Of a stretch of DNA of 64,000 nt, positions 1 to 64,000 are shown one piece after another. The stretch is from positions 2,666,001 through 2,730,000 of the forward strand of contig NZ_CP041660.1 in NCBI RefSeq assembly GCF_007289895.1, in the 5' to 3' direction. Under the pieces are notes generated by a model. That model did not search any database, was not told the DNA's origin, and worked only from the letters and a program-made list of their open reading frames with translations. A program made the translations under genes and the position numbers. The first letter of the stretch is position 1. Every line of letters begins with the position of its first letter. This DNA comes from Catenovulum sediminis (GTDB taxonomy: Bacteria; Pseudomonadota; Gammaproteobacteria; Enterobacterales; Alteromonadaceae).

Positions 1-1
1 C

Positions 2-1897
2 CAAACTCAAAAGTCGTCCGACACGTTAACGCCGCTTACCAAGCCTGCATCAACTGCTGCGGCACAAACCGCAACTCAAGCGTCCGAACAAATGGCGAGC
101 CACACGGGTGTTGCGCCGGCTGAAGAACCTGCTTTGCATGACGCTAGCGATATGGACGATGTTGTCGAGACGGAAACTCGTAAAGAGCCGGTTCTTGGCG
201 ACTTGGCTGAGGTTGACGATGATGACATGCAAACCATGTTACCTTTGGGGGAGAACTGCGACGTCGAACCTGAAAAAATGGCCAAAAAATCAGCACCCAA
301 CAAAGCTCATATTCGTGTTTCATCATCGCAAACTCAATTCAGTGAGTTTTTAGCTCAGCAAGAAGCAGCCGATGCTGAAAAAGCCTCGGTAGAGATGACG
401 CCATTACCTTCGTTTGAATTATTAGACAGGCCAGATAAAAAAGAGAATCCGATCACTCAGGAAGAAATGGATCAGGTTGCCGCCTTGGTTGAAGCAAAAT
501 TGGCTGATTTTGGCGTAGATGCAAAAGTTGTTGGTATGTATCCTGGGCCAGTCATTACCCGCTTGGAGCTCGATTTAGCACCGGGTGTAAAAGTATCTAA
601 AATCACTAACTTATCGAAAGATATTGCACGTTCTTTATCTGCTGTCAGTGTGCGGGTAGTAGAGGTGATACCGGGAAAATCTTTTGTTGGTTTGGAGCTG
701 CCGAATAAACACCGTGAAGTCGTTAAATTAAGTGAGGTGATTTCGGGCAGTGAGTTCGCAGATGCTAAATCTCCATTGACTATGGTGTTAGGTCAAGATA
801 TCGCCGGTAAGCCTGTGGTGGTCGATCTGGCCCGTATGCCACACTTACTCGTTGCCGGTACGACGGGGTCTGGTAAATCAGTTGGTGTTAATGTCATGAT
901 TCTGAGCCTGTTGTATAAATCAACGCCAGAAGAAGTCCGTTTAATCATGATTGACCCTAAAATGTTAGAGCTTTCGGTGTATGAGGGGATACCTCACTTA
1001 TTGTGTGAAGTGGTAACCGATATGAAAGAGGCCTCCAATGCACTGCGTTGGTGTGTTGGAGAGATGGAACGACGCTACAAATTGATGTCTGCTATGGGGG
1101 TGCGTAATGTCAAAGGCTTTAATACAAAAGTCAGTGAGGCGATTGAACGCGGAGAACCTTTAAAAGACCCACTGTGGAAACCCGGAGACAGCATGGATGA
1201 AGAAGCACCTGAATTAGAAAAGCTGCCCAGTATTGTTGTTGTGATAGACGAATTCGCCGACATGATGATGATTGTCGGTAAAAAAGTCGAAGAGCTGATT
1301 GCACGTATTGCGCAAAAAGCCCGAGCGGCCGGCATTCACTTAATTTTAGCCACTCAGCGCCCTTCAGTTGATGTTATTACCGGTTTGATTAAAGCGAATA
1401 TTCCAACGCGTATCGCTTTTCAGGTTTCCTCTAAAATTGACTCTCGTACTATTTTAGATCAACAAGGCGCTGAGACCTTATTGGGGATGGGTGATATGTT
1501 ATACTTGCCCGCCGGTAAAGGGGTGCCGACACGCGTACATGGGGCCTTTGTTGACGATCATGAAGTACATGCGGTTGTTGCCGATTGGCAAGCAAGAGGC
1601 ACACCGGTTTATATTGATGACATATTAAATGGTGATAGCTCTGAAGATGTTTTATTGCCAGGCGAGCAAGCTGAAGCCGCTGCAGATGAAGAATCTGATG
1701 CACTGTATGATGAAGCGGTCGCATTTGTGACAGAAACACGTAAAGTTTCAGTGTCCAGCGTTCAGCGCAAATTTAGAATTGGTTATAACCGAGCGGCACG
1801 CATTGTGGAACAAATGGAAGCAACGGGTGTCGTATCTAGCGCAGGTCACAACGGTGCCCGCGAAGTATTGGCCCCACCTCCACCTAGAATGGATTAA
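2..1897 (+). CDS. ftsK: DNA translocase FtsK, C-terminal part (5' end outside window)
   Basis: Septal DNA translocase that pumps chromosome termini through the closing septum and activates XerCD at dif. The reading frame is open from base 2, so only the linker, motor and gamma regions (about 631 residues) are present; the membrane domain lies upstream of the window. The Walker A motif GTTGSGKS is encoded at 857-880 and a Walker B-like stretch ending in IDEFAD follows near 1245. The C-terminal winged-helix gamma domain ([17 protein letters not shown]) lies near 1750-1810. The start of the linker is acidic and Ala/Gln rich, typical of FtsK linkers. lolA follows 2 bases after the stop, the usual gammaproteobacterial order. 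Confidence 0.97.
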
Positions 1898-1899
1898 GT

Positions 1900-2526
1900 A
1901 TGAAAAAAATTGTAAGTAGTTTAGTTTTATTAATTTTGTCGTTCGCTGTATCAGCTGAACAAACAGTCAGTCAGCAATTAAAAGAAAAATTATCCGAAAT
2001 AGCCGGTTTTAGTGCGCAATTTAAGCAAAAAGTATTAGACAGTAAAAAACAAGTTGTACAATTGTCAGAGGGCAATATAGAACTCATTCAACCCAATAAA
2101 TTTCGCTGGGAAACACTGCCACCCAACGATAGTTTATTGATGTCAGATGGCGTCAGTGTCTGGTTTTATGACCCGTTTGTTGAGCAAGCTACTGTGTATA
2201 ATTTTGCCGATACGGTTAATTCAAATCCAATATTATTGTTATTGCAGCCTGATGCCTCTGCTTGGCAGGAATATATTATTGAAAAACCATCGGCTTCTGT
2301 ATTTAAAGTAACCTCAAAATCGCAGCGTAATCAAATAGAGTATATTGAGATTTCGTTTACTCAGGATAATGCGGTTGAATGGTTAACGATTAAAGACAGA
2401 CAGCAACAAACCAGTCACTATCAATTTTTTCAGTTTAAGCAAACTCAGTTATCTGATTTCGGTAAAGAGTATTTTGTCTTTAAATTACCTGAAGGTGCCG
2501 ATTTAGATGATCAGCGTCAACAATAA
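1900..2526 (+). CDS. lolA: Outer-membrane lipoprotein chaperone LolA
   Basis: Periplasmic carrier that takes lipoproteins from the LolCDE transporter to LolB at the outer membrane. The 208-residue product starts with a classical signal peptide (Lys-Lys then a hydrophobic stretch, likely cut after SFAVSA). The mature part has the LolA signature around residues 60-75 ([15 protein letters not shown]). Length matches the family. It lies between ftsK and rarA, as in Escherichia coli; its stop TAA shares one base with the rarA start, suggesting translational coupling. Confidence 0.95.
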
Positions 2527-3846
2527 TGTTGTTTGAAAGCGCTCATAAACCTTTGGCCGCGCGTATGCGGCCCAGCAAATTAGAAGATTATATTGGCCAG
2601 CAACATATCTTAGCTGCAGGCAAGCCTTTGTATCGGACTATTAAATCGGGGAATGTGCACTCTTTGATTTTATGGGGTCCTCCCGGTACAGGTAAAACCA
2701 CCTTAGCCGAATTAATCGCCCAATATGCAAATGCACATATCGAACGTCTTTCCGCTGTGAATTCTGGTGTTAAGGACATTCGTTTAGCAATCGAAAACGC
2801 GCAACAGATTGCACAACAGGGCGGTCAAAAAACCGTTTTGTTTGTAGATGAGGTGCACAGGTTTAACAAATCACAACAAGATGCGTTTTTACCCTTTATC
2901 GAGGATGGCACGGTTATTTTTGTTGGTGCAACCACTGAAAACCCAGGGTTTGAGTTAAATCGCGCATTATTATCCCGGGCACGGGTCTATTTATTACAAA
3001 AACATGAAAAACAAGATTTAAAGAAACTGCTCAGGTTAGTCAAAGAACGACCGGATTTAAGTGGTGAAAGTGCCAAGATTGTTTTGACTGAACAACAAGC
3101 TGATTTGTTAATAGATCAAGCCGGCGGCGATGCCAGACAGTTATTAAACTTAATTGAAGTTTTAACCGATATGGTCGAGCTTGATGCGCAAAAGCAAGCC
3201 CGAGTGAGCAACGAACATATTCAAACTTTAGTACAACATCGCATTGTTGCCGGTGATAAAGGCGGCGACTTGTTTTATGACATGATCTCGGCATTTCACA
3301 AATCAGTTAGAGGATCAGATCCAGACGCTGCTTTATATTGGTACGCAAGAATGCTCAAAGCAGGCGTTGATCCTTTATATGTTGCACGCCGGTTGTTGGC
3401 AATTGCATCGGAAGACATTGGCAATGCTGATCCCAGAGCAATGCAATTAGCATTAAATGCTTGGGATTGTTATCATCGGGTTGGCCCAGCCGAAGGCGAG
3501 CGGGCTATCGCGCAAGCTTGTGTTTATCTTGCCTGCGCCGCTAAAAGCAATGCGGTTTATAGTGCTTTTAAAGCTGCTTTGAAAGATGCCGCAGAACAAC
3601 CCAGTTATGACGTGCCATATCACCTTCGTAACGCGCCAACTCAGGTTAATAAAAACTTGGGACATGGCGCTGAATATCGTTATGCGCATAATGAAGCTAA
3701 TGCGTATGCCGCGGGAGAGTGTTATTTTCCACCTGAGTTACAGGGTCGTCAGTATTATTACCCTGAAAACCGAGGTTTGGAAAGTAAAATAGCGCAAAAG
3801 TTGGATTATCTTAAACACCAAGATTTAATGAGTGACAAAAAACGAT

Positions 3847-3854
<8 letters not shown>
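2526..3854 (+). CDS. rarA: Replication-associated recombination protein RarA (MgsA), AAA+ ATPase
   Basis: Clamp-loader-like AAA+ ATPase acting at stalled replication forks. The 442-residue product has Walker A GPPGTGKT at residues 51-58, Walker [11 protein letters not shown] just after residue 100, a sensor region [10 protein letters not shown], and the C-terminal tetramerisation region of the family ([20 protein letters not shown]). The ATG overlaps the lolA stop by one base. The 3' end overlaps the downstream crcB start by a few bases. Full length; no anomaly seen. Confidence 0.96.
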
Positions 3855-5548
<1,694 letters not shown>

Positions 5549-5582
5549 ATGTCAGCTAAAAAACATTAAGGGCGAGTTAAAG

Positions 5583-5732
5583 ATGACAGGCAAGAAAAAA
5601 ACGGCAACACCGACGCCGGTAAAAATGTTTTTAAAGACTGTATATTGGCTATTAATTATTGCGATTTTTGGCTCAGTACTTGTGTTAGCGTATGACGCTT
5701 ACTTAACCTACAGTAATGCAAGCAAAGGTTAA
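5583..5732 (+). CDS. Small single-pass membrane protein, unknown function
   Basis: A 49-residue frame starts at ATG 5583, 34 bases after the serS stop. The N-terminus is basic and Thr/Pro rich (MTGKKKTATPTPVK), followed by one hydrophobic helix (about residues 18-40, VYWLLIIAIFGSVLVLAY) and a short polar tail. It runs on the serS strand with no terminator between them, so co-transcription is likely. I do not recognise the family. The sharp basic-hydrophobic-polar layout argues that it is real. Confidence 0.55.
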   Translation: MTGKKKTATPTPVKMFLKTVYWLLIIAIFGSVLVLAYDAYLTYSNASKG

Positions 5733-5736
5733 AAGG

Positions 5737-6072
5737 TTAAATACATTTAGCGGGTTTAGGTAAACCTGCTATCTTGGTTGCCTGTTTGGCTGGACCCTTG
5801 GGGAATAGTTTGTACAAGTATGGGCTATTCCCTTTTTCTTTACCTAGTTTTTGACCAATCGCTTTGACTAAAATTCGAATTGCCGGGCTAGTTTTGAACT
5901 CCAAATAGAAGTTTCTAACAAAGTTAATCACTTCCCAATGCGCTTCTGTGAGCACTATATTTTCTTGTTTCGCCATATATTCAGCAATTTCTTGATCCCA
6001 ATCTTGCACATTTGCTAGATAACCATGTTTATCTACTGGGATTTGTTTATTTTTGATTTCAATTGTTTGCAT
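5737..6072 (-). CDS. tusE: Sulfurtransferase TusE (DsrC family)
   Basis: Last carrier of the Tus sulfur relay: it accepts persulfide from TusBCD and passes it to MnmA for 2-thiouridine at tRNA wobble position 34. The 111-residue product shows the DsrC fold pattern (N-terminal [10 protein letters not shown], central [15 protein letters not shown]-terminal GLPKPAKCI) with the essential penultimate Cys. It is the last gene of a minus-strand cluster yccA-tusD-tusC-tusB-tusE, and converges with the small gene after serS with only 4 bases between them. Confidence 0.95.
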
Positions 6073-6100
6073 TTTTATATCGTCAGTTGGCCAGATCGTC

Positions 6101-6376
6101 TTAAAAAGGAATAATGCACTTTCTACTGAGTTTTAGCTCAACCCATTCAGATTGAGATATTTGATTTATGTTGCCTGGTATTTTTTGAATACCTCTGGCT
6201 GATGCGTCCGTTGCATGGATGTACACATGGCTCAGCTCAGCTAAAGCTTCAAATTTAAGTATATTGTAACAACCCTCTAGAGCAAGCAATATGTCCAAAC
6301 CTTGTTCAGCTTGCACTGTAAGGAGCTCGAATTCTGCTTGTGAAATGAGTCTATTGATTAAGATTAAACTAGGCAT
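6101..6376 (-). CDS. tusB: Sulfur relay protein TusB (DsrH family)
   Basis: Subunit of the TusBCD heterohexamer that moves sulfur from TusA to TusE. The 91-residue product has the short DsrH-like alpha/beta pattern, starting [12 protein letters not shown] and ending in the W-x-E-L-K-L-S-R region near the C-terminus. The sequence is poorly conserved, so the call leans on position between tusC and tusE and on length. It starts 9 bases after the tusC stop. Confidence 0.87.
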
Positions 6377-6385
6377 AACATTGGC

Positions 6386-6766
6386 TCAAAATTTTAAAAT
6401 GACGTTGTAATTGGCTAATTGCAATAACCATTCACTTTTTGTTAAGGCTTGTGTTTCGATAAGAAGATCATTTTCATTTAAATGCAAATCAGCCAAGGAC
6501 TGCTGTTCAATAAATACATCCTCAATATCGTACAGGTCTAATGCTTTGAATCCGTCGGTATAGTTTTTCAATTTTAGCAATTCTGCGTTTTGCGATTTGA
6601 GTAGTTGTAAAAGGCCACTCCCGCTGAAAAATAATGCGACAGCTTGTTCAAAAGTTGCCAAGGTTAAAGCGAGCTCAAGCGCTTCTTGTCCTTTAGCATT
6701 TTCAAATGGTGCGCTGGTGATAATAATTGCATGTGACGTATTATCCGATGTGTTAACGGGATTCAA
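6386..6766 (-). CDS. tusC: Sulfur relay protein TusC (DsrF family)
   Basis: Second subunit of TusBCD. The 126-residue product has the DsrE/F-like start (SHAIIITSAPFENAKGQEALELALTLA split over residues 11-37) in which the GQEALELAL helix is typical of TusC. It overlaps tusD by 4 bases and precedes tusB, so all three subunits are probably translated from one message. Confidence 0.9.
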   Translation of the reverse strand: MNPVNTSDNTSHAIIITSAPFENAKGQEALELALTLATFEQAVALFFSGSGLLQLLKSQNAELLKLKNYTDGFKALDLYDIEDVFIEQQSLADLHLNENDLLIETQALTKSEWLLQLANYNVILKF

Positions 6767-7146
6767 AACTGTAATACCTTATCTGCTTGTGCTTGAAGTT
6801 CAACATATTCAGCTAAACCACCTAGCCGAAATGGGGTCGCTAAGTTATAACTGGATTTACCATGATAATTAGCTTCATCTAAATTTAATACACCACGTCT
6901 TTGTGCCGCAGCAGAGCAAATAATTAACTCTATTTTGTATTGTTCGGCTAATGTTTGCCATGCTTGGCACAAATCAAATTCGTCAGTGGGTGGGGATCTC
7001 AGTTCGTTGGCGATATAGACCCCATCGGAGTAAAAAAACACAGCGGGTAACTGATGTTTTTGACACGCTTGTTTTGCAAATTGAAAAGCAGAAAGCGCGC
7101 TTTGTTGTTCGGGTGAACTGGTCACAAATAATAAAAATCTAGCCAT
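6763..7146 (-). CDS. tusD: Sulfurtransferase TusD (DsrE family)
   Basis: Catalytic subunit of TusBCD; its Cys carries the persulfide. The 127-residue product has the DsrE N-terminus (FLLFVTSSPEQQSALSAFQFA) and the active-site Cys within LIICSAAAQRRGV. The end of the frame overlaps tusC by 4 bases. A strong terminator separates it from yccA upstream, so the tus genes probably have their own promoter in the short gap near 7150. Confidence 0.93.
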   Translation of the reverse strand: MARFLLFVTSSPEQQSALSAFQFAKQACQKHQLPAVFFYSDGVYIANELRSPPTDEFDLCQAWQTLAEQYKIELIICSAAAQRRGVLNLDEANYHGKSSYNLATPFRLGGLAEYVELQAQADKVLQF

Positions 7147-7168
7147 AGTTTAAGATATCACATACAAA

Positions 7169-7190
7169 AAAGGCCTCATCAGAGGCCTTT
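7169..7190 (-). terminator. Rho-independent terminator of yccA
   Basis: A 9-bp perfect stem AAAGGCCTC / GAGGCCTTT with a 4-base loop. Read on the minus strand it is followed by a run of T (bases 7170 down to 7165). It lies just after the yccA stop and before tusD. Confidence 0.88.
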
Positions 7191-7212
7191 AGTATAACAG
7201 CTTGCAGGAGGA

Positions 7213-7881
7213 TTAATCATCTCCGCCAGCAAATGACATTAAGATATGTAACAAGCTAACAAAAATATTGTAGATAGAAACGTATAAAGTGACAGTTGCA
7301 AGAATATAATTTGTTTCACCGCCACGCACAATTTCACTGGTTTGCATCAATATTGCGCCGGATGAAAATAAGATAAACATGGCACTGATAGCCAAAGCAA
7401 TCGCCGGCATTTGTAAAAACAAGTTAGCAATAACGGCGACAATTAACACGACAAAACCAGCCATCATCATACCACCCAAAAATGACATGTCTTTCTTGGT
7501 GGTTAAAACGTAAGCAGATAGTGCAAAGAAAGTTAATGCCGTACCGCCTAACGCCAATACGATTAAATCAGAAGCACCTGCACTGACGACCATAGACAGA
7601 ATTGGGCCTAAGGTGTATCCCATAAAGCCAGTTAAAGCAAAAACGCTTAATAAGCCTGCTGAGGAGTTTGCAGTTTTATGAACCAAAAACAACAAGCCAT
7701 AAAAGCCAACTAGAATGACTAAAAAGTGTGGGCGGGGTAATCCCATCGCACCGGTTACGGCTGCCACAATAGCACTAAATGCTAAAGTTAATGCCAATAG
7801 AGAGTAGGTATTACGTAATACCTTATTCGTTTCGATGACCGAAGTACTGCTGTGTTCAGCATAAGTAGTCCGATTTTCCAT
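7213..7881 (-). CDS. yccA: Bax inhibitor-1/YccA family inner-membrane protein
   Basis: Seven-helix membrane protein of the BI-1 family; in E. coli YccA is a substrate and modulator of the FtsH protease. The 222-residue product has a polar N-terminus (MENRTTYAEHSSTSVIETNKVLRNTYSLL) followed by closely spaced helices and the family motif near GYTLGPILSMV. It ends in the typical LLHILMSFAGGDD. The neighbouring tus genes match E. coli, where yccA is beside tusE. Confidence 0.93.
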   Translation of the reverse strand: MENRTTYAEHSSTSVIETNKVLRNTYSLLALTLAFSAIVAAVTGAMGLPRPHFLVILVGFYGLLFLVHKTANSSAGLLSVFALTGFMGYTLGPILSMVVSAGASDLIVLALGGTALTFFALSAYVLTTKKDMSFLGGMMMAGFVVLIVAVIANLFLQMPAIALAISAMFILFSSGAILMQTSEIVRGGETNYILATVTLYVSIYNIFVSLLHILMSFAGGDD

Positions 7882-8131
7882 AATGCACCTCTTTGCTTAA
7901 ATAATTTAATTCAGTTACTTAGAATGTAATTGAGATATTTGGTTCGCTTTATAGTACAGAATATTGTTATTCAGTCCATAATTTTCAAGCTGATTAACGC
8001 TAATATTTGTTTATGACAAGGGGTCATTGTAAAGATGAGCCCTAAAATAGCATGAAGCTGTTGAATAATTGTTCGTTTAGAGCATTATCTGAGCGAACAG
8101 TAAAAAAATCAAAAAAATATCGTATTTATGC
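7882..8131. other. Intergenic region between yccA and tRNA-Ser
   Basis: Non-coding AT-rich DNA carrying the minus-strand promoter region of yccA. I see no further gene, clear operator or repeat in it. Confidence 0.6.
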
Positions 8132-8160
8132 TTTACAAGTCCCTCATAAGTACTTAATAT
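8132..8160 (+). promoter_or_regulatory. Sigma-70 promoter of tRNA-Ser with GC-rich discriminator
   Basis: TTTACA at 8132-8137 and TAATAT at 8155-8160 with 17 bp spacing. The bases right after (GCGCGCC) form a GC-rich discriminator, the hallmark of stringently controlled stable-RNA promoters. Confidence 0.75.
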
Positions 8161-8196
8161 GCGCGCCGTTCCCAAGGGAACAGCAAGCAACAAAGC

Positions 8197-8287
8197 GGTG
8201 AGGTGGCTGAGTGGTTTAAAGCACCGGTCTTGAAAACCGGCGTACGTTAATAGCGTACCCAGGGTTCAAATCCCTGCCTCACCGCCA
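8197..8287 (+). tRNA. tRNA-Ser (anticodon TGA)
   Basis: 91 nt including encoded CCA. The acceptor stem GGTGAGG pairs with CCTCACC. The anticodon stem-loop is ACCGGTCTTGAAAACCGG, giving anticodon TGA. There is a long variable arm (CGTACG...CGTAC) as expected for serine tRNA, and a T arm with GGTTCAAATCC. Confidence 0.97.
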
Positions 8288-8517
8288 CTTCTTTCCCAGC
8301 TCGACTCATATTCAATAACTTTCCATTATTAAAGCCATATTGGCTAGCTATCTATATTTTTAGTAAGCTGAATCTTTTATTTTTTCTAATTCTTTACTTT
8401 TCCTAATCTTTTTATAACAATCAGATATGTAGCATTTGCTATACCAGTTATTTTATTTGTGTCCATTAAGTGCATTGAATAACGTATGAAGATAAGCCAA
8501 TTATTACGGAGTCCGAA

Positions 8518-9162
8518 TTGATTAATATACTACTGGTTGATGACCATGAACTCGTTCGCACAGGGATCAGTCGTATTCTAAATGAAATTCGCGGCATTAA
8601 AGTTGTAGGAGAAGCGCAAACTGGCGAAGAAGCTGTTCAGTTTTGCCGCAAGAATAACCCAGATGTTGTATTGATGGACATGAATATGCCAGGTATTGGT
8701 GGTATGGAAGCAACAAAAAAAATTGTACGCTATTGTCCAGATACTAAAGTCATATTTTTAACGGTGCATACTGAAAACCCGTTGCCATATAAAGTAATGC
8801 AAATCGGCGCGTCTGGTTATTTAACAAAAGGTGCAGCGCCGGATGAAATGATTAAGGCGATCCGCCAAGTGCATTCAGGGCAAAGGTATATTGCACCCGA
8901 TATAGCTCAGCAAATTGCGTTGTCTCAAGTTGGTGGCCAACAAGAGAATCCATTTGATATATTGTCAGAGCGTGAACTGCAGATCATGATGATGATAACC
9001 CGGGGTCAAAAAGTTCAGGATATTTCAGAGCAGCTTAATTTAAGTTCTAAAACTGTGAATAGTTATCGCTATCGTATGTTTGAAAAACTGAATATTGGTG
9101 GCGATGTTGAACTGACACACTTAGCAATAAAGTATCGGATGTTGGATACCAAAGACCTTTAA
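8518..9162 (+). CDS. uvrY: Response regulator UvrY/GacA (NarL/FixJ type)
   Basis: Output regulator of the BarA/GacS system, which drives the Csr small RNAs. The 214-residue product has a receiver with acidic pair LVDDHE, phosphoacceptor Asp in [13 protein letters not shown], Thr in FLTVHTE and Lys in LTKGA. A LuxR-type helix-turn-helix is at the C-terminus ([22 protein letters not shown]). The start is TTG 8518, because [12 protein letters not shown] matches the family N-terminus and ACGGAG lies 6 bases upstream. It precedes uvrC as in E. coli. Confidence 0.95.
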
Positions 9163-9191
9163 AATTTCGTACCATACGACTACTCAATTGT

Positions 9192-11042
9192 TTGTTTGTG
9201 GTCGTTGATTTGTTAGATACACAGTTTGATTATAAAAGCTTTTTAAAAAATTTAACTCACCAGCCAGGTGTCTATCGTATGTATAGCGTGGCAGGTGAGG
9301 TTATTTATGTCGGCAAAGCAAAAGATCTGAAAAAACGTGTCACCTCGTATTTCAGAGCAAATCAAACTAGCCAGAAAACTCTAGCGCTGGTGCGCCAAAT
9401 CCATCGTATTGAAGTTACAGTGACCCACACTGAAACAGAAGCTTTAATTCTGGAAAACAATTTAATTAAACAATACATGCCTAAGTACAATGTGTTGTTA
9501 CGTGATGATAAAAGTTATCCCTACATCTTATTGACCAATCATCCCCACCCAAGATTAGCTTTTCATCGTGGGCCTAGAAAAGTGGCTGGTAGTTATTTTG
9601 GACCTTACCCCTCAGGCGGCGCAGTGCGTGAAAGCTTGCGTATATTGCAAAAACTATTTCCGGTTAGACAGTGTGAAGACTCCTATTATCAAGCGCGTAG
9701 CAGACCCTGTTTGCAATACCAGCTCAAACGATGTTCAGCACCTTGCGTAGAAGGATATGTCAGTGACGAAGATTACAATCAACAGGTTCAGCTGGTTAAG
9801 CTTTTTTTGCAAGGGCGTAATCAAGAAGTCGTTGATCAACTCGTTGATAAAATGGAGCAGGCGAGTCAATGTCTTGATTTTGAGCTTGCTGCTTTGTATC
9901 GCGATCAATTGTCCGCATTGCGTCAGATACGTGAGCAACAATCTGTCAGTGGTGAACATGATTCACTGGATGTGATCGGTTTTGCATATCTGCATGGTGT
10001 AGCTTGTGTGCATTTGTTGGTTGTGCGAGATGGTAAAGTTTTGGGCAGTAAAAGTTACTACCCAAAAATGCCCAAAAACGCTGAACCGGAAGAGGTGTTG
10101 ATCGCGTTTGTTGCTCAGTATTACTTGAATCAGCAAAGTGACAGGCAGCCAGCAAAAGAAATTGTACTGCCTTTTAAATTTGCAGAGCAGCAGGGGATGC
10201 AGGATGCTGTCAGCGAAATTTATCAAAGTCGAGTACAATTTCATGTTCCGCAACGGGGCGAAAAAATGCGTTATTTAAAGCTAGCGCTAACGAATGCAGA
10301 AAATGCAGTAACGACTCGATTAACCGAAGCGATGTCGGTACAGCGCCGCTTTGAAGCTTTAGATGAGGTTTTAGAGTTAGCAGAGCCAATCCAGCGCATG
10401 GAGTGTTTTGATATTAGTCATACAATGGGACAGCAAACGGTTGCATCATGTGTTGTTTTTAATCGACAAGGTCCGCTTAAGACCGATTATCGGAAATACA
10501 ATATTAGCGGAATAAATCCTGGTGATGATTATGCAGCAATGGCGCAAGTCTTAGCACGCCGCTACAAAGCGCCGCAACCTGAAGATAAAATTCCGGATAT
10601 CATATTTATCGATGGTGGTAAGGGACAGCTGGCTCAGGCTGAAGCGCATTTTGCCAATTGGCAGCAAAAAATGCCGCTGTTAATTGGTATTGCGAAAGGA
10701 ACCAGCCGCAAACCCGGGTTGGAAACATTGATTATGGCGGGTAGTCACCAAATTATTCATTTAGAGTCTCATTCACCGGCGCTACATTTGATTCAGCACA
10801 TTCGTGATGAATCACATCGTTTTGCTATCACGGGACACAGAGCCAGACGACAAAAAGTTAAAAATACTTCTTCTTTAGAAGGGATTGCGGGGGTTGGTCC
10901 CAAAAAACGACAGGCATTATTAAAATATTTAGGTGGTATGCAAGAGCTAAAAAATGCGACTATAGAACAAATTGCAAAAGTTCCCGGGATCAGTCATGAA
11001 CTGGCAGAAAGCGTTTTTTATCACTTACATGACAAACCTTAG
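9192..11042 (+). CDS. uvrC: Excinuclease ABC subunit C (UvrC)
   Basis: Dual-incision nuclease of nucleotide-excision repair. Up to 616 residues: an N-terminal GIY-YIG domain ([25 protein letters not shown]), a UvrB-binding UVR segment (about residues 205-240), the RNase H-like 5' nuclease domain ([11 protein letters not shown] and [11 protein letters not shown]) and C-terminal helix-hairpin-helix motifs ([21 protein letters not shown]). The start is uncertain: TTG 9192, GTG 9198 and TTG 9210 are in frame, and none has a strong ribosome-binding site. TTG 9210 gives the most family-like N-terminus ([13 protein letters not shown]). Confidence 0.97.
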
Positions 11043-11088
11043 TAAATAGTGCGACAATAGTGCGAGTTTAAGTATTTAAGTAAATAGA

Positions 11089-11637
11089 ATGTGGAATATA
11101 CCTAATATTCTGACTGTGTTCAGAATTGTATTAATACCCTTTTTTGTGTTGTGTTTTTATTTGCCGGTAGTTTGGGGCCATTATTTGGCTGCGTTACTGT
11201 TTGCAATTGCGGGGGTGACCGACTGGTTGGATGGCTATCTTGCGAGACGCTGGCAACAATCTACGCCTTTTGGTGCGTTTTTAGATCCCGTTGCGGACAA
11301 ACTGATGGTTGCAACTGCTTTGGGCTTGATTGTTGAGCATTATAGTGTTTTTTGGATTACGTTACCTGCAGTTGTGATGGTCTGTCGAGAAATACTGATT
11401 TCTGCACTGCGAGAGTGGATGGCTGAGTTGGGGCAAAGGGCTGCAGTAAAAGTATCAGGGATTGGGAAGCTTAAAACTTTAGCGCAGATGGTTGCGCTTG
11501 TTGGTTTGTTGGTGCAACCCACTGGCGTTTTGTTTATTGCATCGATTTTATTGTTATATGTAGCGGTCGTTTTAACGTTTTGGTCGATGTTAATTTATCT
11601 TAAAGCGGCCTGGCCAAGCCTAACAAAAGTTGATTAG
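11089..11637 (+). CDS. pgsA: CDP-diacylglycerol-glycerol-3-phosphate phosphatidyltransferase
   Basis: Integral membrane enzyme making phosphatidylglycerol phosphate, the precursor of phosphatidylglycerol and cardiolipin. The 182-residue product contains the CDP-alcohol phosphotransferase motif: D-G-x2-A-R in [10 protein letters not shown] followed by G-x3-D-x3-D in [11 protein letters not shown]. The N-terminus [13 protein letters not shown] is typical. It follows uvrC and precedes the tRNA cluster exactly as in E. coli (uvrC-pgsA-glyW-cysT-leuZ). Confidence 0.97.
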
Positions 11638-11720
11638 TGTTTGGGGATGGTATTTTGTGCTGTAAAAACCGCCCATTCGTCTGTTTATTGAGCGGTTAGA
11701 AAAAAGATTAAAATAAATAG

Positions 11721-11748
11721 TTGACTCGCCCCGTATAGTTTGTAAAAT
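11721..11748 (+). promoter_or_regulatory. Promoter of the six-tRNA operon
   Basis: TTGACT at 11721-11726 and TAAAAT at 11743-11748, spacing 16 bp, followed by GCGCC. The strong -35 and GC-rich discriminator suit a stringently controlled stable-RNA operon beginning at tRNA-Gly 11800. Confidence 0.8.
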
Positions 11749-11799
11749 GCGCCTCGTTTTCGGGAGTTATGAAAAGAAACTTTCATAAATCTTCAGAGT

Positions 11800-11875
11800 G
11801 CGGCTGTAGCTCAGTTGGTAGAGCACAACCTTGCCAAGGTTGGGGTCACGAGTTCGAGTCTCGTTAGCCGCTCCA
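11800..11875 (+). tRNA. tRNA-Gly (anticodon GCC), copy 1
   Basis: 76 nt with encoded CCA. Acceptor GCGGCTG pairs with TAGCCGC; the anticodon loop CTTGCCAAG gives GCC. First gene of the tRNA operon; identical to the copies at 12093 and 12192. Confidence 0.97.
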
Positions 11876-11890
11876 AATTCTGATTAAAGC

Positions 11891-11964
11891 GGCGGGTTGG
11901 CAGAGTGGCCATGCAGCGGATTGCAAATCCGTCTACCTCGGTTCGACTCCGGGACCCGCCTCCA
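11891..11964 (+). tRNA. tRNA-Cys (anticodon GCA)
   Basis: 74 nt with encoded CCA. Acceptor GGCGGGT pairs with ACCCGCC; the anticodon arm CGGATTGCAAATCCG gives GCA. Single copy in the operon. Confidence 0.97.
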
Positions 11965-11989
11965 TAACTGAAAACATAGAAAAGTGTCT

Positions 11990-12076
11990 GCCCGGGTGGT
12001 GGAATTGGTAGACACAAGGGATTTAAAATCCCTCGCTGGTAACAGCGTGCCGGTTCAAGTCCGGCCCCGGGCACCA
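11990..12076 (+). tRNA. tRNA-Leu (anticodon TAA), copy 1
   Basis: 87 nt with encoded CCA and a long variable arm (CGCTGGTAACAGCG). Anticodon arm GGGATTTAAAATCCC gives TAA. Identical to the copy at 12306. Confidence 0.97.
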
Positions 12077-12092
12077 ATTTTTCATTTGATAT

Positions 12093-12168
12093 GCGGCTGT
12101 AGCTCAGTTGGTAGAGCACAACCTTGCCAAGGTTGGGGTCACGAGTTCGAGTCTCGTTAGCCGCTCCA
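12093..12168 (+). tRNA. tRNA-Gly (anticodon GCC), copy 2
   Basis: 76 nt, base-for-base identical to the copy at 11800, with different flanking spacer. Probably a recent tandem duplication inside the operon. Confidence 0.97.
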
Positions 12169-12191
12169 AATTATTTAAGCATTCTCCTTTC

Positions 12192-12267
12192 GCGGCTGTA
12201 GCTCAGTTGGTAGAGCACAACCTTGCCAAGGTTGGGGTCACGAGTTCGAGTCTCGTTAGCCGCTCCA
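12192..12267 (+). tRNA. tRNA-Gly (anticodon GCC), copy 3
   Basis: 76 nt, identical to copies 1 and 2; 23 bases separate it from copy 2. Confidence 0.97.
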
Positions 12268-12305
12268 AATTTTATGGTACGTTATTATAACGATACCTAG
12301 TGTCT

Positions 12306-12392
12306 GCCCGGGTGGTGGAATTGGTAGACACAAGGGATTTAAAATCCCTCGCTGGTAACAGCGTGCCGGTTCAAGTCCGGCCCCGGGCACCA
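12306..12392 (+). tRNA. tRNA-Leu (anticodon TAA), copy 2
   Basis: 87 nt, identical to the copy at 11990. Both Leu copies are preceded by the short sequence GTGTCT, so the duplication included some upstream spacer. It is the last tRNA before the non-coding repeat region. Confidence 0.97.
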
Positions 12393-12575
12393 TTTACTGA
12401 CGTCAGGATGATGTATACCAGTAAATGCACACACCTTTATATGCATTTCTTGTGAAAATAAATTTTATCAGCCTAATCTTCTGATGTTAGACAGCTTATT
12501 CGATCGCCATCTAAATGACTGGCAACGATAATTTGAATCTAAAATTCTGGTTATGTATTCGCGCTGCAAATATCC
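12393..12575. other. Spacer after tRNA operon
   Basis: No coding frame or recognisable site. A weak inverted pair ATTTACTG...CAGTAAAT spans about 12391-12425 right after the last tRNA but has no T run, so I do not call it a terminator. Confidence 0.5.
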
Positions 12576-12845
12576 TTAGGGCGTGTTTATCTTTGTTTAT
12601 AATTTGAGCTGAGAGAAAAAATGGTCTTAGGCAAGGCAGAAATAATGAAGTTTAGTCATCTAAATAAGTAATTTCTAACGCTGCATAAGACCATTTTGGC
12701 CTCAGCCCGAAGGGCAATGGCTATTCTAACCCTTAACGGCATTAGAATTCGTTTATTTAGAATGACTAAACCTCACTCATTCTGCTTTGTTAATGATTAA
12801 AATAGCCTATTGCTCAAAAATAATACAAAGATTCACATGCCCTAG
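12576..12845. mobile_element. Foldback MITE-like element (about 270 bp, no coding capacity)
   Basis: The ends are imperfect terminal inverted repeats of about 34 bp: the left reads TTAGGGCGTGTTTATCTTTG and the reverse complement of the right reads CTAGGGCATGTGAATCTTTG. Inside, AAAATGGTCTTAGGCA (12618-12633) pairs with 12682-12697. The segment about 12632-12690 is repeated in inverted form at about 12725-12792, so most of the element folds back on itself. It is bounded by TTAG and CTAG, fitting a YTAR target. It shares its ends with the palindrome at 15851 and a degenerate copy at 38922. No transposase is present; any parent insertion sequence is elsewhere. Confidence 0.72.
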
Positions 12846-12972
12846 ACGCTATTTTGATTCAGACAGTGCACGTTTTTTATTGAGCATATTGAGGATATTG
12901 TGCTCTATGTCGTATGCAGTAAGTATAAATCCATCTCGATCGCCGAGTTATGTATCTTAGCGAAGAAATCTA
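12846..12972. other. Non-coding spacer
   Basis: AT-rich DNA between the foldback element and the 14-bp repeat. I see no gene or recognisable signal here. Confidence 0.5.
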
Positions 12973-13022
12973 AGTTACTAAATAAAAGTTACTAAATAAA
13001 AGTTACTAAATAAAAGTTACTA
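12973..13022. repeat. 14-bp tandem repeat, about 3.6 copies
   Basis: The unit AGTTACTAAATAAA occurs three times without mismatch plus a partial fourth copy. It has no coding capacity. It lies upstream of the heptamer and REP region. Confidence 0.9.
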
Positions 13023-13173
13023 ATTTAAAGTTGCTAACAATCAATGCGATGAAAATCCGCCTAGATGAACTGAATATCAAGATTTACATCCATCAGCTTT
13101 TTTAAATGCGCTCATTTTGCATAATATTTTTGCGCTAGACTTGAATACCATTCTAAAAGAACAACACTTTTTG

Positions 13174-13265
13174 CGTAGCTCGTAGCTCGTAGCTCGTAGC
13201 TCGTAGCTCGTAGCTCGTAGCTCGTAGCTCGTAGCTCGTAGCTCGTAGCTCGTAGCTCGTAGCTC
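13174..13265. repeat. Heptamer tandem array 1 (CGTAGCT), 13 copies
   Basis: Thirteen perfect copies of CGTAGCT. The array ends one base before a REP-like palindrome beginning TGTAGG at 13267. Any frames over it are repeat artefacts. Confidence 0.95.
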
Positions 13266-13266
13266 A

Positions 13267-13290
13267 TGTAGGTTGGTCTTTAGGCCAACA
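13267..13290 (+). repeat. REP-like palindrome 1
   Basis: TGTAGGTTGGTCTTTAGGCC then AACA: a GTAG head followed by the imperfect hairpin GTTGG-tctttag-gCCAAC. This layout matches REP elements mobilised by RAYT (TnpA-REP) transposases. It abuts heptamer array 1. Confidence 0.72.
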
Positions 13291-13372
13291 AAGGCATATT
13301 ACACAGATGCTGAGTTCAAATTTGTCATTTTTAGGGGGGAGCTTTCTTGAAAAACACCGGGGGTACTTCAAA

Positions 13373-13392
13373 GGTTGGTGTTTACGGCGACA
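13373..13392 (+). repeat. REP-like palindrome 2 (without GTA head)
   Basis: GGTTGGTGTTTACGGCGACA, nearly identical to the unit at 13491. The GTTGG...CGAC arms resemble the other REP units, but the leading TGTA is missing. Confidence 0.55.
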
Positions 13393-13393
13393 A

Positions 13394-13418
13394 TGTAGGT
13401 CGCGGCTTTAGCCCGACA
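13394..13418 (+). repeat. REP-like palindrome 3
   Basis: Begins TGTAGGTCG, has the inner stem GGCTTTAGCC and ends CGACA. It is the clearest REP of the group on the plus strand and sits one base after REP-like unit 2. Confidence 0.78.
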
Positions 13419-13452
13419 AATTTTGCATTATGCACGATGTCGAATTAATAAT

Positions 13453-13475
13453 TGTCGCCCTAAGGGGACGACCTT
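13453..13475 (-). repeat. REP-like palindrome 4
   Basis: TGTCGCCCTAAGGGGACGAC followed by CTT; reversed, it reads AAGGTCGTCC...GGGCGACA. The hairpin arms are kept but the GTAG head is degraded to AAG. Confidence 0.62.
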
Positions 13476-13490
13476 CTGTGAAACTTTAAA

Positions 13491-13510
13491 GGTTGGTGTT
13501 TACGCCGACA
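13491..13510 (+). repeat. REP-like palindrome 5 (without GTA head)
   Basis: GGTTGGTGTTTACGCCGACA, one mismatch from unit 2. The preceding context (ACTTTAAAGG here, ACTTCAAAGG at unit 2) is also shared, so the pair looks like a local duplication. Confidence 0.55.
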
Positions 13511-13528
13511 AGATATGCAAAAAACGCT

Positions 13529-13553
13529 TGTCGTCCTAAAGGAGCGACTTACA
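13529..13553 (-). repeat. REP-like palindrome 6
   Basis: On the minus strand it reads TGTAAGTCGCTCCTTTAGGA then CGACA, so the head is GTAA rather than GTAG. The head end faces heptamer array 2, eight bases away. Confidence 0.66.
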
Positions 13554-13561
13554 CTGTTTGT

Positions 13562-13698
13562 GAAACTTGAAACTTGAAACTTGAAACTTGAAACTTGAAA
13601 CTTGAAACTTGAAACTTGAAACTTGAAACTTGAAACTTGAAACTTGAAACTTGAAACTTGAAACTTGAAACTTGAAACTTGAAACTTGAAACTTGAAA
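13562..13698. repeat. Heptamer tandem array 2 (GAAACTT), 19.6 copies
   Basis: Nineteen perfect copies of GAAACTT plus GAAA. It starts eight bases after the head end of REP-like unit 6. The sequence differs from arrays 1 and 3 but the period is the same. Confidence 0.95.
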
Positions 13699-13731
13699 GG
13701 TTTGCGTTGGAAAATAATTTAAAAAAACACT

Positions 13732-13756
13732 TGTCGGGCTAAAGCCACGACCTACA
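13732..13756 (-). repeat. REP-like palindrome 7
   Basis: On the minus strand it starts TGTAGGTCGTGGCTTTAGCC and ends CGACA, almost the same as unit 3 in opposite orientation. Its GTAG end faces heptamer array 3, five bases away. Confidence 0.78.
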
Positions 13757-13761
13757 ATGCA

Positions 13762-13999
13762 CTCGCAACTCGCAACTCGCAACTCGCAACTCGCAACTCG
13801 CAACTCGCAACTCGCAACTCGCAACTCGCAACTCGCAACTCGCAACTCGCAACTCGCAACTCGCAACTCGCAACTCGCAACTCGCAACTCGCAACTCGCA
13901 ACTCGCAACTCGCAACTCGCAACTCGCAACTCGCAACTCGCAACTCGCAACTCGCAACTCGCAACTCGCAACTCGCAACTCGCAACTCGCAATTCGCAA
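13762..13999. repeat. Heptamer tandem array 3 (CTCGCAA), 34 copies
   Basis: Thirty-three perfect CTCGCAA units and a final TTCGCAA, 238 bp in all. Because 7 is not a multiple of 3, all frames through it give repeated RVASCEL-like or NSQLATR-like peptides that are artefacts. It ends 10 bases before the bfd stop codon. Confidence 0.96.
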
Positions 14000-14009
14000 A
14001 GCTTTAATA

Positions 14010-14207
14010 TTATGCAAATGAGGCTATCAGTAACCCATCGTCTATAATTTGAGATTCGCGAAGTACGTTAATTGCTTGTTTGCGGCATTTTCCACATTCA
14101 TTCGCGATATCCATTTTTTTGCGCAACTCAACTAAGCTGGTGCAACCTTCTTGGGCCGCTTTTTGGATATCTTTTTCGGTAATACCATTACATAAACAAA
14201 TGTACAT
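14010..14207 (-). CDS. bfd: Bacterioferritin-associated ferredoxin Bfd
   Basis: Small [2Fe-2S] ferredoxin that in other bacteria reduces bacterioferritin to release stored iron. From the ATG at 14207 the product has 65 residues, beginning MYICLCNGITEKDI, with the cluster ligands C-x-C at the N-terminus and C-x2-C in ANECGKCRKQA. An upstream in-frame start would add MQRRYLN, unlike the family. No bfr gene is adjacent here. The 3' end lies next to heptamer array 3. Confidence 0.93.
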   Translation of the reverse strand: MYICLCNGITEKDIQKAAQEGCTSLVELRKKMDIANECGKCRKQAINVLRESQIIDDGLLIASFA

Positions 14208-14452
14208 ATTTAAATAACGCCTCTGCAAATAACAACTGCATTATAAATGAGAAATATTCGTATTTGCAACTTTATCTTATATAAATTTTGCGATTGTTCA
14301 CTATTTAACTGGTATTTTCGCTTTTGTACGACTATTTGGAATTTAGTGCAAATTGCCCCTTGGTTTTTCATATTTCGCCTATATACTTTTGAGCAGTATT
14401 AGGAAGAGTGAAAACTCTTGAACAATTCCAAATAAAATAAATGGAGAATGTT

Positions 14453-15058
14453 ATGTCTGTATTAGTAGGCCGTCCGGCTCCGGATTTCACTGCAGCAGCT
14501 GTTTTGGGTAACGGCGAAATCGTTGACTCATTCACTTTGAGTGAAGCGATTAAAGGTAAAAAAGCGGTTATCTTCTTTTACCCATTAGACTTCACTTTCG
14601 TATGTCCTTCAGAGTTAATCGCGTTTGATAAGCGTTTTGCTGAATTTCAAAAACGTGGTGTCGAAGTTATTGGTGTTTCTATCGATTCTCAATTCAGCCA
14701 CAACGCATGGCGTAACACTCCAGTAAACGAAGGCGGTATTGGTCCAGTTCAATACACTTTGGTTGCTGATGTTAAACATGAAATTTGTCAAGCATATGAT
14801 GTTGAGCATCCTGAAGCGGGTGTTGCATTCCGTGGTTCATTCTTAATTGATGAAGAAGGCAATGTTCGCCACCAAGTTGTTAATGACTTGCCATTAGGTC
14901 GTAACGTAGACGAAATGTTACGTATGGTTGATGCTTTAGCATTCCACCAAGAGCACGGTGAAGTTTGTCCTGCTGGTTGGCAGGAAGGTGATAAAGGTAT
15001 GGATGCTAGCCCTAAAGGTGTTGCTTCTTACCTTTCTGAAAACGCAGACAAGCTATAA
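14453..15058 (+). CDS. 2-Cys peroxiredoxin (AhpC/Prx1 type)
   Basis: Thiol peroxidase that reduces hydrogen peroxide and organic peroxides, recycled by thioredoxin or AhpF. From ATG 14453 (GGAGA six bases upstream) the product has 201 residues. The peroxidatic Cys is residue 51 in FTFVCPSE and the resolving Cys is in GEVCPAGW near the C-terminus; an Arg needed for catalysis is in FRGSFLID. The codon choice is biased and even (GGT, CGT, GAA), suggesting high expression. It stands alone with its own terminator. Confidence 0.94.
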   Translation: MSVLVGRPAPDFTAAAVLGNGEIVDSFTLSEAIKGKKAVIFFYPLDFTFVCPSELIAFDKRFAEFQKRGVEVIGVSIDSQFSHNAWRNTPVNEGGIGPVQYTLVADVKHEICQAYDVEHPEAGVAFRGSFLIDEEGNVRHQVVNDLPLGRNVDEMLRMVDALAFHQEHGEVCPAGWQEGDKGMDASPKGVASYLSENADKL

Positions 15059-15081
15059 AACTCTCTGTCTGGCTAATAACT

Positions 15082-15105
15082 AAAGCCACCTTCGGGTGGC
15101 TTTTT
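15082..15105 (+). terminator. Rho-independent terminator of the peroxiredoxin gene
   Basis: Stem AAAGCCACC / GGTGGCTTT with loop TTCGG-type closing (ACCTTCGGGT) followed by TTTTT. Run of A on the other side makes it able to act for rnt as well, which converges from the right. Confidence 0.9.
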
Positions 15106-15109
15106 AGAT

Positions 15110-15760
15110 CTATTCTTCTTTTACCGCATCTGAATTTGAAACCGGCTCTTGCCAGCCCCCCAAACTTTTCCATTTATTGACCATAAAACAGAATAACTCA
15201 GCGGTTTTTTGTGTATCGTATAAAGCTGAGTGTGCTTCTTTGTTGTCAAATGGGATACCTGCTGCTTGACAGGCTTTAACAAGCACTGTTTGGCCTAAAG
15301 TTAAACCTGCTAAACTGGTTGTATCAAAAGATACAAAAGGATGAAAAGGGCTACGTTTTATATTACTTCTGGCAATCGCGGCATTTAAAAAGGACATATC
15401 GAATGCAGCGTTGTGCGCAACCATAATTGAGCGTTGGCATTCATAATGTTTTTGCCGCTTTCTAACTTTTTTGAAAATTTCGCTTAATGCTTCTTTTTCA
15501 TCTACGGCAGCTCTTAGCGGGTGGTGTGGGTCGATCCCGTTAAATTCTAGGGCTGATTTTTCTAAAATGGCACCTGCAAATGGCTCTACATTAAATTGAA
15601 CGGTTTCACCACAATATAGATTGCCTTCTTCATCCATTTCTGTCAGTGTCGCGGCTATTTCTAATAAAGCATTTTGTTTTGCATCGAAACCCGCTGTTTC
15701 TACGTCAATGACAACTGGGTAGTAGCCCCTGAATCTGTTTTTTAATTGCGCTTTTTGCAT
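15110..15760 (-). CDS. rnt: Ribonuclease T
   Basis: DEDD-family 3'-to-5' exoribonuclease that trims tRNA and other stable RNA ends. The 216-residue product carries exonuclease motif I in [11 protein letters not shown], motif II around [10 protein letters not shown] and motif III in HSALYDTQ (His and Asp). Length matches E. coli RNase T. motY lies divergently on its other side, as in Vibrio and relatives. Confidence 0.96.
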
Positions 15761-15850
15761 ATAACTGCGCTGTGCTCCATATACTGGCTAAGATAAAAAA
15801 TTCCGCCTATTATGCCAGAAATAGTGAGCGCAAGATAACTTATCTGTGTG

Positions 15851-15903
15851 CTAGGGCGTGTTGATCTTTGTATTATTTATAAACAAAGATCAACAGACCC
15901 TAG
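15851..15903. mobile_element. 53-bp palindrome made only of MITE ends
   Basis: CTAGGGCGTGTTGATCTTTG at the left and the inverse of CTAGGGTCTGTTGATCTTTG at the right, separated by about 11 AT-rich bases. It has the same terminal sequence as the element at 12576 but no core. Both ends are flush with CTAG. Likely a minimal derivative of that element family. Confidence 0.7.
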
Positions 15904-15977
15904 AGTTGGTCTATTATTTGCTTTATTAATTGATATGCGTACAGATAAGTGCGAAATATTCGGGTGTTGATAGCTAT

Positions 15978-16019
15978 ATTGACAAAAAATTGTCTGTTGA
16001 TTGTCAATATATTGTCAAT
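15978..16019. promoter_or_regulatory. Cluster of ATTGTCAAT boxes upstream of motY
   Basis: ATTGACAA (15978-15985), ATTGTC (15989-15994), ATTGTCAAT (16000-16008) and ATTGTCAAT (16011-16019) lie within 42 bases, the first inverted to the others. They are 27 bases from the motY start. The spacing of the two perfect copies is 11 bases, about one helix turn. Possible operator; regulator unknown. Confidence 0.4.
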
Positions 16020-16045
16020 TCGTTTGTTTGATTTGAGGAATGGTC

Positions 16046-16912
16046 ATGCGATTTATTTATTTAGTGTTCATTGTAGCAAGTGGGATCCGGTTTGCCGATG
16101 CCGATGTGCGGCACTACAAAGCAGCTATTTCTAATTCTCAATGGCTTGTGTCTAATCAAGCTCGATTATCTTGTCAGCTTGAACACCCAATACCTAGATA
16201 CGGCAAAGCAATTTTTAGTAGTGATGCAAGCCGCGCGATAAATATGACCTTTACGCTAGATATGCTGAAATTACCAGTAGGTTATGATATCGCAGCGTTA
16301 GAGTCTATTGCACCTTCACATCGAGCCGGTGTACCCAGCCGACAAATTATAGATATGCAGATTTTACAACAATTCGACGGACAGCTGATTGATAAACCCG
16401 CTTGGACCATGCTCAGCGAATTAGAAAAAGGCATGATGCCGACTTTTTACTATCAAGATTGGCACAGTGATTTCGATAAGGTAGCGGTTGCCATTAACTC
16501 AGCAAACTTTCATGCAGCGTACGATAAGTTTTTAGCCTGTATTGATAATTTATTACCTTATAGTTTTGAAGATATCGCTATGACGGTATTAACCTATAAT
16601 TCAAATACCGCGGAATTAAGCAAGGCCTCAAAAAAGCGCTTGGCCATGATTGCCGAATACTTAAAGCAGGATACGGATTTAGAGTTGGTATTGCTGACAG
16701 GTTATAGCGATAGTTATGGTGGTCGTTGGCACAATGAAGAGTTGGCCAAAGCTAGAGCTACGACCATTCGTACTTTTTTTGCCGAGGCAGGTGTCGAAAG
16801 TAAGCGTATTGAAGTGGATTCTTACGGTGAACGTCGACATGTTGCAAGCAATCAAAATGTGTTGGGACGTGCAAAAAACAGACGTGTGGTTATTAGAATG
16901 GAAAAGCCATAA
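16046..16912 (+). CDS. motY: Flagellar T-ring protein MotY (OmpA-like C-terminal domain)
   Basis: Periplasmic protein that in Vibrio forms the T ring with MotX around the sodium-driven motor. From ATG 16046 (GAGG seven bases upstream) the product has 288 residues with an N-terminal signal peptide, a MotY-type N-domain (about residues 22-150) and an OmpA-like peptidoglycan-binding domain near the C-terminus (LTGYSDSYGGRWHNEELAKA, then RRVVIRME). Position beside rnt matches Vibrio. No other flagellar gene is in the window. A generic OmpA-family role cannot be excluded. Confidence 0.85.
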   Translation: MRFIYLVFIVASGIRFADADVRHYKAAISNSQWLVSNQARLSCQLEHPIPRYGKAIFSSDASRAINMTFTLDMLKLPVGYDIAALESIAPSHRAGVPSRQIIDMQILQQFDGQLIDKPAWTMLSELEKGMMPTFYYQDWHSDFDKVAVAINSANFHAAYDKFLACIDNLLPYSFEDIAMTVLTYNSNTAELSKASKKRLAMIAEYLKQDTDLELVLLTGYSDSYGGRWHNEELAKARATTIRTFFAEAGVESKRIEVDSYGERRHVASNQNVLGRAKNRRVVIRMEKP

Positions 16913-16933
16913 TCAGCTTAAAGTGATTATGGC
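16906..16933 (-). terminator. Terminator of the DUF3010 gene, overlapping the motY stop
   Basis: Perfect 10-bp stem GCCATAATCA / TGATTATGGC with an 8-base loop. On the minus strand it is followed by TTTT. The motY stop codon lies within the left arm. Confidence 0.6.
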
Positions 16934-16944
16934 CTAAGGATAAT

Positions 16945-17394
16945 TTAGTCAGCTTGTGGAACACCATAGTGTTCTTTAAGTAAGTAACAGTAGGCTGTGG
17001 TAAACGCCGTTTGTTGAAAGACTTTTAATCCGGTACTTTTAAAATCAACAGCCAAAGGATTTTTTTTCAACAACGCTTTTTCAAGTGTATTGTTTTGCAA
17101 CTCTACACTTAAACCGTCTATCAGTTGAATAGCGGCTTCTATTTTAAATCCGGCGCAGCTCCCTGCAAATTTACCTTTCATGGGGCGTTCTTTAATAACA
17201 ACATTTTGAATTTGATAATCTTCCATCAATTTTTTAAATGCAAATTGAAACTCTTGCAACTCTTCGCCGCTGGCCGCATTTTTTAACAAAAATTTCTGGC
17301 TTCGGCAGTCTGGAATATCAAATAAACCATTTTCCATTGATAACAAGCAAATAATGGCTTCGTTCGATTTTATCTCTACACCACAAGCTCTCAT
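16945..17394 (-). CDS. DUF3010 family protein
   Basis: A 149-residue cytoplasmic protein of unknown function. The start RACGVEIKSNEAIICLL and the central segment VIKERPMKGKFAGSCAGFKIEAA agree with my memory of the DUF3010 family of Gammaproteobacteria. The N-terminal V-E-I-K...A-I-I pattern and the later basic GKFAG loop recall RNase H-like folds, but I cannot assign catalytic residues. No signal peptide or membrane segment. It follows the thiamine kinase-like gene with a short gap but is probably a separate unit. Confidence 0.8.
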   Translation of the reverse strand: MRACGVEIKSNEAIICLLSMENGLFDIPDCRSQKFLLKNAASGEELQEFQFAFKKLMEDYQIQNVVIKERPMKGKFAGSCAGFKIEAAIQLIDGLSVELQNNTLEKALLKKNPLAVDFKSTGLKVFQQTAFTTAYCYLLKEHYGVPQAD

Positions 17395-17431
17395 AATTTT
17401 ACTCCGCTAAAAAATTTTGCATATTGTAACC

Positions 17432-18232
17432 TTAATTATCGCTAATGTGTTGATGATCACGCCATAAGTCATTTAACAAGTTAAATATTTTTTTGTATTG
17501 ATGAATCCGCTCTGCGAGGAATTTACGAACAGGAAAACCCATAAGCCCTTGGTACAGATAAATTAGTTTTCTTTCTTGAATTGGGCTTAAATTGTTTATC
17601 ACAATCGCAGAGGCTAAGTCATAGGCAGGTTCACTAATTCTTGCATATTCCCAGTCGACAAGCATCGCAGGTTGGCAATTGATAATGTTGTCAAAAGAAA
17701 GGTCGCCATGACAAACACAATTTAAAGGGCTTTGCGCATCTAATTGCTGTGCAAGTAATAACAAGTTAGGGTCTATGTTAGCGTTTGGATTGCTTTGTGC
17801 ATATAAATCAATTTCTGTCGCCAAGCGCTGTTTTAGTATCCCTTGTTTATTTGGTTTTGCGATTTTATGTAATTCAGCTAAGCATTCGGCCAGGATATTA
17901 ATTTTATCTGCCATCGTGATCTCTGCATCCGCTAGGTTAGCATTAGGGATGTAGGGGTAGATATATGTACCTATCTCTGCACGTTCAAATAAACAGGGGG
18001 GGGTTAAACCATTTTCTGTCGCCCAGTTGCGGGCAAAGCCTTCGTTTGCCATCTCGCTTTGGTCTAGCTTTTTCGAATTGAGAATCTTAACGAAATAGAG
18101 CGCGGATTGATCCGTTTCTTTTATTTCGACTTTTACACACGTATTCGTTTGGCCGCTCGGGATAGTAGTTAACGATTGTATCTCGCCCAATTTGTGAGTT
18201 AAGTAATCGAGCACCGGATTAGGTAGTTTCAA
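17432..18232 (-). CDS. Aminoglycoside-phosphotransferase-fold kinase, probable thiamine kinase
   Basis: 266 residues of the choline/ethanolamine kinase-like fold: catalytic loop CHGDLSFDNI and metal-binding DWEYARISEPAYDLA, with an N-terminal lobe that has the expected G-x-x-N (SGQTNTCVKV). It is the last gene of a TPP-riboswitch operon after a PnuT-like carrier, so it most likely traps imported thiamine by phosphorylation. The start is TTG 18232, overlapping the pnuT stop as TTGA; no ATG is near. Substrate is inferred from context only. Confidence 0.8.
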   Translation of the reverse strand: MKLPNPVLDYLTHKLGEIQSLTTIPSGQTNTCVKVEIKETDQSALYFVKILNSKKLDQSEMANEGFARNWATENGLTPPCLFERAEIGTYIYPYIPNANLADAEITMADKINILAECLAELHKIAKPNKQGILKQRLATEIDLYAQSNPNANIDPNLLLLAQQLDAQSPLNCVCHGDLSFDNIINCQPAMLVDWEYARISEPAYDLASAIVINNLSPIQERKLIYLYQGLMGFPVRKFLAERIHQYKKIFNLLNDLWRDHQHISDN

Positions 18233-18864
18233 TTTATTTCGCCGTTTATAGGTTGTGTGTTTGAATGAGTGGGTTGTATCATTGTTTTTTGTTTACGCCA
18301 GCTAAAGTAACCGTACACTGCTATAAGGGTATAACAGACAAAAAGAAATGCAGTTAAATATAATGATTTATTAATATATAAATAGATAGATACTGCATCA
18401 ATCACTATCCAGTACAACCAGTTTTCAAGGACACGAGTGGCAATTAAATAGGTTGCATAAAAACTAAAAACCGTGGTTAACGTATCCAAATAGGGATATG
18501 AGGCATCTGTATTACTGGCTAAAATAAAAGCAATTGCCAAAGACAAAGTGATTAAAATACAACCGTGTACGATAAATAGTCTAAGTGGCAATGATTGTAT
18601 TTGCAGTGCCGAATTATTGTTTTTATGTTGCTGCCAATTCATCCAGCCATAAACTGCGATCAAGACATAATATACTTGTAGCAAACTGTCCATCAGCAAG
18701 CGCACATCAAAAAAGATATAACAGTAGATAGCACTAGCGAGGATAGCAAAAGGCCAGCAGAGCAGTTGTCCTTTCGCTGCCAGCACCACATATATCAGGC
18801 TAGACAGCACTGCAATAACTTCTAGGAGAGCCATTTGGCTGATTTCAGCAAGCATCTCATTCAT
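18229..18864 (-). CDS. pnuT: PnuC/PnuT-family transporter, probable thiamine uptake
   Basis: Membrane carrier of the PnuC family (nicotinamide riboside or thiamine facilitators). From ATG 18864 the product has 211 residues with about seven hydrophobic helices, the early PFAILASAIYCYIFFDVRLL and the late LENWLYWIVIDAVSIYLYI segments being characteristic. Context (TPP riboswitch, receptor, thiamine-binding protein, kinase) supports thiamine rather than nicotinamide riboside. It is downstream of the small thiamine-binding gene with a 3-base overlap zone and overlaps the kinase by 4 bases. An in-frame ATG at 18855 is an alternative start. Confidence 0.86.
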   Translation of the reverse strand: MNEMLAEISQMALLEVIAVLSSLIYVVLAAKGQLLCWPFAILASAIYCYIFFDVRLLMDSLLQVYYVLIAVYGWMNWQQHKNNNSALQIQSLPLRLFIVHGCILITLSLAIAFILASNTDASYPYLDTLTTVFSFYATYLIATRVLENWLYWIVIDAVSIYLYINKSLYLTAFLFVCYTLIAVYGYFSWRKQKTMIQPTHSNTQPINGEIN

Positions 18865-19117
18865 TGAGTGTCGACCTGTCACCCGGCACAAATTTACAAA
18901 CAAAAATAGCCGTACCTGTTTGCTGGTACGTTATTTTGAATTCTTTTTGCAAACATTGCATGACATCATCATACGCGCCAAATACCTGGCTACTCATGCC
19001 ATTGGTTGTGATGCGGACATTTGGCGTTTGTTTGACGCGCTCTATAAAGTCCCAAATAGCTGTTTCAAATTGTTGCTGGGCTAAAGGGTACAAGCTGATT
19101 TCTACAGACAGTTGCAT
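18857..19117 (-). CDS. Thiamine-binding protein (YkoF/MTH1187-like)
   Basis: 86-residue cytoplasmic protein of the small ferredoxin-like fold family that binds thiamine or its pyrimidine part. Features: MQLSVEISLYPLAQ start, NVRITTNGMSSQVFGAYDDVMQ middle (conserved in this family), and a C-terminal strand AIFVCKF. It sits between the receptor and the carrier genes in the TPP-controlled operon. Its role is probably to hold or sense thiamine during uptake. Confidence 0.78.
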   Translation of the reverse strand: MQLSVEISLYPLAQQQFETAIWDFIERVKQTPNVRITTNGMSSQVFGAYDDVMQCLQKEFKITYQQTGTAIFVCKFVPGDRSTLNE

Positions 19118-19130
19118 CTAAACACCTTAT

Positions 19131-21194
19131 TTAATATGAATATTCAAGGGTTAAACCGAGTCGTGCAGGTTCACCGTATTGGTAATAAAATTTACTTTGG
19201 TAGCCATCTCTAGGGTCGTTGCCAAAATTAAAGCCTTGCACATAATAATCTTGATCAAAGATATTGCGCGCCCAAAGTTTAACGAGCAAGTTGTTGTTTT
19301 GATAATTGAGTGCCGCATTCACCAGATTACGCTTGTCAGCTTGCACATCGTTGTCACTATCGTCGGAAAAGTAATAACTGTCTTTACCAATCGCTTCAAT
19401 GTTAAACCAGATATCTTGCGTAAGATTTAAATTCGCACCTAATTGATAACTATAGTCAGGTGATTGCGATAAGGTTCGCTCAGCAAAGGTTTGACCGCTT
19501 GAAGGCACAGTATAGCGCTCGGAAATAGCGCGCAATTGACCAAAGCTTGCGTATAAGTGTAAAACATCCGAAGCATACCAGTTTAACTCAGCTTCTAAAC
19601 CCGTCGAATAACCCCCTTGAGCATTGCGTGTGAAGCTAATAAATTCGGTGCTACCATCTGCGCGTTCAACTTCAAAATACTTGTTTAGCTGAATGTCTTC
19701 TCTGTCCATATAAAAGGCGGTTAAATTAAATGCAAAATTGTTATGACGGTATTTAAAGCCGGCTTCATAATTCCATAAGTATTCCGGCGTGTAGTATCTT
19801 TGTGCATCACTTAGCGTGCCATTATAATTGATACCGCCGCGCATATAACCTCTGTTGATTGATGCAAAAGCGAAGGTATCTGACGATAGTTGATAAGCCA
19901 AAGCTAATTTACCACCCCACATTTCATAATCAGGTGTTATGTTTAGTTGTTGTGAGTTGCGATAATCCATTTTATGTATTTCGTAACGAAGGCCTATTGT
20001 CAGAGATAAGTCGTCATTTAGTTGACTATCACTTTGCGCAAAAATTGCGCCTTTTTGGTTGTTGAAATCGGATGTGAAAAGATCGCTATAGGTATAGTCG
20101 CGAACCAATTTGTCTTTGGATTCTTGCAAATATATGCCAGTGACCCATTGCGTGCTGTTGTTTAATATTTTTTCCTGATGAGACAACAGCCGCAGTTCTA
20201 AACTGGCATTTGTTTTGTCATGCGCGTAACTGTCAACTGAGCTGTATCCGTCTGGATGAATGCCTTCGTATGCCCAGTCTTCATCGTACTGATAAAGCGT
20301 ATCTGAATGGGCATAACTGACAATAGAATGCAGCTTGATTGCGCTATTTAATGGTTTTTTATACTGTACAGAATACGCGTTGGTTTGTTGTGTATCTTTA
20401 CCGGGCTGATCGGACAAAGTCTGGCGTGTATTGTCTAAGCTAAAAGTATCATAACCATTGTCCATGTTGACATGTGTATAAGACAAGTCTAATTGCCCTT
20501 GTTGGGGCATCTCAATGGACAGCTTACCACGTAGGGTCATTTCATCCCGATTATTGGTATCGTCTTGTTTAAGATAGGCGTTTTCGATAAATCCGTCTGA
20601 AGTATAGCGGTGGGCACTTAAACGAAAATTAGCTTGCTTGTTTATGCGGTTGCCGACCGCAACACCAAATTCCTGTGTGTTGTAGTTGGCTTTGCTGAAT
20701 TTAATTTTACCAGATGGGGAGGAGCTAGGCTGTGTTGATGTTAAGTAGATTAAGCCAGCCATGGCATTTGCGCCAAATCGTGTACCCTGTGGCCCTCTAA
20801 ATATTTCTACTTGTTCTATATCAAACAGGGTTGCGCCACTGCCAATTTGGCTAAAATCAACATCATCTATATAAATGCCAACTGGGTAATTTACCGGCGC
20901 GTCAAACTCGCTCTGTGCACCAAGTCCTCTGATTTGAAAAAAGCGTGCACGAGAACTACCGCCATTAAAGTTTACGTTCGCCGCTGCAGAAATGACATCT
21001 TCTAGGTGGTTATTGGCGGTGCGATTTAACGCGGATTGATTTAGCACGCTTAATGATAACGCGCTATTATTAACTGTGCTTTGGCGAAAATCCCCTTTTA
21101 CTTGAATGACTTCAATCTCGTCCTGAGCAAAAGAATAGCAACTGCTAATGGTTAAACCGATTAAACTAAATTTAATTAAATTATGGATTTTCAT
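19131..21194 (-). CDS. TonB-dependent outer-membrane receptor, probable thiamine receptor
   Basis: 687 residues. A signal peptide (likely cut after SFAQ or near) is followed by a TonB-box-like DEIEVIQVKG, a plug domain with IEIFRGPQGT-type motif (VEIFRGPQGTRFGANAMAG) and a beta-barrel ending in the aromatic residue of GLTLEYSY. ATG 21194 is chosen because GAGGA lies upstream and the longer frame would run into the riboswitch. The TPP riboswitch in its leader and the downstream thiamine genes point to thiamine or a precursor as ligand. Confidence 0.9.
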   Translation of the reverse strand: MKIHNLIKFSLIGLTISSCYSFAQDEIEVIQVKGDFRQSTVNNSALSLSVLNQSALNRTANNHLEDVISAAANVNFNGGSSRARFFQIRGLGAQSEFDAPVNYPVGIYIDDVDFSQIGSGATLFDIEQVEIFRGPQGTRFGANAMAGLIYLTSTQPSSSPSGKIKFSKANYNTQEFGVAVGNRINKQANFRLSAHRYTSDGFIENAYLKQDDTNNRDEMTLRGKLSIEMPQQGQLDLSYTHVNMDNGYDTFSLDNTRQTLSDQPGKDTQQTNAYSVQYKKPLNSAIKLHSIVSYAHSDTLYQYDEDWAYEGIHPDGYSSVDSYAHDKTNASLELRLLSHQEKILNNSTQWVTGIYLQESKDKLVRDYTYSDLFTSDFNNQKGAIFAQSDSQLNDDLSLTIGLRYEIHKMDYRNSQQLNITPDYEMWGGKLALAYQLSSDTFAFASINRGYMRGGINYNGTLSDAQRYYTPEYLWNYEAGFKYRHNNFAFNLTAFYMDREDIQLNKYFEVERADGSTEFISFTRNAQGGYSTGLEAELNWYASDVLHLYASFGQLRAISERYTVPSSGQTFAERTLSQSPDYSYQLGANLNLTQDIWFNIEAIGKDSYYFSDDSDNDVQADKRNLVNAALNYQNNNLLVKLWARNIFDQDYYVQGFNFGNDPRDGYQSKFYYQYGEPARLGLTLEYSY

Positions 21195-21244
21195 GCGTTC
21201 CTCAAATACGAAAGGCGAGTGACGCAGGGATAGGAAGTGATTAA

Positions 21245-21323
21245 CCATCCCTGCCACAGCATTACCTGAACAGGTTCAAAGGGTTCGCAGAATTGCGTCT
21301 CAGTTTATCAATACACCCCTTGG
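21245..21323 (-). promoter_or_regulatory. TPP riboswitch (THI element) of the thiamine salvage operon
   Basis: On the minus strand the RNA reads GGGGTG, then CTGAGA, then CCCTTTGAACCTGTTCAGGT and GCAGGGA, the conserved core of the TPP aptamer. CCA and TGG close the outer stem. It ends 50 bases before the receptor start, so control of transcription or of ribosome access is possible. Rising TPP should switch the operon off. Confidence 0.93.
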
Positions 21324-21384
21324 TAATTGGGTGGCATTTTAACAGAAGACGGTCATTGAGTCGATGTAGGTAAACACGCCTTTT

Positions 21385-22044
21385 TTACAGATCAAGGGCT
21401 TCTTTTATCTGAGCTATTTCTGTTTTTAACTGTGCAACTTCTTGTTCGAGTTGCTCGATACGTTGTTGCTCATCAGGATGAAGGCTTGCTTGCGCTGTGT
21501 TTGCATCCGTTAAGTTGTCATATTTTGCTATCTCATCATCGGATGTAAAAAGATGAATATAGCGAGACTCGCGTTTGCCAGCTTCACGCGGAAGCTTTTT
21601 TACCATAGGATCTTCACTATGAGCCATCTCGCTGAGTGTTTCTTCAACCTGTGCGACATCAGAAAACGCGTATAATCTTTGTGTTCGAGTTCTTAATTCG
21701 CCTGGCGTCTGAGCGCCGCGTAAAAATAGCAGACAAATAATTGCACTTTGTGCAGGGGATAAATCAAACAAAGAAAAATCGGAACCACAAAATCTATGTT
21801 TGTATTTGGCGGCACGAGCGGATGGGCTGGAAACAAGTTGTAAAACCCTAAGCTTAATCAGTTCGTCAACGATATTTTGTACTTGGCTTTCGCTAAAATT
21901 GACGACGGGATCGCGATTGGACTTTTGGTTACAGGCGTTTGTCATTGCGTTAATTGATAGGGGGTATTGGTCGGGTGTTGTTTTTTCTTTTTCTAAGAAA
22001 ACACCTATCAGTCGTGTTTGTTCAAAGCTAAATTCTTTCGTCAT
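21385..22044 (-). CDS. yceH: YceH/DUF480 family protein
   Basis: 219-residue protein with two winged-helix domains typical of the family: TRLIGVFLEKEKTTPDQYPLS at the N-terminus and LLFLRGAQTPGELRTRT in the middle, then a C-terminal coiled coil rich in Glu and Gln. Start MTKEFSFEQ at 22044 is chosen because it matches family N-termini; a longer in-frame start adds a basic stretch. Function not established; DNA binding is plausible. Confidence 0.9.
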   Translation of the reverse strand: MTKEFSFEQTRLIGVFLEKEKTTPDQYPLSINAMTNACNQKSNRDPVVNFSESQVQNIVDELIKLRVLQLVSSPSARAAKYKHRFCGSDFSLFDLSPAQSAIICLLFLRGAQTPGELRTRTQRLYAFSDVAQVEETLSEMAHSEDPMVKKLPREAGKRESRYIHLFTSDDEIAKYDNLTDANTAQASLHPDEQQRIEQLEQEVAQLKTEIAQIKEALDL

Positions 22045-22368
22045 CCAGTTACCTTTATTTTTTCTATTTGTCTTAAGCATTCTAATTATCTAAGCATAGC
22101 ACTTTGCCGTGTAAAATAGGCTGTGTTGTTATGTTGGCGCAAGATTAGGATAAGTAATTAAAATAGCTTAACTTTTGAAATATATCATTATTCGCCGAAT
22201 TAACTTGGTTTTTTTCTGTCACACTTGCCTTGAAATCAAACTTTGAGCCTACATTTTACAGCAATCTTATTTTAAGGTTGGGTTCAGTGCATTTTTCATG
22301 TATTTTAATTTTTATTATTGTGCGGCCCATCTTTTCTACTGCACTTATCTTGTTGAGGAATATTCATA
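22045..22368. other. Intergenic region between yceH and gshA
   Basis: Divergent promoter region. AT-rich, without a gene, repeat or operator that I can support. GAGGA at 22355-22359 is the gshA ribosome-binding site. Confidence 0.5.
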
Positions 22369-23928
22369 GTGATTTTAGCAGGCGATTTGCGTGACTTTTT
22401 CGAAACGCAAGGAACAGCTTATGCTGGGCAACTCAGTCGAGGGATCGAAAAAGAAGCGTTACGTATTGCGGCAAATGGTAAATTAGCCAAAACATCGCAT
22501 CCGGCAGCGTTGGGCTCTGCATTAACCAACCCTTATATCACCACAGATTATGCGGAAAGTTTATTAGAATTTATTACGCCCGTTGAAAATAAGCCTGAAG
22601 TGAGTTTAAGTCAACTGGCCGATTTGCATAAATTTGCTTATCACAATCAGCAAGATGAATTACTCTGGCCAATGAGTATGCCGTGTTTTGTCGGTTGCGA
22701 ATCGGATATTGAAATAGCGCAATACGGCAGTTCAAATACCGGAAAAATGAAAACTCTTTATCGAGAAGGATTAAAAAACCGCTATGGCAGTTATATGCAG
22801 GTTATTGCAGGGGTGCATTTTAATTTTTCTTTCCCACACAGTTTTTGGCAACGCTTAGCTAAACAACAAAATAAAACACTCAATCAAGATTTTATATCCG
22901 ATCGTTATTTAGCTGTTTTACGTAATGTGAAACGCCACCTTTGGTTGTTAGCTTATTTATTTGGTGCATCTCCAGCTTTGTGTTCGTCCTTTATTGAAGG
23001 TAAACAGTCTGCCTATCCGTTTGAAAAAGTCGGTAAAGGGTCATTGTATCTACCCTATGCCACCTCATTACGATTAAGTGATCTGGGTTACACAAATAAA
23101 GCTCAATCGGTATTAAGTATTCGTTATAACAATTTGGATGAATATATTGCGGGTTTACGTCAAGCGATTAAAATGCCGTCTGGTGATTTTGCACATATAC
23201 CGAGCGGACAAAACGGTATTTTTAATCAACTCAACAGCAATGTCTTGCAGATAGAAAATGAATATTATTCACCTGTCAGGCCAAAACGGGTGACCAAAAG
23301 CGGTGAAAAGCCGACGGATGCTTTGGCGCGCGACGGTATTCAATATATTGAACTGCGTGCACTGGATATTAACCCGTTTACGCCTGTTGGATTAGATATT
23401 GAGCAAATTCGATTTCTAGACGTATTTTTAACTTGGTGCGCAATACAAGCGTCACCCGAAATTCATTGTAATGATGAGTTTTTAATCACTGCAAACATGC
23501 AACAAACTATTTTGTACGGGCGCAAACCCGGTGTTGAGTTAAATAATGGTCAGCAAAAAATCACATTGACTGAATGGGCGCATTCAATTCTGGATGATTT
23601 GTATCAACTTGCAAATTACTTTGATGGTGATGCCTCATCAAATTACCGACAAGCACTGGATTGCCAAATGCGCAAAATTCGGCAACCTGAAACAACGCCG
23701 TCGGGGCGTGTTATTAGCCGCTTATTGTCTGAAAATATTGATAATGGCGAGTTAGGTTTGCAATTGGCCAGTCAATATCGTTCACAACTCATGGGGCAAG
23801 ATTATGCGATGTTCGATGCAGGCTTTTTAGCGGACGCAGCTAAGGCAAGTCGTGAAAAACAGGTGCAGATTGAACAATCACAAAATTTGCCATTTGACGT
23901 CTTTTTAAATCAGTATTTTGCACAATAG
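22369..23928 (+). CDS. gshA: Glutamate-cysteine ligase
   Basis: First enzyme of glutathione synthesis, joining the gamma-carboxyl of glutamate to cysteine with ATP. The 519-residue product has the E. coli-type GshA layout: SRGIEKEALRI near residue 24, ITPDYAESLLEFITP-type acid-rich loop, VIAGVHFNFSFP in the middle and IQYIELRALDINPF. Length equals the family norm. The start is GTG 22369 with GAGGA nine bases upstream. The transglycosylase lipoprotein gene follows by 2 bases. Confidence 0.96.
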   Translation: MILAGDLRDFFETQGTAYAGQLSRGIEKEALRIAANGKLAKTSHPAALGSALTNPYITTDYAESLLEFITPVENKPEVSLSQLADLHKFAYHNQQDELLWPMSMPCFVGCESDIEIAQYGSSNTGKMKTLYREGLKNRYGSYMQVIAGVHFNFSFPHSFWQRLAKQQNKTLNQDFISDRYLAVLRNVKRHLWLLAYLFGASPALCSSFIEGKQSAYPFEKVGKGSLYLPYATSLRLSDLGYTNKAQSVLSIRYNNLDEYIAGLRQAIKMPSGDFAHIPSGQNGIFNQLNSNVLQIENEYYSPVRPKRVTKSGEKPTDALARDGIQYIELRALDINPFTPVGLDIEQIRFLDVFLTWCAIQASPEIHCNDEFLITANMQQTILYGRKPGVELNNGQQKITLTEWAHSILDDLYQLANYFDGDASSNYRQALDCQMRKIRQPETTPSGRVISRLLSENIDNGELGLQLASQYRSQLMGQDYAMFDAGFLADAAKASREKQVQIEQSQNLPFDVFLNQYFAQ

Positions 23929-23930
23929 AT

Positions 23931-24548
23931 ATGAATAATAAAAAACGCTTAATTTTAATCTCTACCCTGTGTTTGTTAGCCGCTTGTGCAACGGCGCCCC
24001 CACAAAAGCCGGAAGATTTATGTGAAATCTTTTTTGAAAATAGAGATTGGTATGATGCGGCCAAAGATGCTCAGGCTAAATGGGGAACACCCATTCATAT
24101 TCCGATGGCAATGATGTATCAGGAAAGTTCATTCAGAGCGGATGCTAGGCCCCCAATGGAGTATTTTTTAGGCTTTATTCCGATTGGTCGTGCTAGTAGC
24201 GCTTATGGATATTCTCAAGCTAAAACACCCACTTGGGAAGATTACAAACGTGAAACGGGTAATGGCTGGGCTGACAGGGATGATTTTGAAGATGCGATAG
24301 ATTTTATGGCATGGTTTATTTACAAAACGCATAAAGTCAATGGCGTCTCTAAATGGGATGCCTATAACCAGTACTTAAACTATCACGAAGGTTGGGGTGG
24401 TTATCGTAAAAAATCATATAATCGCAAGGCTTGGTTAAAAAAAGTGGCTGCTAAAGTACAAGGCCGCGCAGAGCGCTATGGTGCACAGCTTAAACGATGT
24501 GAAGAAGAGCTCAGTCACGGTTGGTTATGGCGTCTGTTTTTTGGTTAA
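23931..24548 (+). CDS. SLT-domain lytic transglycosylase lipoprotein
   Basis: 205-residue lipoprotein: signal peptide with lipobox LAAC (Cys 19), then an SLT-type lysozyme-like domain. The likely catalytic Glu is residue 65 in MMYQESSFRAD, followed by YGYSQAKTPTW and YLNYHEGWGGY motifs typical of transglycosylases. It would cleave peptidoglycan from the membrane surface. Immediately downstream of gshA, so co-transcribed. An AT-rich stem (AAATAAATG...CATTTATTT, 24548-24574) follows and may act as a weak terminator. Confidence 0.85.
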   Translation: MNNKKRLILISTLCLLAACATAPPQKPEDLCEIFFENRDWYDAAKDAQAKWGTPIHIPMAMMYQESSFRADARPPMEYFLGFIPIGRASSAYGYSQAKTPTWEDYKRETGNGWADRDDFEDAIDFMAWFIYKTHKVNGVSKWDAYNQYLNYHEGWGGYRKKSYNRKAWLKKVAAKVQGRAERYGAQLKRCEEELSHGWLWRLFFG

Positions 24549-24819
24549 AATAAATGTCTGTTGGTCATTTATTTGAGGTGTTGCGCTTTTATTAAATTTC
24601 AATGTAACAGTTAGGTATATCTTATATCTGATTGTTACATTCAGTCCTCTTTATATATAACCAGGTAAATGAAATCCAATAATTTTTGCTTTTATTGTTT
24701 ATCTGACCGTGAGTCTCTTAGATTTAAATTACGTTCTTTTTAAATAACTTACCTGCAATTAACATGGTTTGAGCTAGGCTAAAAGAGTCGCGCAAATTCA
24801 AGCAGGTAGGTTAAAGGCT

Positions 24820-25209
24820 ATGATTCAAGAGCAATCCTTACTCGTTGCATATAAATGGCATATAAAAACGCTGGATGGCATGTATTTACGCTTTCATAAT
24901 GGAGAGGTTAAATTATCGCTCAGTAATCAGTGCAAATCAGCTGACTGGCTGTTTTCACCTTGTATGGAAGTTGGGCGATATTATATTTTAAACGCGTTGA
25001 CGGGGGATAACCTAGTGGATACGGTCAATGGTGGATATGATGAGTGGTCTATCGAGCCTTGTTACAATGGTACTCAACAGTTAGTCAGTGCGGGTGGTTT
25101 ATTTCGACATTTTGAAAAAAGTGTCGTGCAAACGGCTTCGAGTGGGTGTGCGGCTTTCCGATTTGTTGAATATGAGAATTGGGTGCTAGAAACTTCCGTT
25201 GCCACTTAG
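24820..25209 (+). CDS. Hypothetical protein, orphan
   Basis: 129-residue soluble protein without signal peptide or membrane helix. It is rich in aromatic residues and turns, with the pattern W-H-I-K-T-L-D-G-M-Y-L-R near the start and ILNALTGDNLVDTVNGG in the middle, and five Cys. The spacing of hydrophobic pairs suggests an all-beta fold, perhaps trefoil-like, but I do not recognise the family. It has a leader of about 270 bases and converges with the receiver-TPR gene, the two frames overlapping by 4 bases. Confidence 0.6.
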   Translation: MIQEQSLLVAYKWHIKTLDGMYLRFHNGEVKLSLSNQCKSADWLFSPCMEVGRYYILNALTGDNLVDTVNGGYDEWSIEPCYNGTQQLVSAGGLFRHFEKSVVQTASSGCAAFRFVEYENWVLETSVAT

Positions 25210-26840
25210 TGCTGGGGGACTTTTATCTGGTTATTACGCTCGATAAGTTTGTCATATCTTTGCTGTTGTTCGCTGGTTAAACTTGTTGTATTGAGTATGC
25301 GTAAGCATTTTTGATACAACTCTTCCTGAGTGTCATTGAGCGTGGTTTTTAACTTTTGGTCTACCAATGCTTGCAACATATTAAGTGCAATTCGACTGTT
25401 TTTCGGCATTAACCTTAACGCGTCGGCAAACGCTTGGATAGCGGCGGGTAACTGCTTTTTATTATAAAGTTGCACGGCAATATTGTTGAGTTGACGGGGA
25501 GAGAATGGAATGTCGGTTTTTTCTTGCGCTTCTTGTTTAATATATCTACTCATGATTTTTTCATTGAGTGGGTCGTCTGCTGTTTGCGCAGCTAATCCTT
25601 CCAATAACTGTACAGCTTGGTCTTGATAACCTAATTCGTGAAACGCTTTTGCTTTGTCTAAGTGATCTTCCAAACTGCCCTCATTGTGCTGTTCCATCAC
25701 ACTGTTGATCAGTTGTTTTGCTTTTCCCTGTTCATCTTTTAGATAATGCAATCTTGCCTGTACGACAGCGATTTTATCTTTTGTTTCCGGATGGTTGGGA
25801 AATTCATGTTTAAGCGTCTCTAAGTATCGCTCAGACTGACGTGCGATTGCGGCAGATTCTGTTTCCGGCAAGGTCATCGCGTAATCAATTGCTGCTCTGG
25901 CAACGGTTAAATATAAATCAGGGGAGTCATGTAGTGACTTTTTCGCAAACTTCAGCATGGTTTTTGCTGTGACATATTGTCCGCTGTGATCGTGTAGTAA
26001 GCGAGCAAGCGATAAAACATTTTTTTGTCTGTTTATATTGCGCGGAGAGAGTCCGGTTGCATTTTGTAGTTGTTGATAAGCAAGTTCATATTCATCATGC
26101 TGGATATAATACTGACCCAATAAATCTAATGCGGCTAATTTGGTTTCGGGTTTTGTGACCAGCTTTTCTAAAATTGATTTGGCTGCGTCTTCTTTGTTTA
26201 ACCCTAGATAGGCTTTGGCTAAACCTACCATTGCCCAAGTGAATTTTTGCAGGGTGATAACTTCATAATAGAATTTTGCAGCAACTGTGTAATCTTGTTG
26301 TGCAAGTAACACATCACCTTTGATGCGTAACACGAGTGGATATAAGTTAGCGGCTTTGCTGTCTGTTAAAATGGCATCAATATTTTGCAGCGCATTAGCG
26401 TAATCATTTTGATCGAGCGCCTGATAAATTTTACTGAGTTTTTGTTTGCGGGTTAATACACGTCGCAGTCTTTCACTCAACTCTTTTGCCGTAAAAGGTT
26501 TAGCTAAAAAATCATCCGGTTGTAGCTCAACAACACTATTCACTAAAGTTGCATCGGTTTCGGCACTGGTAAAGATAAACGCAGTGGTTAGACGCACAGC
26601 GCCCGTCGCTTTTAATTCTTCAAATAAGTGGTAACCGTCACGGTCTCGACTGAGGTTATATGAACAAATAATAACGCTAAATGAAGTTTCCTGACACAAG
26701 CGCAACGCATGTTTTGCACTTTCTGCAACAGATATATTTTCAAAACCTATCTTTTCTAAAGATTGTTTTAAAAATATTTGTGCTAAAGGCTGATCATCAA
26801 TAATCAAAACCTTGGAAAACTTTACGAGCTCTGGATTCAT
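25206..26840 (-). CDS. Receiver-TPR protein with degenerate receiver domain
   Basis: 544 residues: an N-terminal CheY-like receiver (residues about 10-130) and a long C-terminal TPR array. The acidic pair D15-D16, the Thr in FIFTSAETD and the Lys in LAKPF are present, but the residue in the phosphoacceptor position, in VIICSYNLSRDRDG, is Ser 60 (codon TCA) rather than Asp. The domain is therefore probably not phosphorylated in the usual way. The TPR part suggests protein binding. Free-standing gene; partner unknown. Confidence 0.88.
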   Translation of the reverse strand: MNPELVKFSKVLIIDDQPLAQIFLKQSLEKIGFENISVAESAKHALRLCQETSFSVIICSYNLSRDRDGYHLFEELKATGAVRLTTAFIFTSAETDATLVNSVVELQPDDFLAKPFTAKELSERLRRVLTRKQKLSKIYQALDQNDYANALQNIDAILTDSKAANLYPLVLRIKGDVLLAQQDYTVAAKFYYEVITLQKFTWAMVGLAKAYLGLNKEDAAKSILEKLVTKPETKLAALDLLGQYYIQHDEYELAYQQLQNATGLSPRNINRQKNVLSLARLLHDHSGQYVTAKTMLKFAKKSLHDSPDLYLTVARAAIDYAMTLPETESAAIARQSERYLETLKHEFPNHPETKDKIAVVQARLHYLKDEQGKAKQLINSVMEQHNEGSLEDHLDKAKAFHELGYQDQAVQLLEGLAAQTADDPLNEKIMSRYIKQEAQEKTDIPFSPRQLNNIAVQLYNKKQLPAAIQAFADALRLMPKNSRIALNMLQALVDQKLKTTLNDTQEELYQKCLRILNTTSLTSEQQQRYDKLIERNNQIKVPQH

Positions 26841-27023
26841 TAGTGGTTTTTATGGTGTCCAAAAATACCTAGCATATGCGCTGATTATTGATACAAAGAC
26901 AGAGAATTACAAGTAAATAGCTCAAATTCTGATTTTAATCAGAAGATTTATTGTTCCACTTTCCTGCAATGCAACTTTTACTCTTTAAAATTTCTAGAGA
27001 GTCTATATAATCATCAGCGATTA

Positions 27024-27105
27024 CTTGTCGGAGTGCCTTAGGGCTGAGATCGCGTTAGCGGGATCCGTCGAACCTGATCTGGGTTAAACCAGCGTAGGGA
27101 ACAAG
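27024..27105 (+). promoter_or_regulatory. TPP riboswitch (THI element) upstream of thiC
   Basis: The RNA has CTTGT pairing with ACAAG as outer stem, GGAGTGCC, GGCTGAGAT, then GAACCTGATCTGGGTTAAACC and AGCGTAGGGA, the full TPP aptamer consensus. A TATAAT box at 27006-27011 just upstream is the likely -10; the -35 is weak. The aptamer ends 75 bases before the thiC ATG, leaving room for an expression platform. Confidence 0.96.
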
Positions 27106-27120
27106 ATAAACCATCCATAA

Positions 27121-29094
<1,974 letters not shown>

Positions 29095-29105
29095 GGTCGT
29101 TTGAT

Positions 29106-30221
29106 ATGAAAATTGCCGTTGTTGGCGGCGGGTTAATTGGAAGGCTGATGGCATGGCGCTTAAGTCATGCTTCTTCTGGTTGCCAGGTCGAGCTTTTTGA
29201 CAAAGGAATGGCCAGTGGAACTGGCAGTGCCGGTTACATCGCCGCTGCAATGGTTGCACCTGTCGCAGAGTCAGTGATTGCCGGACCGCTGGTCACGCAA
29301 TTGGGATTTCGGACATTGCAATTGTGGCCGGCGTTATTGGCTGATTTGGAACTACCTGTTTTTTACCAGCAAGCAGGGAGTTTAATTTTAGCGCATGCGC
29401 AAGATCGAGGCGATTTATTAAGTTTTCAACAACGATTAAAAAACTCAAACGCGTTAAAAACGTTGAATGCGCGACAGATTGCAGAATTAGAACCAGAATT
29501 AGGTTATCGATTTAACCAAGGCTTATATATCGAAAATGAAGCGCAAATCGATAATCGCAAACTATATCAAGCATTGCTCGAGGCTTTGCAGCAAAATGCG
29601 GTCAAAATGCACTGGCAAAAACCAGTTGTAGTGGAAGGTAATACTATTGTTTGCGGTACGCAAACAATGCAATACGACTGGGTTATCGATTGCCGTGGTA
29701 TGGGCGCTAAAGCCGATATGCAAAACAACCGAGCGCGTCAGCTACGCGGCGTGCGTGGTGAAGTTGCGCGTGTATATGCACCTGAAGTAAATATTAGCCG
29801 GCCGATTAGATTAATGCATCCAAGGTATCCGATTTATATTGTGCCAAAACCCGATAAACAGTACGTTATAGGGGCAACTGAAATTGAATCTGAATCGGAA
29901 AAGCCGGTGACTGTACGCTCATCGATGGAACTATTATCTGCCGCGTATAGTGTACACTCTGGTTTTGCTGAGGCACATATAGAAGCATTGGATAGTGGGT
30001 TAAGGCCGACCATGACAGATAATGATCCTTGCATTCAAGTTGAACAAGGTTTGATGCGGATAAATGGTCTATATCGACATGGCTTCCTGTTGGCCCCGGC
30101 TATTCTTGAACAAGCATTAATTCGATTGTTTCAAGATTCTGCTAAGACAATAGCTGACAGCACATTGGGCAGTATCAACTTTCAAAATGCAACTCAGTGT
30201 GAAGCTTTATTTTTCTCGTAA
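29106..30221 (+). CDS. thiO: FAD-dependent glycine oxidase ThiO
   Basis: 371-residue flavoprotein of the DAO family. The FAD-binding G-x-G-x2-G is at the N-terminus (VVGGGLIGRLMAW) and the C-terminal FAD-contacting region reads NGLYRHGFLLAPA. ThiO oxidises glycine to the imine needed by ThiG in aerobic thiazole synthesis, replacing the radical enzyme ThiH; its presence with thiS and thiG fits an oxygen-dependent route. It starts 12 bases after thiC. Confidence 0.95.
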   Translation: MKIAVVGGGLIGRLMAWRLSHASSGCQVELFDKGMASGTGSAGYIAAAMVAPVAESVIAGPLVTQLGFRTLQLWPALLADLELPVFYQQAGSLILAHAQDRGDLLSFQQRLKNSNALKTLNARQIAELEPELGYRFNQGLYIENEAQIDNRKLYQALLEALQQNAVKMHWQKPVVVEGNTIVCGTQTMQYDWVIDCRGMGAKADMQNNRARQLRGVRGEVARVYAPEVNISRPIRLMHPRYPIYIVPKPDKQYVIGATEIESESEKPVTVRSSMELLSAAYSVHSGFAEAHIEALDSGLRPTMTDNDPCIQVEQGLMRINGLYRHGFLLAPAILEQALIRLFQDSAKTIADSTLGSINFQNATQCEALFFS

Positions 30222-30232
30222 GAGGATAGTTT

Positions 30233-30430
30233 ATGAATGTAACGATTAATGGTCAGCCAGCTGAATTTTCAGATGGCTTAAGCTTATTAGATGTAGTTGT
30301 ACAGCATGGTGCACAAGCACCATTTGCACTGGCGGTTAATGGTCAGTTTATTCCTAAAAGCCAACATGCAGAAACTCAGATTAAAACACAAGACAGTATT
30401 GAAATACTTTCTCCTGTCCAAGGCGGCTAG
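30233..30430 (+). CDS. thiS: Sulfur carrier protein ThiS
   Basis: 65-residue ubiquitin-like carrier ending in the obligatory Gly-Gly (PVQGG). ThiF adenylates this end and it becomes a thiocarboxylate that gives sulfur to ThiG. Start [15 protein letters not shown] and end are typical. Located between thiO and thiG. Confidence 0.96.
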
Positions 30431-30432
30431 CT

Positions 30433-31230
30433 ATGCAAGATACAAATAAGTTGGAAATTTACGGTAAATCCTTTGATAGCCGTTTGTTGATTGGCAGCGC
30501 TTTGTACCCATCACCCAAAATAATGCAGGACAGCATACGCGCATCAGCATCAGAAATAGTAACGGTTTCTTTGCGCCGACAGTCACCGGAAGAAGGCGGC
30601 GGGACACAGTTTTGGCAACAAATTAAAGACCTTGGCTTGACTATCTTACCCAACACAGCAGGTTGTCATAGTATTCAAGAAGCCGTGACTTTGGCACAAA
30701 TGTCACGAGAAATATTTGATACCAACTGGATTAAGCTAGAATTGGTGGGGGATGAATACAACTTACAACCCGATCCAATTGATTTAGTGAAAGCAACTGA
30801 AATTTTGTTAAATGACGGGTTTGAAGTCTTGCCTTACTGCACGGATGATTTGGTTATTTGCCGTCACTTAGTCGAGTTGGGCTGTAAAGTATTAATGCCT
30901 TGGGGAGCCCCTATTGGCACAGGCAAAGGGTTATTAAACCCATACGCACTATCTGCAATACGGCATCGTTTCCCACAGATCACATTAATAGTTGATGCTG
31001 GCATTGGCTTGCCTTCGCACGCTGTTCAAGCTTTTGAGATGGGATATGATGGAATTTTGCTCAACTCAGCTATCGCTCAAGCTCAATCGCCCGTCACAAT
31101 GGCGGCTTCATTTAAAGCCGCTTGTCAGGCCGGCCGATTAGCGTATGAAGCTGGTCGAATGCCAGAAAAAAATACAGCACAACCCAGTACGCCAACTTTA
31201 GGTATGCCTTTTTGGCATCAGACAGGATAA
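30433..31230 (+). CDS. thiG: Thiazole synthase ThiG
   Basis: 265-residue TIM-barrel enzyme that forms the thiazole ring from deoxyxylulose phosphate, ThiS thiocarboxylate and dehydroglycine. The Schiff-base Lys is expected in [11 protein letters not shown]; other family stretches are [15 protein letters not shown] and [11 protein letters not shown]. Two bases separate it from thiS. Full length. Confidence 0.97.
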
Positions 31231-31233
31231 AAA

Positions 31234-32811
31234 ATGACGTTCGAAAATACAGCTTCACGGCCAATAGTCTGGAGTATTGCCGGCTCTGATTGTTCCGGTG
31301 GTGCCGGTATACAAGCAGATTTGAAAACAATGCATAATTTGGGATGTGATGTTTGCACTGTGATTATCGCAAATACGGCACAAAATAGCTTTGGCGTGCA
31401 GGAAATTAATGCAGTTAGCAATCAAGTTTTATTGTCGCAGTTAGACTCACTTGCGCAGGATAGACTGCCGAGTGTGATTAAAATTGGTCTGCTGGCGAAT
31501 AGTCAGCAAGTAGAAATTGTCGCGTCATGGATTTTAGATTTGCAAAATTCGGCACCATTGCCACGTATTGTTTATGATCCGGTAGCGATTGCATCAGCCG
31601 GTGGTAGTTTGGCAGAAGAAGATATTATTCCAAGCATTAAAGAAAAGTTACTGCCCCTAGTGGATGTACTTACACCTAACGCAGAAGAATGCCAAAGGTT
31701 ATCTGGCGTGTATATCATTAATTGGGAAAGCATGATTGAAGCCAGTCGAGGATTAATGAAGTTAGGTGTTGGAGCTTGTATTATCAAAGGCGGACATATT
31801 GACGTAGATACGTCGCATTGTGTGGATATGGCTGACATAGGAGAGCAGCAATATTGGCTGGCGTCAAAGCGCAATTTTAGCGAGCATAACCATGGCACGG
31901 GTTGTACTTACGCTTCTGCCATTGCTGCGTTATTAGCGCAGGGCTATTTACTTAGGGATGCTGCGACTGTGGCTAAAGCTTTTATTAATCAAGGTTTAGC
32001 TGAAGCTGCATCTTTTCAAGGGGCCTATGGGCCGATACGCCAAGGTCAATGGCCGTTAAACCCGTTAGACTATCCCGAAATTGTGCAAAGTGGCAGCCCG
32101 ATAGCAAATAAACTAGACTGGGAGATTGGACTGGGTAATGCAGCATGGGCAACTGACTTTGCAGCTTGTAACACTCAGTCTTTAGGTTTATATCCGGTTG
32201 TTGATTCGGCTGAGTGGATTGAAAAGTTGGCGAAGTTAGGCGTTAAAACCATACAACTGAGAATTAAAAACGCCACTCAAGAAACCTTACGTGCACAAAT
32301 AAAAAAATCGGTCGAGTTAGCAAAACAGTATAACCTGAGATTGTTTATCAACGATTATTGGCAGTTGGCTATCCAATACCAAGCTTATGGCGTGCATTTG
32401 GGACAAGAAGATATTCAAAGTGCTAATTTGCAAGCCATTAAAAAAGCAGGCTTGAGATTGGGCATCAGTACACACGGCGAATTTGAATTGTTAAGTGCAT
32501 TGCAAGTAAAACCAAGTTATATCGCGGTTGGCGCAATTTACCCAACCAATACAAAAGATATGACAGGCCAAATTCAAGGTGTTAGACGACTCAGTCGATA
32601 TTTGAAATTGGTCGAAGGTGCGATACCTATGGTCGCTATTGGCGGTATTACCAAAGCCAATGCGCCACACGTAGCTGCTACAGGGGTTGGTTCAATCGCG
32701 GTTGTAACAGCAATCACTCAAGCCGAAAATGTTGCTATGACGGTTGAGTATTTTAAGCAAATATTAAGTGAATCTAATGCATTGGAGCAAAATGAACAAC
32801 TTAACGGATAA
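31234..32811 (+). CDS. thiDE: Bifunctional ThiD-ThiE fusion
   Basis: 525 residues. The N-terminal half (about 1-265) is HMP/HMP-phosphate kinase ThiD: SIAGSDCSGGAGIQADLKT and the anion-hole HNHGTGCTYASAIAA. The C-terminal part (about 310-515) is thiamine phosphate synthase ThiE: GLYPVVDSAEWIEKL, QLRIKNAT, VHLGQEDI and VAIGGITKANA. One polypeptide makes HMP diphosphate and couples it to the thiazole phosphate. A linker of roughly 45 residues joins them. It overlaps thiF by 20 bases. Confidence 0.95.
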   Translation: MTFENTASRPIVWSIAGSDCSGGAGIQADLKTMHNLGCDVCTVIIANTAQNSFGVQEINAVSNQVLLSQLDSLAQDRLPSVIKIGLLANSQQVEIVASWILDLQNSAPLPRIVYDPVAIASAGGSLAEEDIIPSIKEKLLPLVDVLTPNAEECQRLSGVYIINWESMIEASRGLMKLGVGACIIKGGHIDVDTSHCVDMADIGEQQYWLASKRNFSEHNHGTGCTYASAIAALLAQGYLLRDAATVAKAFINQGLAEAASFQGAYGPIRQGQWPLNPLDYPEIVQSGSPIANKLDWEIGLGNAAWATDFAACNTQSLGLYPVVDSAEWIEKLAKLGVKTIQLRIKNATQETLRAQIKKSVELAKQYNLRLFINDYWQLAIQYQAYGVHLGQEDIQSANLQAIKKAGLRLGISTHGEFELLSALQVKPSYIAVGAIYPTNTKDMTGQIQGVRRLSRYLKLVEGAIPMVAIGGITKANAPHVAATGVGSIAVVTAITQAENVAMTVEYFKQILSESNALEQNEQLNG

Positions 32812-33550
32812 AGAGTCTTTGCGTTATAGCCGCCATTTATTATTAGAGCAAATTAGCGAAAGTGGCCAGCTTAAGTTGAAATCCAGCCATGTGGTGATTG
32901 TCGGTGCCGGTGGTTTAGGTTGCCCAGCGGCGCTTTACTTAGCCGCTGCAGGCGTTGGCCATCTGACGATAATTGACCCTGACACCATTGAACTGAGCAA
33001 TTTACAGCGTCAGGTGATATACAAAACCAACCATATTGGGCGTGATAAAGCACAACTGGCCAGCCAACAATTACAGGCGCTAAATACTGAAATCAAAATT
33101 GATGCTCAAACCGTTAAAGTAGAAGAATCAAACTTTAAGCTATTGATAGCAAATGCAACTGCGGTGCTAGATTGTACGGACAATGCAGCGAGTCGCTATT
33201 TTATTAATCAAGCTTGCGTTGAGCAACAGGTTCCTTTAATTACAGCCGCTGCTATCCGAGGTGAAGGACAGTTGATGGTGTTTAATTTTAAACAGCAAAA
33301 AACACCTTGTTATCATTGTGTATTCCCAGATTTAGCTGCTCAGGATGCGGGATTAAATTGTAGCAATAGTGGTGTATTAGGGCCATTATTGGGTATTATG
33401 GGAAGTATGCAGGCGCTTGAATGCGTTAAACTTATAACGCAACCGACAAAGGTTATGTTTAATAAATTGTTGACTTTCGATGCGTGGGAGATGAGTTTTA
33501 TGCAATTTTCCTTAACCAGTGATGAGCAATGCAGTATTTGTCGAGGTTAA
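32792..33550 (+). CDS. thiF: ThiS adenylyltransferase ThiF
   Basis: E1-like enzyme that activates the ThiS C-terminus. From ATG 32792 (GGAG four bases upstream) the product has 252 residues with nucleotide-binding GAGGLGCPAALYLAAAGVG and zinc-binding C-x2-C pairs (PCYHCVF and CSIC near the end). The start lies inside the thiE part of the preceding gene in another frame. Last gene of the thiamine operon. Confidence 0.94.
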   Translation: MNNLTDKESLRYSRHLLLEQISESGQLKLKSSHVVIVGAGGLGCPAALYLAAAGVGHLTIIDPDTIELSNLQRQVIYKTNHIGRDKAQLASQQLQALNTEIKIDAQTVKVEESNFKLLIANATAVLDCTDNAASRYFINQACVEQQVPLITAAAIRGEGQLMVFNFKQQKTPCYHCVFPDLAAQDAGLNCSNSGVLGPLLGIMGSMQALECVKLITQPTKVMFNKLLTFDAWEMSFMQFSLTSDEQCSICRG

Positions 33551-33619
33551 ACTTGCTGCATCGCTTATGATTGGGTAACCTTTAATGAGCTTACTTGATG
33601 TTTTAAGGCATGTTTCTTT

Positions 33620-34465
33620 ATGGCGATACAAATTACCGCGTCTGAAAAAAAGATTTTACAAAATGTAACCATTCCACCTCGACCTGAAGCATTGCTTAAA
33701 GTTAGTGATGAAGCGAAGAAGCCCGAACCGGATGTCAGTGTTATTGCACAATCTATTTCCAGCGATATTGCTATCTCTGCGGCTGTTTTGCAGGTTGTTA
33801 ACTCTGCGGCGTTTCGTCGCAACAAAGAGATTAAATCTATCGATCAAGCAGTGATGGTTTTGGGGTTGAAAAGAGTTTTCCCCATCGTCAAAGCGGTTGC
33901 ATTAAAAAGCGCTATGGCGGCCAGTGATGAGTTGACCCAATTTTGGGAAGATTCAACGAACATCGCCAATGTCTGTGCGTTAGTTTGTCAACAACTGGAA
34001 AAACCACAGCTAGGTGACAACGCATATATGTTGGGCTTATTTCATAATGCGGGTATTCCGGTCCTTTGTATTAATTACCCCTCGTACTATGAAGTGATGC
34101 ATAAAGCCGAATCGTTGGGATGGAATGACAGTATACTGACAGAAGAGCGCGACAAATTTCAAACTAATCATACAACCATTGGTGCTCTGTTAGGTCAACG
34201 ATGGCGTTTACCGAAAGATTTAATTGAAGTGATATACTATCAGCATGATAGTGCAGGTATCTTCACCACCTCAGAGCTGAGTAAAGTGGGCTTGTGGTTA
34301 CTGGCAGTATTAAAAATATCGCGTCATATCGTGTTAGATATTCAGCGAGGCAACGAAACGAGCGATGAGTGGGAAATGGTAAGAGAGCAGTTACTTGAAT
34401 TTTTTGACATTGAAGATGTTGAGCTCAATGACATTGTCGAAAACGTCATATCGAAGATAAATTAA
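33620..34465 (+). CDS. HDOD domain protein
   Basis: 281-residue protein whose main part is an HDOD domain (degenerate HD hydrolase fold used in signalling). Signs are the N-terminal IPPRPEALLKVSDEA, the QSISSDIAISAAVLQVVNSAAF segment and the later LGLFHNAGIPVL. Such proteins often act with two-component or c-di-GMP systems, but no partner is adjacent. Starts 69 bases after thiF; a separate promoter is likely. Confidence 0.9.
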   Translation: MAIQITASEKKILQNVTIPPRPEALLKVSDEAKKPEPDVSVIAQSISSDIAISAAVLQVVNSAAFRRNKEIKSIDQAVMVLGLKRVFPIVKAVALKSAMAASDELTQFWEDSTNIANVCALVCQQLEKPQLGDNAYMLGLFHNAGIPVLCINYPSYYEVMHKAESLGWNDSILTEERDKFQTNHTTIGALLGQRWRLPKDLIEVIYYQHDSAGIFTTSELSKVGLWLLAVLKISRHIVLDIQRGNETSDEWEMVREQLLEFFDIEDVELNDIVENVISKIN

Positions 34466-34495
34466 CCAGTTGAACCATTTCATGCAATTAATTGC

Positions 34496-34523
34496 TTTAC
34501 AGCTGAAAAAGCGCCTGTATAAT
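34496..34523 (+). promoter_or_regulatory. Promoter of tRNA-Trp
   Basis: TTTACA (34496-34501) and a perfect TATAAT (34518-34523), spacing 16 bp, just before the tRNA start at 34539. Confidence 0.78.
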
Positions 34524-34538
34524 TCGCTGCAGTTCGTT

Positions 34539-34615
34539 AGGGGTGTAGTTCGAATTGGTAGAACAGCGGTCTCCAAAACCGATGGTTGGGGGTTCGAGTC
34601 CCTCCGCCCCTGCCA
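34539..34615 (+). tRNA. tRNA-Trp (anticodon CCA)
   Basis: 77 nt with encoded CCA end. Acceptor AGGGGTG pairs with CGCCCCT; anticodon arm CGGTCTCCAAAACCG gives CCA. holD follows 28 bases later. Confidence 0.97.
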
Positions 34616-34643
34616 ACTCTTTTTGACTGTTTAAGAGGTATTC

Positions 34644-34973
34644 ATGTCTTATCTTAATGATTACCAAACAGCCGTTCTTCATGAATTAGACATTCCAGTC
34701 TATCAAACAAAAAACACTTCAAATACTATCCTTGCAGCGCAAGCTCCAGCTCATATAGCGGTCGAAAATATCAGTCAAGCGGATGCTGGTGCATTATTAA
34801 ATTGTTTATCACCAGAAACGAGTTGGCAGTTTGAATCAGAAGAATGCAATACTCAAAATATTCGTACGCATATTCAATTAACGCACCCAGAGTTAACCAC
34901 AGCGTTGTCATTTAATTTATTGAATAGCACAGATAAAAAAGCACTGTGGCAACAGATTTGCCGTTTGTTATGA
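34644..34973 (+). CDS. holD: DNA polymerase III psi subunit HolD
   Basis: 109-residue protein of the poorly conserved psi family: N-terminal YLNDYQTAVLHELDIPVY (the chi and clamp-loader binding region) and C-terminal KKALWQQICRLL. Its position directly before rimI with an ATGA overlap is the E. coli arrangement (holD-rimI), which supports the call. Psi links the clamp loader to chi and SSB. Confidence 0.85.
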   Translation: MSYLNDYQTAVLHELDIPVYQTKNTSNTILAAQAPAHIAVENISQADAGALLNCLSPETSWQFESEECNTQNIRTHIQLTHPELTTALSFNLLNSTDKKALWQQICRLL

Positions 34974-35416
34974 CAAGCCAGCTTTATGACATTAAACAAA
35001 TGTCGGTTGAGCATTGCGCACAGGTTTATGCAATTGAACAGGCAAGTCAGGCCCATCCATGGAGTGAAGCATTAATTAAGTCTTGCTTGCACCCTAGATA
35101 TTTTAATCTGGTATGTTTAGGCAATAATCAGGTCGCAGGTTTTTTAATTGCCGATATGGTGGTTGATGAACTCTCCCTATTGAATATATGTGTCGCCCCA
35201 CATGCTAGGCGCCAAGGGATAGCGCAGCAGCTACACCAATACATGATCAATTTTGCAAAGCAAAACCAAGTGCACAAAGTCTGGCTCGAAGTACGTTCAG
35301 ACAATACTGAGGCATTTAATCTTTACCAAAAATTAGGCTATCAGCCAATCTCTATACGAAAAAACTATTATGCAGCCGGTGTCGATGCATTGAATATGCA
35401 ATTAATGCTTAAATAG
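34970..35416 (+). CDS. rimI: Ribosomal protein S18-alanine N-acetyltransferase RimI
   Basis: GNAT acetyltransferase, 148 residues from ATG 34970. Motif A (LLNICVAPHARRQGIAQQL) gives the acetyl-CoA pyrophosphate loop; VWLEVRSDNTEAFNLYQKLGY is the family's motif B. The start overlaps the holD stop as ATGA. Acetylates the N-terminal Ala of ribosomal protein S18. Confidence 0.94.
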   Translation: MTSQLYDIKQMSVEHCAQVYAIEQASQAHPWSEALIKSCLHPRYFNLVCLGNNQVAGFLIADMVVDELSLLNICVAPHARRQGIAQQLHQYMINFAKQNQVHKVWLEVRSDNTEAFNLYQKLGYQPISIRKNYYAAGVDALNMQLMLK

Positions 35417-35568
35417 TGGGCATATCGTAAAGCTTTGATTGTGTCTGATGTCAATATCAGCGAAAATACCCGCTATTTCCTTTTAACAATACGGATTAGG
35501 CTAGCGCCTGTTAGCTAGAATGTTTTAAAGCACATTTAGAATCCGCACATTAACCAAAAGAATTTTTG

Positions 35569-37158
35569 ATGGCAGAGCAAACTTTTCTAAATGAAATCAA
35601 TAAGCGAAAAACTTTCGCAATCATCTCTCACCCTGATGCAGGTAAAACGACAATCACCGAAAAAGTGCTTTTATTCGGCAAAGCTTTGCAAAAAGCTGGT
35701 ACGGTAAAAGGCCGAGGTTCGAATCAGCATGCTAAATCTGACTGGATGGAAATGGAAAAAGAACGGGGTATCTCGGTAACCACGTCTGTAATGCAATTTC
35801 CGTATCAGGATAAACTGGTCAATTTGTTGGATACGCCAGGTCACGAAGATTTCTCTGAAGATACTTACCGAACCTTAACCGCGGTAGATTCCTGTTTGAT
35901 GGTTATTGATGCGGCCAAAGGTGTCGAGGATCGTACTCGTAAATTAATGGAAGTGACCCGTTTACGGGATACCCCTATCATTACATTTATGAATAAACTG
36001 GATCGCGATATACGAGATCCAATGGAATTGCTGGACGAAGTTGAAACCGAATTAAATATCGCCTGTGCGCCCATAACCTGGCCAATAGGGTGTGGTAAAG
36101 CATTTAAAGGTGTATTTCATATCCATCGTAACGAAGCCATTTTATATCAGTCAGGTCAAGGGCATACAATACAGGATGCTCGTGTCATTCCAGGTTTAGA
36201 TAACCCAGAGTTGGACAAAGCCATCGGTGATGAATTGGTTGAAATTTTGCGTGAAGAGTTAGAATTAGTTGTGGGTGCCAGTCACGAATTTGATCAAAGT
36301 TTGTTTGATAAAGGAGAGTTAACGCCTGTATTTTTTGGCACCGCACTTGGCAATTTTGGTGTTGATCATATGTTAGATGGTTTAACTCAGTGGTCTCCGT
36401 CTCCTATGCCAAGGCAAACAGATGAAAGAGTGGTTGAAGCAACAGATGAAAAATTCAGTGGATTTGTGTTTAAAATTCAAGCCAACATGGATCCTAAACA
36501 CAGAGACAGGATTGCATTTGTGCGAATCGTTTCCGGTCAATATACACAGGGAATGAAACTGAATCATGTTCGCTTAGGGAAATCTATCAGTATATCGGAT
36601 GCCGTGACTTTTATGGCCGGCGATCGTGAGAGAGCGGCAAATGCTTACGCTGGTGATATTATTGGTTTGCATAATCATGGCACGATACAAATAGGGGATA
36701 CCTTTACGCAAGGTGAAAAGCTTAAATTCACAGGGATCCCGAACTTTGCGCCAGAATTATTCCGCCGCATTCGATTAAAAGATCCGCTAAAACAAAAACA
36801 ATTATTAAAAGGTTTGGTGCAATTATCCGAAGAAGGCGCAGTACAGGTTTTCAGACCTTTTATTAATAACGACTTAATTGTTGGTGCAGTTGGTGTTTTG
36901 CAGTTTGATGTCGTTGTCCAAAGACTGAAGTCTGAATATAACGTTGATGCAATTTATGAATCGATTAATGTAGCAACAGCTCGTTGGGTTAGCTGTAAAG
37001 ACGGCAAAAAACTAGACGAGTTCAAGCGCAAAGCTGAAGCGAATTTAGCCCTGGATGGGGGAGAAAATCTCTCATATATTGCCCCAACAATGGTTAATTT
37101 AAGTTTAGCCCAAGAACGTTACCCCGATATTGAGTTCCATCAGACTCGAGAACATTAA
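35569..37158 (+). CDS. prfC: Peptide chain release factor 3
   Basis: GTPase that removes RF1 and RF2 from the ribosome after termination. From ATG 35569 the product has 529 residues: G1 HPDAGKTT, G2 region [10 protein letters not shown]3 DTPGHEDF, G4 NKLD. The C-terminal RF3 domain ends with [14 protein letters not shown]. Near holD and rimI, as in E. coli. Confidence 0.97.
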
Positions 37159-37169
37159 GGCAAAAATAA

Positions 37170-38909
37170 ATGAAGATTAAACAACTTTTAGCTGAAAAAG
37201 TTCAAGCTGCGATGTTAGCAGCTGAGATCCCAGAATCATTCGGCCCACACATTGCGTTGTCTAAACAAGTTAAGTTTGGTGATTATCAGGCCAATGGCGT
37301 ACTGGGCGCAGCTAAGCACTTAAAAACCAACCCAAGAGCGTTAGCAGAAAAAGTTGTCCAGCAGTTAGATTTAAATGAGATTGCCAGCAAAATAGAAATT
37401 GCCGGTCCGGGTTTTATTAACATATTCTTAAATGAATCTTGGCTGGCAAAACAGTTAAATATTCATATAGATGATCCTCGTTGTTCGGTCGCGCCCGCAA
37501 AACTTAAACAAACTTGTGTTGTCGATTATTCATCACCGAATTTAGCAAAAGAAATGCATGTTGGTCATTTACGTTCAACCATCATTGGTGATGCAATTGT
37601 TAGGGCGCTTGAATTTCAAGGGCACAATGTGATCCGGCAAAATCATATGGGCGACTGGGGCACTCAGTTTGGGATGTTAATTGCCCATCTTGAAACAGTC
37701 TTAGCCGATCAATCTGTAGCAGAAGTTGCGTTAGCTGACCTTGAGACATTTTATCGTGAAGCGAAAAAGCGCTTCGATGAAGATAGTGAATTTGCAGACA
37801 AGTCGCGCGAATATGTCGTAAAACTCCAATCCGGTGATGCACGTTGTGAAGCTTTGTGGAAACAATTTATCGATATTTCAGTCTCACACAGTGAAGAAGT
37901 TTACGAAAAATTAAATGTGACCTTAACGCGAGACGATATCAAGCCTGAAAGTGCCTATAACGCGATGTTAAATGAAGTTGTTAGCGATTTGAAAGCACAA
38001 GGTTTAGCGGTTGAAGATCAAGGCGCGCAAGTTGTGTTTTTAGAGGAATTAGCCGATAAAGAAGGAAATCCGTCGCCGGTTATCATTCAAAAGTCGGGCG
38101 GGGGCTTTTTATACGCAACTACAGACTTGGCTGCGCTAAAATATCGTGGCCAGACTCTGAAAGCGGATCGCAATTTGTATTTTATCGATGCCCGCCAATC
38201 GTTGCATATGCAGCAAGTCTTTACTATCGCGCGTAAAGCTGGTTATGTAACTGAAGATATGAGCTTAGAGCATCACCCATTTGGCACCATGATGGGCAGT
38301 GATGGTAAACCTTTTAAAACACGCTCAGGTGGCACTGTTAAGTTAGTTGAGTTGCTAGATGAAGCTATCGCCAGAGCAAAAACGCTAATCGCTGAACGTT
38401 CGACAGATTTATCAGAGTCAGAGCAAAATGAAATCGCGCGTAAAGTCGGTATTGGTGCGGTTAAATTTGCTGATTTATCCAAACACCGCACCAGTGACTA
38501 TATCTTTAACTGGGATAGTATGTTGAGCTTTGAAGGGGCAACAGCGCCTTATTTGCAATATGCTTATACCCGTATTCGTTCTATCTTCACAAAAGCGGGT
38601 ATTGACGAGCGCGCGATAGATTCTGAAATATTATTAAAAATGGCGCAAGAAAGAGCGCTTGCTTTAAAGCTCATGCAGTTTGAAGATACTCTAGAGCAAG
38701 TTTGTTTAGAAGCGCAACCTCATCTAATGTGTTTGTATTTATACGAGCTGGCGAGTTTATTCATGACCTTCTATGAAGCTTGTCCAATTCTTAAACTAGA
38801 TGTTACAGAAAATGACAAAAAGAGCCGATTAGCACTGAGCCGTTGGACGGCTAAAGTAATGCGTACCGGTTTACATCTTTTAGGTATCGAAACCAACGAA
38901 AGAATGTAG
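37170..38909 (+). CDS. argS: Arginyl-tRNA synthetase
   Basis: Class I synthetase, 579 residues. The N-terminal tRNA-binding ArgRS domain is followed by the HIGH-equivalent [13 protein letters not shown]; the C-terminal anticodon-binding part carries [18 protein letters not shown] and the end [10 protein letters not shown]. It starts 11 bases after prfC, so it may be co-transcribed. Full length. Confidence 0.97.
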
Positions 38910-39538
38910 TCTATAAAAATACTAGCAGTGTGTTGATCTTTAAAACCGAGGCAACAAAAGTGCGATATAAGTGTGATATAAGTGCGGTATAAAGGTCGAT
39001 GCATATGCTAGAGAGATTCATATTTGTGTCTTTTTAGCCATAAACTCACTGCTCCTACCATCTAGAATTTTTATTTTCGTTATTACAAAAACAAATATTA
39101 ATCTGTAACAAGGTGTTTAAACCTAATCGTTTTAGAAAACTATTTTGTTGAATCAAAATATCTTTTTAATAACTAAAAGATTTACAATTGGTGGTTTTTA
39201 GTACAAAAAACACATTTATGTTAATCTGAGTGAAGAAAATAGCTAAAATATTACGTATTTATATAAAATTCTTTGCAATCTACTATGTACTTTAGCTAAG
39301 ATTTAACGGCGTCTATATAAAGTGAGATTTGAACTAGGATCTTTTAGTGCTAGATACTAGATTAAACAAATCTCCAACAAGTAAGCGGCTCGGTTGACAG
39401 TCTGATACATTTGGTAGAAGATTCGTTATTGTTTTATTAATAAACAGTACGGAAATTATTTTCACGGTGATGTTATCAACCGTCCACCACAGCTAAGTAA
39501 GTTCCAAACAATTTTAATTATTGGGAATCGTGTCAAAG
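38910..39538. other. Intergenic region upstream of the TonB operon
   Basis: About 630 bases without a gene. The first part holds the degenerate repeat element at 38922-39011. The rest is very AT-rich and must contain the TonB-operon promoter, but I find no convincing Fur box or -35/-10 pair. Confidence 0.55.
38922..39011. mobile_element. Degenerate MITE-like element with internal 11-bp repeats
   Basis: The left end CTAGCAGTGTGTTGATCTTT and the reverse complement of the right end, CTAGCATATGCATCGACCTT, are imperfect copies of each other and of the ends of the elements at 12576 and 15851. Inside are three 11-bp units: GTGCGATATAA, GTGTGATATAA and GTGCGGTATAA (38960-38992). Both ends are CTAG. 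Confidence 0.5.
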
Positions 39539-40300
39539 ATGATAAAGAGCAAAAAACTCGCTTCTGCAGTTGCTGTTGCATGTGCTATGTCACTGTCTTC
39601 AGTAGCTTCAGCAGACCAGGTTGAAAACCTGCATAAAGAAGAGCGTGCTATTCATGATGCAGCAGTTAAATCTCAGAAACGTGTTGATTCAATGTTTGAA
39701 CAGTCTCTGGATTTGCTAAGTGAATACCGCCAAGTAGTTGACGAAACAGACAACTTACGCGTATACAACGATCACGTGCAAAAATTGGTTAACAACCAAG
39801 AAAAGATGATTGCTTCCTTACAGAATCAAATTGACAGCATTGAAGACACCAAAAAAGGTGTTGTGCCTTTAATGTACAAGATGTTAGATGCACTTGAGAA
39901 ATTCATCGAGCTGGATATTCCAGTTGAAGTTGAAGCACGTAAAGAGCGTGTAGAGCGTATCCGCGAATTAATGAGTGAACCAAATATCACAACCTCAGAG
40001 CGTTATCGCCAAGTGTTAGAAGCTTATCAAATCGAAAATGATTACGGTTCGGCTATCTCTGCTTACCAAGGTAAATTGAACGACATGACAGTTGATATGG
40101 TGCATATCGGTCGTGTTGCTTTATTAGCTCAGTCTTTAGACCTTAAAAAAGCATGGGTTTGGGACAATACTGCACGTGATTGGGTTCAGTTAGGTGAAGA
40201 ATATAATAAACCAGTTACAAAAGTAATTCGTATGGCGAAGAAACAGGTTGCACCTGACTTGATTGAAGTGCCAGTGTTTGCAGCGGAGAGTGCAGAATAA
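39539..40300 (+). CDS. DUF3450 family periplasmic protein of the TonB2-type operon
   Basis: 253 residues from ATG 39539 (GTG 39530 also possible). A signal peptide (MIKSKKLASAVAVACAMSLSS, likely cut after ASA) is followed by a long Gln/Glu/Lys-rich helical region (about residues 30-110), probably a coiled coil. DUF3450 proteins stand first in TonB operons of Shewanella and relatives; the exact function is unknown. Its stop shares a base with the next start. Confidence 0.88.
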   Translation: MIKSKKLASAVAVACAMSLSSVASADQVENLHKEERAIHDAAVKSQKRVDSMFEQSLDLLSEYRQVVDETDNLRVYNDHVQKLVNNQEKMIASLQNQIDSIEDTKKGVVPLMYKMLDALEKFIELDIPVEVEARKERVERIRELMSEPNITTSERYRQVLEAYQIENDYGSAISAYQGKLNDMTVDMVHIGRVALLAQSLDLKKAWVWDNTARDWVQLGEEYNKPVTKVIRMAKKQVAPDLIEVPVFAAESAE

Positions 40301-41661
40301 TGAGACATTTAAAAACAATTCTAACTGCTTCAGCGATTGCTTTAACGTCAATGTCGTTTGGCTCTTATGCCAACACAGCCGCGTTGGACCAGTTACTTAA
40401 CGAAGTAAAAAGTAACCGTGTTTCTGAAGCTAAAATAAACAAACAACGTGAAGCAGAATTTCGTGCTGCACGAGATCAAAAACAAGCTTTACTTAACAAA
40501 GCGAAAAAAGAATTAGCTGATGAGCAAGCGCGTCAAAAACGCTTACAGCAAACATTCGCAGATAACGAAAATCGAATCACCGACAAAACTAAAGAGCTTG
40601 ATGATGCGAAAGGCACATTAGGTGAAATGTTTGGTGTTGTGCGTCAAGCATCAGGTGAAACGGTTGGACGAATCGCAACATCTATCGTTAGTGCTCAACC
40701 TGAATATGCAAACCGTACTGAACTTTTAGCTAAGTTAGCGGAAGCAAAAGAACTACCTAAACTAAATGAACTTGAAGAGCTTTGGTTTGCGTTACAGACC
40801 GAAATGACTGAGTCAGCAAAAGTTGTTAAGTTCGACGCAAGTGTTGTTGGTTTAGATGGTTCAGAGTCAATGCAAACAGTTACTCGAGTGGGTACGTTCA
40901 ACTTACTAGGTGAAGACAAGTACTTAAAGTTCAACTCAGAAAGCGATCAAATCGAACCTTTAGGTCGTCAGCCTGAAAGCCACATGGTTGCCTCTGTTGC
41001 TGATTTTAACAGTACAACTTCTGGTTTCGCTGGTTTATACCTAGATCCATCTCGTGGTGCGATTCTTGATATTTTCAAGCAAAAAGCAACTATGATGGAA
41101 CGCTATCATCAGGGTGGTTTACCAGGTTATGTGATTACAGTTGTGTTACTAATCGGTGCGCTTATCTCTCTTGAACGCTTTATCACATTAACTGTTGTGG
41201 GTGCGAAGATTAAGTCTCAGCTTAAAAACTTACAAAGCCCAAGCCAGAAAAATCCACTTGGCCGCATCTTAAGTGTTTATGATTCTAACAAAAGCGTAGA
41301 CACTGAAACATTAGAGCTAAAATTGGATGAAGCTATCTTGCGCGAAACACCAAGTATTGAACGTGGTGTCAACGTAATCAAGATTTTAGCAGCAATCGCG
41401 CCTTTATTAGGTCTACTAGGTACAGTTACAGGTATGATTGGTACTTTCCAATCGATTACATTGTTCGGTACAGGTGACCCGAAAATTATGGCCGGCGATA
41501 TCTCAATGGCATTGGTAACGACTGCACAAGGTCTAATTGCAGCACTACCTCTAATTTTCTTACACAGCATCACGGCTGCTAAGAGTAAGTCAATTGTCCA
41601 TGTACTTGAAGAACAAAGTGCAGGCATTGTAGCTTCTCACGCGGAGAAGGAGCGAGCATAA
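40300..41661 (+). CDS. ttpC: TtpC-type MotA/TolQ/ExbB protein
   Basis: 453 residues: signal peptide, a large periplasmic coiled-coil part (about residues 25-260) and a C-terminal ExbB-like domain with three membrane helices (GYVITVVLLIGALISLE; APLLGLLGTVTGMIGTFQS; ALVTTAQGLIAALPLIF). In Vibrio, TtpC is an extra component required by the TonB2 system. Placed between DUF3450 and exbB as expected. Confidence 0.9.
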   Translation: MRHLKTILTASAIALTSMSFGSYANTAALDQLLNEVKSNRVSEAKINKQREAEFRAARDQKQALLNKAKKELADEQARQKRLQQTFADNENRITDKTKELDDAKGTLGEMFGVVRQASGETVGRIATSIVSAQPEYANRTELLAKLAEAKELPKLNELEELWFALQTEMTESAKVVKFDASVVGLDGSESMQTVTRVGTFNLLGEDKYLKFNSESDQIEPLGRQPESHMVASVADFNSTTSGFAGLYLDPSRGAILDIFKQKATMMERYHQGGLPGYVITVVLLIGALISLERFITLTVVGAKIKSQLKNLQSPSQKNPLGRILSVYDSNKSVDTETLELKLDEAILRETPSIERGVNVIKILAAIAPLLGLLGTVTGMIGTFQSITLFGTGDPKIMAGDISMALVTTAQGLIAALPLIFLHSITAAKSKSIVHVLEEQSAGIVASHAEKERA

Positions 41662-41662
41662 G

Positions 41663-42187
41663 ATGTTATACCTGATAGAACTTTGGGAAACTGTCAGGGG
41701 ATTTATATCAACCGGGGGCGACGTATTATGGATCGTCTTCGGGGTGCTAGCTGTCATGTGGATTTTAATGATTGAACGATATTGGTTCATGTTTATAGAA
41801 TTTCCAAAACTTCGAAAAAATATTATCGAACGTTGGGATTCACGTGAAGATACGACTTCCTGGTATGCACACAGAGTGCGAGATGCCTGGATTTCTGAAG
41901 CATCAGAATTGCTGAACGCCAGAATTCTTTTGATTAAAACCCTAGTGGCAGTCTGTCCTTTAATCGGTTTGTTCGGCACAGTAACAGGTATGATTTCAGT
42001 TTTTGAAACCATGGCTGTCTCTGGAACGGGTAACCCTCGCTTAATGGCATCGGGTATTTCCATGGCAACAATACCTACAATGGCAGGTATGGTTGCGGCG
42101 CTTTCTGGGGTTTTCTTTAGCTCTAGAATTGAAACACGCGTTCGAGTGGAAGTGGAAAAGTTAGTGGATAGTTTGCCACATCATTAG
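41663..42187 (+). CDS. exbB2: ExbB-family proton channel subunit
   Basis: 174-residue membrane protein with an N-terminal helix, then the conserved pair KTLVAVCPLIGLFGTVTGMI and AGMVAALSGVFFSS. Works with ExbD to convert the proton gradient into TonB movement. It starts one base after the ttpC stop. Shorter than E. coli ExbB, as usual for the TonB2 type. Confidence 0.92.
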   Translation: MLYLIELWETVRGFISTGGDVLWIVFGVLAVMWILMIERYWFMFIEFPKLRKNIIERWDSREDTTSWYAHRVRDAWISEASELLNARILLIKTLVAVCPLIGLFGTVTGMISVFETMAVSGTGNPRLMASGISMATIPTMAGMVAALSGVFFSSRIETRVRVEVEKLVDSLPHH

Positions 42188-42198
42188 AGAGAATTATT

Positions 42199-42597
42199 AT
42201 GGCACGTAGACATCGCCGAGAAGAAGAAGATGCAGCGATTGACATGACGCCGATGCTAGACATCGTATTCATCATGTTGATCTTCTTTATCGTAACGACC
42301 TCTTTCGTAAAGGAAGCGGGTATAGAAGTAAATAAACCAGAAGCTAGCCAGTCTAAATCTGAGCCTAAAGCGAATATCTTTATCGCAATTAACGAAAATG
42401 GTGATATTTGGATGGACAAGCGTATGGTTGACGTTGAACGTGTACAAGCTAACCTTGAGAAAATGTTAGCCGAGCAGTCAACTGATACTGTAATTGTACA
42501 GGCTGACAAAGAGGCGAAACATGGCAAAGTAATGAAAGTCATGGATCAAATCAAAGCGGCTGGTATAGATAAAATCGTAGTTGCGGGGAAAAAGTAA
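42199..42597 (+). CDS. exbD2: ExbD-family subunit
   Basis: 132 residues: short cytoplasmic basic N-terminus, one membrane helix with the functional Asp in TPMLDIVFIMLIFFIV, and a periplasmic domain ending in the IKAAGIDKIVVAGKK segment. Partner of the preceding ExbB. tonB follows one base after the stop. Confidence 0.94.
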   Translation: MARRHRREEEDAAIDMTPMLDIVFIMLIFFIVTTSFVKEAGIEVNKPEASQSKSEPKANIFIAINENGDIWMDKRMVDVERVQANLEKMLAEQSTDTVIVQADKEAKHGKVMKVMDQIKAAGIDKIVVAGKK

Positions 42598-42598
42598 T

Positions 42599-43213
42599 AT
42601 GATCCGCCTACTGTTATCCATACCAATAGGCATCGCGATAACATTCGGCCTGTTTGTTCTAATGGCAGAATTAATTGCCAACAATCAGAGAGGGCCTGAA
42701 GCAGGTGAAGAGGCCCCTCGAATTGATATCGTGATGCAGAAGCCGTCGGATTCTGTTCAACAAAGAACTAGAACGCCGCCACCGCCGCCACCGCCGCCTC
42801 AGTCTCCGCCTCCGCCGCAACAGGCAGAGCCAGATACAACTAAGGCAGATGCTGGTGGTATTAACTTAGATGTTCCTAACGTTAGTACCGGTGGAGTTGA
42901 TGTCGGTCTTGGTGACATAAGTGGCGCCATGATGAAAGATGGTGACGCGACACCAATAGTCCGGATTGAACCTCGTTACCCTGCTCAGGCAGCGCGAGAT
43001 GGAATTGAAGGCTGGGTTGAACTAAGCTTTACAATTGATGAAGTCGGTGGCGTCATCGATGTGGAAGTTCTCAACTCAGAACCTCGACGTATATTTGACC
43101 GTGAGGCGAAAAAAGCGTTGGGTAAATGGAAATACAAACCAAAAATTGTTGATGGAAAACCAGTCAAACAACCGGGTCTAACGGTTAGATTGGATTTCTC
43201 TCTAGCAAAATAA
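42599..43213 (+). CDS. tonB2: TonB energy transducer
   Basis: 204 residues: N-terminal membrane anchor (LLLSIPIGIAITFGLFVLMA), a proline-rich spacer (about residues 58-80, with runs of Pro) and a C-terminal TonB domain (RYPAQAARDGIEGWVELSFT and KALGKWKYKP). It carries energy to outer-membrane receptors such as the thiamine receptor in this window. ATG 42599 is chosen because it lies right after exbD. A stem GGTTAGC...GCTAACC (43239-43266) sits between it and the next gene. Confidence 0.95.
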   Translation: MIRLLLSIPIGIAITFGLFVLMAELIANNQRGPEAGEEAPRIDIVMQKPSDSVQQRTRTPPPPPPPPQSPPPPQQAEPDTTKADAGGINLDVPNVSTGGVDVGLGDISGAMMKDGDATPIVRIEPRYPAQAARDGIEGWVELSFTIDEVGGVIDVEVLNSEPRRIFDREAKKALGKWKYKPKIVDGKPVKQPGLTVRLDFSLAK

Positions 43214-43277
43214 GGTTGTTTTTCACTCAATTGAAGAAGGTTAGCTTACCCTTCAGTAGGCTAACCCCGGAGACAGT

Positions 43278-44552
43278 ATGAAACTCTCACGATTGATTTT
43301 ATCCGCTGTTTTAGTCGGTAGTAGTTTATCGGCCGTAGTTATGCCGTTAGACGTAGCTGCTAAAACTTTGGAAGAAAGAAAAAAGGAAAGACCTGTAGAG
43401 GTCATGTCCGAAAGAGTCGGTAAAAAAGTTGCGGAAGCAATAGACATGATGACAGGCGGTGAAGATGGTGAGAACAAAGCACCTTTACCAGATGTCATCA
43501 AAATGCTTGAAGATATTGACGTCAAAAAAGAGTTTGACAAGGCGTTTTTATCTCAATTGACTGGTAAATTGTATGCGCAAGAAGGCGAATACAAAAAGGC
43601 GATTGAAAAAATCAAGTATGCTGCCGATTTAGATGTATTAAGCTGGGATGACCAGGCTGGTGTGTTAAAACTTTTGGCTGTATTAAGCTTGCAGGAAGAG
43701 AAATACCAAAATGCTATAGATTACTATAACAAATGGTATGGCTTTACTGAGAAGCACGACCCTCAAGTATATACACATAAAGCTTTGAGTTATTATCAGT
43801 TGAAAAATTATGCTAAAACAGTTGAACAAGCTGATTTAGCAATTAAGCACGCAGATGAGCCAAAAGCAGATGCTTATCAGTTGAAAATGTCAGCTTATGT
43901 AGATACTAAAAACTACAAGAAAGCGATTGATGTTTGTATTGCTGCGTTGCAGTACTTCCCAGAAGATAAAAAATGGTGGGTTCCACTTGCTCAATTTTAT
44001 CTAATGGAAGAAGATTATGCGCGCGCTTTATCAACGTTTGAGTTATCTGAAATGCAAGGGTTTTTAAACAAGCCTGCACATTACACAACTTTGGCGCAAT
44101 TATATTCAATGTATGGTATTCCGTATAAAGCGGCTAAGACAATGGAAAAGCATATTGACTCAGGGTTAATCGAGAAAAACGCGAAAAACCTGTCAGTAAC
44201 TGCTAACTACTATCACCAAGCATCTGATTATAAGAAAGCGGCGCAAACTTATTTAGCTGCCGCAAAGTTGAGCGAAGATCCTGAACACTATAGAAAATCA
44301 GGTGATTTGTTGGCCATCGCGGAAGACTATAAAAGTGCTATTGATGCCTACGAGAAAGCCATTGATTTCGGCAGCGAAAAGCTTGCTCAAATTAAGGTTT
44401 CGTTAATAGAAGCTCATTTTTACTTGGGTAACTATAAAAAAGCGTATCAATATGCCAAAGAAAGTTTGCAATCAAAACAGCACAAGCGTATGGCGCAAGG
44501 CTGGATTGGCTATATAAAAGATACAGCACAGCGTAAAAACGTATCTATATAA
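43278..44552 (+). CDS. TPR-repeat periplasmic protein of the TonB operon
   Basis: 424 residues: signal peptide (MKLSRLILSAVLVGSSLSAV...) and a series of tetratricopeptide repeats (for example YKKAIEKIKYAADLD, YQNAIDYYNKWYG, YKSAIDAYEKAID). A TPR gene ends the TonB2 operons of related bacteria and is often needed for full activity. It may organise the periplasmic complex; the role is inferred from location. Confidence 0.88.
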   Translation: MKLSRLILSAVLVGSSLSAVVMPLDVAAKTLEERKKERPVEVMSERVGKKVAEAIDMMTGGEDGENKAPLPDVIKMLEDIDVKKEFDKAFLSQLTGKLYAQEGEYKKAIEKIKYAADLDVLSWDDQAGVLKLLAVLSLQEEKYQNAIDYYNKWYGFTEKHDPQVYTHKALSYYQLKNYAKTVEQADLAIKHADEPKADAYQLKMSAYVDTKNYKKAIDVCIAALQYFPEDKKWWVPLAQFYLMEEDYARALSTFELSEMQGFLNKPAHYTTLAQLYSMYGIPYKAAKTMEKHIDSGLIEKNAKNLSVTANYYHQASDYKKAAQTYLAAAKLSEDPEHYRKSGDLLAIAEDYKSAIDAYEKAIDFGSEKLAQIKVSLIEAHFYLGNYKKAYQYAKESLQSKQHKRMAQGWIGYIKDTAQRKNVSI

Positions 44553-44576
44553 CTTTCTACTTTTATCAGTGATTTG

Positions 44577-44602
44577 AAAAAGGAGCGCAAGCTCCTTTTT
44601 TT
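44577..44602 (+). terminator. Terminator of the TonB operon
   Basis: Stem AAAAAGGAGC / GCTCCTTTTT with loop GCAA, followed by T residues. It separates the TonB operon from the RiPP locus. Confidence 0.92.
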
Positions 44603-44624
44603 ATGCACAAAAAAGTTTTTCTTA

Positions 44625-44653
44625 ATGCGGAATTTTTGAAATATATTCTGCAT
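44625..44653. promoter_or_regulatory. Inverted repeat upstream of the RiPP precursor gene
   Basis: ATGCGGAAT (44625-44633) and ATTCTGCAT (44645-44653) pair at 8 of 9 positions with an 11-base spacer. It lies 50-78 bases before the precursor ATG, where an operator would be expected. Chance cannot be excluded. Confidence 0.35.
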
Positions 44654-44702
44654 CATTCGGGTCATCTAAGGGAATTAAAATATTCTAATAGGACATTTTT
44701 AT

Positions 44703-45107
44703 ATGAGAGCTTTAAAAAAATCATCTGTAGCAGCGACATTAGGTGCGGTCGTTGTTGGATCTTTAACGACTGTTGAACTTGCCCAAGCCAACCCTTTTGC
44801 CATGCAGCATTTAGCCGCTGGATATGAATTGGCTGCCGGCGAAGCTAAATGCGGAGAAGGCAAGTGCGGCGCTAAAGCCGACAAAGAAGCTAAATGCGGT
44901 GAAGGCAAGTGTGGCGCTAAAGCCGATAAAGAAGCTAAATGCGGTGAAGGCAAGTGTGGCGCTAAAGCCGACAAAGAAGCTAAATGCGGAGAAGGCAAGT
45001 GTGGCGCTAAAGCTGATAAAGAAGCTAAATGCGGTGAAGGCAAGTGTGGCGCTAAAGCCGACAAAGAAGCTAAATGCGGTGAAGGCAAGTGCGGTAGCAA
45101 AAAATAA
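44703..45107 (+). CDS. hvfA: HvfA/bufferin-like RiPP precursor with EGKCG repeats
   Basis: 134 residues: an N-terminal signal peptide (RALKKSSVAATLGAVVVGSL, likely cut after LAQA) and a repeat region in which a 15-residue unit (EAKCGEGKCGAKADK) occurs six times, the last shortened. This gives six EAKCG and six EGKCG motifs and twelve Cys, the only Cys in the protein. HvfA of Haemophilus influenzae carries the same EGKCG motifs, which HvfB-HvfC convert into copper-binding groups. The stop shares one base with the DUF692 start. An AGGA lies nine bases before the ATG. Confidence 0.88.
   Translation: MRALKKSSVAATLGAVVVGSLTTVELAQANPFAMQHLAAGYELAAGEAKCGEGKCGAKADKEAKCGEGKCGAKADKEAKCGEGKCGAKADKEAKCGEGKCGAKADKEAKCGEGKCGAKADKEAKCGEGKCGSKK
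44841..45104 (+). repeat. Six 45-bp in-frame repeats in the RiPP precursor
   Basis: The unit starts GAAGCTAAATGCGG and repeats at 44841, 44886, 44931, 44976, 45021 and 45066; the last is cut short. Copies differ at a few wobble positions (GGA or GGT, TGC or TGT, GCC or GCT, GAC or GAT), so the peptide is kept while the DNA drifts. Confidence 0.95.
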
Positions 45108-45949
45108 TGTTTGATGGTTTACATGGTGCGGGTCTAGGACTGCGCAGAGAGTTTATCGAGCACATCGACGAGCGTATGGATTCTGAATTGGACTTCCTAG
45201 AGGTTGCACCTGAAAACTGGATTAAAATGGGTGGCCGGTATGGCCACTTGTTTGAGCAGCTTACAGACAAATTCCAATTTACCTGCCATGGGTTATCTTT
45301 ATCAATTGGGAGTCCTGATCCGCTAGATGTAAACTTCGTTAAACAAGTGAAAACTTTTTTAGATAAACATAATATTGTTTTATATTCTGAGCACTTGAGT
45401 TTCTGCTCTGCGCAAGGACACCTATATGATTTAATGCCAATTCCTTTTACTTACGAGGCGGCGCATTATGTTGCTAACAGGGTAAAGCAAGTACAGGATA
45501 TTATCGAACGTCCTTTGGTGTTAGAAAACGTATCTTATTATACGCCATTAATGCAGGAAATAAGTGAATTGGAATTTACCAAAACTGTATTGGAAGAATC
45601 AGGTGCCTTGATGTTATTAGATGTAAATAACGTTTATGTAAATTCTATTAATCATAACTATGATGCCGAATTATTTATTTCTGGTTTACCTTCAGAAAAA
45701 GTTGTTTATGGGCATATTGCCGGCCATTATAATCAAGACATAGATCTCATAATCGATACTCATGGCGCTGATGTTATTGAACCTGTTTGGAAGTTGTTAG
45801 AATTCGCATATCAACAACATGGTTGTTTCCCGACTTTATTAGAAAGAGACTTTAATATTCCTTCTGTTGAGCAAATGCTTGAAGAAGTCCGATGTATCAG
45901 CAAAATACAGGCCGCAGTCAATAAGCTTAATTTGAGTATCAATGCATAA
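45107..45949 (+). CDS. hvfB: DUF692 multi-iron maturation enzyme (HvfB/MbnB/BufB type)
   Basis: 280-residue TIM-barrel enzyme. Expected metal ligands are present: His in TCHGLSLSIG, Glu and His in YSEHLSF, Glu in LENVSYY, Asp and Asn in LLDVNNVYV, His in GHIAGH and DTHG, and Glu/Asp in LLERDFN. In the methanobactin and HvfABC systems these proteins use non-haem iron and oxygen to turn Cys into oxazolone/thioamide. It begins on the last base of the precursor stop and overlaps the DUF2063 gene by 8 bases. Confidence 0.92.
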   Translation: MFDGLHGAGLGLRREFIEHIDERMDSELDFLEVAPENWIKMGGRYGHLFEQLTDKFQFTCHGLSLSIGSPDPLDVNFVKQVKTFLDKHNIVLYSEHLSFCSAQGHLYDLMPIPFTYEAAHYVANRVKQVQDIIERPLVLENVSYYTPLMQEISELEFTKTVLEESGALMLLDVNNVYVNSINHNYDAELFISGLPSEKVVYGHIAGHYNQDIDLIIDTHGADVIEPVWKLLEFAYQQHGCFPTLLERDFNIPSVEQMLEEVRCISKIQAAVNKLNLSINA

Positions 45950-46679
45950 ATTTCAACAAGTGCAATTGGATTTTGCAAAAACGATTCGAAATCCGCTTAA
46001 TTCAGGCAAGTGCAGCACATTCCCAGAACAGCGTGTCGCGGTATATCAAGAACTTTTTATCAATAATATGCAAGATAGCCTTACTACGGTATTTCCGGTA
46101 TTGGCCAAAATATATGGTGAGGTAAATTGGCCGAAAGTTGTCAGACAATTTTTTCAGATACATAAAAGCCGGTCACCTTATTTTAGTGATTTAGCATCTG
46201 AATTTATTGATTTTTTAAGTGAAGAATATGATAGCAAAGACGCTCCGCCATTTTATCTTTATCTGGCCCACTATGAATGGCTTGAATTAAGTATTGCGAT
46301 AAAACAGGCATCATACAAACGAAGCAAAATAAAAAATCTTGAAACGCAATTTTTTGTTTTATCAGATGTTGCTCAGATGGTCTCTTACCCTTTTCCAGTG
46401 CATAAAATAACTGTCGATTACCAGCCACAAGCAGAGCAAGATACAACATATCTGGTAGTCTATCGCGATTTTAATGAAAGGGTTCAATTTTTAGAGATTA
46501 ACGCTGTATTAGCTTTTACATTAGATTTAGTCGATAAATCTGTGGCAAATACTTTTTCTGCTCTGTTGGGTGAAGTTACTAAACACTTGCCTCAAATATC
46601 TGCAACACAATTGGAAAATGGACTAAAAACGAGACTGAGTGAGTTGGCAGAGGTTGGCATTATAGTAAATAAGAAATAA
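45942..46679 (+). CDS. hvfC: DUF2063 partner protein (HvfC/BufC type)
   Basis: 245 residues. The N-terminal half (LDFAKTIRNPLN... and VYQELFINNMQDSLTTVFPVLAKIYG) matches the DUF2063 putative DNA-binding/partner domain that accompanies DUF692 proteins. In HvfBC and BufBC the pair form the working enzyme, DUF2063 presenting the precursor. It overlaps the hvfB end by 8 bases. Its C-terminal half (PFPVHKITVDYQ) is less conserved. Confidence 0.88.
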   Translation: MHKFQQVQLDFAKTIRNPLNSGKCSTFPEQRVAVYQELFINNMQDSLTTVFPVLAKIYGEVNWPKVVRQFFQIHKSRSPYFSDLASEFIDFLSEEYDSKDAPPFYLYLAHYEWLELSIAIKQASYKRSKIKNLETQFFVLSDVAQMVSYPFPVHKITVDYQPQAEQDTTYLVVYRDFNERVQFLEINAVLAFTLDLVDKSVANTFSALLGEVTKHLPQISATQLENGLKTRLSELAEVGIIVNKK

Positions 46680-46738
46680 TTATTTGGAATTGACGTAACT
46701 TTTGTCTAACATACGCAAAAATTTTTAGGAGGAGATAT

Positions 46739-46867
46739 ATGTCTCATCATGATCATCAGTTTGAAGAAACTTCAAACGTGGGCCATTTATTAGCGGCAGT
46801 GGCCGTGACTATTGCCTTACCTTTGCTACCAGCTGTATTAGGTTGGTATATCATTTTAGCAAAGTAA
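46739..46867 (+). CDS. Small His-rich membrane protein
   Basis: 42 residues from ATG 46739, with a very strong ribosome-binding site AGGAGGAG three to ten bases before. The N-terminus MSHHDHQFEE is rich in His and acid residues and is followed by one hydrophobic helix (about residues 16-40, LLAAVAVTIALPLLPAVLGW). It starts 59 bases after the hvfC-like stop with no terminator between, so it may belong to the RiPP operon. I do not recognise the family. The His-rich head could bind metal (inference). Confidence 0.65.
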   Translation: MSHHDHQFEETSNVGHLLAAVAVTIALPLLPAVLGWYIILAK

Positions 46868-46894
46868 AACAAAAACATTTTTACAGTTAAGGAC

Positions 46895-46955
46895 TTGGCA
46901 AATATGCCAATTTGAAACTTTTTGGCAGTTTTTGTGACTAACAAATACTGCCAAA
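46895..46955. repeat. Two TTGGCA hairpins before the receiver gene
   Basis: TTGGCA-AATA-TGCCAA at 46895-46910 is a perfect hairpin, and TTTGGCAGT (46921-46929) pairs with ACTGCCAAA (46947-46955). The same TTGGCA core appears four times in 61 bases, twice in each direction. They may be a terminator-like structure for the small gene or operator sites for the receiver gene. Confidence 0.5.
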
Positions 46956-46982
46956 GTTATTCAGGGTAGAAGGTTAAACATT

Positions 46983-47351
46983 ATGAAAGTATTACTAGTT
47001 GATGATAACGTTGCGTTACGCCATCAAATTGCCGAGCAGTTGTTTGCCAATGGTTTTGAGGTAGAGCAAGCTGACAATGGTTTATCAGGCCTTAATAAAG
47101 CAAAAAATAGTTCATTTGATATCGTCGTTACTGACTTTAAAATGCCGATTATTGATGGTGTTAAGTTATCAGAGAATTTAATAAACGACTTAAATTATCA
47201 AGCTCAACAAATATTAATATTAACGACAGACACCAGTGCACAAGCCATTTTCAATATCGAAAAATTAAAGTTGGAATGGTTAGCTAAACCGGTAGAATTT
47301 GAACAAATCTTAGCTGCAATTCAGCACGCAGATGAAGGAGCAGCAGCTTAA
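46983..47351 (+). CDS. Single-domain response regulator (CheY-like)
   Basis: 122-residue receiver without output domain. Acidic pair in LLVDDNVALR, phosphoacceptor Asp in IVVTDFKMPIIDG, Thr in LILTTDT and Lys in WLAKPVEF are all present, so it is competent. No sensor kinase is adjacent; the partner is unknown. AAGG about 11 bases before the ATG is the likely ribosome-binding site. Confidence 0.92.
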   Translation: MKVLLVDDNVALRHQIAEQLFANGFEVEQADNGLSGLNKAKNSSFDIVVTDFKMPIIDGVKLSENLINDLNYQAQQILILTTDTSAQAIFNIEKLKLEWLAKPVEFEQILAAIQHADEGAAA

Positions 47352-47358
47352 TCTTTAA

Positions 47359-47390
47359 ACATACTTTAAGCCTGTTGGCTTAAAGTATGT
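47359..47390 (+). other. Perfect stem-loop after the receiver gene
   Basis: ACATACTTTAAGCC pairs perfectly with GGCTTAAAGTATGT (14 bp) around a TGTT loop. No T run follows, so it is not a standard terminator. It may stabilise the 3' end or act with Rho. Confidence 0.65.
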
Positions 47391-47468
47391 AAGCTTGAAG
47401 CAGGATAGCTTGCAATTTGGTTCCATTTTGTTTTAATGCTGCCAAGCAAAACGTATTGGAACCTAAAA

Positions 47469-48017
47469 ATGACAGAGCAAGCTAATTTGGACTATATCAG
47501 ATCCAGCATTAAAACCATTCCTAATTATCCCAAAGAAGGGATCATGTTCAGAGATGTCACTTCTTTGATCGAAGATGGCAAAGCTTTCGCCATGTCAGTA
47601 AATGCGTTGGCAGCACAATACAAAGACAAACATATCACTAAAGTTGTCGGTGCAGAAGCGAGGGGATTTATTTTTGGCGCAGCCGTTGCAAATGTATTAG
47701 GGGCTGGTTTTGTGTTAGCCCGTAAGCCGAATAAACTTCCACGTGAGACCGTAAGACAAAGCTATCAGTTGGAATATGGTGAAGACGAACTGCATATCCA
47801 CAAAGACGCTTTAACCGCTGACGATCATGTTTTAATGATTGACGATTTAATTGCAACAGGCGGTACAATGGAAGCCGCCGTAAAGATGGTACGTTCATTA
47901 GGAGCAAAAGTTGAAGATGCAGCTTTTGTTATCTCGCTACCTGATTTAGGTGGTTTAGCTAAACTGCAAGCATTAGATGTACAAGCATATAGTTTAGTGA
48001 GTTTTAACGGAGAGTAA
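47469..48017 (+). CDS. apt: Adenine phosphoribosyltransferase
   Basis: Purine salvage enzyme, adenine plus PRPP to AMP. From ATG 47469 the product has 182 residues, with [15 protein letters not shown] near the start, [13 protein letters not shown] and the PRPP-binding [14 protein letters not shown]. dnaX starts 8 bases after the stop, as in E. coli (apt-dnaX-ybaB-recR). Confidence 0.97.
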
Positions 48018-48025
48018 TATCTAAA

Positions 48026-50599
<2,574 letters not shown>

Positions 50600-50650
50600 T
50601 ACTGCAAATAATATTGCAAATTAATTGAATTAAATTGAAGGTAATAAAAT

Positions 50651-50980
50651 ATGTTTAAAGGTGGTGGATTGGGCAATATGATGAAGCAAGCGCAACAAAT
50701 GCAAGAGCGCATGCAAAAAGCCCAACAAGAGATCGCTAATATGGAAGTTATTGGTGAATCAGGCGCAGGCATGGTAAAAGTGACTATGTTAGGCAATCAC
50801 AATGTTAAAAGAGTTGAAATCGATCCAAGTTTATTGGATGACGATAAAGAAATGTTGGAAGATCTGATGGCCGCTGCGGTGAATGATGCCGTCCGTCGAG
50901 TTGAAAAACAAAATCAAGAGAAAATGGCTGAAATTACCGGCGGTATGCAATTACCACCTGGTATGAAAATGCCGTTTTAG
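50651..50980 (+). CDS. ybaB: YbaB/EbfC nucleoid-associated protein
   Basis: 109-residue DNA-binding protein that works as a dimer. Signature stretches are [22 protein letters not shown] at the start (amphipathic helix, shown in part) and [23 protein letters not shown]. It lies between dnaX and recR, the standard order. Confidence 0.96.
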
Positions 50981-50998
50981 CGCAGTTAAAGAGTATTC

Positions 50999-51595
50999 AT
51001 GAAATTCTCCCCATTATTAGATGCCTTAATTGAATCTTTACGCATCCTACCGGGTGTTGGGCCAAAGTCGGCACAGCGCATGGCTTTTATGTTATTAGAG
51101 CACTCAAATGGGGCGAAAAAGTTAGCTAAAAATATATTGGCTGCCGTAGACGGTATTCAATCTTGCAGCCAATGCCGCAACTATACCCAACAACCTGTCT
51201 GTGATATTTGCCAATCTGAGATCAGAAAAGACGCAGGGCAATTATGCGTCGTAGCAAGTCCTTTAGATGTTTTGTCAATTGAACAAACAGGTCATTATCA
51301 AGGTCGGTATTTTGTATTAAAGGGATTACTTTCACCAATCGATGGGATTGGGCCGGATGAGTTAGGTTTGGATTTGTTGGCAAAACAACTACAACAATCC
51401 TCAGTACGAGAATTGATCTTGGCGACATCACCCAGTGTTGAAGGTGAAGCGACCGCTTATTATGTTTCTGAAATGGCCAAAGCGGCCTCAATTGAGGTGA
51501 CCCGACTGGCACAAGGGTTGCCATCTAGCGGCGAGCTATCTGCAATCGACAGCCGAACCTTGGGTCATGCGTTTAGCGGTCGAAAACAGTTGTAA
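50999..51595 (+). CDS. recR: Recombination protein RecR
   Basis: 198 residues: N-terminal helix-hairpin-helix (LRILPGVGPKSAQRMAF), zinc finger with C-x2-C pairs (SCSQCRNY and PVCDICQ), Toprim domain (LCVVASPLDVLSIE) and a C-terminal Walker B-like end. Works with RecF and RecO in gap repair. Starts 18 bases after ybaB. Confidence 0.97.
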   Translation: MKFSPLLDALIESLRILPGVGPKSAQRMAFMLLEHSNGAKKLAKNILAAVDGIQSCSQCRNYTQQPVCDICQSEIRKDAGQLCVVASPLDVLSIEQTGHYQGRYFVLKGLLSPIDGIGPDELGLDLLAKQLQQSSVRELILATSPSVEGEATAYYVSEMAKAASIEVTRLAQGLPSSGELSAIDSRTLGHAFSGRKQL

Positions 51596-51612
51596 AAAAT
51601 TTAAAGCCTCAT

Positions 51613-51642
51613 CTTGAAATCAAATCAGCGACCCCCCATTTA
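51613..51642 (+). promoter_or_regulatory. Sigma-32 heat-shock promoter of htpG
   Basis: CTTGAAA at 51613-51619, 14 bases, then CCCCATTTA at 51634-51642. Both boxes and the spacing match the sigma-32 (RpoH) consensus. It lies about 80 bases before the htpG start. Confidence 0.9.
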
Positions 51643-51719
51643 ATTAGCACTTAGATGAGTTCATTTTGAACTGATATACATTTTAGCTAGAATTGCGAAT
51701 TAGACAGGAGACGTATTCA

Positions 51720-53639
51720 ATGAGCGAAGTCGCACATAAAGAAACGCATGGCTTTCAAACAGAAGTAAAACAACTTCTGCAATTGATGATCCACTCATTA
51801 TATTCAAACAAAGAAATATTTTTACGTGAGCTTGTATCTAATGCATCTGATGCGGCCGATAAACTACGTTTTAAAGCGCTATCAAATAATGCATTATTTG
51901 AAAATGATGGTGATGTAAAAGTTCGGATCAGTGTCGACAAAGATGCCGGCACGGTGACCATTTCAGATAATGGTATTGGTATGACGCGCGATGAAGTCAT
52001 TGAGCATTTAGGGACAATCGCAAAATCAGGCACAAAAGAATTTTTTGGTAAATTAACCGGTGACGAAGCAAAAGACTCGCAGTTAATCGGTCAATTTGGT
52101 GTCGGTTTTTACTCAGCATTTATTGTTGCAGATGAAGTGACTGTGCGTACTCGAGCTGCAGGTGAAGCGACAGAGCGTGGCGTTGAATGGAGTTCAAAAG
52201 GCGATGGTGAATTCACCATTGGTGATATTGAAAAAGAAAAACGCGGCACAGACGTTATTCTGCATTTAAAAGAAGATGAACAAGAATTTTTAGACGACTG
52301 GAAAGTACGTTCTATTATCACACGTTATTCTGATCACATTGGTATTCCGGTAGAAATGTGGAAAGAAGGCACTCCTGAGTCAGAAGGCGAAGACGGTGAA
52401 AAAATAGCAGCGACAGAAGGGCAGTGGGAAGCCATCAATAAGGGAACTGCACTTTGGGTACGAGACAAATCAGATATCTCTGATGAAGAGTACAAAGAGT
52501 TTTACAAATCTATCGCACATGATTTTGATGAACCGTTGAAGTGGGTACACAATAAAGTAGAAGGTAAAACGGAGTACACAAGCTTATTGTATATTCCAAA
52601 ACGTGCGCCGTTTGACATGTGGAATCGTGACGTAAAACATGGCATTAAGTTATATGTTCAACGTGTATTTATCATGGATGATGCAGAAAAATTCATGCCG
52701 AGCTACCTCCGTTTTGTTAAAGGTTTAGTGGATTCAAATGACTTACCATTAAACGTATCGCGTGAAATATTGCAAGATAATAAAGTTACCCAAGCCATTC
52801 GTAGCGGTAACGTAAAACGCGTTTTACAAACCCTGACACGTATGGCTGAAAATGCGCCTGAAGATTATGCAATTTTCTGGAAAGAGTTTGGTAATGTATT
52901 AAAAGAAGGTCCGGCCGAAGATTTTGCCAACAAAGACAAGATCGCTAAATTGTTCCGTTTTGCTTCCACACACACAGATAAAAACGAACAGACAGTTGCG
53001 TTAGATGCTTATCTTGAAAGAATGAAAGAAGGTCAGGATAAAATCTATTATATTACAGCCGATACCTTTGAAGCTGCTAAATCAAGCCCGCATCTAGAAG
53101 CGTTCCGCAAAAAAGGCATTGAAGTGCTCTTAATGGCAGAGCGTGTTGATGAGTGGATGATGTCTCATTTAACTGAATACAATGAGAAACAATTCCAACA
53201 TGTTGCTAAAGCGAACATCGATTTATCTGATATGGATGATGAAGACACTAAAAAAGCGCATGAGGAAACAGAAAAAGCATTTGAAAGCTTTGTTGAGCGC
53301 GCTAAAAACGCATTAGGCGACAAAGTTAAAGACGTTAAAGTATCACATCGTTTAACAGAATCACCAGCTGTGATTACAACCGATGAGTATGATATGAATA
53401 CTCAAATGGCGAAACTTTTAGAAGCTGCAGGGCAGGCAGTACCTGAAACTAAATATATCTTCGAAGTTAACCCAGAGCATGCCTTGGTTAAGCGTGTTGC
53501 AGATGAAACAGATGAAGAATTATTCAAAGAATGGGTCGAAGTGCTGTTAGATCAAGCGACTTTAGCTGAAAGGGGGTCATTGAAAAATCCAGCTGAGTTT
53601 GTCACTAAACTGAACAAGCTATTGTTAAAAGTTGGCTAA
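51720..53639 (+). CDS. htpG: Molecular chaperone HtpG (Hsp90)
   Basis: 639 residues from ATG 51720, with CAGGAGACG upstream. The N-terminal GHKL ATPase domain shows [28 protein letters not shown] and [11 protein letters not shown]. Middle and C-terminal dimerisation domains follow. Heat-shock control is indicated by the sigma-32 promoter. Located after recR and before adk as in E. coli. Confidence 0.98.
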
Positions 53640-53670
53640 ACCCAACTGACATATCTGGATAAATAGTATG

Positions 53671-53697
53671 AAAAACGGACGCCAAGCGTCCGTTTTT
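53671..53697 (+). terminator. Terminator of htpG
   Basis: Perfect 12-bp stem AAAAACGGACGC / GCGTCCGTTTTT with a CAA loop and ending in a T run. It lies between htpG and adk, so adk should have its own promoter (TATAAT at 53712-53717). Confidence 0.93.
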
Positions 53698-53699
53698 GA

Positions 53700-54416
<717 letters not shown>

Positions 54417-54442
54417 TATTTAGCGAATCAAAAGCAAAATAT

Positions 54443-54479
54443 AAAAAACCGCCTTGTATAATTACAGGGCGGTTTTTTT
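54443..54479. terminator. Bidirectional terminator between adk and the beta-propeller gene
   Basis: AAAAAACCGCC pairs with GGGCGGTTTTTT (one bulge) across a loop of about 13 bases. Runs of A and T on both sides let it end transcription from adk and from the convergent gene. Confidence 0.9.
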
Positions 54480-54508
54480 GTATATCAGGTGATTTATTTT
54501 ACAGTGGG

Positions 54509-56560
54509 TTAATATGGACCAAAAACAACCTCTGGCGCAGTCCAATTACTTTGCCAAACTTTGTCCTCTTTAATGTAGTAAATTAAATCAGCGTGTAATA
54601 CGCTGCGATCATCGTAACTATATCCACTGCTCTCAAGATTAGGAGCAACCTCTCCATCAAAAGATAAAGTCGCAGTGCCAGACGCTTGTTTAACAGTTAA
54701 TAATGCTAATCTTTGGTATTGTTTCCAAGTCTGACTGCCATCATTCTCTGTTGTGACATTCCAAGAGGTCACAGGCAAAGAAAAACGATATTCATCATCA
54801 GATAGTCTCAACATCCCCAGAGCATGGTAATTATATTCAACAGGTGTATGGCCATTGACAAAAACCTGGTTGCCTAATTCAAGTGGTGAGGATATATCTG
54901 TAACGTCAAACAAAGCCACTTTAGCGCCGGGTTCAATCACCTCATCATTACTCGTGCCCTCTTCTGTCGCTTCATTTATTCGCACGCCATTTGGGTCAAC
55001 CTCTTGGCCGATACCTAACAACAAGTTTTCACCAACAGGCTGCAAATAAGAAGAAAAACCGGTCACTTCTAACTCTCCGGCTATTTTAGGTTCATTTACA
55101 TCCGCTAAGTCGAGAACATATAGAGGGTCAATTCGTTCAAAAGTGACAACATAGGCTCGATCTGCAAAATAACGCACCGCGTAAACATCTTCATTTGCTT
55201 TGCCAATTTCATCAGGACGACTTTCGTTCGGTAACTTAGCCACTGTTTCTAGACGTTGAGTGTCGCTATCATGGCGCAGAATATATAAATGATGATCAAA
55301 TCGGTCATTCTGGTCACTGGTTCTCGTTGTCGTGACGACACGTAAATGCCCCTGATATTCACTGAACCGGAGCTGCGTTTGGTTCCAGCCGAACGCACCG
55401 TCTAGTTGAGCGGAACCCAAATATTGGAAATCAAGTTGATTATCTAACATTGTAAACTGATGCACGACAGAATTGTAACCTGCTTCACCATCATAGTGTG
55501 TGCCGTACAAATAAAGCGAATTTAACGACGCGTACACACCTTCAACTTGAGTGTTGATACAAACGGATTGTTTTGTTTGTGGGTCTGCAAGTGAGATCGC
55601 CGTTAACGTAATCAGTGCGTCAAACCCGGTATTTTCGGTACTGCCTTGTGGTAAATAACAATTTTCAGCATCCACTAAATTTGCACTGTCACCACTGGCG
55701 TCTGTTATTTGCGGTAATATTTCGCTTTCGTCTAATGCAGTTATATTTCTATAGGTACTCAGTTTTTCGTCATCGTTTTGCGGGTAGAGCCAATTTTCAT
55801 TAAGAACAGGAGAATAACTAGAAACTAGGTACAAGGTATTATTAATGACTCGGCTAGTGATCAGTCGTCCATCGATTTCAAATTCTGCTTTATTAGCGGG
55901 TTGCTCAGGGACAGATACATCATTGATGGAGATATTGAATTTTGCGCTGTAAGGCCGCCAAATATCGAATACCGTATCCGTCAGGGCAGCGTTATCAAAA
56001 TAGTAGTAATTTTCGCTGCTCAATAAAGTTAACGTATCAGCGCTCAAATACAAATCATCGACTCGTTTGTTTTCAGCTTGTTGCTCAAATTTGACAGAAG
56101 CAACTTCACTCAAACTATCGTCAGCGTTCCGTTTAAGTACTCTAACTTGACTATTATTCTGGCCTGATTCATATTGATTGCTGGCAATATATAAATAGTC
56201 GCCATCATATTTAATGCGATCCGCTTCATCAACTCCTTCTTCTTGTGTAATGGTTTTTGAGAAGTCATCGTTGGCAGCTTCCGCACTTCCATCTGTTGTC
56301 GGCGCGGCATCCACCTCCATGGCATAGATTACGTTCCCTCGTTCAGCAGATAAATAAAGACCATTTTTTAGACTTGTTAAAAATGTTTCTTTATCTGCTT
56401 TTTGTAATGGTTTTAATGACGTTTGAATTGCATTGATATCTGGTACAGTATCTACTTCGGTTTGTGTACCATCTTGATTGGTATCTATACTTGAGCCACC
56501 ACAGGCTGAAAGCAATATGAGTGACGCTAGTAAAGATATTTTGCGGTTTGTGAAAGACAT
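54509..56560 (-). CDS. Secreted beta-propeller lipoprotein
   Basis: 683 residues from ATG 56560, with GGAG nine bases upstream. A signal peptide with lipobox LLSACGGSS is followed by an acidic linker and a large beta-propeller domain with repeats of D/G-rich blades (for example LYLYGTHYDGEAGYN, LRVVTTTRTSD, AYVVTFERIDPLYVLDLAD). It matches the secreted 'beta-propeller domain' family (Pfam Beta_propel). No adjacent partner; function unknown. Confidence 0.85.
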   Translation of the reverse strand: MSFTNRKISLLASLILLSACGGSSIDTNQDGTQTEVDTVPDINAIQTSLKPLQKADKETFLTSLKNGLYLSAERGNVIYAMEVDAAPTTDGSAEAANDDFSKTITQEEGVDEADRIKYDGDYLYIASNQYESGQNNSQVRVLKRNADDSLSEVASVKFEQQAENKRVDDLYLSADTLTLLSSENYYYFDNAALTDTVFDIWRPYSAKFNISINDVSVPEQPANKAEFEIDGRLITSRVINNTLYLVSSYSPVLNENWLYPQNDDEKLSTYRNITALDESEILPQITDASGDSANLVDAENCYLPQGSTENTGFDALITLTAISLADPQTKQSVCINTQVEGVYASLNSLYLYGTHYDGEAGYNSVVHQFTMLDNQLDFQYLGSAQLDGAFGWNQTQLRFSEYQGHLRVVTTTRTSDQNDRFDHHLYILRHDSDTQRLETVAKLPNESRPDEIGKANEDVYAVRYFADRAYVVTFERIDPLYVLDLADVNEPKIAGELEVTGFSSYLQPVGENLLLGIGQEVDPNGVRINEATEEGTSNDEVIEPGAKVALFDVTDISSPLELGNQVFVNGHTPVEYNYHALGMLRLSDDEYRFSLPVTSWNVTTENDGSQTWKQYQRLALLTVKQASGTATLSFDGEVAPNLESSGYSYDDRSVLHADLIYYIKEDKVWQSNWTAPEVVFGPY

Positions 56561-56789
56561 AAGATCCAACTCCTTTTTGAAACAGCTTAAGTTTAGGCTA
56601 ATTAGACTAAATATGTGTTTAATCTATATGCTAACTATAGGTTGATCTGGCGTTCTTACCGTTGTTAATTGCTACCAAATGTAACCAAGTGTTATTTGCA
56701 CTGGTAAAACCCTGTGAGGGGCGATAAATTAATTACTATATGGTGCCCTAGCTTAATAGCGCTAGATTACTTAAAGATTGGAGAACTTC
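56561..56789. other. Divergent promoter region between the beta-propeller gene and mipA
   Basis: About 230 bases without gene or repeat. GGAG (56780-56783) is the ribosome-binding site of the mipA-type gene. I find no certain promoter. Confidence 0.45.
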
Positions 56790-57770
56790 TTGAATAAATT
56801 GATTCAGAATAGTTGCTTGCAGGTAGGTATTCTGTTTTGTTTTTTAGCTTCAACAGTACTGGCTGAGCAAAATCAAGTATTGCACAGTCAATCCGTGGTA
56901 CCTGTCGATCGATGGCAAATATCGGTTTCTGTTGGCATTGGCAAAAAATCCAACCCTTTATTTGATGGGGATGACTTACCTCTTTTAATTATTCCATCTG
57001 TTTATTATTACGGCGAGCGCTTTTATTTTGATAATGGAGATATCGGTTATAGCTTTTATGAGGATAACCATTTTTCGTTAACAGCAGTGGCGCGTTTAAA
57101 CGAAGAATATGCACATTTTATTGATGGACATCCCGCTAACTTTTTGGTTGCGACTACGGTTGGGGTTTCAGTCGCGCCAGAAACTGAAGTACCGCTTGAT
57201 GCTGTCCCTGCCGTGCCAAGTACGGGGGATGGCATGACCGATGATGGGGGGGATCCGCAGCCGAGCCAACCGGAACAGCCAAGCTTTGGGCCGGACCAGC
57301 GAGAAGTTAAATTTCACAGGAAAAATCTAGCGGATAAAAAGTGGTCTGTTGATGCGGGGCTGCAATTTTATTATTTTGTTAATCAACAGAATCGTTTGCG
57401 CTTACGCTATTTAACCGATGTGAGCTCAGTTCACTCGGGTTCAAATGTAAATATAGAATATAGCTACTTATGGCAGCAGAATAATTGGGCTGTTCGCAAC
57501 AGTATAGGTGCCGACTGGCTGTCTTCTGAGGTTAGCCAATATTATTATGGTATCGGCCAGCGAGACACTCAGCAGCAACAATATTGGTATCATCCTAGTG
57601 CAAGTTGGTTACCTTATCTGCGTATTAACCCCAATTATAAAATTAACGATGCATGGAAGGCCGTGTTTTTATTAGAGTATCAAAGTTTATCGAAGGCACT
57701 TAAAAATAGCCCAGTTGTTGAAGACAATGCAAGGACGACGCTGTTTTTTGGAGTGAATTATGCGTTTTAA
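56790..57770 (+). CDS. MipA/OmpV family outer-membrane protein
   Basis: 326 residues. TTG 56790 is chosen because GGAG lies six bases upstream; a signal peptide ends at about VLAEQ. The mature part has the MipA pattern of alternating amphipathic strands (QISVSVGIGKKSNPLFDG, LIIPSVYYYGERFYFDNGDIGYSFY) and ends in a Phe, as outer-membrane barrels do. A Pro/Gly/Asp-rich insert (about residues 140-170) is probably an exposed loop. It heads the MipA-DUF3019-two-component operon. Confidence 0.88.
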   Translation: MNKLIQNSCLQVGILFCFLASTVLAEQNQVLHSQSVVPVDRWQISVSVGIGKKSNPLFDGDDLPLLIIPSVYYYGERFYFDNGDIGYSFYEDNHFSLTAVARLNEEYAHFIDGHPANFLVATTVGVSVAPETEVPLDAVPAVPSTGDGMTDDGGDPQPSQPEQPSFGPDQREVKFHRKNLADKKWSVDAGLQFYYFVNQQNRLRLRYLTDVSSVHSGSNVNIEYSYLWQQNNWAVRNSIGADWLSSEVSQYYYGIGQRDTQQQQYWYHPSASWLPYLRINPNYKINDAWKAVFLLEYQSLSKALKNSPVVEDNARTTLFFGVNYAF

Positions 57771-58170
57771 TCAGCTTGCTGCGAGCAAACAGAGCTGGGT
57801 ATGTGTCGTGCTATTTTTAATCTGCCCAATCACGCAAGCTCAGACTTCAGGCAGCCATTTTTTTTCCGTCAAACCAGTTATTTGTTTGGTGCAGCAACTT
57901 GGTCAAAAGTGTCAAATGAAAGCAGAATTTAGTTGGCAGTTGTTAAATGCTGAAGGTGCAAAAGTATGTGTTTGGCAAGAAGAAAAAGCGTTACATTGTT
58001 GGCAAAATAAACAGAGCGGACGCGCACTGTTGCCCATAGAGTTAAAACAAAATACGGTATTTTACTTGAAAGCAGGCAGCCAAGTTTTGTTTGAGCAACT
58101 GGTACGGGTTGCCGGTATGCAACCTAGAAAGTATAGAAACAGGCTGCATTCTGATTGGAGTTTGTTCTGA
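57760..58170 (+). CDS. DUF3019 family secreted protein
   Basis: 136 residues with a signal peptide (cut after about ITQAQ) and an all-beta mature domain including KPVICLVQQLGQKCQMKAEFSW and ALHCWQNKQSG. Four Cys in the mature part may form disulfides. The gene overlaps the mipA end by 11 bases and touches the response regulator start as ATGA. DUF3019 proteins commonly accompany MipA and a two-component system in Shewanella-like bacteria; the function is unknown. Confidence 0.85.
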   Translation: MRFNQLAASKQSWVCVVLFLICPITQAQTSGSHFFSVKPVICLVQQLGQKCQMKAEFSWQLLNAEGAKVCVWQEEKALHCWQNKQSGRALLPIELKQNTVFYLKAGSQVLFEQLVRVAGMQPRKYRNRLHSDWSLF

Positions 58171-58871
58171 TGAAAAATATTGTTCTTGTTGAAGACGATC
58201 AAAAACTGGCCAGTCTGATCGCACAGTTTCTTCAACAAAACCGCTTTCAGGTGCAAGTTATCGCACGTGGTGATATTGCTATCGACACAATACTGAACGT
58301 TAATCCCGATTTGGTTATTTTAGATATTAATTTACCCGGTTGTGACGGTTTTGCCGTTTGTCGGGCAATACGCAATAAGTATTCTGGACCTATTTTGTTT
58401 TTAACGGCAAGAGACAGCGACTTTGATCATGTTTCTGGTCTGGAAATGGGGGCCGATGATTATTTAATTAAACCTATTGAGCCACATGTTTTACTCGCTC
58501 GCATTCATACATTATTCAGGCGCTGCAGTGGACAAAATATCAGTCAGATTAGCCAGTCAAGCGTATTGGTTTTTGGCAATCTTAAAATTGATAAACAATC
58601 GAGAATTGTTACATATAGAAACCAGCGCATTGAATTAACGACTCATGAGTTTGAGCTATTGTTGTTACTGGCCAGTAAACCGGGCGAGGTGCAAACTCGA
58701 GAATATGTGCATCAAAAAATGATAGGGCGAGAGTATGATGGTTTAGACAGAAGTGTTGATGTTCGGGTATCAAGGTTGCGTAAAAAATTGCATGATGATT
58801 TAAATAAACCTTATAAAATTGTGACGGTTTGGGGGAAAGGATATGTATTTAGTGCCACAGCTTGGGATTAA
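58170..58871 (+). CDS. OmpR/PhoB-family response regulator
   Basis: 233 residues: receiver (LVEDDQKLASL, phosphoacceptor in LVILDINLPGCDG, Lys in YLIKPIEP) and a winged-helix output domain (LTTHEFELLLLLASKPGEV, DVRVSRLRKKL). ATG 58170 overlaps the DUF3019 stop. It should bind near the mipA promoter and control this operon together with the following kinase (inference). Confidence 0.95.
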   Translation: MKNIVLVEDDQKLASLIAQFLQQNRFQVQVIARGDIAIDTILNVNPDLVILDINLPGCDGFAVCRAIRNKYSGPILFLTARDSDFDHVSGLEMGADDYLIKPIEPHVLLARIHTLFRRCSGQNISQISQSSVLVFGNLKIDKQSRIVTYRNQRIELTTHEFELLLLLASKPGEVQTREYVHQKMIGREYDGLDRSVDVRVSRLRKKLHDDLNKPYKIVTVWGKGYVFSATAWD

Positions 58872-58884
58872 CTAGCGTGCTATT

Positions 58885-60198
58885 ATGAGCAGAATTTTTA
58901 TCAGTTTATATTTATTTGTCGTGATTGCTTTATTTGCTATCAGCTGGGGGAGTGAAGCGATTTGGCATAGTTTAAATGATAAATCTGACAGTGACGCTAG
59001 AAAGTTGGCCCAATTGGCACAAATTAGCTTATTAGCGATCAAAGACGAACAAACACTGCAATCGTTTCGCAGCGAATTACAAAAGCAACTTCAGTTTAAT
59101 GTTGAAATATTGGAACAAGCTGATTTTGCTGCGCAGGGCATGCAGCCAACATGGTTAACCTCGCAGTCTACTGAATTAAGTTATAGTAGTGATGATAGCT
59201 TGATTATATTACAACCGATACCCGAAATGGGGAAGGTGCTACAGATTGGCCCGATACAGCAAGCGCATGAAAACCATTCACTTAAATCGATATTACAATC
59301 AATCTCGTATCTGATGCTGGCTGTTTTTATTGCAGCATGGACTTGGCCACTGTGGCGAGATCTTAGAAAGTTAAACCGAGCGAATGAAAATTTTGCAAAA
59401 GGGAATTTTAACCAACAAATTAGCTTACATAAAGGCTCTGCTATTTACCCTTTAGCTGATAGTTTTAATCATATGGCAAATAAAATAGCGCAGCTCATTG
59501 ATGAACAAAAATTAATGTTAAATGCGGTGAGTCATGATTTGCGAACGCCTTTATCGCGGCTAAAATTTTCACTGGCCATGATGCAAGGAAACCCCGAAAA
59601 GGATAAGGCCGATGATAATAGTTGTTTACAAATAGATTCAATGAAACAAGATGTACAGGCTTTAGAAACCCTTATCGATGAGTTATTAAGTTATGCAAGG
59701 TTAGAGCACCAGAACAACAAATTGTCGTTACAAAAAGTACCTGTAGTACAAATAGTGCGACATTTCTTGCACCTGTTCGAAAGCTCAAATGTGCATTTTA
59801 AAACGGACTTAGCAGATGATTATGAATGGTGCTGTGATGGTTTCCTTTTTGAAAGAGTCGTGCAAAATTTATTCAGTAATGCAGAAAAATATGCAGTTGC
59901 CCAAGTAAATGTTGAGTTATCCGTCGCGACATCTAACCGCGAGAGGTTAGTATTCGTTGTTGAGGATGATGGGAAAGGCGTTTGCCAGCAGCAACAGCCA
60001 CATATTTTTAAGCCTTTTTACCGCGCAGATGAAAAGGGGAAAAGTAAATCGAATGGTTTTGGCTTGGGTTTAGCGATTGTTGATAAAATATGCCGATGGC
60101 ACAAAGGGCAGGTTACAGTTAGTCAAAGTAAATTAGGCGGCGCCCAATTTAGCGCATGCTTCGGTCAGCTGCACTGGGGGAAACCAGACTTATTTTAA
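58885..60198 (+). CDS. Sensor histidine kinase
   Basis: 437 residues: N-terminal helix (residues 1-20), a periplasmic region of about 120 residues, a second helix (about 135-155), a HAMP-like segment, then the H-box AVSHDLRTPLSRLKFSL, N-box VVQNLFSNAEKYA and G-boxes EDDGKG and GFGLGLAI. It pairs with the preceding regulator, 13 bases apart. The periplasmic part is a candidate sensor for something bound by DUF3019 or MipA. Confidence 0.94.
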   Translation: MSRIFISLYLFVVIALFAISWGSEAIWHSLNDKSDSDARKLAQLAQISLLAIKDEQTLQSFRSELQKQLQFNVEILEQADFAAQGMQPTWLTSQSTELSYSSDDSLIILQPIPEMGKVLQIGPIQQAHENHSLKSILQSISYLMLAVFIAAWTWPLWRDLRKLNRANENFAKGNFNQQISLHKGSAIYPLADSFNHMANKIAQLIDEQKLMLNAVSHDLRTPLSRLKFSLAMMQGNPEKDKADDNSCLQIDSMKQDVQALETLIDELLSYARLEHQNNKLSLQKVPVVQIVRHFLHLFESSNVHFKTDLADDYEWCCDGFLFERVVQNLFSNAEKYAVAQVNVELSVATSNRERLVFVVEDDGKGVCQQQQPHIFKPFYRADEKGKSKSNGFGLGLAIVDKICRWHKGQVTVSQSKLGGAQFSACFGQLHWGKPDLF

Positions 60199-60233
60199 CC
60201 TTTGTTTATTGTTGGACTATTGTTGGTCTTCGT

Positions 60234-60584
60234 TTATTGGTCTTCGTCTTTTTTCTCTGCAGTTTCGTCTTGCTGTGTTCGCTCAGCCTGGAAGCTACGC
60301 AGTGCTTTAGGGAGATGTTTACGCGCTAGGTTAAGTTGGATTGGGTTGGTAATTAGCGGGTAGCAAATGCCGACAATGATCATCGGGATTAACATCCACC
60401 ATTCTTCAAATTTGGCAACCATAATAAATATTGGGGCTAAAACTACCAATTTAGACATGTTTAAAATAAATTTATCTGGTACGCTCATAAATGACAAAGC
60501 GATAGATATTATCTGGGCGCGTTCTGTAAAAGAGTAAGTTTTAAGTTCAGGTATTTGCGAAGATTTTAAATAAAATGCCATAGC
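60234..60584 (-). CDS. Conserved small membrane protein, unknown function
   Basis: 116 residues from ATG 60584 (a longer start at 60608 is possible). A soluble N-terminus with SQIPELKTYSFTERAQIISIAL and two membrane helices (SKLVVLAPIFIMVAK; MLIPMIIVGICYPLI), then a basic-acidic tail (AERTQQDETAEKKDEDQ). The SFTERA-type N-terminus recalls a conserved Alteromonadales family of unknown function, but I cannot name it with certainty. Confidence 0.72.
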   Translation of the reverse strand, partial: AMAFYLKSSQIPELKTYSFTERAQIISIALSFMSVPDKFILNMSKLVVLAPIFIMVAKFEEWWMLIPMIIVGICYPLITNPIQLNLARKHLPKALRSFQAERTQQDETAEKKDEDQ

Positions 60585-60698
60585 TTTGCTAGTTTGTGAT
60601 CTGAACACCTATTGTAGCGATTTGTAGCGATTTTGCTATTTTTATCTATATTTTGTTGTTTCGTTTCAATCTTTTCTTATCGAGGGATATTGTTCTAC

Positions 60699-61340
60699 AT
60701 GTCAATATTTTATGAAGTTCGCCGTGAGTATGAATTAAGTGATCTTACCGAAGCAGATTTAACGCAGTCACCATTTGAACTATTTGAAAGTTGGCTAAAA
60801 CAAGCTATGGAAATAAAACAAATTTCCGATCCTACCGCAATGATAGTTGCGACAGTGGACGAGGAAGGACAGGCATTTCAACGCACCGTTTTAATGAAAG
60901 CTGTGGATGATGAAAGCCTTACGTTTTATACCAATCAAAATAGCCGCAAAGGCCAACATTTGCAGCAAAATCCAAAGATTAGTGCGATTTTTCCGTGGCT
61001 TGCAGCTGAGCGTCAAGTGTTATTTTCTGGAGTTGTAGAAAAACTAAGTGAACACGAAAACGATGCGTATTTTGCATCCAGACCTTTTACCAGTCAAATA
61101 GCGGCTTTGGCATCCCATCAGTCAGAGGTCATTAAAGATCGGCAAACACTGGAAAAGCACTACCATAAATTGTTGGAAAAGTACCAAGGTAAGGATGTGC
61201 CGCGACCTCTCAATTGGGGCGGATATAAAATAAAAGCGCATGAAGTTGAATTTTGGCAAGGTGGTGAATTTAGGTTGCATGACAGATTTCGTTATTTTAA
61301 AAAACAAAACAACTGGCAAGTCGAACGTCTTCAACCATAA
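60699..61340 (+). CDS. pdxH: Pyridoxine 5'-phosphate oxidase
   Basis: FMN enzyme making pyridoxal phosphate from its reduced forms. From ATG 60699 the product has 213 residues with RREYELSDLTEADL at the start, FMN-binding RTVLMKAVDDESLTFYTNQNSRKG and the C-terminal motif FRLHDRFRYFK. An upstream in-frame frame would add a hydrophobic tail not found in the family. GAGGG lies about 12 bases upstream. Confidence 0.96.
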   Translation: MSIFYEVRREYELSDLTEADLTQSPFELFESWLKQAMEIKQISDPTAMIVATVDEEGQAFQRTVLMKAVDDESLTFYTNQNSRKGQHLQQNPKISAIFPWLAAERQVLFSGVVEKLSEHENDAYFASRPFTSQIAALASHQSEVIKDRQTLEKHYHKLLEKYQGKDVPRPLNWGGYKIKAHEVEFWQGGEFRLHDRFRYFKKQNNWQVERLQP

Positions 61341-61387
61341 TAATATTAGGGTAAGTACAAAAATTGTTGTGAATTACAAGGATAGAC

Positions 61388-62308
61388 ATGCAAGGTGATA
61401 AATTAGAAACGCGGTGTCAATTGGTGGTCGACAATATATCGGCTGTGGTCTTAGGCAAAGAGCAACAAATTAAACTTGCATTAACCTGCCTATTGGCAAA
61501 AGGGCATTTGTTAATTGAAGATTTACCCGGTATGGGAAAAACAACGCTGTCACATGTATTGGCAGAAACAATGTCTTTAAGTTACAACCGCGTGCAGTTT
61601 ACCTCAGATTTGTTGCCGTCAGATATTACTGGGGTGTCTGTTTATAATACTGAACAAAATCAATTTGAGTTTCATCCTGGCCCACTCTTCAGTCAACTTG
61701 TTTTAGCGGATGAAATTAACCGTGCGAGCCCTAAAACACAAAGTGCGTTGTTAGAAGCAATGGCAGAGCAACAAGTCAGTATTGATGGCAACTCATATCC
61801 GTTAGAATCCCCTTTTTTTGTGATTGCCACACAAAATCCGGCTGAACAATCTGGTACGCATCCTTTGCCCGAGAGTCAATTAGATCGTTTTCTAATGCGA
61901 ATTAGCCTTGGTTATCCGTCAATTGAGTATGAACTTAAGATGCTACAGCAAGGGGAGATTGAGCTTTGCAAAACTTGCGTTAATGGCAAATTGACGGTGC
62001 AAGATTTGTTAGGGATGCAAGAAAGTGTCAATCAGGTAAGGGTTTCTGAAAATTTACTAAAATATATTCTTCAGTTGGTACAATACACGCGGCAAAGTGA
62101 TATGTTCCCCCAACCCTTGTCACCCCGTGCAAGCAGAGCAATTTTACAAGCTAGCAAAGCATGGGCATATATACATGATGCCACTTTTGTCACTGCTGAT
62201 CATGTACAAGCTATTTTTACCTCAGTAGCCGAGCACAGATTGGCTGCAGGTGTTGCTATTGACGGTAAATTAAGCGAGCAAGTCTTGGCCGCGGTTGAGC
62301 CGGTATAA
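61388..62308 (+). CDS. MoxR-family AAA+ ATPase
   Basis: 306 residues: Walker A EDLPGMGKTTL, Walker B LVLADEINRASPKTQ, sensor ATQNPAEQSGTHPLPESQLDRF. Chaperone-like ATPase of the MoxR-DUF58-TgpA operon found in many Proteobacteria. It is thought to remodel or activate the membrane partner complex. DUF58 follows. Confidence 0.94.
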   Translation: MQGDKLETRCQLVVDNISAVVLGKEQQIKLALTCLLAKGHLLIEDLPGMGKTTLSHVLAETMSLSYNRVQFTSDLLPSDITGVSVYNTEQNQFEFHPGPLFSQLVLADEINRASPKTQSALLEAMAEQQVSIDGNSYPLESPFFVIATQNPAEQSGTHPLPESQLDRFLMRISLGYPSIEYELKMLQQGEIELCKTCVNGKLTVQDLLGMQESVNQVRVSENLLKYILQLVQYTRQSDMFPQPLSPRASRAILQASKAWAYIHDATFVTADHVQAIFTSVAEHRLAAGVAIDGKLSEQVLAAVEPV

Positions 62309-62312
62309 GTCC

Positions 62313-63269
62313 ATGTTTGTGATGTCGAAAAAAAGTAGAAGCTTGATGTTTGAGCGTTGGCTTAACCAGCGTATTCCCGCATCGTATAGGCACAGCTTAA
62401 ATCATAAAAACCTGTTTATCTTACCATCGAAAGCAGGAGGCGCTTATCTATTTTGTATTATGGCGGTTTACCTGCTGGCGACGAACTACCAAAATAATTT
62501 GATCTTATTGTTCGCTTATTGGCTCATTGCCATTTTAATCATTGCCATGATAGCAAGCTTTTTAAACCTATCTGGCTTAAAGATACAAAAACAAAACTGT
62601 AACCCTGCTTTTTGTGGTGAAAGCATTGCCCTAGAAATTCGGGTCGATAGCCCTAAAGCGGCCTACCAGCTGATTTTTCATGACACTGAGCAAAGCTCTA
62701 TAGATATGGTCCCTCGCGGCTCTAGCTTGCATCATCTTCATTTTTTAGCCGCAAAAAGAGGATTATTTCAGCTACCCAGAATTAAACTGATGTCGACCGC
62801 ACCTTTTGGTTTGTTCAAAGTATGGACGCATATAGACTTTGCGACCGAAGCTTTGGTTTATGCCAAACCGATTGCTTGCCCTCAATATTTAGCCGGCACA
62901 GGGAAATACTTGCAAGCAGGTGATGAGAAAAATACACAGGCAGATGAGTTTCAGGGTATAGAGAGCTATCGTCAAGGGGATGCACGCAGCCGTATCGTAT
63001 GGAAAAAAATGGTGCCGGGTAAAAGCTGGATGGTTAAAAATTTTGAATCCGGACAACAAACTGAAATATGGTATTCCATTCATCACCTCAGCGGCGCGTT
63101 GGAGGAGAGGTTAGGGCAACTTACTTGGCTCGTGCTGCAAGCTCATCAGCAAGGTTATCGATTTGGTATACAACTTTTTTCGCATGATATTTCACCGGAT
63201 GATGGGGTCCAACACAAATTAAATTGTTTAACAAAAATTGCGTTGACGGCTAACAAGGAAGTTTTGTGA
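62313..63269 (+). CDS. DUF58 family membrane protein
   Basis: About 318 residues. Two N-terminal membrane helices (residues about 40-75, GGAYLFCIMAVYLLAT then LLFAYWLIAILIIAM) and the DUF58 signature EFQGIESYRQGDARSRIVWK. Starts are ambiguous: ATG 62313, ATG 62322 or an upstream TTG at 62295 that would overlap moxR; no ribosome-binding site decides. It overlaps the next gene by 4 bases. Confidence 0.88.
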   Translation: MFVMSKKSRSLMFERWLNQRIPASYRHSLNHKNLFILPSKAGGAYLFCIMAVYLLATNYQNNLILLFAYWLIAILIIAMIASFLNLSGLKIQKQNCNPAFCGESIALEIRVDSPKAAYQLIFHDTEQSSIDMVPRGSSLHHLHFLAAKRGLFQLPRIKLMSTAPFGLFKVWTHIDFATEALVYAKPIACPQYLAGTGKYLQAGDEKNTQADEFQGIESYRQGDARSRIVWKKMVPGKSWMVKNFESGQQTEIWYSIHHLSGALEERLGQLTWLVLQAHQQGYRFGIQLFSHDISPDDGVQHKLNCLTKIALTANKEVL

Positions 63270-64000
63270 AAAAAACAGTGATAGCCAACACTTCGTTGTT
63301 ATCAATGGCACTGGCTTGTTTGATTTTAACTGGGTTTATGACATCGCAGGTTGGATGGCCTGCATTCGGATTCTTGGTTGCGAATGTTGGCGTTAGATTT
63401 TATCAAGAGGTTGCATCTAAAGAGCAATGGCGGCGTTTAACTAAATGGGTACCCGGATTGTTTTTTACGCTTGCCGTTTGCTTGGTGGCTTTTTCATTTT
63501 TGCAAGGCCAGCTGTTAAACAGTTTGTTTACTATGCTGATTTGTGCTCAAGGTTTAACTTTTTTAAATCTTCATCAGCAACGTTCACTGTTTACTTTAAC
63601 TTGGGTACAGATGTTTTTGACTGCAGCAACTATGATGTATTTTTTAGAGTTGTACTATGCAGTGATTTTGTTTTTAAGCAGCTTACTTGCTTTGTTTGCA
63701 ACCTTTTACCAATATCGCAGTGCACATTCGACGGTTGTTGAGCATGCTAAACAGTATTTGAAGTTAACTGTGCTGGCTTTGCCTGTCGCGCTCATATTAT
63801 TTGCTATCATGCCCAGGCTACCGCCGCTGTGGCAGATGCCTAAAGCGCAGACAAAGACAACTGGGCTACAAGAAAACTTAAACCCAGGTGATATCGCTCA
63901 ACTAAGCTTATCTTCTGATTTAGCATTTCGCGTCAACTTTTCCAGTATTGTCCCGCCTCGCGAGGCTTTGTATTGGCGTGGCTTTACCTTAGATTATTTT
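63266..64000 (+). CDS. TgpA-like transglutaminase membrane protein, N-terminal part
   Basis: Starts at GTG 63266, overlapping the DUF58 stop as GTGA, and is open to the end of the window (245 codons). Several membrane helices (residues about 5-180) are followed by the DUF3488 signature IMPRLPPLWQMPK and LNPGDIAQLSLSSDLAFRV. The transglutaminase-like domain would lie beyond the window. Forms the MoxR-DUF58-TgpA group. Confidence 0.9.
   Translation, partial: MKKTVIANTSLLSMALACLILTGFMTSQVGWPAFGFLVANVGVRFYQEVASKEQWRRLTKWVPGLFFTLAVCLVAFSFLQGQLLNSLFTMLICAQGLTFLNLHQQRSLFTLTWVQMFLTAATMMYFLELYYAVILFLSSLLALFATFYQYRSAHSTVVEHAKQYLKLTVLALPVALILFAIMPRLPPLWQMPKAQTKTTGLQENLNPGDIAQLSLSSDLAFRVNFSSIVPPREALYWRGFTLDYF

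Follow-up and report, generated by a model that had tools for sequence, protein, structure and literature searches.

Three genes on the forward strand lie at 44703-46679 of the window, the whole 64-kb stretch of Catenovulum sediminis DNA that was analysed. In the ORF list they occupy 44703-45107 (A), 45107-45949 (B) and 45942-46679 (C); the stop of A and the start of B share 1 base, and B and C overlap by 8 bases. This confirms the outline in the earlier note of a secreted 134-residue repeat protein followed by DUF692 and DUF2063 genes with start/stop overlaps. The features are as follows:

44576..44603 (stem 44576-44601), + strand: terminator-like hairpin that leads into a T run and separates the upstream TonB-TPR unit from the precursor (from the fold, limits from the dot-bracket)
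44637..44663, + strand: two-part, promoter-like motif TGAAAT-N17-GGTC whose first base lies 66 nt ahead of the precursor start
44703..45107, + strand: A, precursor gene of HvfA/captophorin type, 134 aa, 12 Cys, Sec-type signal peptide (ORF and NF050137; signal peptide by eye)
44811..44825, + strand: leader motif L-A-A-G-Y ([LM]xxGY), possibly the element by which the enzyme pair recognises the precursor
44841..45104, + strand: core with five 45-nt units EAKCGEGKCGAKADK (44841-45065) and a last unit EAKCGEGKCGSKK (45066-45104), 12 K-C-G sites
45107..45949, + strand: B, MNIO (DUF692) of the HvfB family (PF05114, 330 bits; NF003818, 419 bits, cut-off 360)
45942..46679, + strand: C, DUF2063 partner of the HvfC family (PME1; PF09836 and PF22106; NF050145, 237 bits, cut-off 142; RRE by family membership)

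Among the genes around this and related loci, TonB and TPR are supported by Pfam, while apt, dnaX, ExbB, ExbD, ArgS, DusC and the response regulator were named by eye.

It turned out that B, C and the precursor repeat all score above the cut-offs of curated family models, the precursor reaching 111 bits with NF050137 (KCGExKCG_twice; cut-off 19.5). An MNIO of the HvfB group, an HvfC partner and a Lys-Cys repeat precursor with a signal peptide, the three marks of captophorin/HvfABC membership, are found together, and the earlier calls of an HvfABC-like RiPP locus and of a DUF692 gene with a DUF2063 partner stand. The bufferin 1/2 type is not matched, as the precursor has no Pfam match (no DUF2282) and B gives 253 bits with MNIO_BufB (cut-off 310), nor is the methanobactin type (37.9 bits with MbnB TIGR04159, cut-off 325). 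A Pfam scan of six neighbouring and locus proteins gave no DoxX (HvfX), and Rfam gave zero matches in 44000-47500. The profile search of the Catenovulum sediminis genome found a single PF05114 locus and a single NF050137 locus. Judged by its gene content, 44703-46679 is an HvfABC/captophorin locus, a kind already known, and the cluster itself is ordinary.

The AlphaFold2 model of B (pLDDT 88.2) has its best PDB match in 3bww (E 1.6e-22, rmsd 1.8), the closest solved MNIO, and C matches 3dee (E 0.00022), whereas the precursor model is unreliable and unusable (pLDDT 46). The putative iron-ligand residues of B are H61, H96, E140, D172, N174/N175, H203, H207, D217, H219 and E246, with D248 as putative catalytic base and R13, R14 and F249 as putative substrate residues; the His, Glu and Asp ligands outside the DVNN and DTHG stretches are tentative assignments from the fold. 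All 26 aligned MNIOs share the ligand-type residues, Arg-Arg and Asp-Phe, so that the objection raised beforehand, a DUF692 protein without iron ligands, falls away. Residue roles were taken from PMC13097082 and PMC13419390 and transferred by motif. In HvfB, N175, D242 and H244 are each required for activity (PMC13419390), and in our reading of the motifs their counterparts in B would be N174/N175, D217 and H219 of the DVNN/DTHG stretches; FonB Arg15, Arg16, Asp249 and Phe250 were likewise mapped onto B.

For comparison, we searched 118 genomes of the family, of which 57 carry a close B (at least 300 bits), and 55 of those 57 have a precursor-model match. The 55 enzyme-paired precursors compared below come from 61 enzyme-bearing genomes (the 57 and four more of the genus) minus six, three with the leader masked or cut off (G043, G044, G089) and three with no precursor in the stretch (G054, G077, G121); G051, with its precursor cut at the contig end (L149), and G036, with its precursor away from its MNIO (L146), were counted. 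A further 13 precursors come from genomes with only a distant MNIO (14 genomes minus G112, which has masked letters). The leader motif [LM]xxGY occurs in 55 of 55 enzyme-paired precursors but in 0 of 33 others (none of the 20 from MNIO-less genomes and none of the 13 with only a distant MNIO). Cys numbers in the 55 precursors, the window included, range from 5 to 26 with a median of 12, and a member with 58 Cys is already in print, so the view that twelve sites exceed a simple set finds no support.

The array is one tandem repeat with period 45 and 95% matches. Its five full units EAKCGEGKCGAKADK are identical at the protein level, and the sixth, shorter one is EAKCGEGKCGSKK, which gives 12 Cys in total. 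Only four DNA columns vary among the full units, all at synonymous third codon positions, as the earlier note had observed in arguing that the peptide is selected. The observation holds and the argument weakens: one third of the transitions in the unit would be synonymous, giving p of about 0.01 for four columns, so the wobble-only pattern is suggestive at most. Within an array, 43% of spacer pairs are identical, vs 1.4% of pairs between genomes (55 enzyme-paired precursors), and recent duplication or array homogenisation would therefore explain the unit identity equally well.

Upstream of the precursor, the segment 44553-44610 folds with -19.1 kcal/mol (z -4.25; 0 of 200 shuffles equally stable), although the terminator consensus scan did not list the hairpin at 44576..44603, whose stem runs into the T run. 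Because of this terminator-like hairpin, A-B-C is probably its own transcription unit. The motif GAAAT-N16/17-GGTC precedes 41 of 55 enzyme-paired precursors, 19 of 20 from genomes without MNIO and 13 of 13 with only a distant MNIO (shuffle means 0.17, 0.03 and 0.02), though only 4 of 7 in the genus of the window, and we infer that it is an ECF-type promoter. The regulon search identified no sigma factor and no enrichment in the own genome (7 sites vs 8 in the reversed control); a second own-genome site lies ahead of a gene pair that by eye is FecR-like/CHASE2-like, and 2 of 4 clear homologues have it too. A simple sigma-70 scan was uninformative, with 14 sites against a shuffle mean of 12.5.

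Downstream, a 42-aa single-TM protein (46739-46867) follows C here, as in many loci. We rejected it as a fourth gene and as part of the system, since genomes that have no A-B-C also carry it just ahead of apt, whether the response-regulator gene is there or not, and its profile hits 102 of the 118 family genomes compared with 57 for a close B; the small-ORF listing used an RBS filter and missed some loci. In G113 the 42-aa gene lies beside apt-dnaX, about 1 megabase from A-B-C.

Besides, one clade holds EGKCG repeat proteins in genomes with neither MNIO (0 of 20) nor DUF2063 (0 of 20). In 10 of 12 loci examined, these precursors sit at the chromosomal site that A-B-C occupies here (TPR ... apt-dnaX). 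They keep the KCG spacing (five-residue Cys spacing), and most keep the GAAAT-N16/17-GGTC motif, while in their cores the residue ahead of a cluster's first Cys is mostly Lys, not Glu. In the tree, L025 was omitted; rows from genomes with a close B count as enzyme-bearing wherever their A-B-C genes lie (L127, L147, L148); L141, which has 3 Cys and does not match NF050137, was put with the enzyme-free rows on account of its leader; and L134 and L137 were labelled precursor-less, their genomes later proving to hold diverged enzyme-free-type precursors. The pattern looks like one enzyme loss with the repeat protein retained. For comparison, EGKCG repeat proteins without MNIO are tabulated in 67 of 2583 genomes (PMC12452194 Table 3). 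Met/His enrichment of the enzyme-free cores, considered as a sign of direct copper ligation, was not significant (p 0.10 and 0.21), and a divergent gene of about 318 aa beside many of these precursors, considered as a partner, is by eye a DusC-type tRNA-dihydrouridine synthase and a mere neighbour.

We give about even chances to a broader reading, in which this clade lost HvfB and HvfC, often from the very site studied here, and kept Lys-Cys-Gly sites, promoter motif and spacing; EGKCG proteins could then act as enzyme-independent Cys-repeat metal buffers; the lost LxxGY and Glu would be the footprint of enzyme recognition, and the kept KCGEGKCG spacing would serve the metal. The two versions form a natural test of which features serve MNIO-HvfC and which metal binding, and of whether the thiooxazole is needed at all, and the comparison is directly testable, many of both versions sharing the chromosomal position and most the upstream motif. 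They also carry a warning: NF050137 labels the enzyme-free proteins as modified HvfA-family metallophores though their genomes are without the enzymes, and the EGKCG motif by itself is no evidence of modification.

For the window itself, the locus very probably makes a captophorin (an oxazolin/fontiphorin-type RiPP) that would bind copper, and by analogy the twelve Cys of the precursor are probably turned into copper-binding rings. The earlier note had proposed oxazolone/thioamide ligands made by HvfB-HvfC, a methanobactin-like pair that goes back to the original HvfA report (as cited in PMC12452194 and PMC13097082) and survives in the NCBIfam family name. This chemistry is outdated: alkylation-assisted HMBC on fontiphorin, oxazolin and gonophorin gave 5-thiooxazole (PMC13097082), the HvfB authors themselves now agree (PMC13419390), and B sits in the 5-thiooxazole group (419 bits with NF003818 vs 38 with MbnB), and such pairs are very unlikely here. 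It is very unlikely, too, that only the six EGKCG sites are modified and EAKCG stays as thiols, giving two ligand kinds per unit. In 6 of the 7 genus genomes whose precursor is readable (G113 is the exception), EAKCG-EGKCG pairs do fill most of the array; yet the fontiphorin fragment FonA67-80, SGEAKCGEGKCGEK, has the EAKCGEGKCG pair with both Cys modified, FonBC tolerates most residues tried at position 2 (PMC13097082), and 18 of the 55 family precursors have EAKCG, several of them just once among EGKCG sites. The idea of EAKCG as a new second kind of site is not supported.

The TonB-TPR unit directly upstream had been taken to raise the chance of metal uptake or buffering. The adjacency is real, and of the other genus loci whose flanks are long 3 of 4 share it (L007, L077 and L078, but not L076), as do 3 of 3 from Pseudidiomarina; but the hairpin separates the unit from A-B-C, and of 49 enzyme-bearing loci with 2.5 kb upstream (perhaps too short to reach TonB) 22 have TPR and 17 TonB, whereas apt follows in 50 of 56. 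This is more like inherited gene order, and an uptake metallophore partnering the TonB system is highly improbable. We consider it just as improbable that the precursor acts here as an unmodified Cys-rich metal buffer with dispensable enzymes; the enzyme-free clade shows the repeat protein persisting alone, but in the window B and C are intact ORFs in an overlapping series with A, B keeps its ligand-type residues, and the precursor retains the leader and Glu features that accompany the enzymes.

For the captophorin reading, the MNIO-HvfC complex would retain the precursor in the cytoplasm by way of the leader, as the conserved signal peptide region and LxxGY suggest. A mixed-valent diiron MNIO would act on each K-C-G Cys together with the carbonyl of the Lys before it, removing 4 H to form a 5-thiooxazole, as in characterised homologues; by analogy, all twelve sites would be accepted (about -48 Da in total). 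Sec export, signal peptide removal and copper chelation in the periplasm would follow, and the upstream motif suggests expression from an alternative-sigma (ECF-like) promoter under metal or envelope/redox stress. In favour of the reading, each of the six Cys of MmrA, a marine relative, is modified with loss of 4 H. Several points tell against it: the precursor, with 60.6 bits, is under the HvfA equivalog cut-off (NF050188, 95) and so is HvfA-like, not an HvfA equivalog; the six proteins scanned include no DoxX; and the marine relative gave only slight copper protection in E. coli, its authors being hesitant on a copper-protective role, which leaves the physiological role less certain than the chemistry.

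In conclusion, the locus is one more member, with 12 sites, of a large known class, and its two site types in alternation make it a clean substrate. Compared with known systems, the MNIO-less EGKCG proteins have the same repeat and a leader that is related (hhalign, probability 99.4 across 59 columns that take in the core), but no MNIO, DUF2063 or LxxGY. Oxazolin (HvfABC, Haemophilus influenzae) shares the enzyme families, with HvfB N175, D242 and H244 matched by motif; HvfA, however, has six sites in three AEGKCGEGKCG motifs, the Pasteurellaceae-type leaders among our loci are without LxxGY (L035-L037, L040), and the proteins scanned here include no HvfX (DoxX). Fontiphorin (FonABC, Fontimonas thermophila; captophorin class; PMC13097082) shares the minimal A-B-C cluster, the EAKCGEGKCG pair and the MNIO with PME1, and has 7 sites, compared with 12 in the window precursor, spread over six regular units of 15 residues of which the last is shorter. 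The published repeat family with up to 58 Cys shares the Sec signal and repeats with two KCG sites, but has a pitch of 17, against 15 here; a beta-helix has been proposed for that family. Bulbicupramide (MmrABC, Microbulbifer) is likewise a marine gammaproteobacterial EGKCG precursor, with all six Cys modified in the studied member; it carries 5-8 Cys in EGKCG units, whereas the window precursor carries 12 in alternating EAKCG and EGKCG.

The genes A, B and C and the 45-bp array described in the earlier note were borne out by ORF and tandem-repeat analysis, and the features of the locus are as follows (window coordinates).

44637-44663: upstream motif, GAAAT-N16/17-GGTC
44703-45107, + strand: A, precursor gene
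45107-45949, + strand: B, MNIO (DUF692, HvfB family)
45942-46679, + strand: C, DUF2063 partner (HvfC family)
46739-46867, + strand: unannotated single-TM protein of 42 aa (relatives ~40 aa, consensus DPFNxxYLxxA...PLLHxILGW)

Precursor A contains 134 residues and 12 Cys, with an N terminus judged by eye to be Sec-type, NPFAMQHLAAGYELAAG within the leader, and a core of five identical units EAKCGEGKCGAKADK followed by a final EAKCGEGKCGSKK. The DNA of the five full units differs in four columns, every one third-position and synonymous. The earlier note took this wobble-only variation as a sign of peptide selection, which is compatible with the data, but recent duplication explains the likeness of the units as well, because spacers are identical in 43% of pairs within arrays and only 1.4% between genomes (55 enzyme-paired precursors, from genomes with a match to B of at least 300 bits, called close B). 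Spacers are peculiar to each genus member, such as AKADK (window), AKAEK (G120) and GKADK (G118), and that of G050 is AAKKDH with a final copy AAKKDR. The precursor of G119 (same genus) is identical to that of C. agarivorans DS-2 (L007), the nearest row to the window in a dnaX+apt tree.

By curated family models, B is an HvfB-family and C an HvfC-family protein, and A matches the KCGExKCG repeat domain family but scores under the HvfA equivalog cut-off. The AlphaFold2 model of B (pLDDT 88.2) has 3bww as its best match (273 columns, rmsd 1.8), followed by TglH and MbnB, and C matches 3dee, gonococcal PME1. For 34 relatives of B in public genomes, identity over the best segment is 57 to 69% in 27 and 38 to 44% in seven, the latter from Pasteurellaceae-type genomes, Alysiella, an Acinetobacter MAG and a Cardiobacteriaceae MAG. 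The 26 aligned sequences (window counted) all share H61, H96, E140, D172, N174, N175, H203, H207, D217, H219, E246, D248, F249, R13 and R14. Apart from the counterparts mapped by motif, the putative iron ligands are those we take to be such from the MNIO fold. The motif-mapped ones correspond to HvfB N175/D242/H244 and FonB Arg15/Arg16/Asp249/Phe250, whose roles are reported as tested or modelled (PMC13097082, PMC13419390). A-B-C is the sole MNIO and the sole EGKCG locus detected in its own genome. We assign it with high confidence, in class and chemistry, to the captophorin/HvfABC class as a well-formed member, and with moderate confidence to a putative copper function.

For the 118 same-family genomes, 84 match B (57 with at least 300 bits) and 89 match the repeat model NF050137. 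The 55 readable precursors of close-B genomes, some of them from an extra search of the window's genus, contain 5 to 26 Cys (median 12), and 18 of them contain EAKCG. In the window's genus all seven readable precursors have this motif, and in six of them (exception G113) most of the array consists of EAKCG-EGKCG pairs; such pairs are also seen outside the genus (G035, G036). In Arenicellales and gammaproteobacterial MAGs (L023 and L027), EGNCG or EGTCG replaces some EGKCG sites, with MNIO and HvfC matches adjoining.

The part of the work most worth following is a group of precursors without enzymes. Among the 89 repeat-bearing genomes, 20 have no match to B, PF05114 (0 of 20) or PF09836 (0 of 20), where a control of 14 genomes gave matches to PF05114 in 2 and PF09836 in 1; 17 of the 20 have completeness of 90% or more and contamination of 5% or less. 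Fourteen further genomes contain distant MNIOs only (best 106 to 198 bits to B). Both sets share a leader type with consensus MNLxKKS...PAKAExNPF..., related to the window type (hhalign 99.4, in an alignment that takes in the shared core). A leader-only profile, built from 13 of its 35 matching genomes and independent of the other 22, gives at least 49 bits in the 20 enzyme-free genomes, the 14 distant-MNIO genomes and G048, versus at most 38.3 bits in close-B genomes. In 10 of 12 loci (L110-L113, L118, L119, L121, L124, L126, L141) the enzyme-free-type precursor lies just before the apt-dnaX side, with TPR on its other side in 7 of the 10, which is the position of A-B-C in the window. It sits elsewhere in L123 and L129, and must do so in G034, G039 and G041, because their apt loci (L114, L116, L117) lack it.

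In the dnaX+apt tree (87 rows, a quick method, with four Shewanella rows and one Paraferrimonas row, all having A-B-C, as the root; 18 of 83 inner branches open), the enzyme-free type makes up 21 rows of a single 25-row clade (SH-aLRT 100) whose other 4 rows are labelled as lacking a precursor, and all rows from close-B genomes or contigs fall outside it. The pattern is most simply explained by a single loss of B-C, although replacement or transfer could also have produced it. Since the type forms one clade, the following counts represent essentially one event and not independent trials. The leader motif [LM]xxGY precedes the core in all 55 enzyme-paired precursors and in none of the 20 enzyme-free or 13 distant-MNIO ones. 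At position -3 to the first Cys of a cluster, enzyme-paired precursors have Glu 337 and Asp 6 times of 343, enzyme-free ones Glu 14, Asp 5 and Lys 100 of 137, and distant-MNIO ones Glu 3, Asp 4 and Lys 53 of 85; Lys immediately precedes that Cys in 332/343, 137/137 and 85/85, and Glu is retained at all inner sites (327, 100 and 60). The Glu-to-Lys change fits the report that a FonA substrate is not processed when position 1 is Arg in both repeats, but a strict reading of the leader and Glu differences is weakened because FonA tolerates single Ala substitutions at the position-1 Glu and no individual leader residue is essential (PMC13097082). LxxGY may be a lineage-bound recognition element, a candidate only, because outside the group counted here it is absent from MNIO-paired Pasteurellaceae-, Neisseriaceae-, Acinetobacter- and Cardiobacteriaceae-type loci (L033-L038, L040) and the Paraglaciecola precursor L019 has GF in place of GY. 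Genomes with EGKCG repeats but no MNIO have been counted as rare cases (PMC12452194), and our searches of literature listings and of the papers cited here found no account of the clade as having a leader type of its own at an orthologous position. The repeats of G066, G099 and G021 (L235, L236, L237) have drifted further, to KSCGEGMKHKDK, KSCGEG repeats with one Cys per 12 residues; in these genomes the leader is related (32 to 42 bits), the upstream motif is present and the genome search gave no match to B.

The upstream motif precedes 41 of the 55 precursors paired with enzymes, 19 of the 20 enzyme-free ones and all 13 from distant-MNIO genomes, versus shuffle means of 0.17, 0.03 and 0.02 (gaps 15-18), discovery and counting having used one and the same set. 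Of four Shewanella loci, L022, L024 and L028 have it and L026 does not; none of three Pseudidiomarina loci has it, and within the window's genus only four of seven genomes do (G000, G085, G113, G120). The GGTC side is similar to CGTCTAAH, the -10 element of the neisserial sigma-E promoter, whose operon with a DoxX-like gene presumably includes the gonophorin-type MNIO. That this promoter drives an operon containing a DoxX-like gene is reported in PMC2893595. We infer an ECF-type promoter, against which stand the 14 of 55 enzyme-paired precursors missing the strict pattern, the lack of enrichment of the motif in a scan of the window's genome, and a search that found no sigma factor for it. At about 1.84 Mb in that genome (L227:5226-8183), a TGAAAT-N17-GGTCT site lies 104 nt upstream of FecR-like and then CHASE2-like genes (both by eye), with a response-regulator/kinase-like pair upstream; the site recurs in the G118 and G119 homologues of this locus, not in those of G085 and G133.

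The TonB neighbour, which for the earlier note raised the chance of metal uptake or buffering, more probably reflects inherited gene order than uptake. A strong hairpin with a T run follows the TonB-TPR unit. Among enzyme-bearing loci with enough flank, TonB is upstream in 17 of 49 and TPR in 22, and apt lies downstream in 50 of 56; some loci in these counts duplicate others, coming from an identical or nearly identical genome, and an upstream flank of 2.5 kb may fall short of TonB. The 42-aa protein was rejected as a system member, as part of the apt-dnaX neighbourhood: its relatives lie just 5' of apt-dnaX in many loci, and its profile matches 102 of 118 family genomes. It has no Pfam or NCBIfam match above cut-off. 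Besides, the ORF at 48026-50599 (dnaX by eye) has a long Glu-Pro run (EPEPEP...) mid-protein, about 49200-49450. In G036 (L058), an IS3-like transposase (by eye) lies upstream of the MNIO where the precursor is expected, and an EGKCG precursor is elsewhere (L146). In G113 (L127, L077), A-B-C is still with TonB-TPR and the small protein, response regulator, apt and dnaX are ~1 Mb off, which is a rearrangement downstream of C.

Compared with known systems, the locus belongs to a class named captophorins in PMC13097082, where 5-thiooxazole is demonstrated in oxazolin and gonophorin and both Cys of the fontiphorin fragment SGEAKCGEGKCGEK are modified. PMC13419390 accepts the 5-thiooxazole reassignment, reports a mixed-valent diiron cluster reached solely in the presence of HvfC, and gives 72.4% identity between 3bww and HvfB. 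In Microbulbifer, whose precursors contain 5 to 8 Cys genus-wide, every Cys of one precursor loses 4 H, and the authors are hesitant about a copper-protective role (PMC12538549). Because of these findings, the novelty claimed earlier for two site types and twelve sites is already covered in kind by published work.
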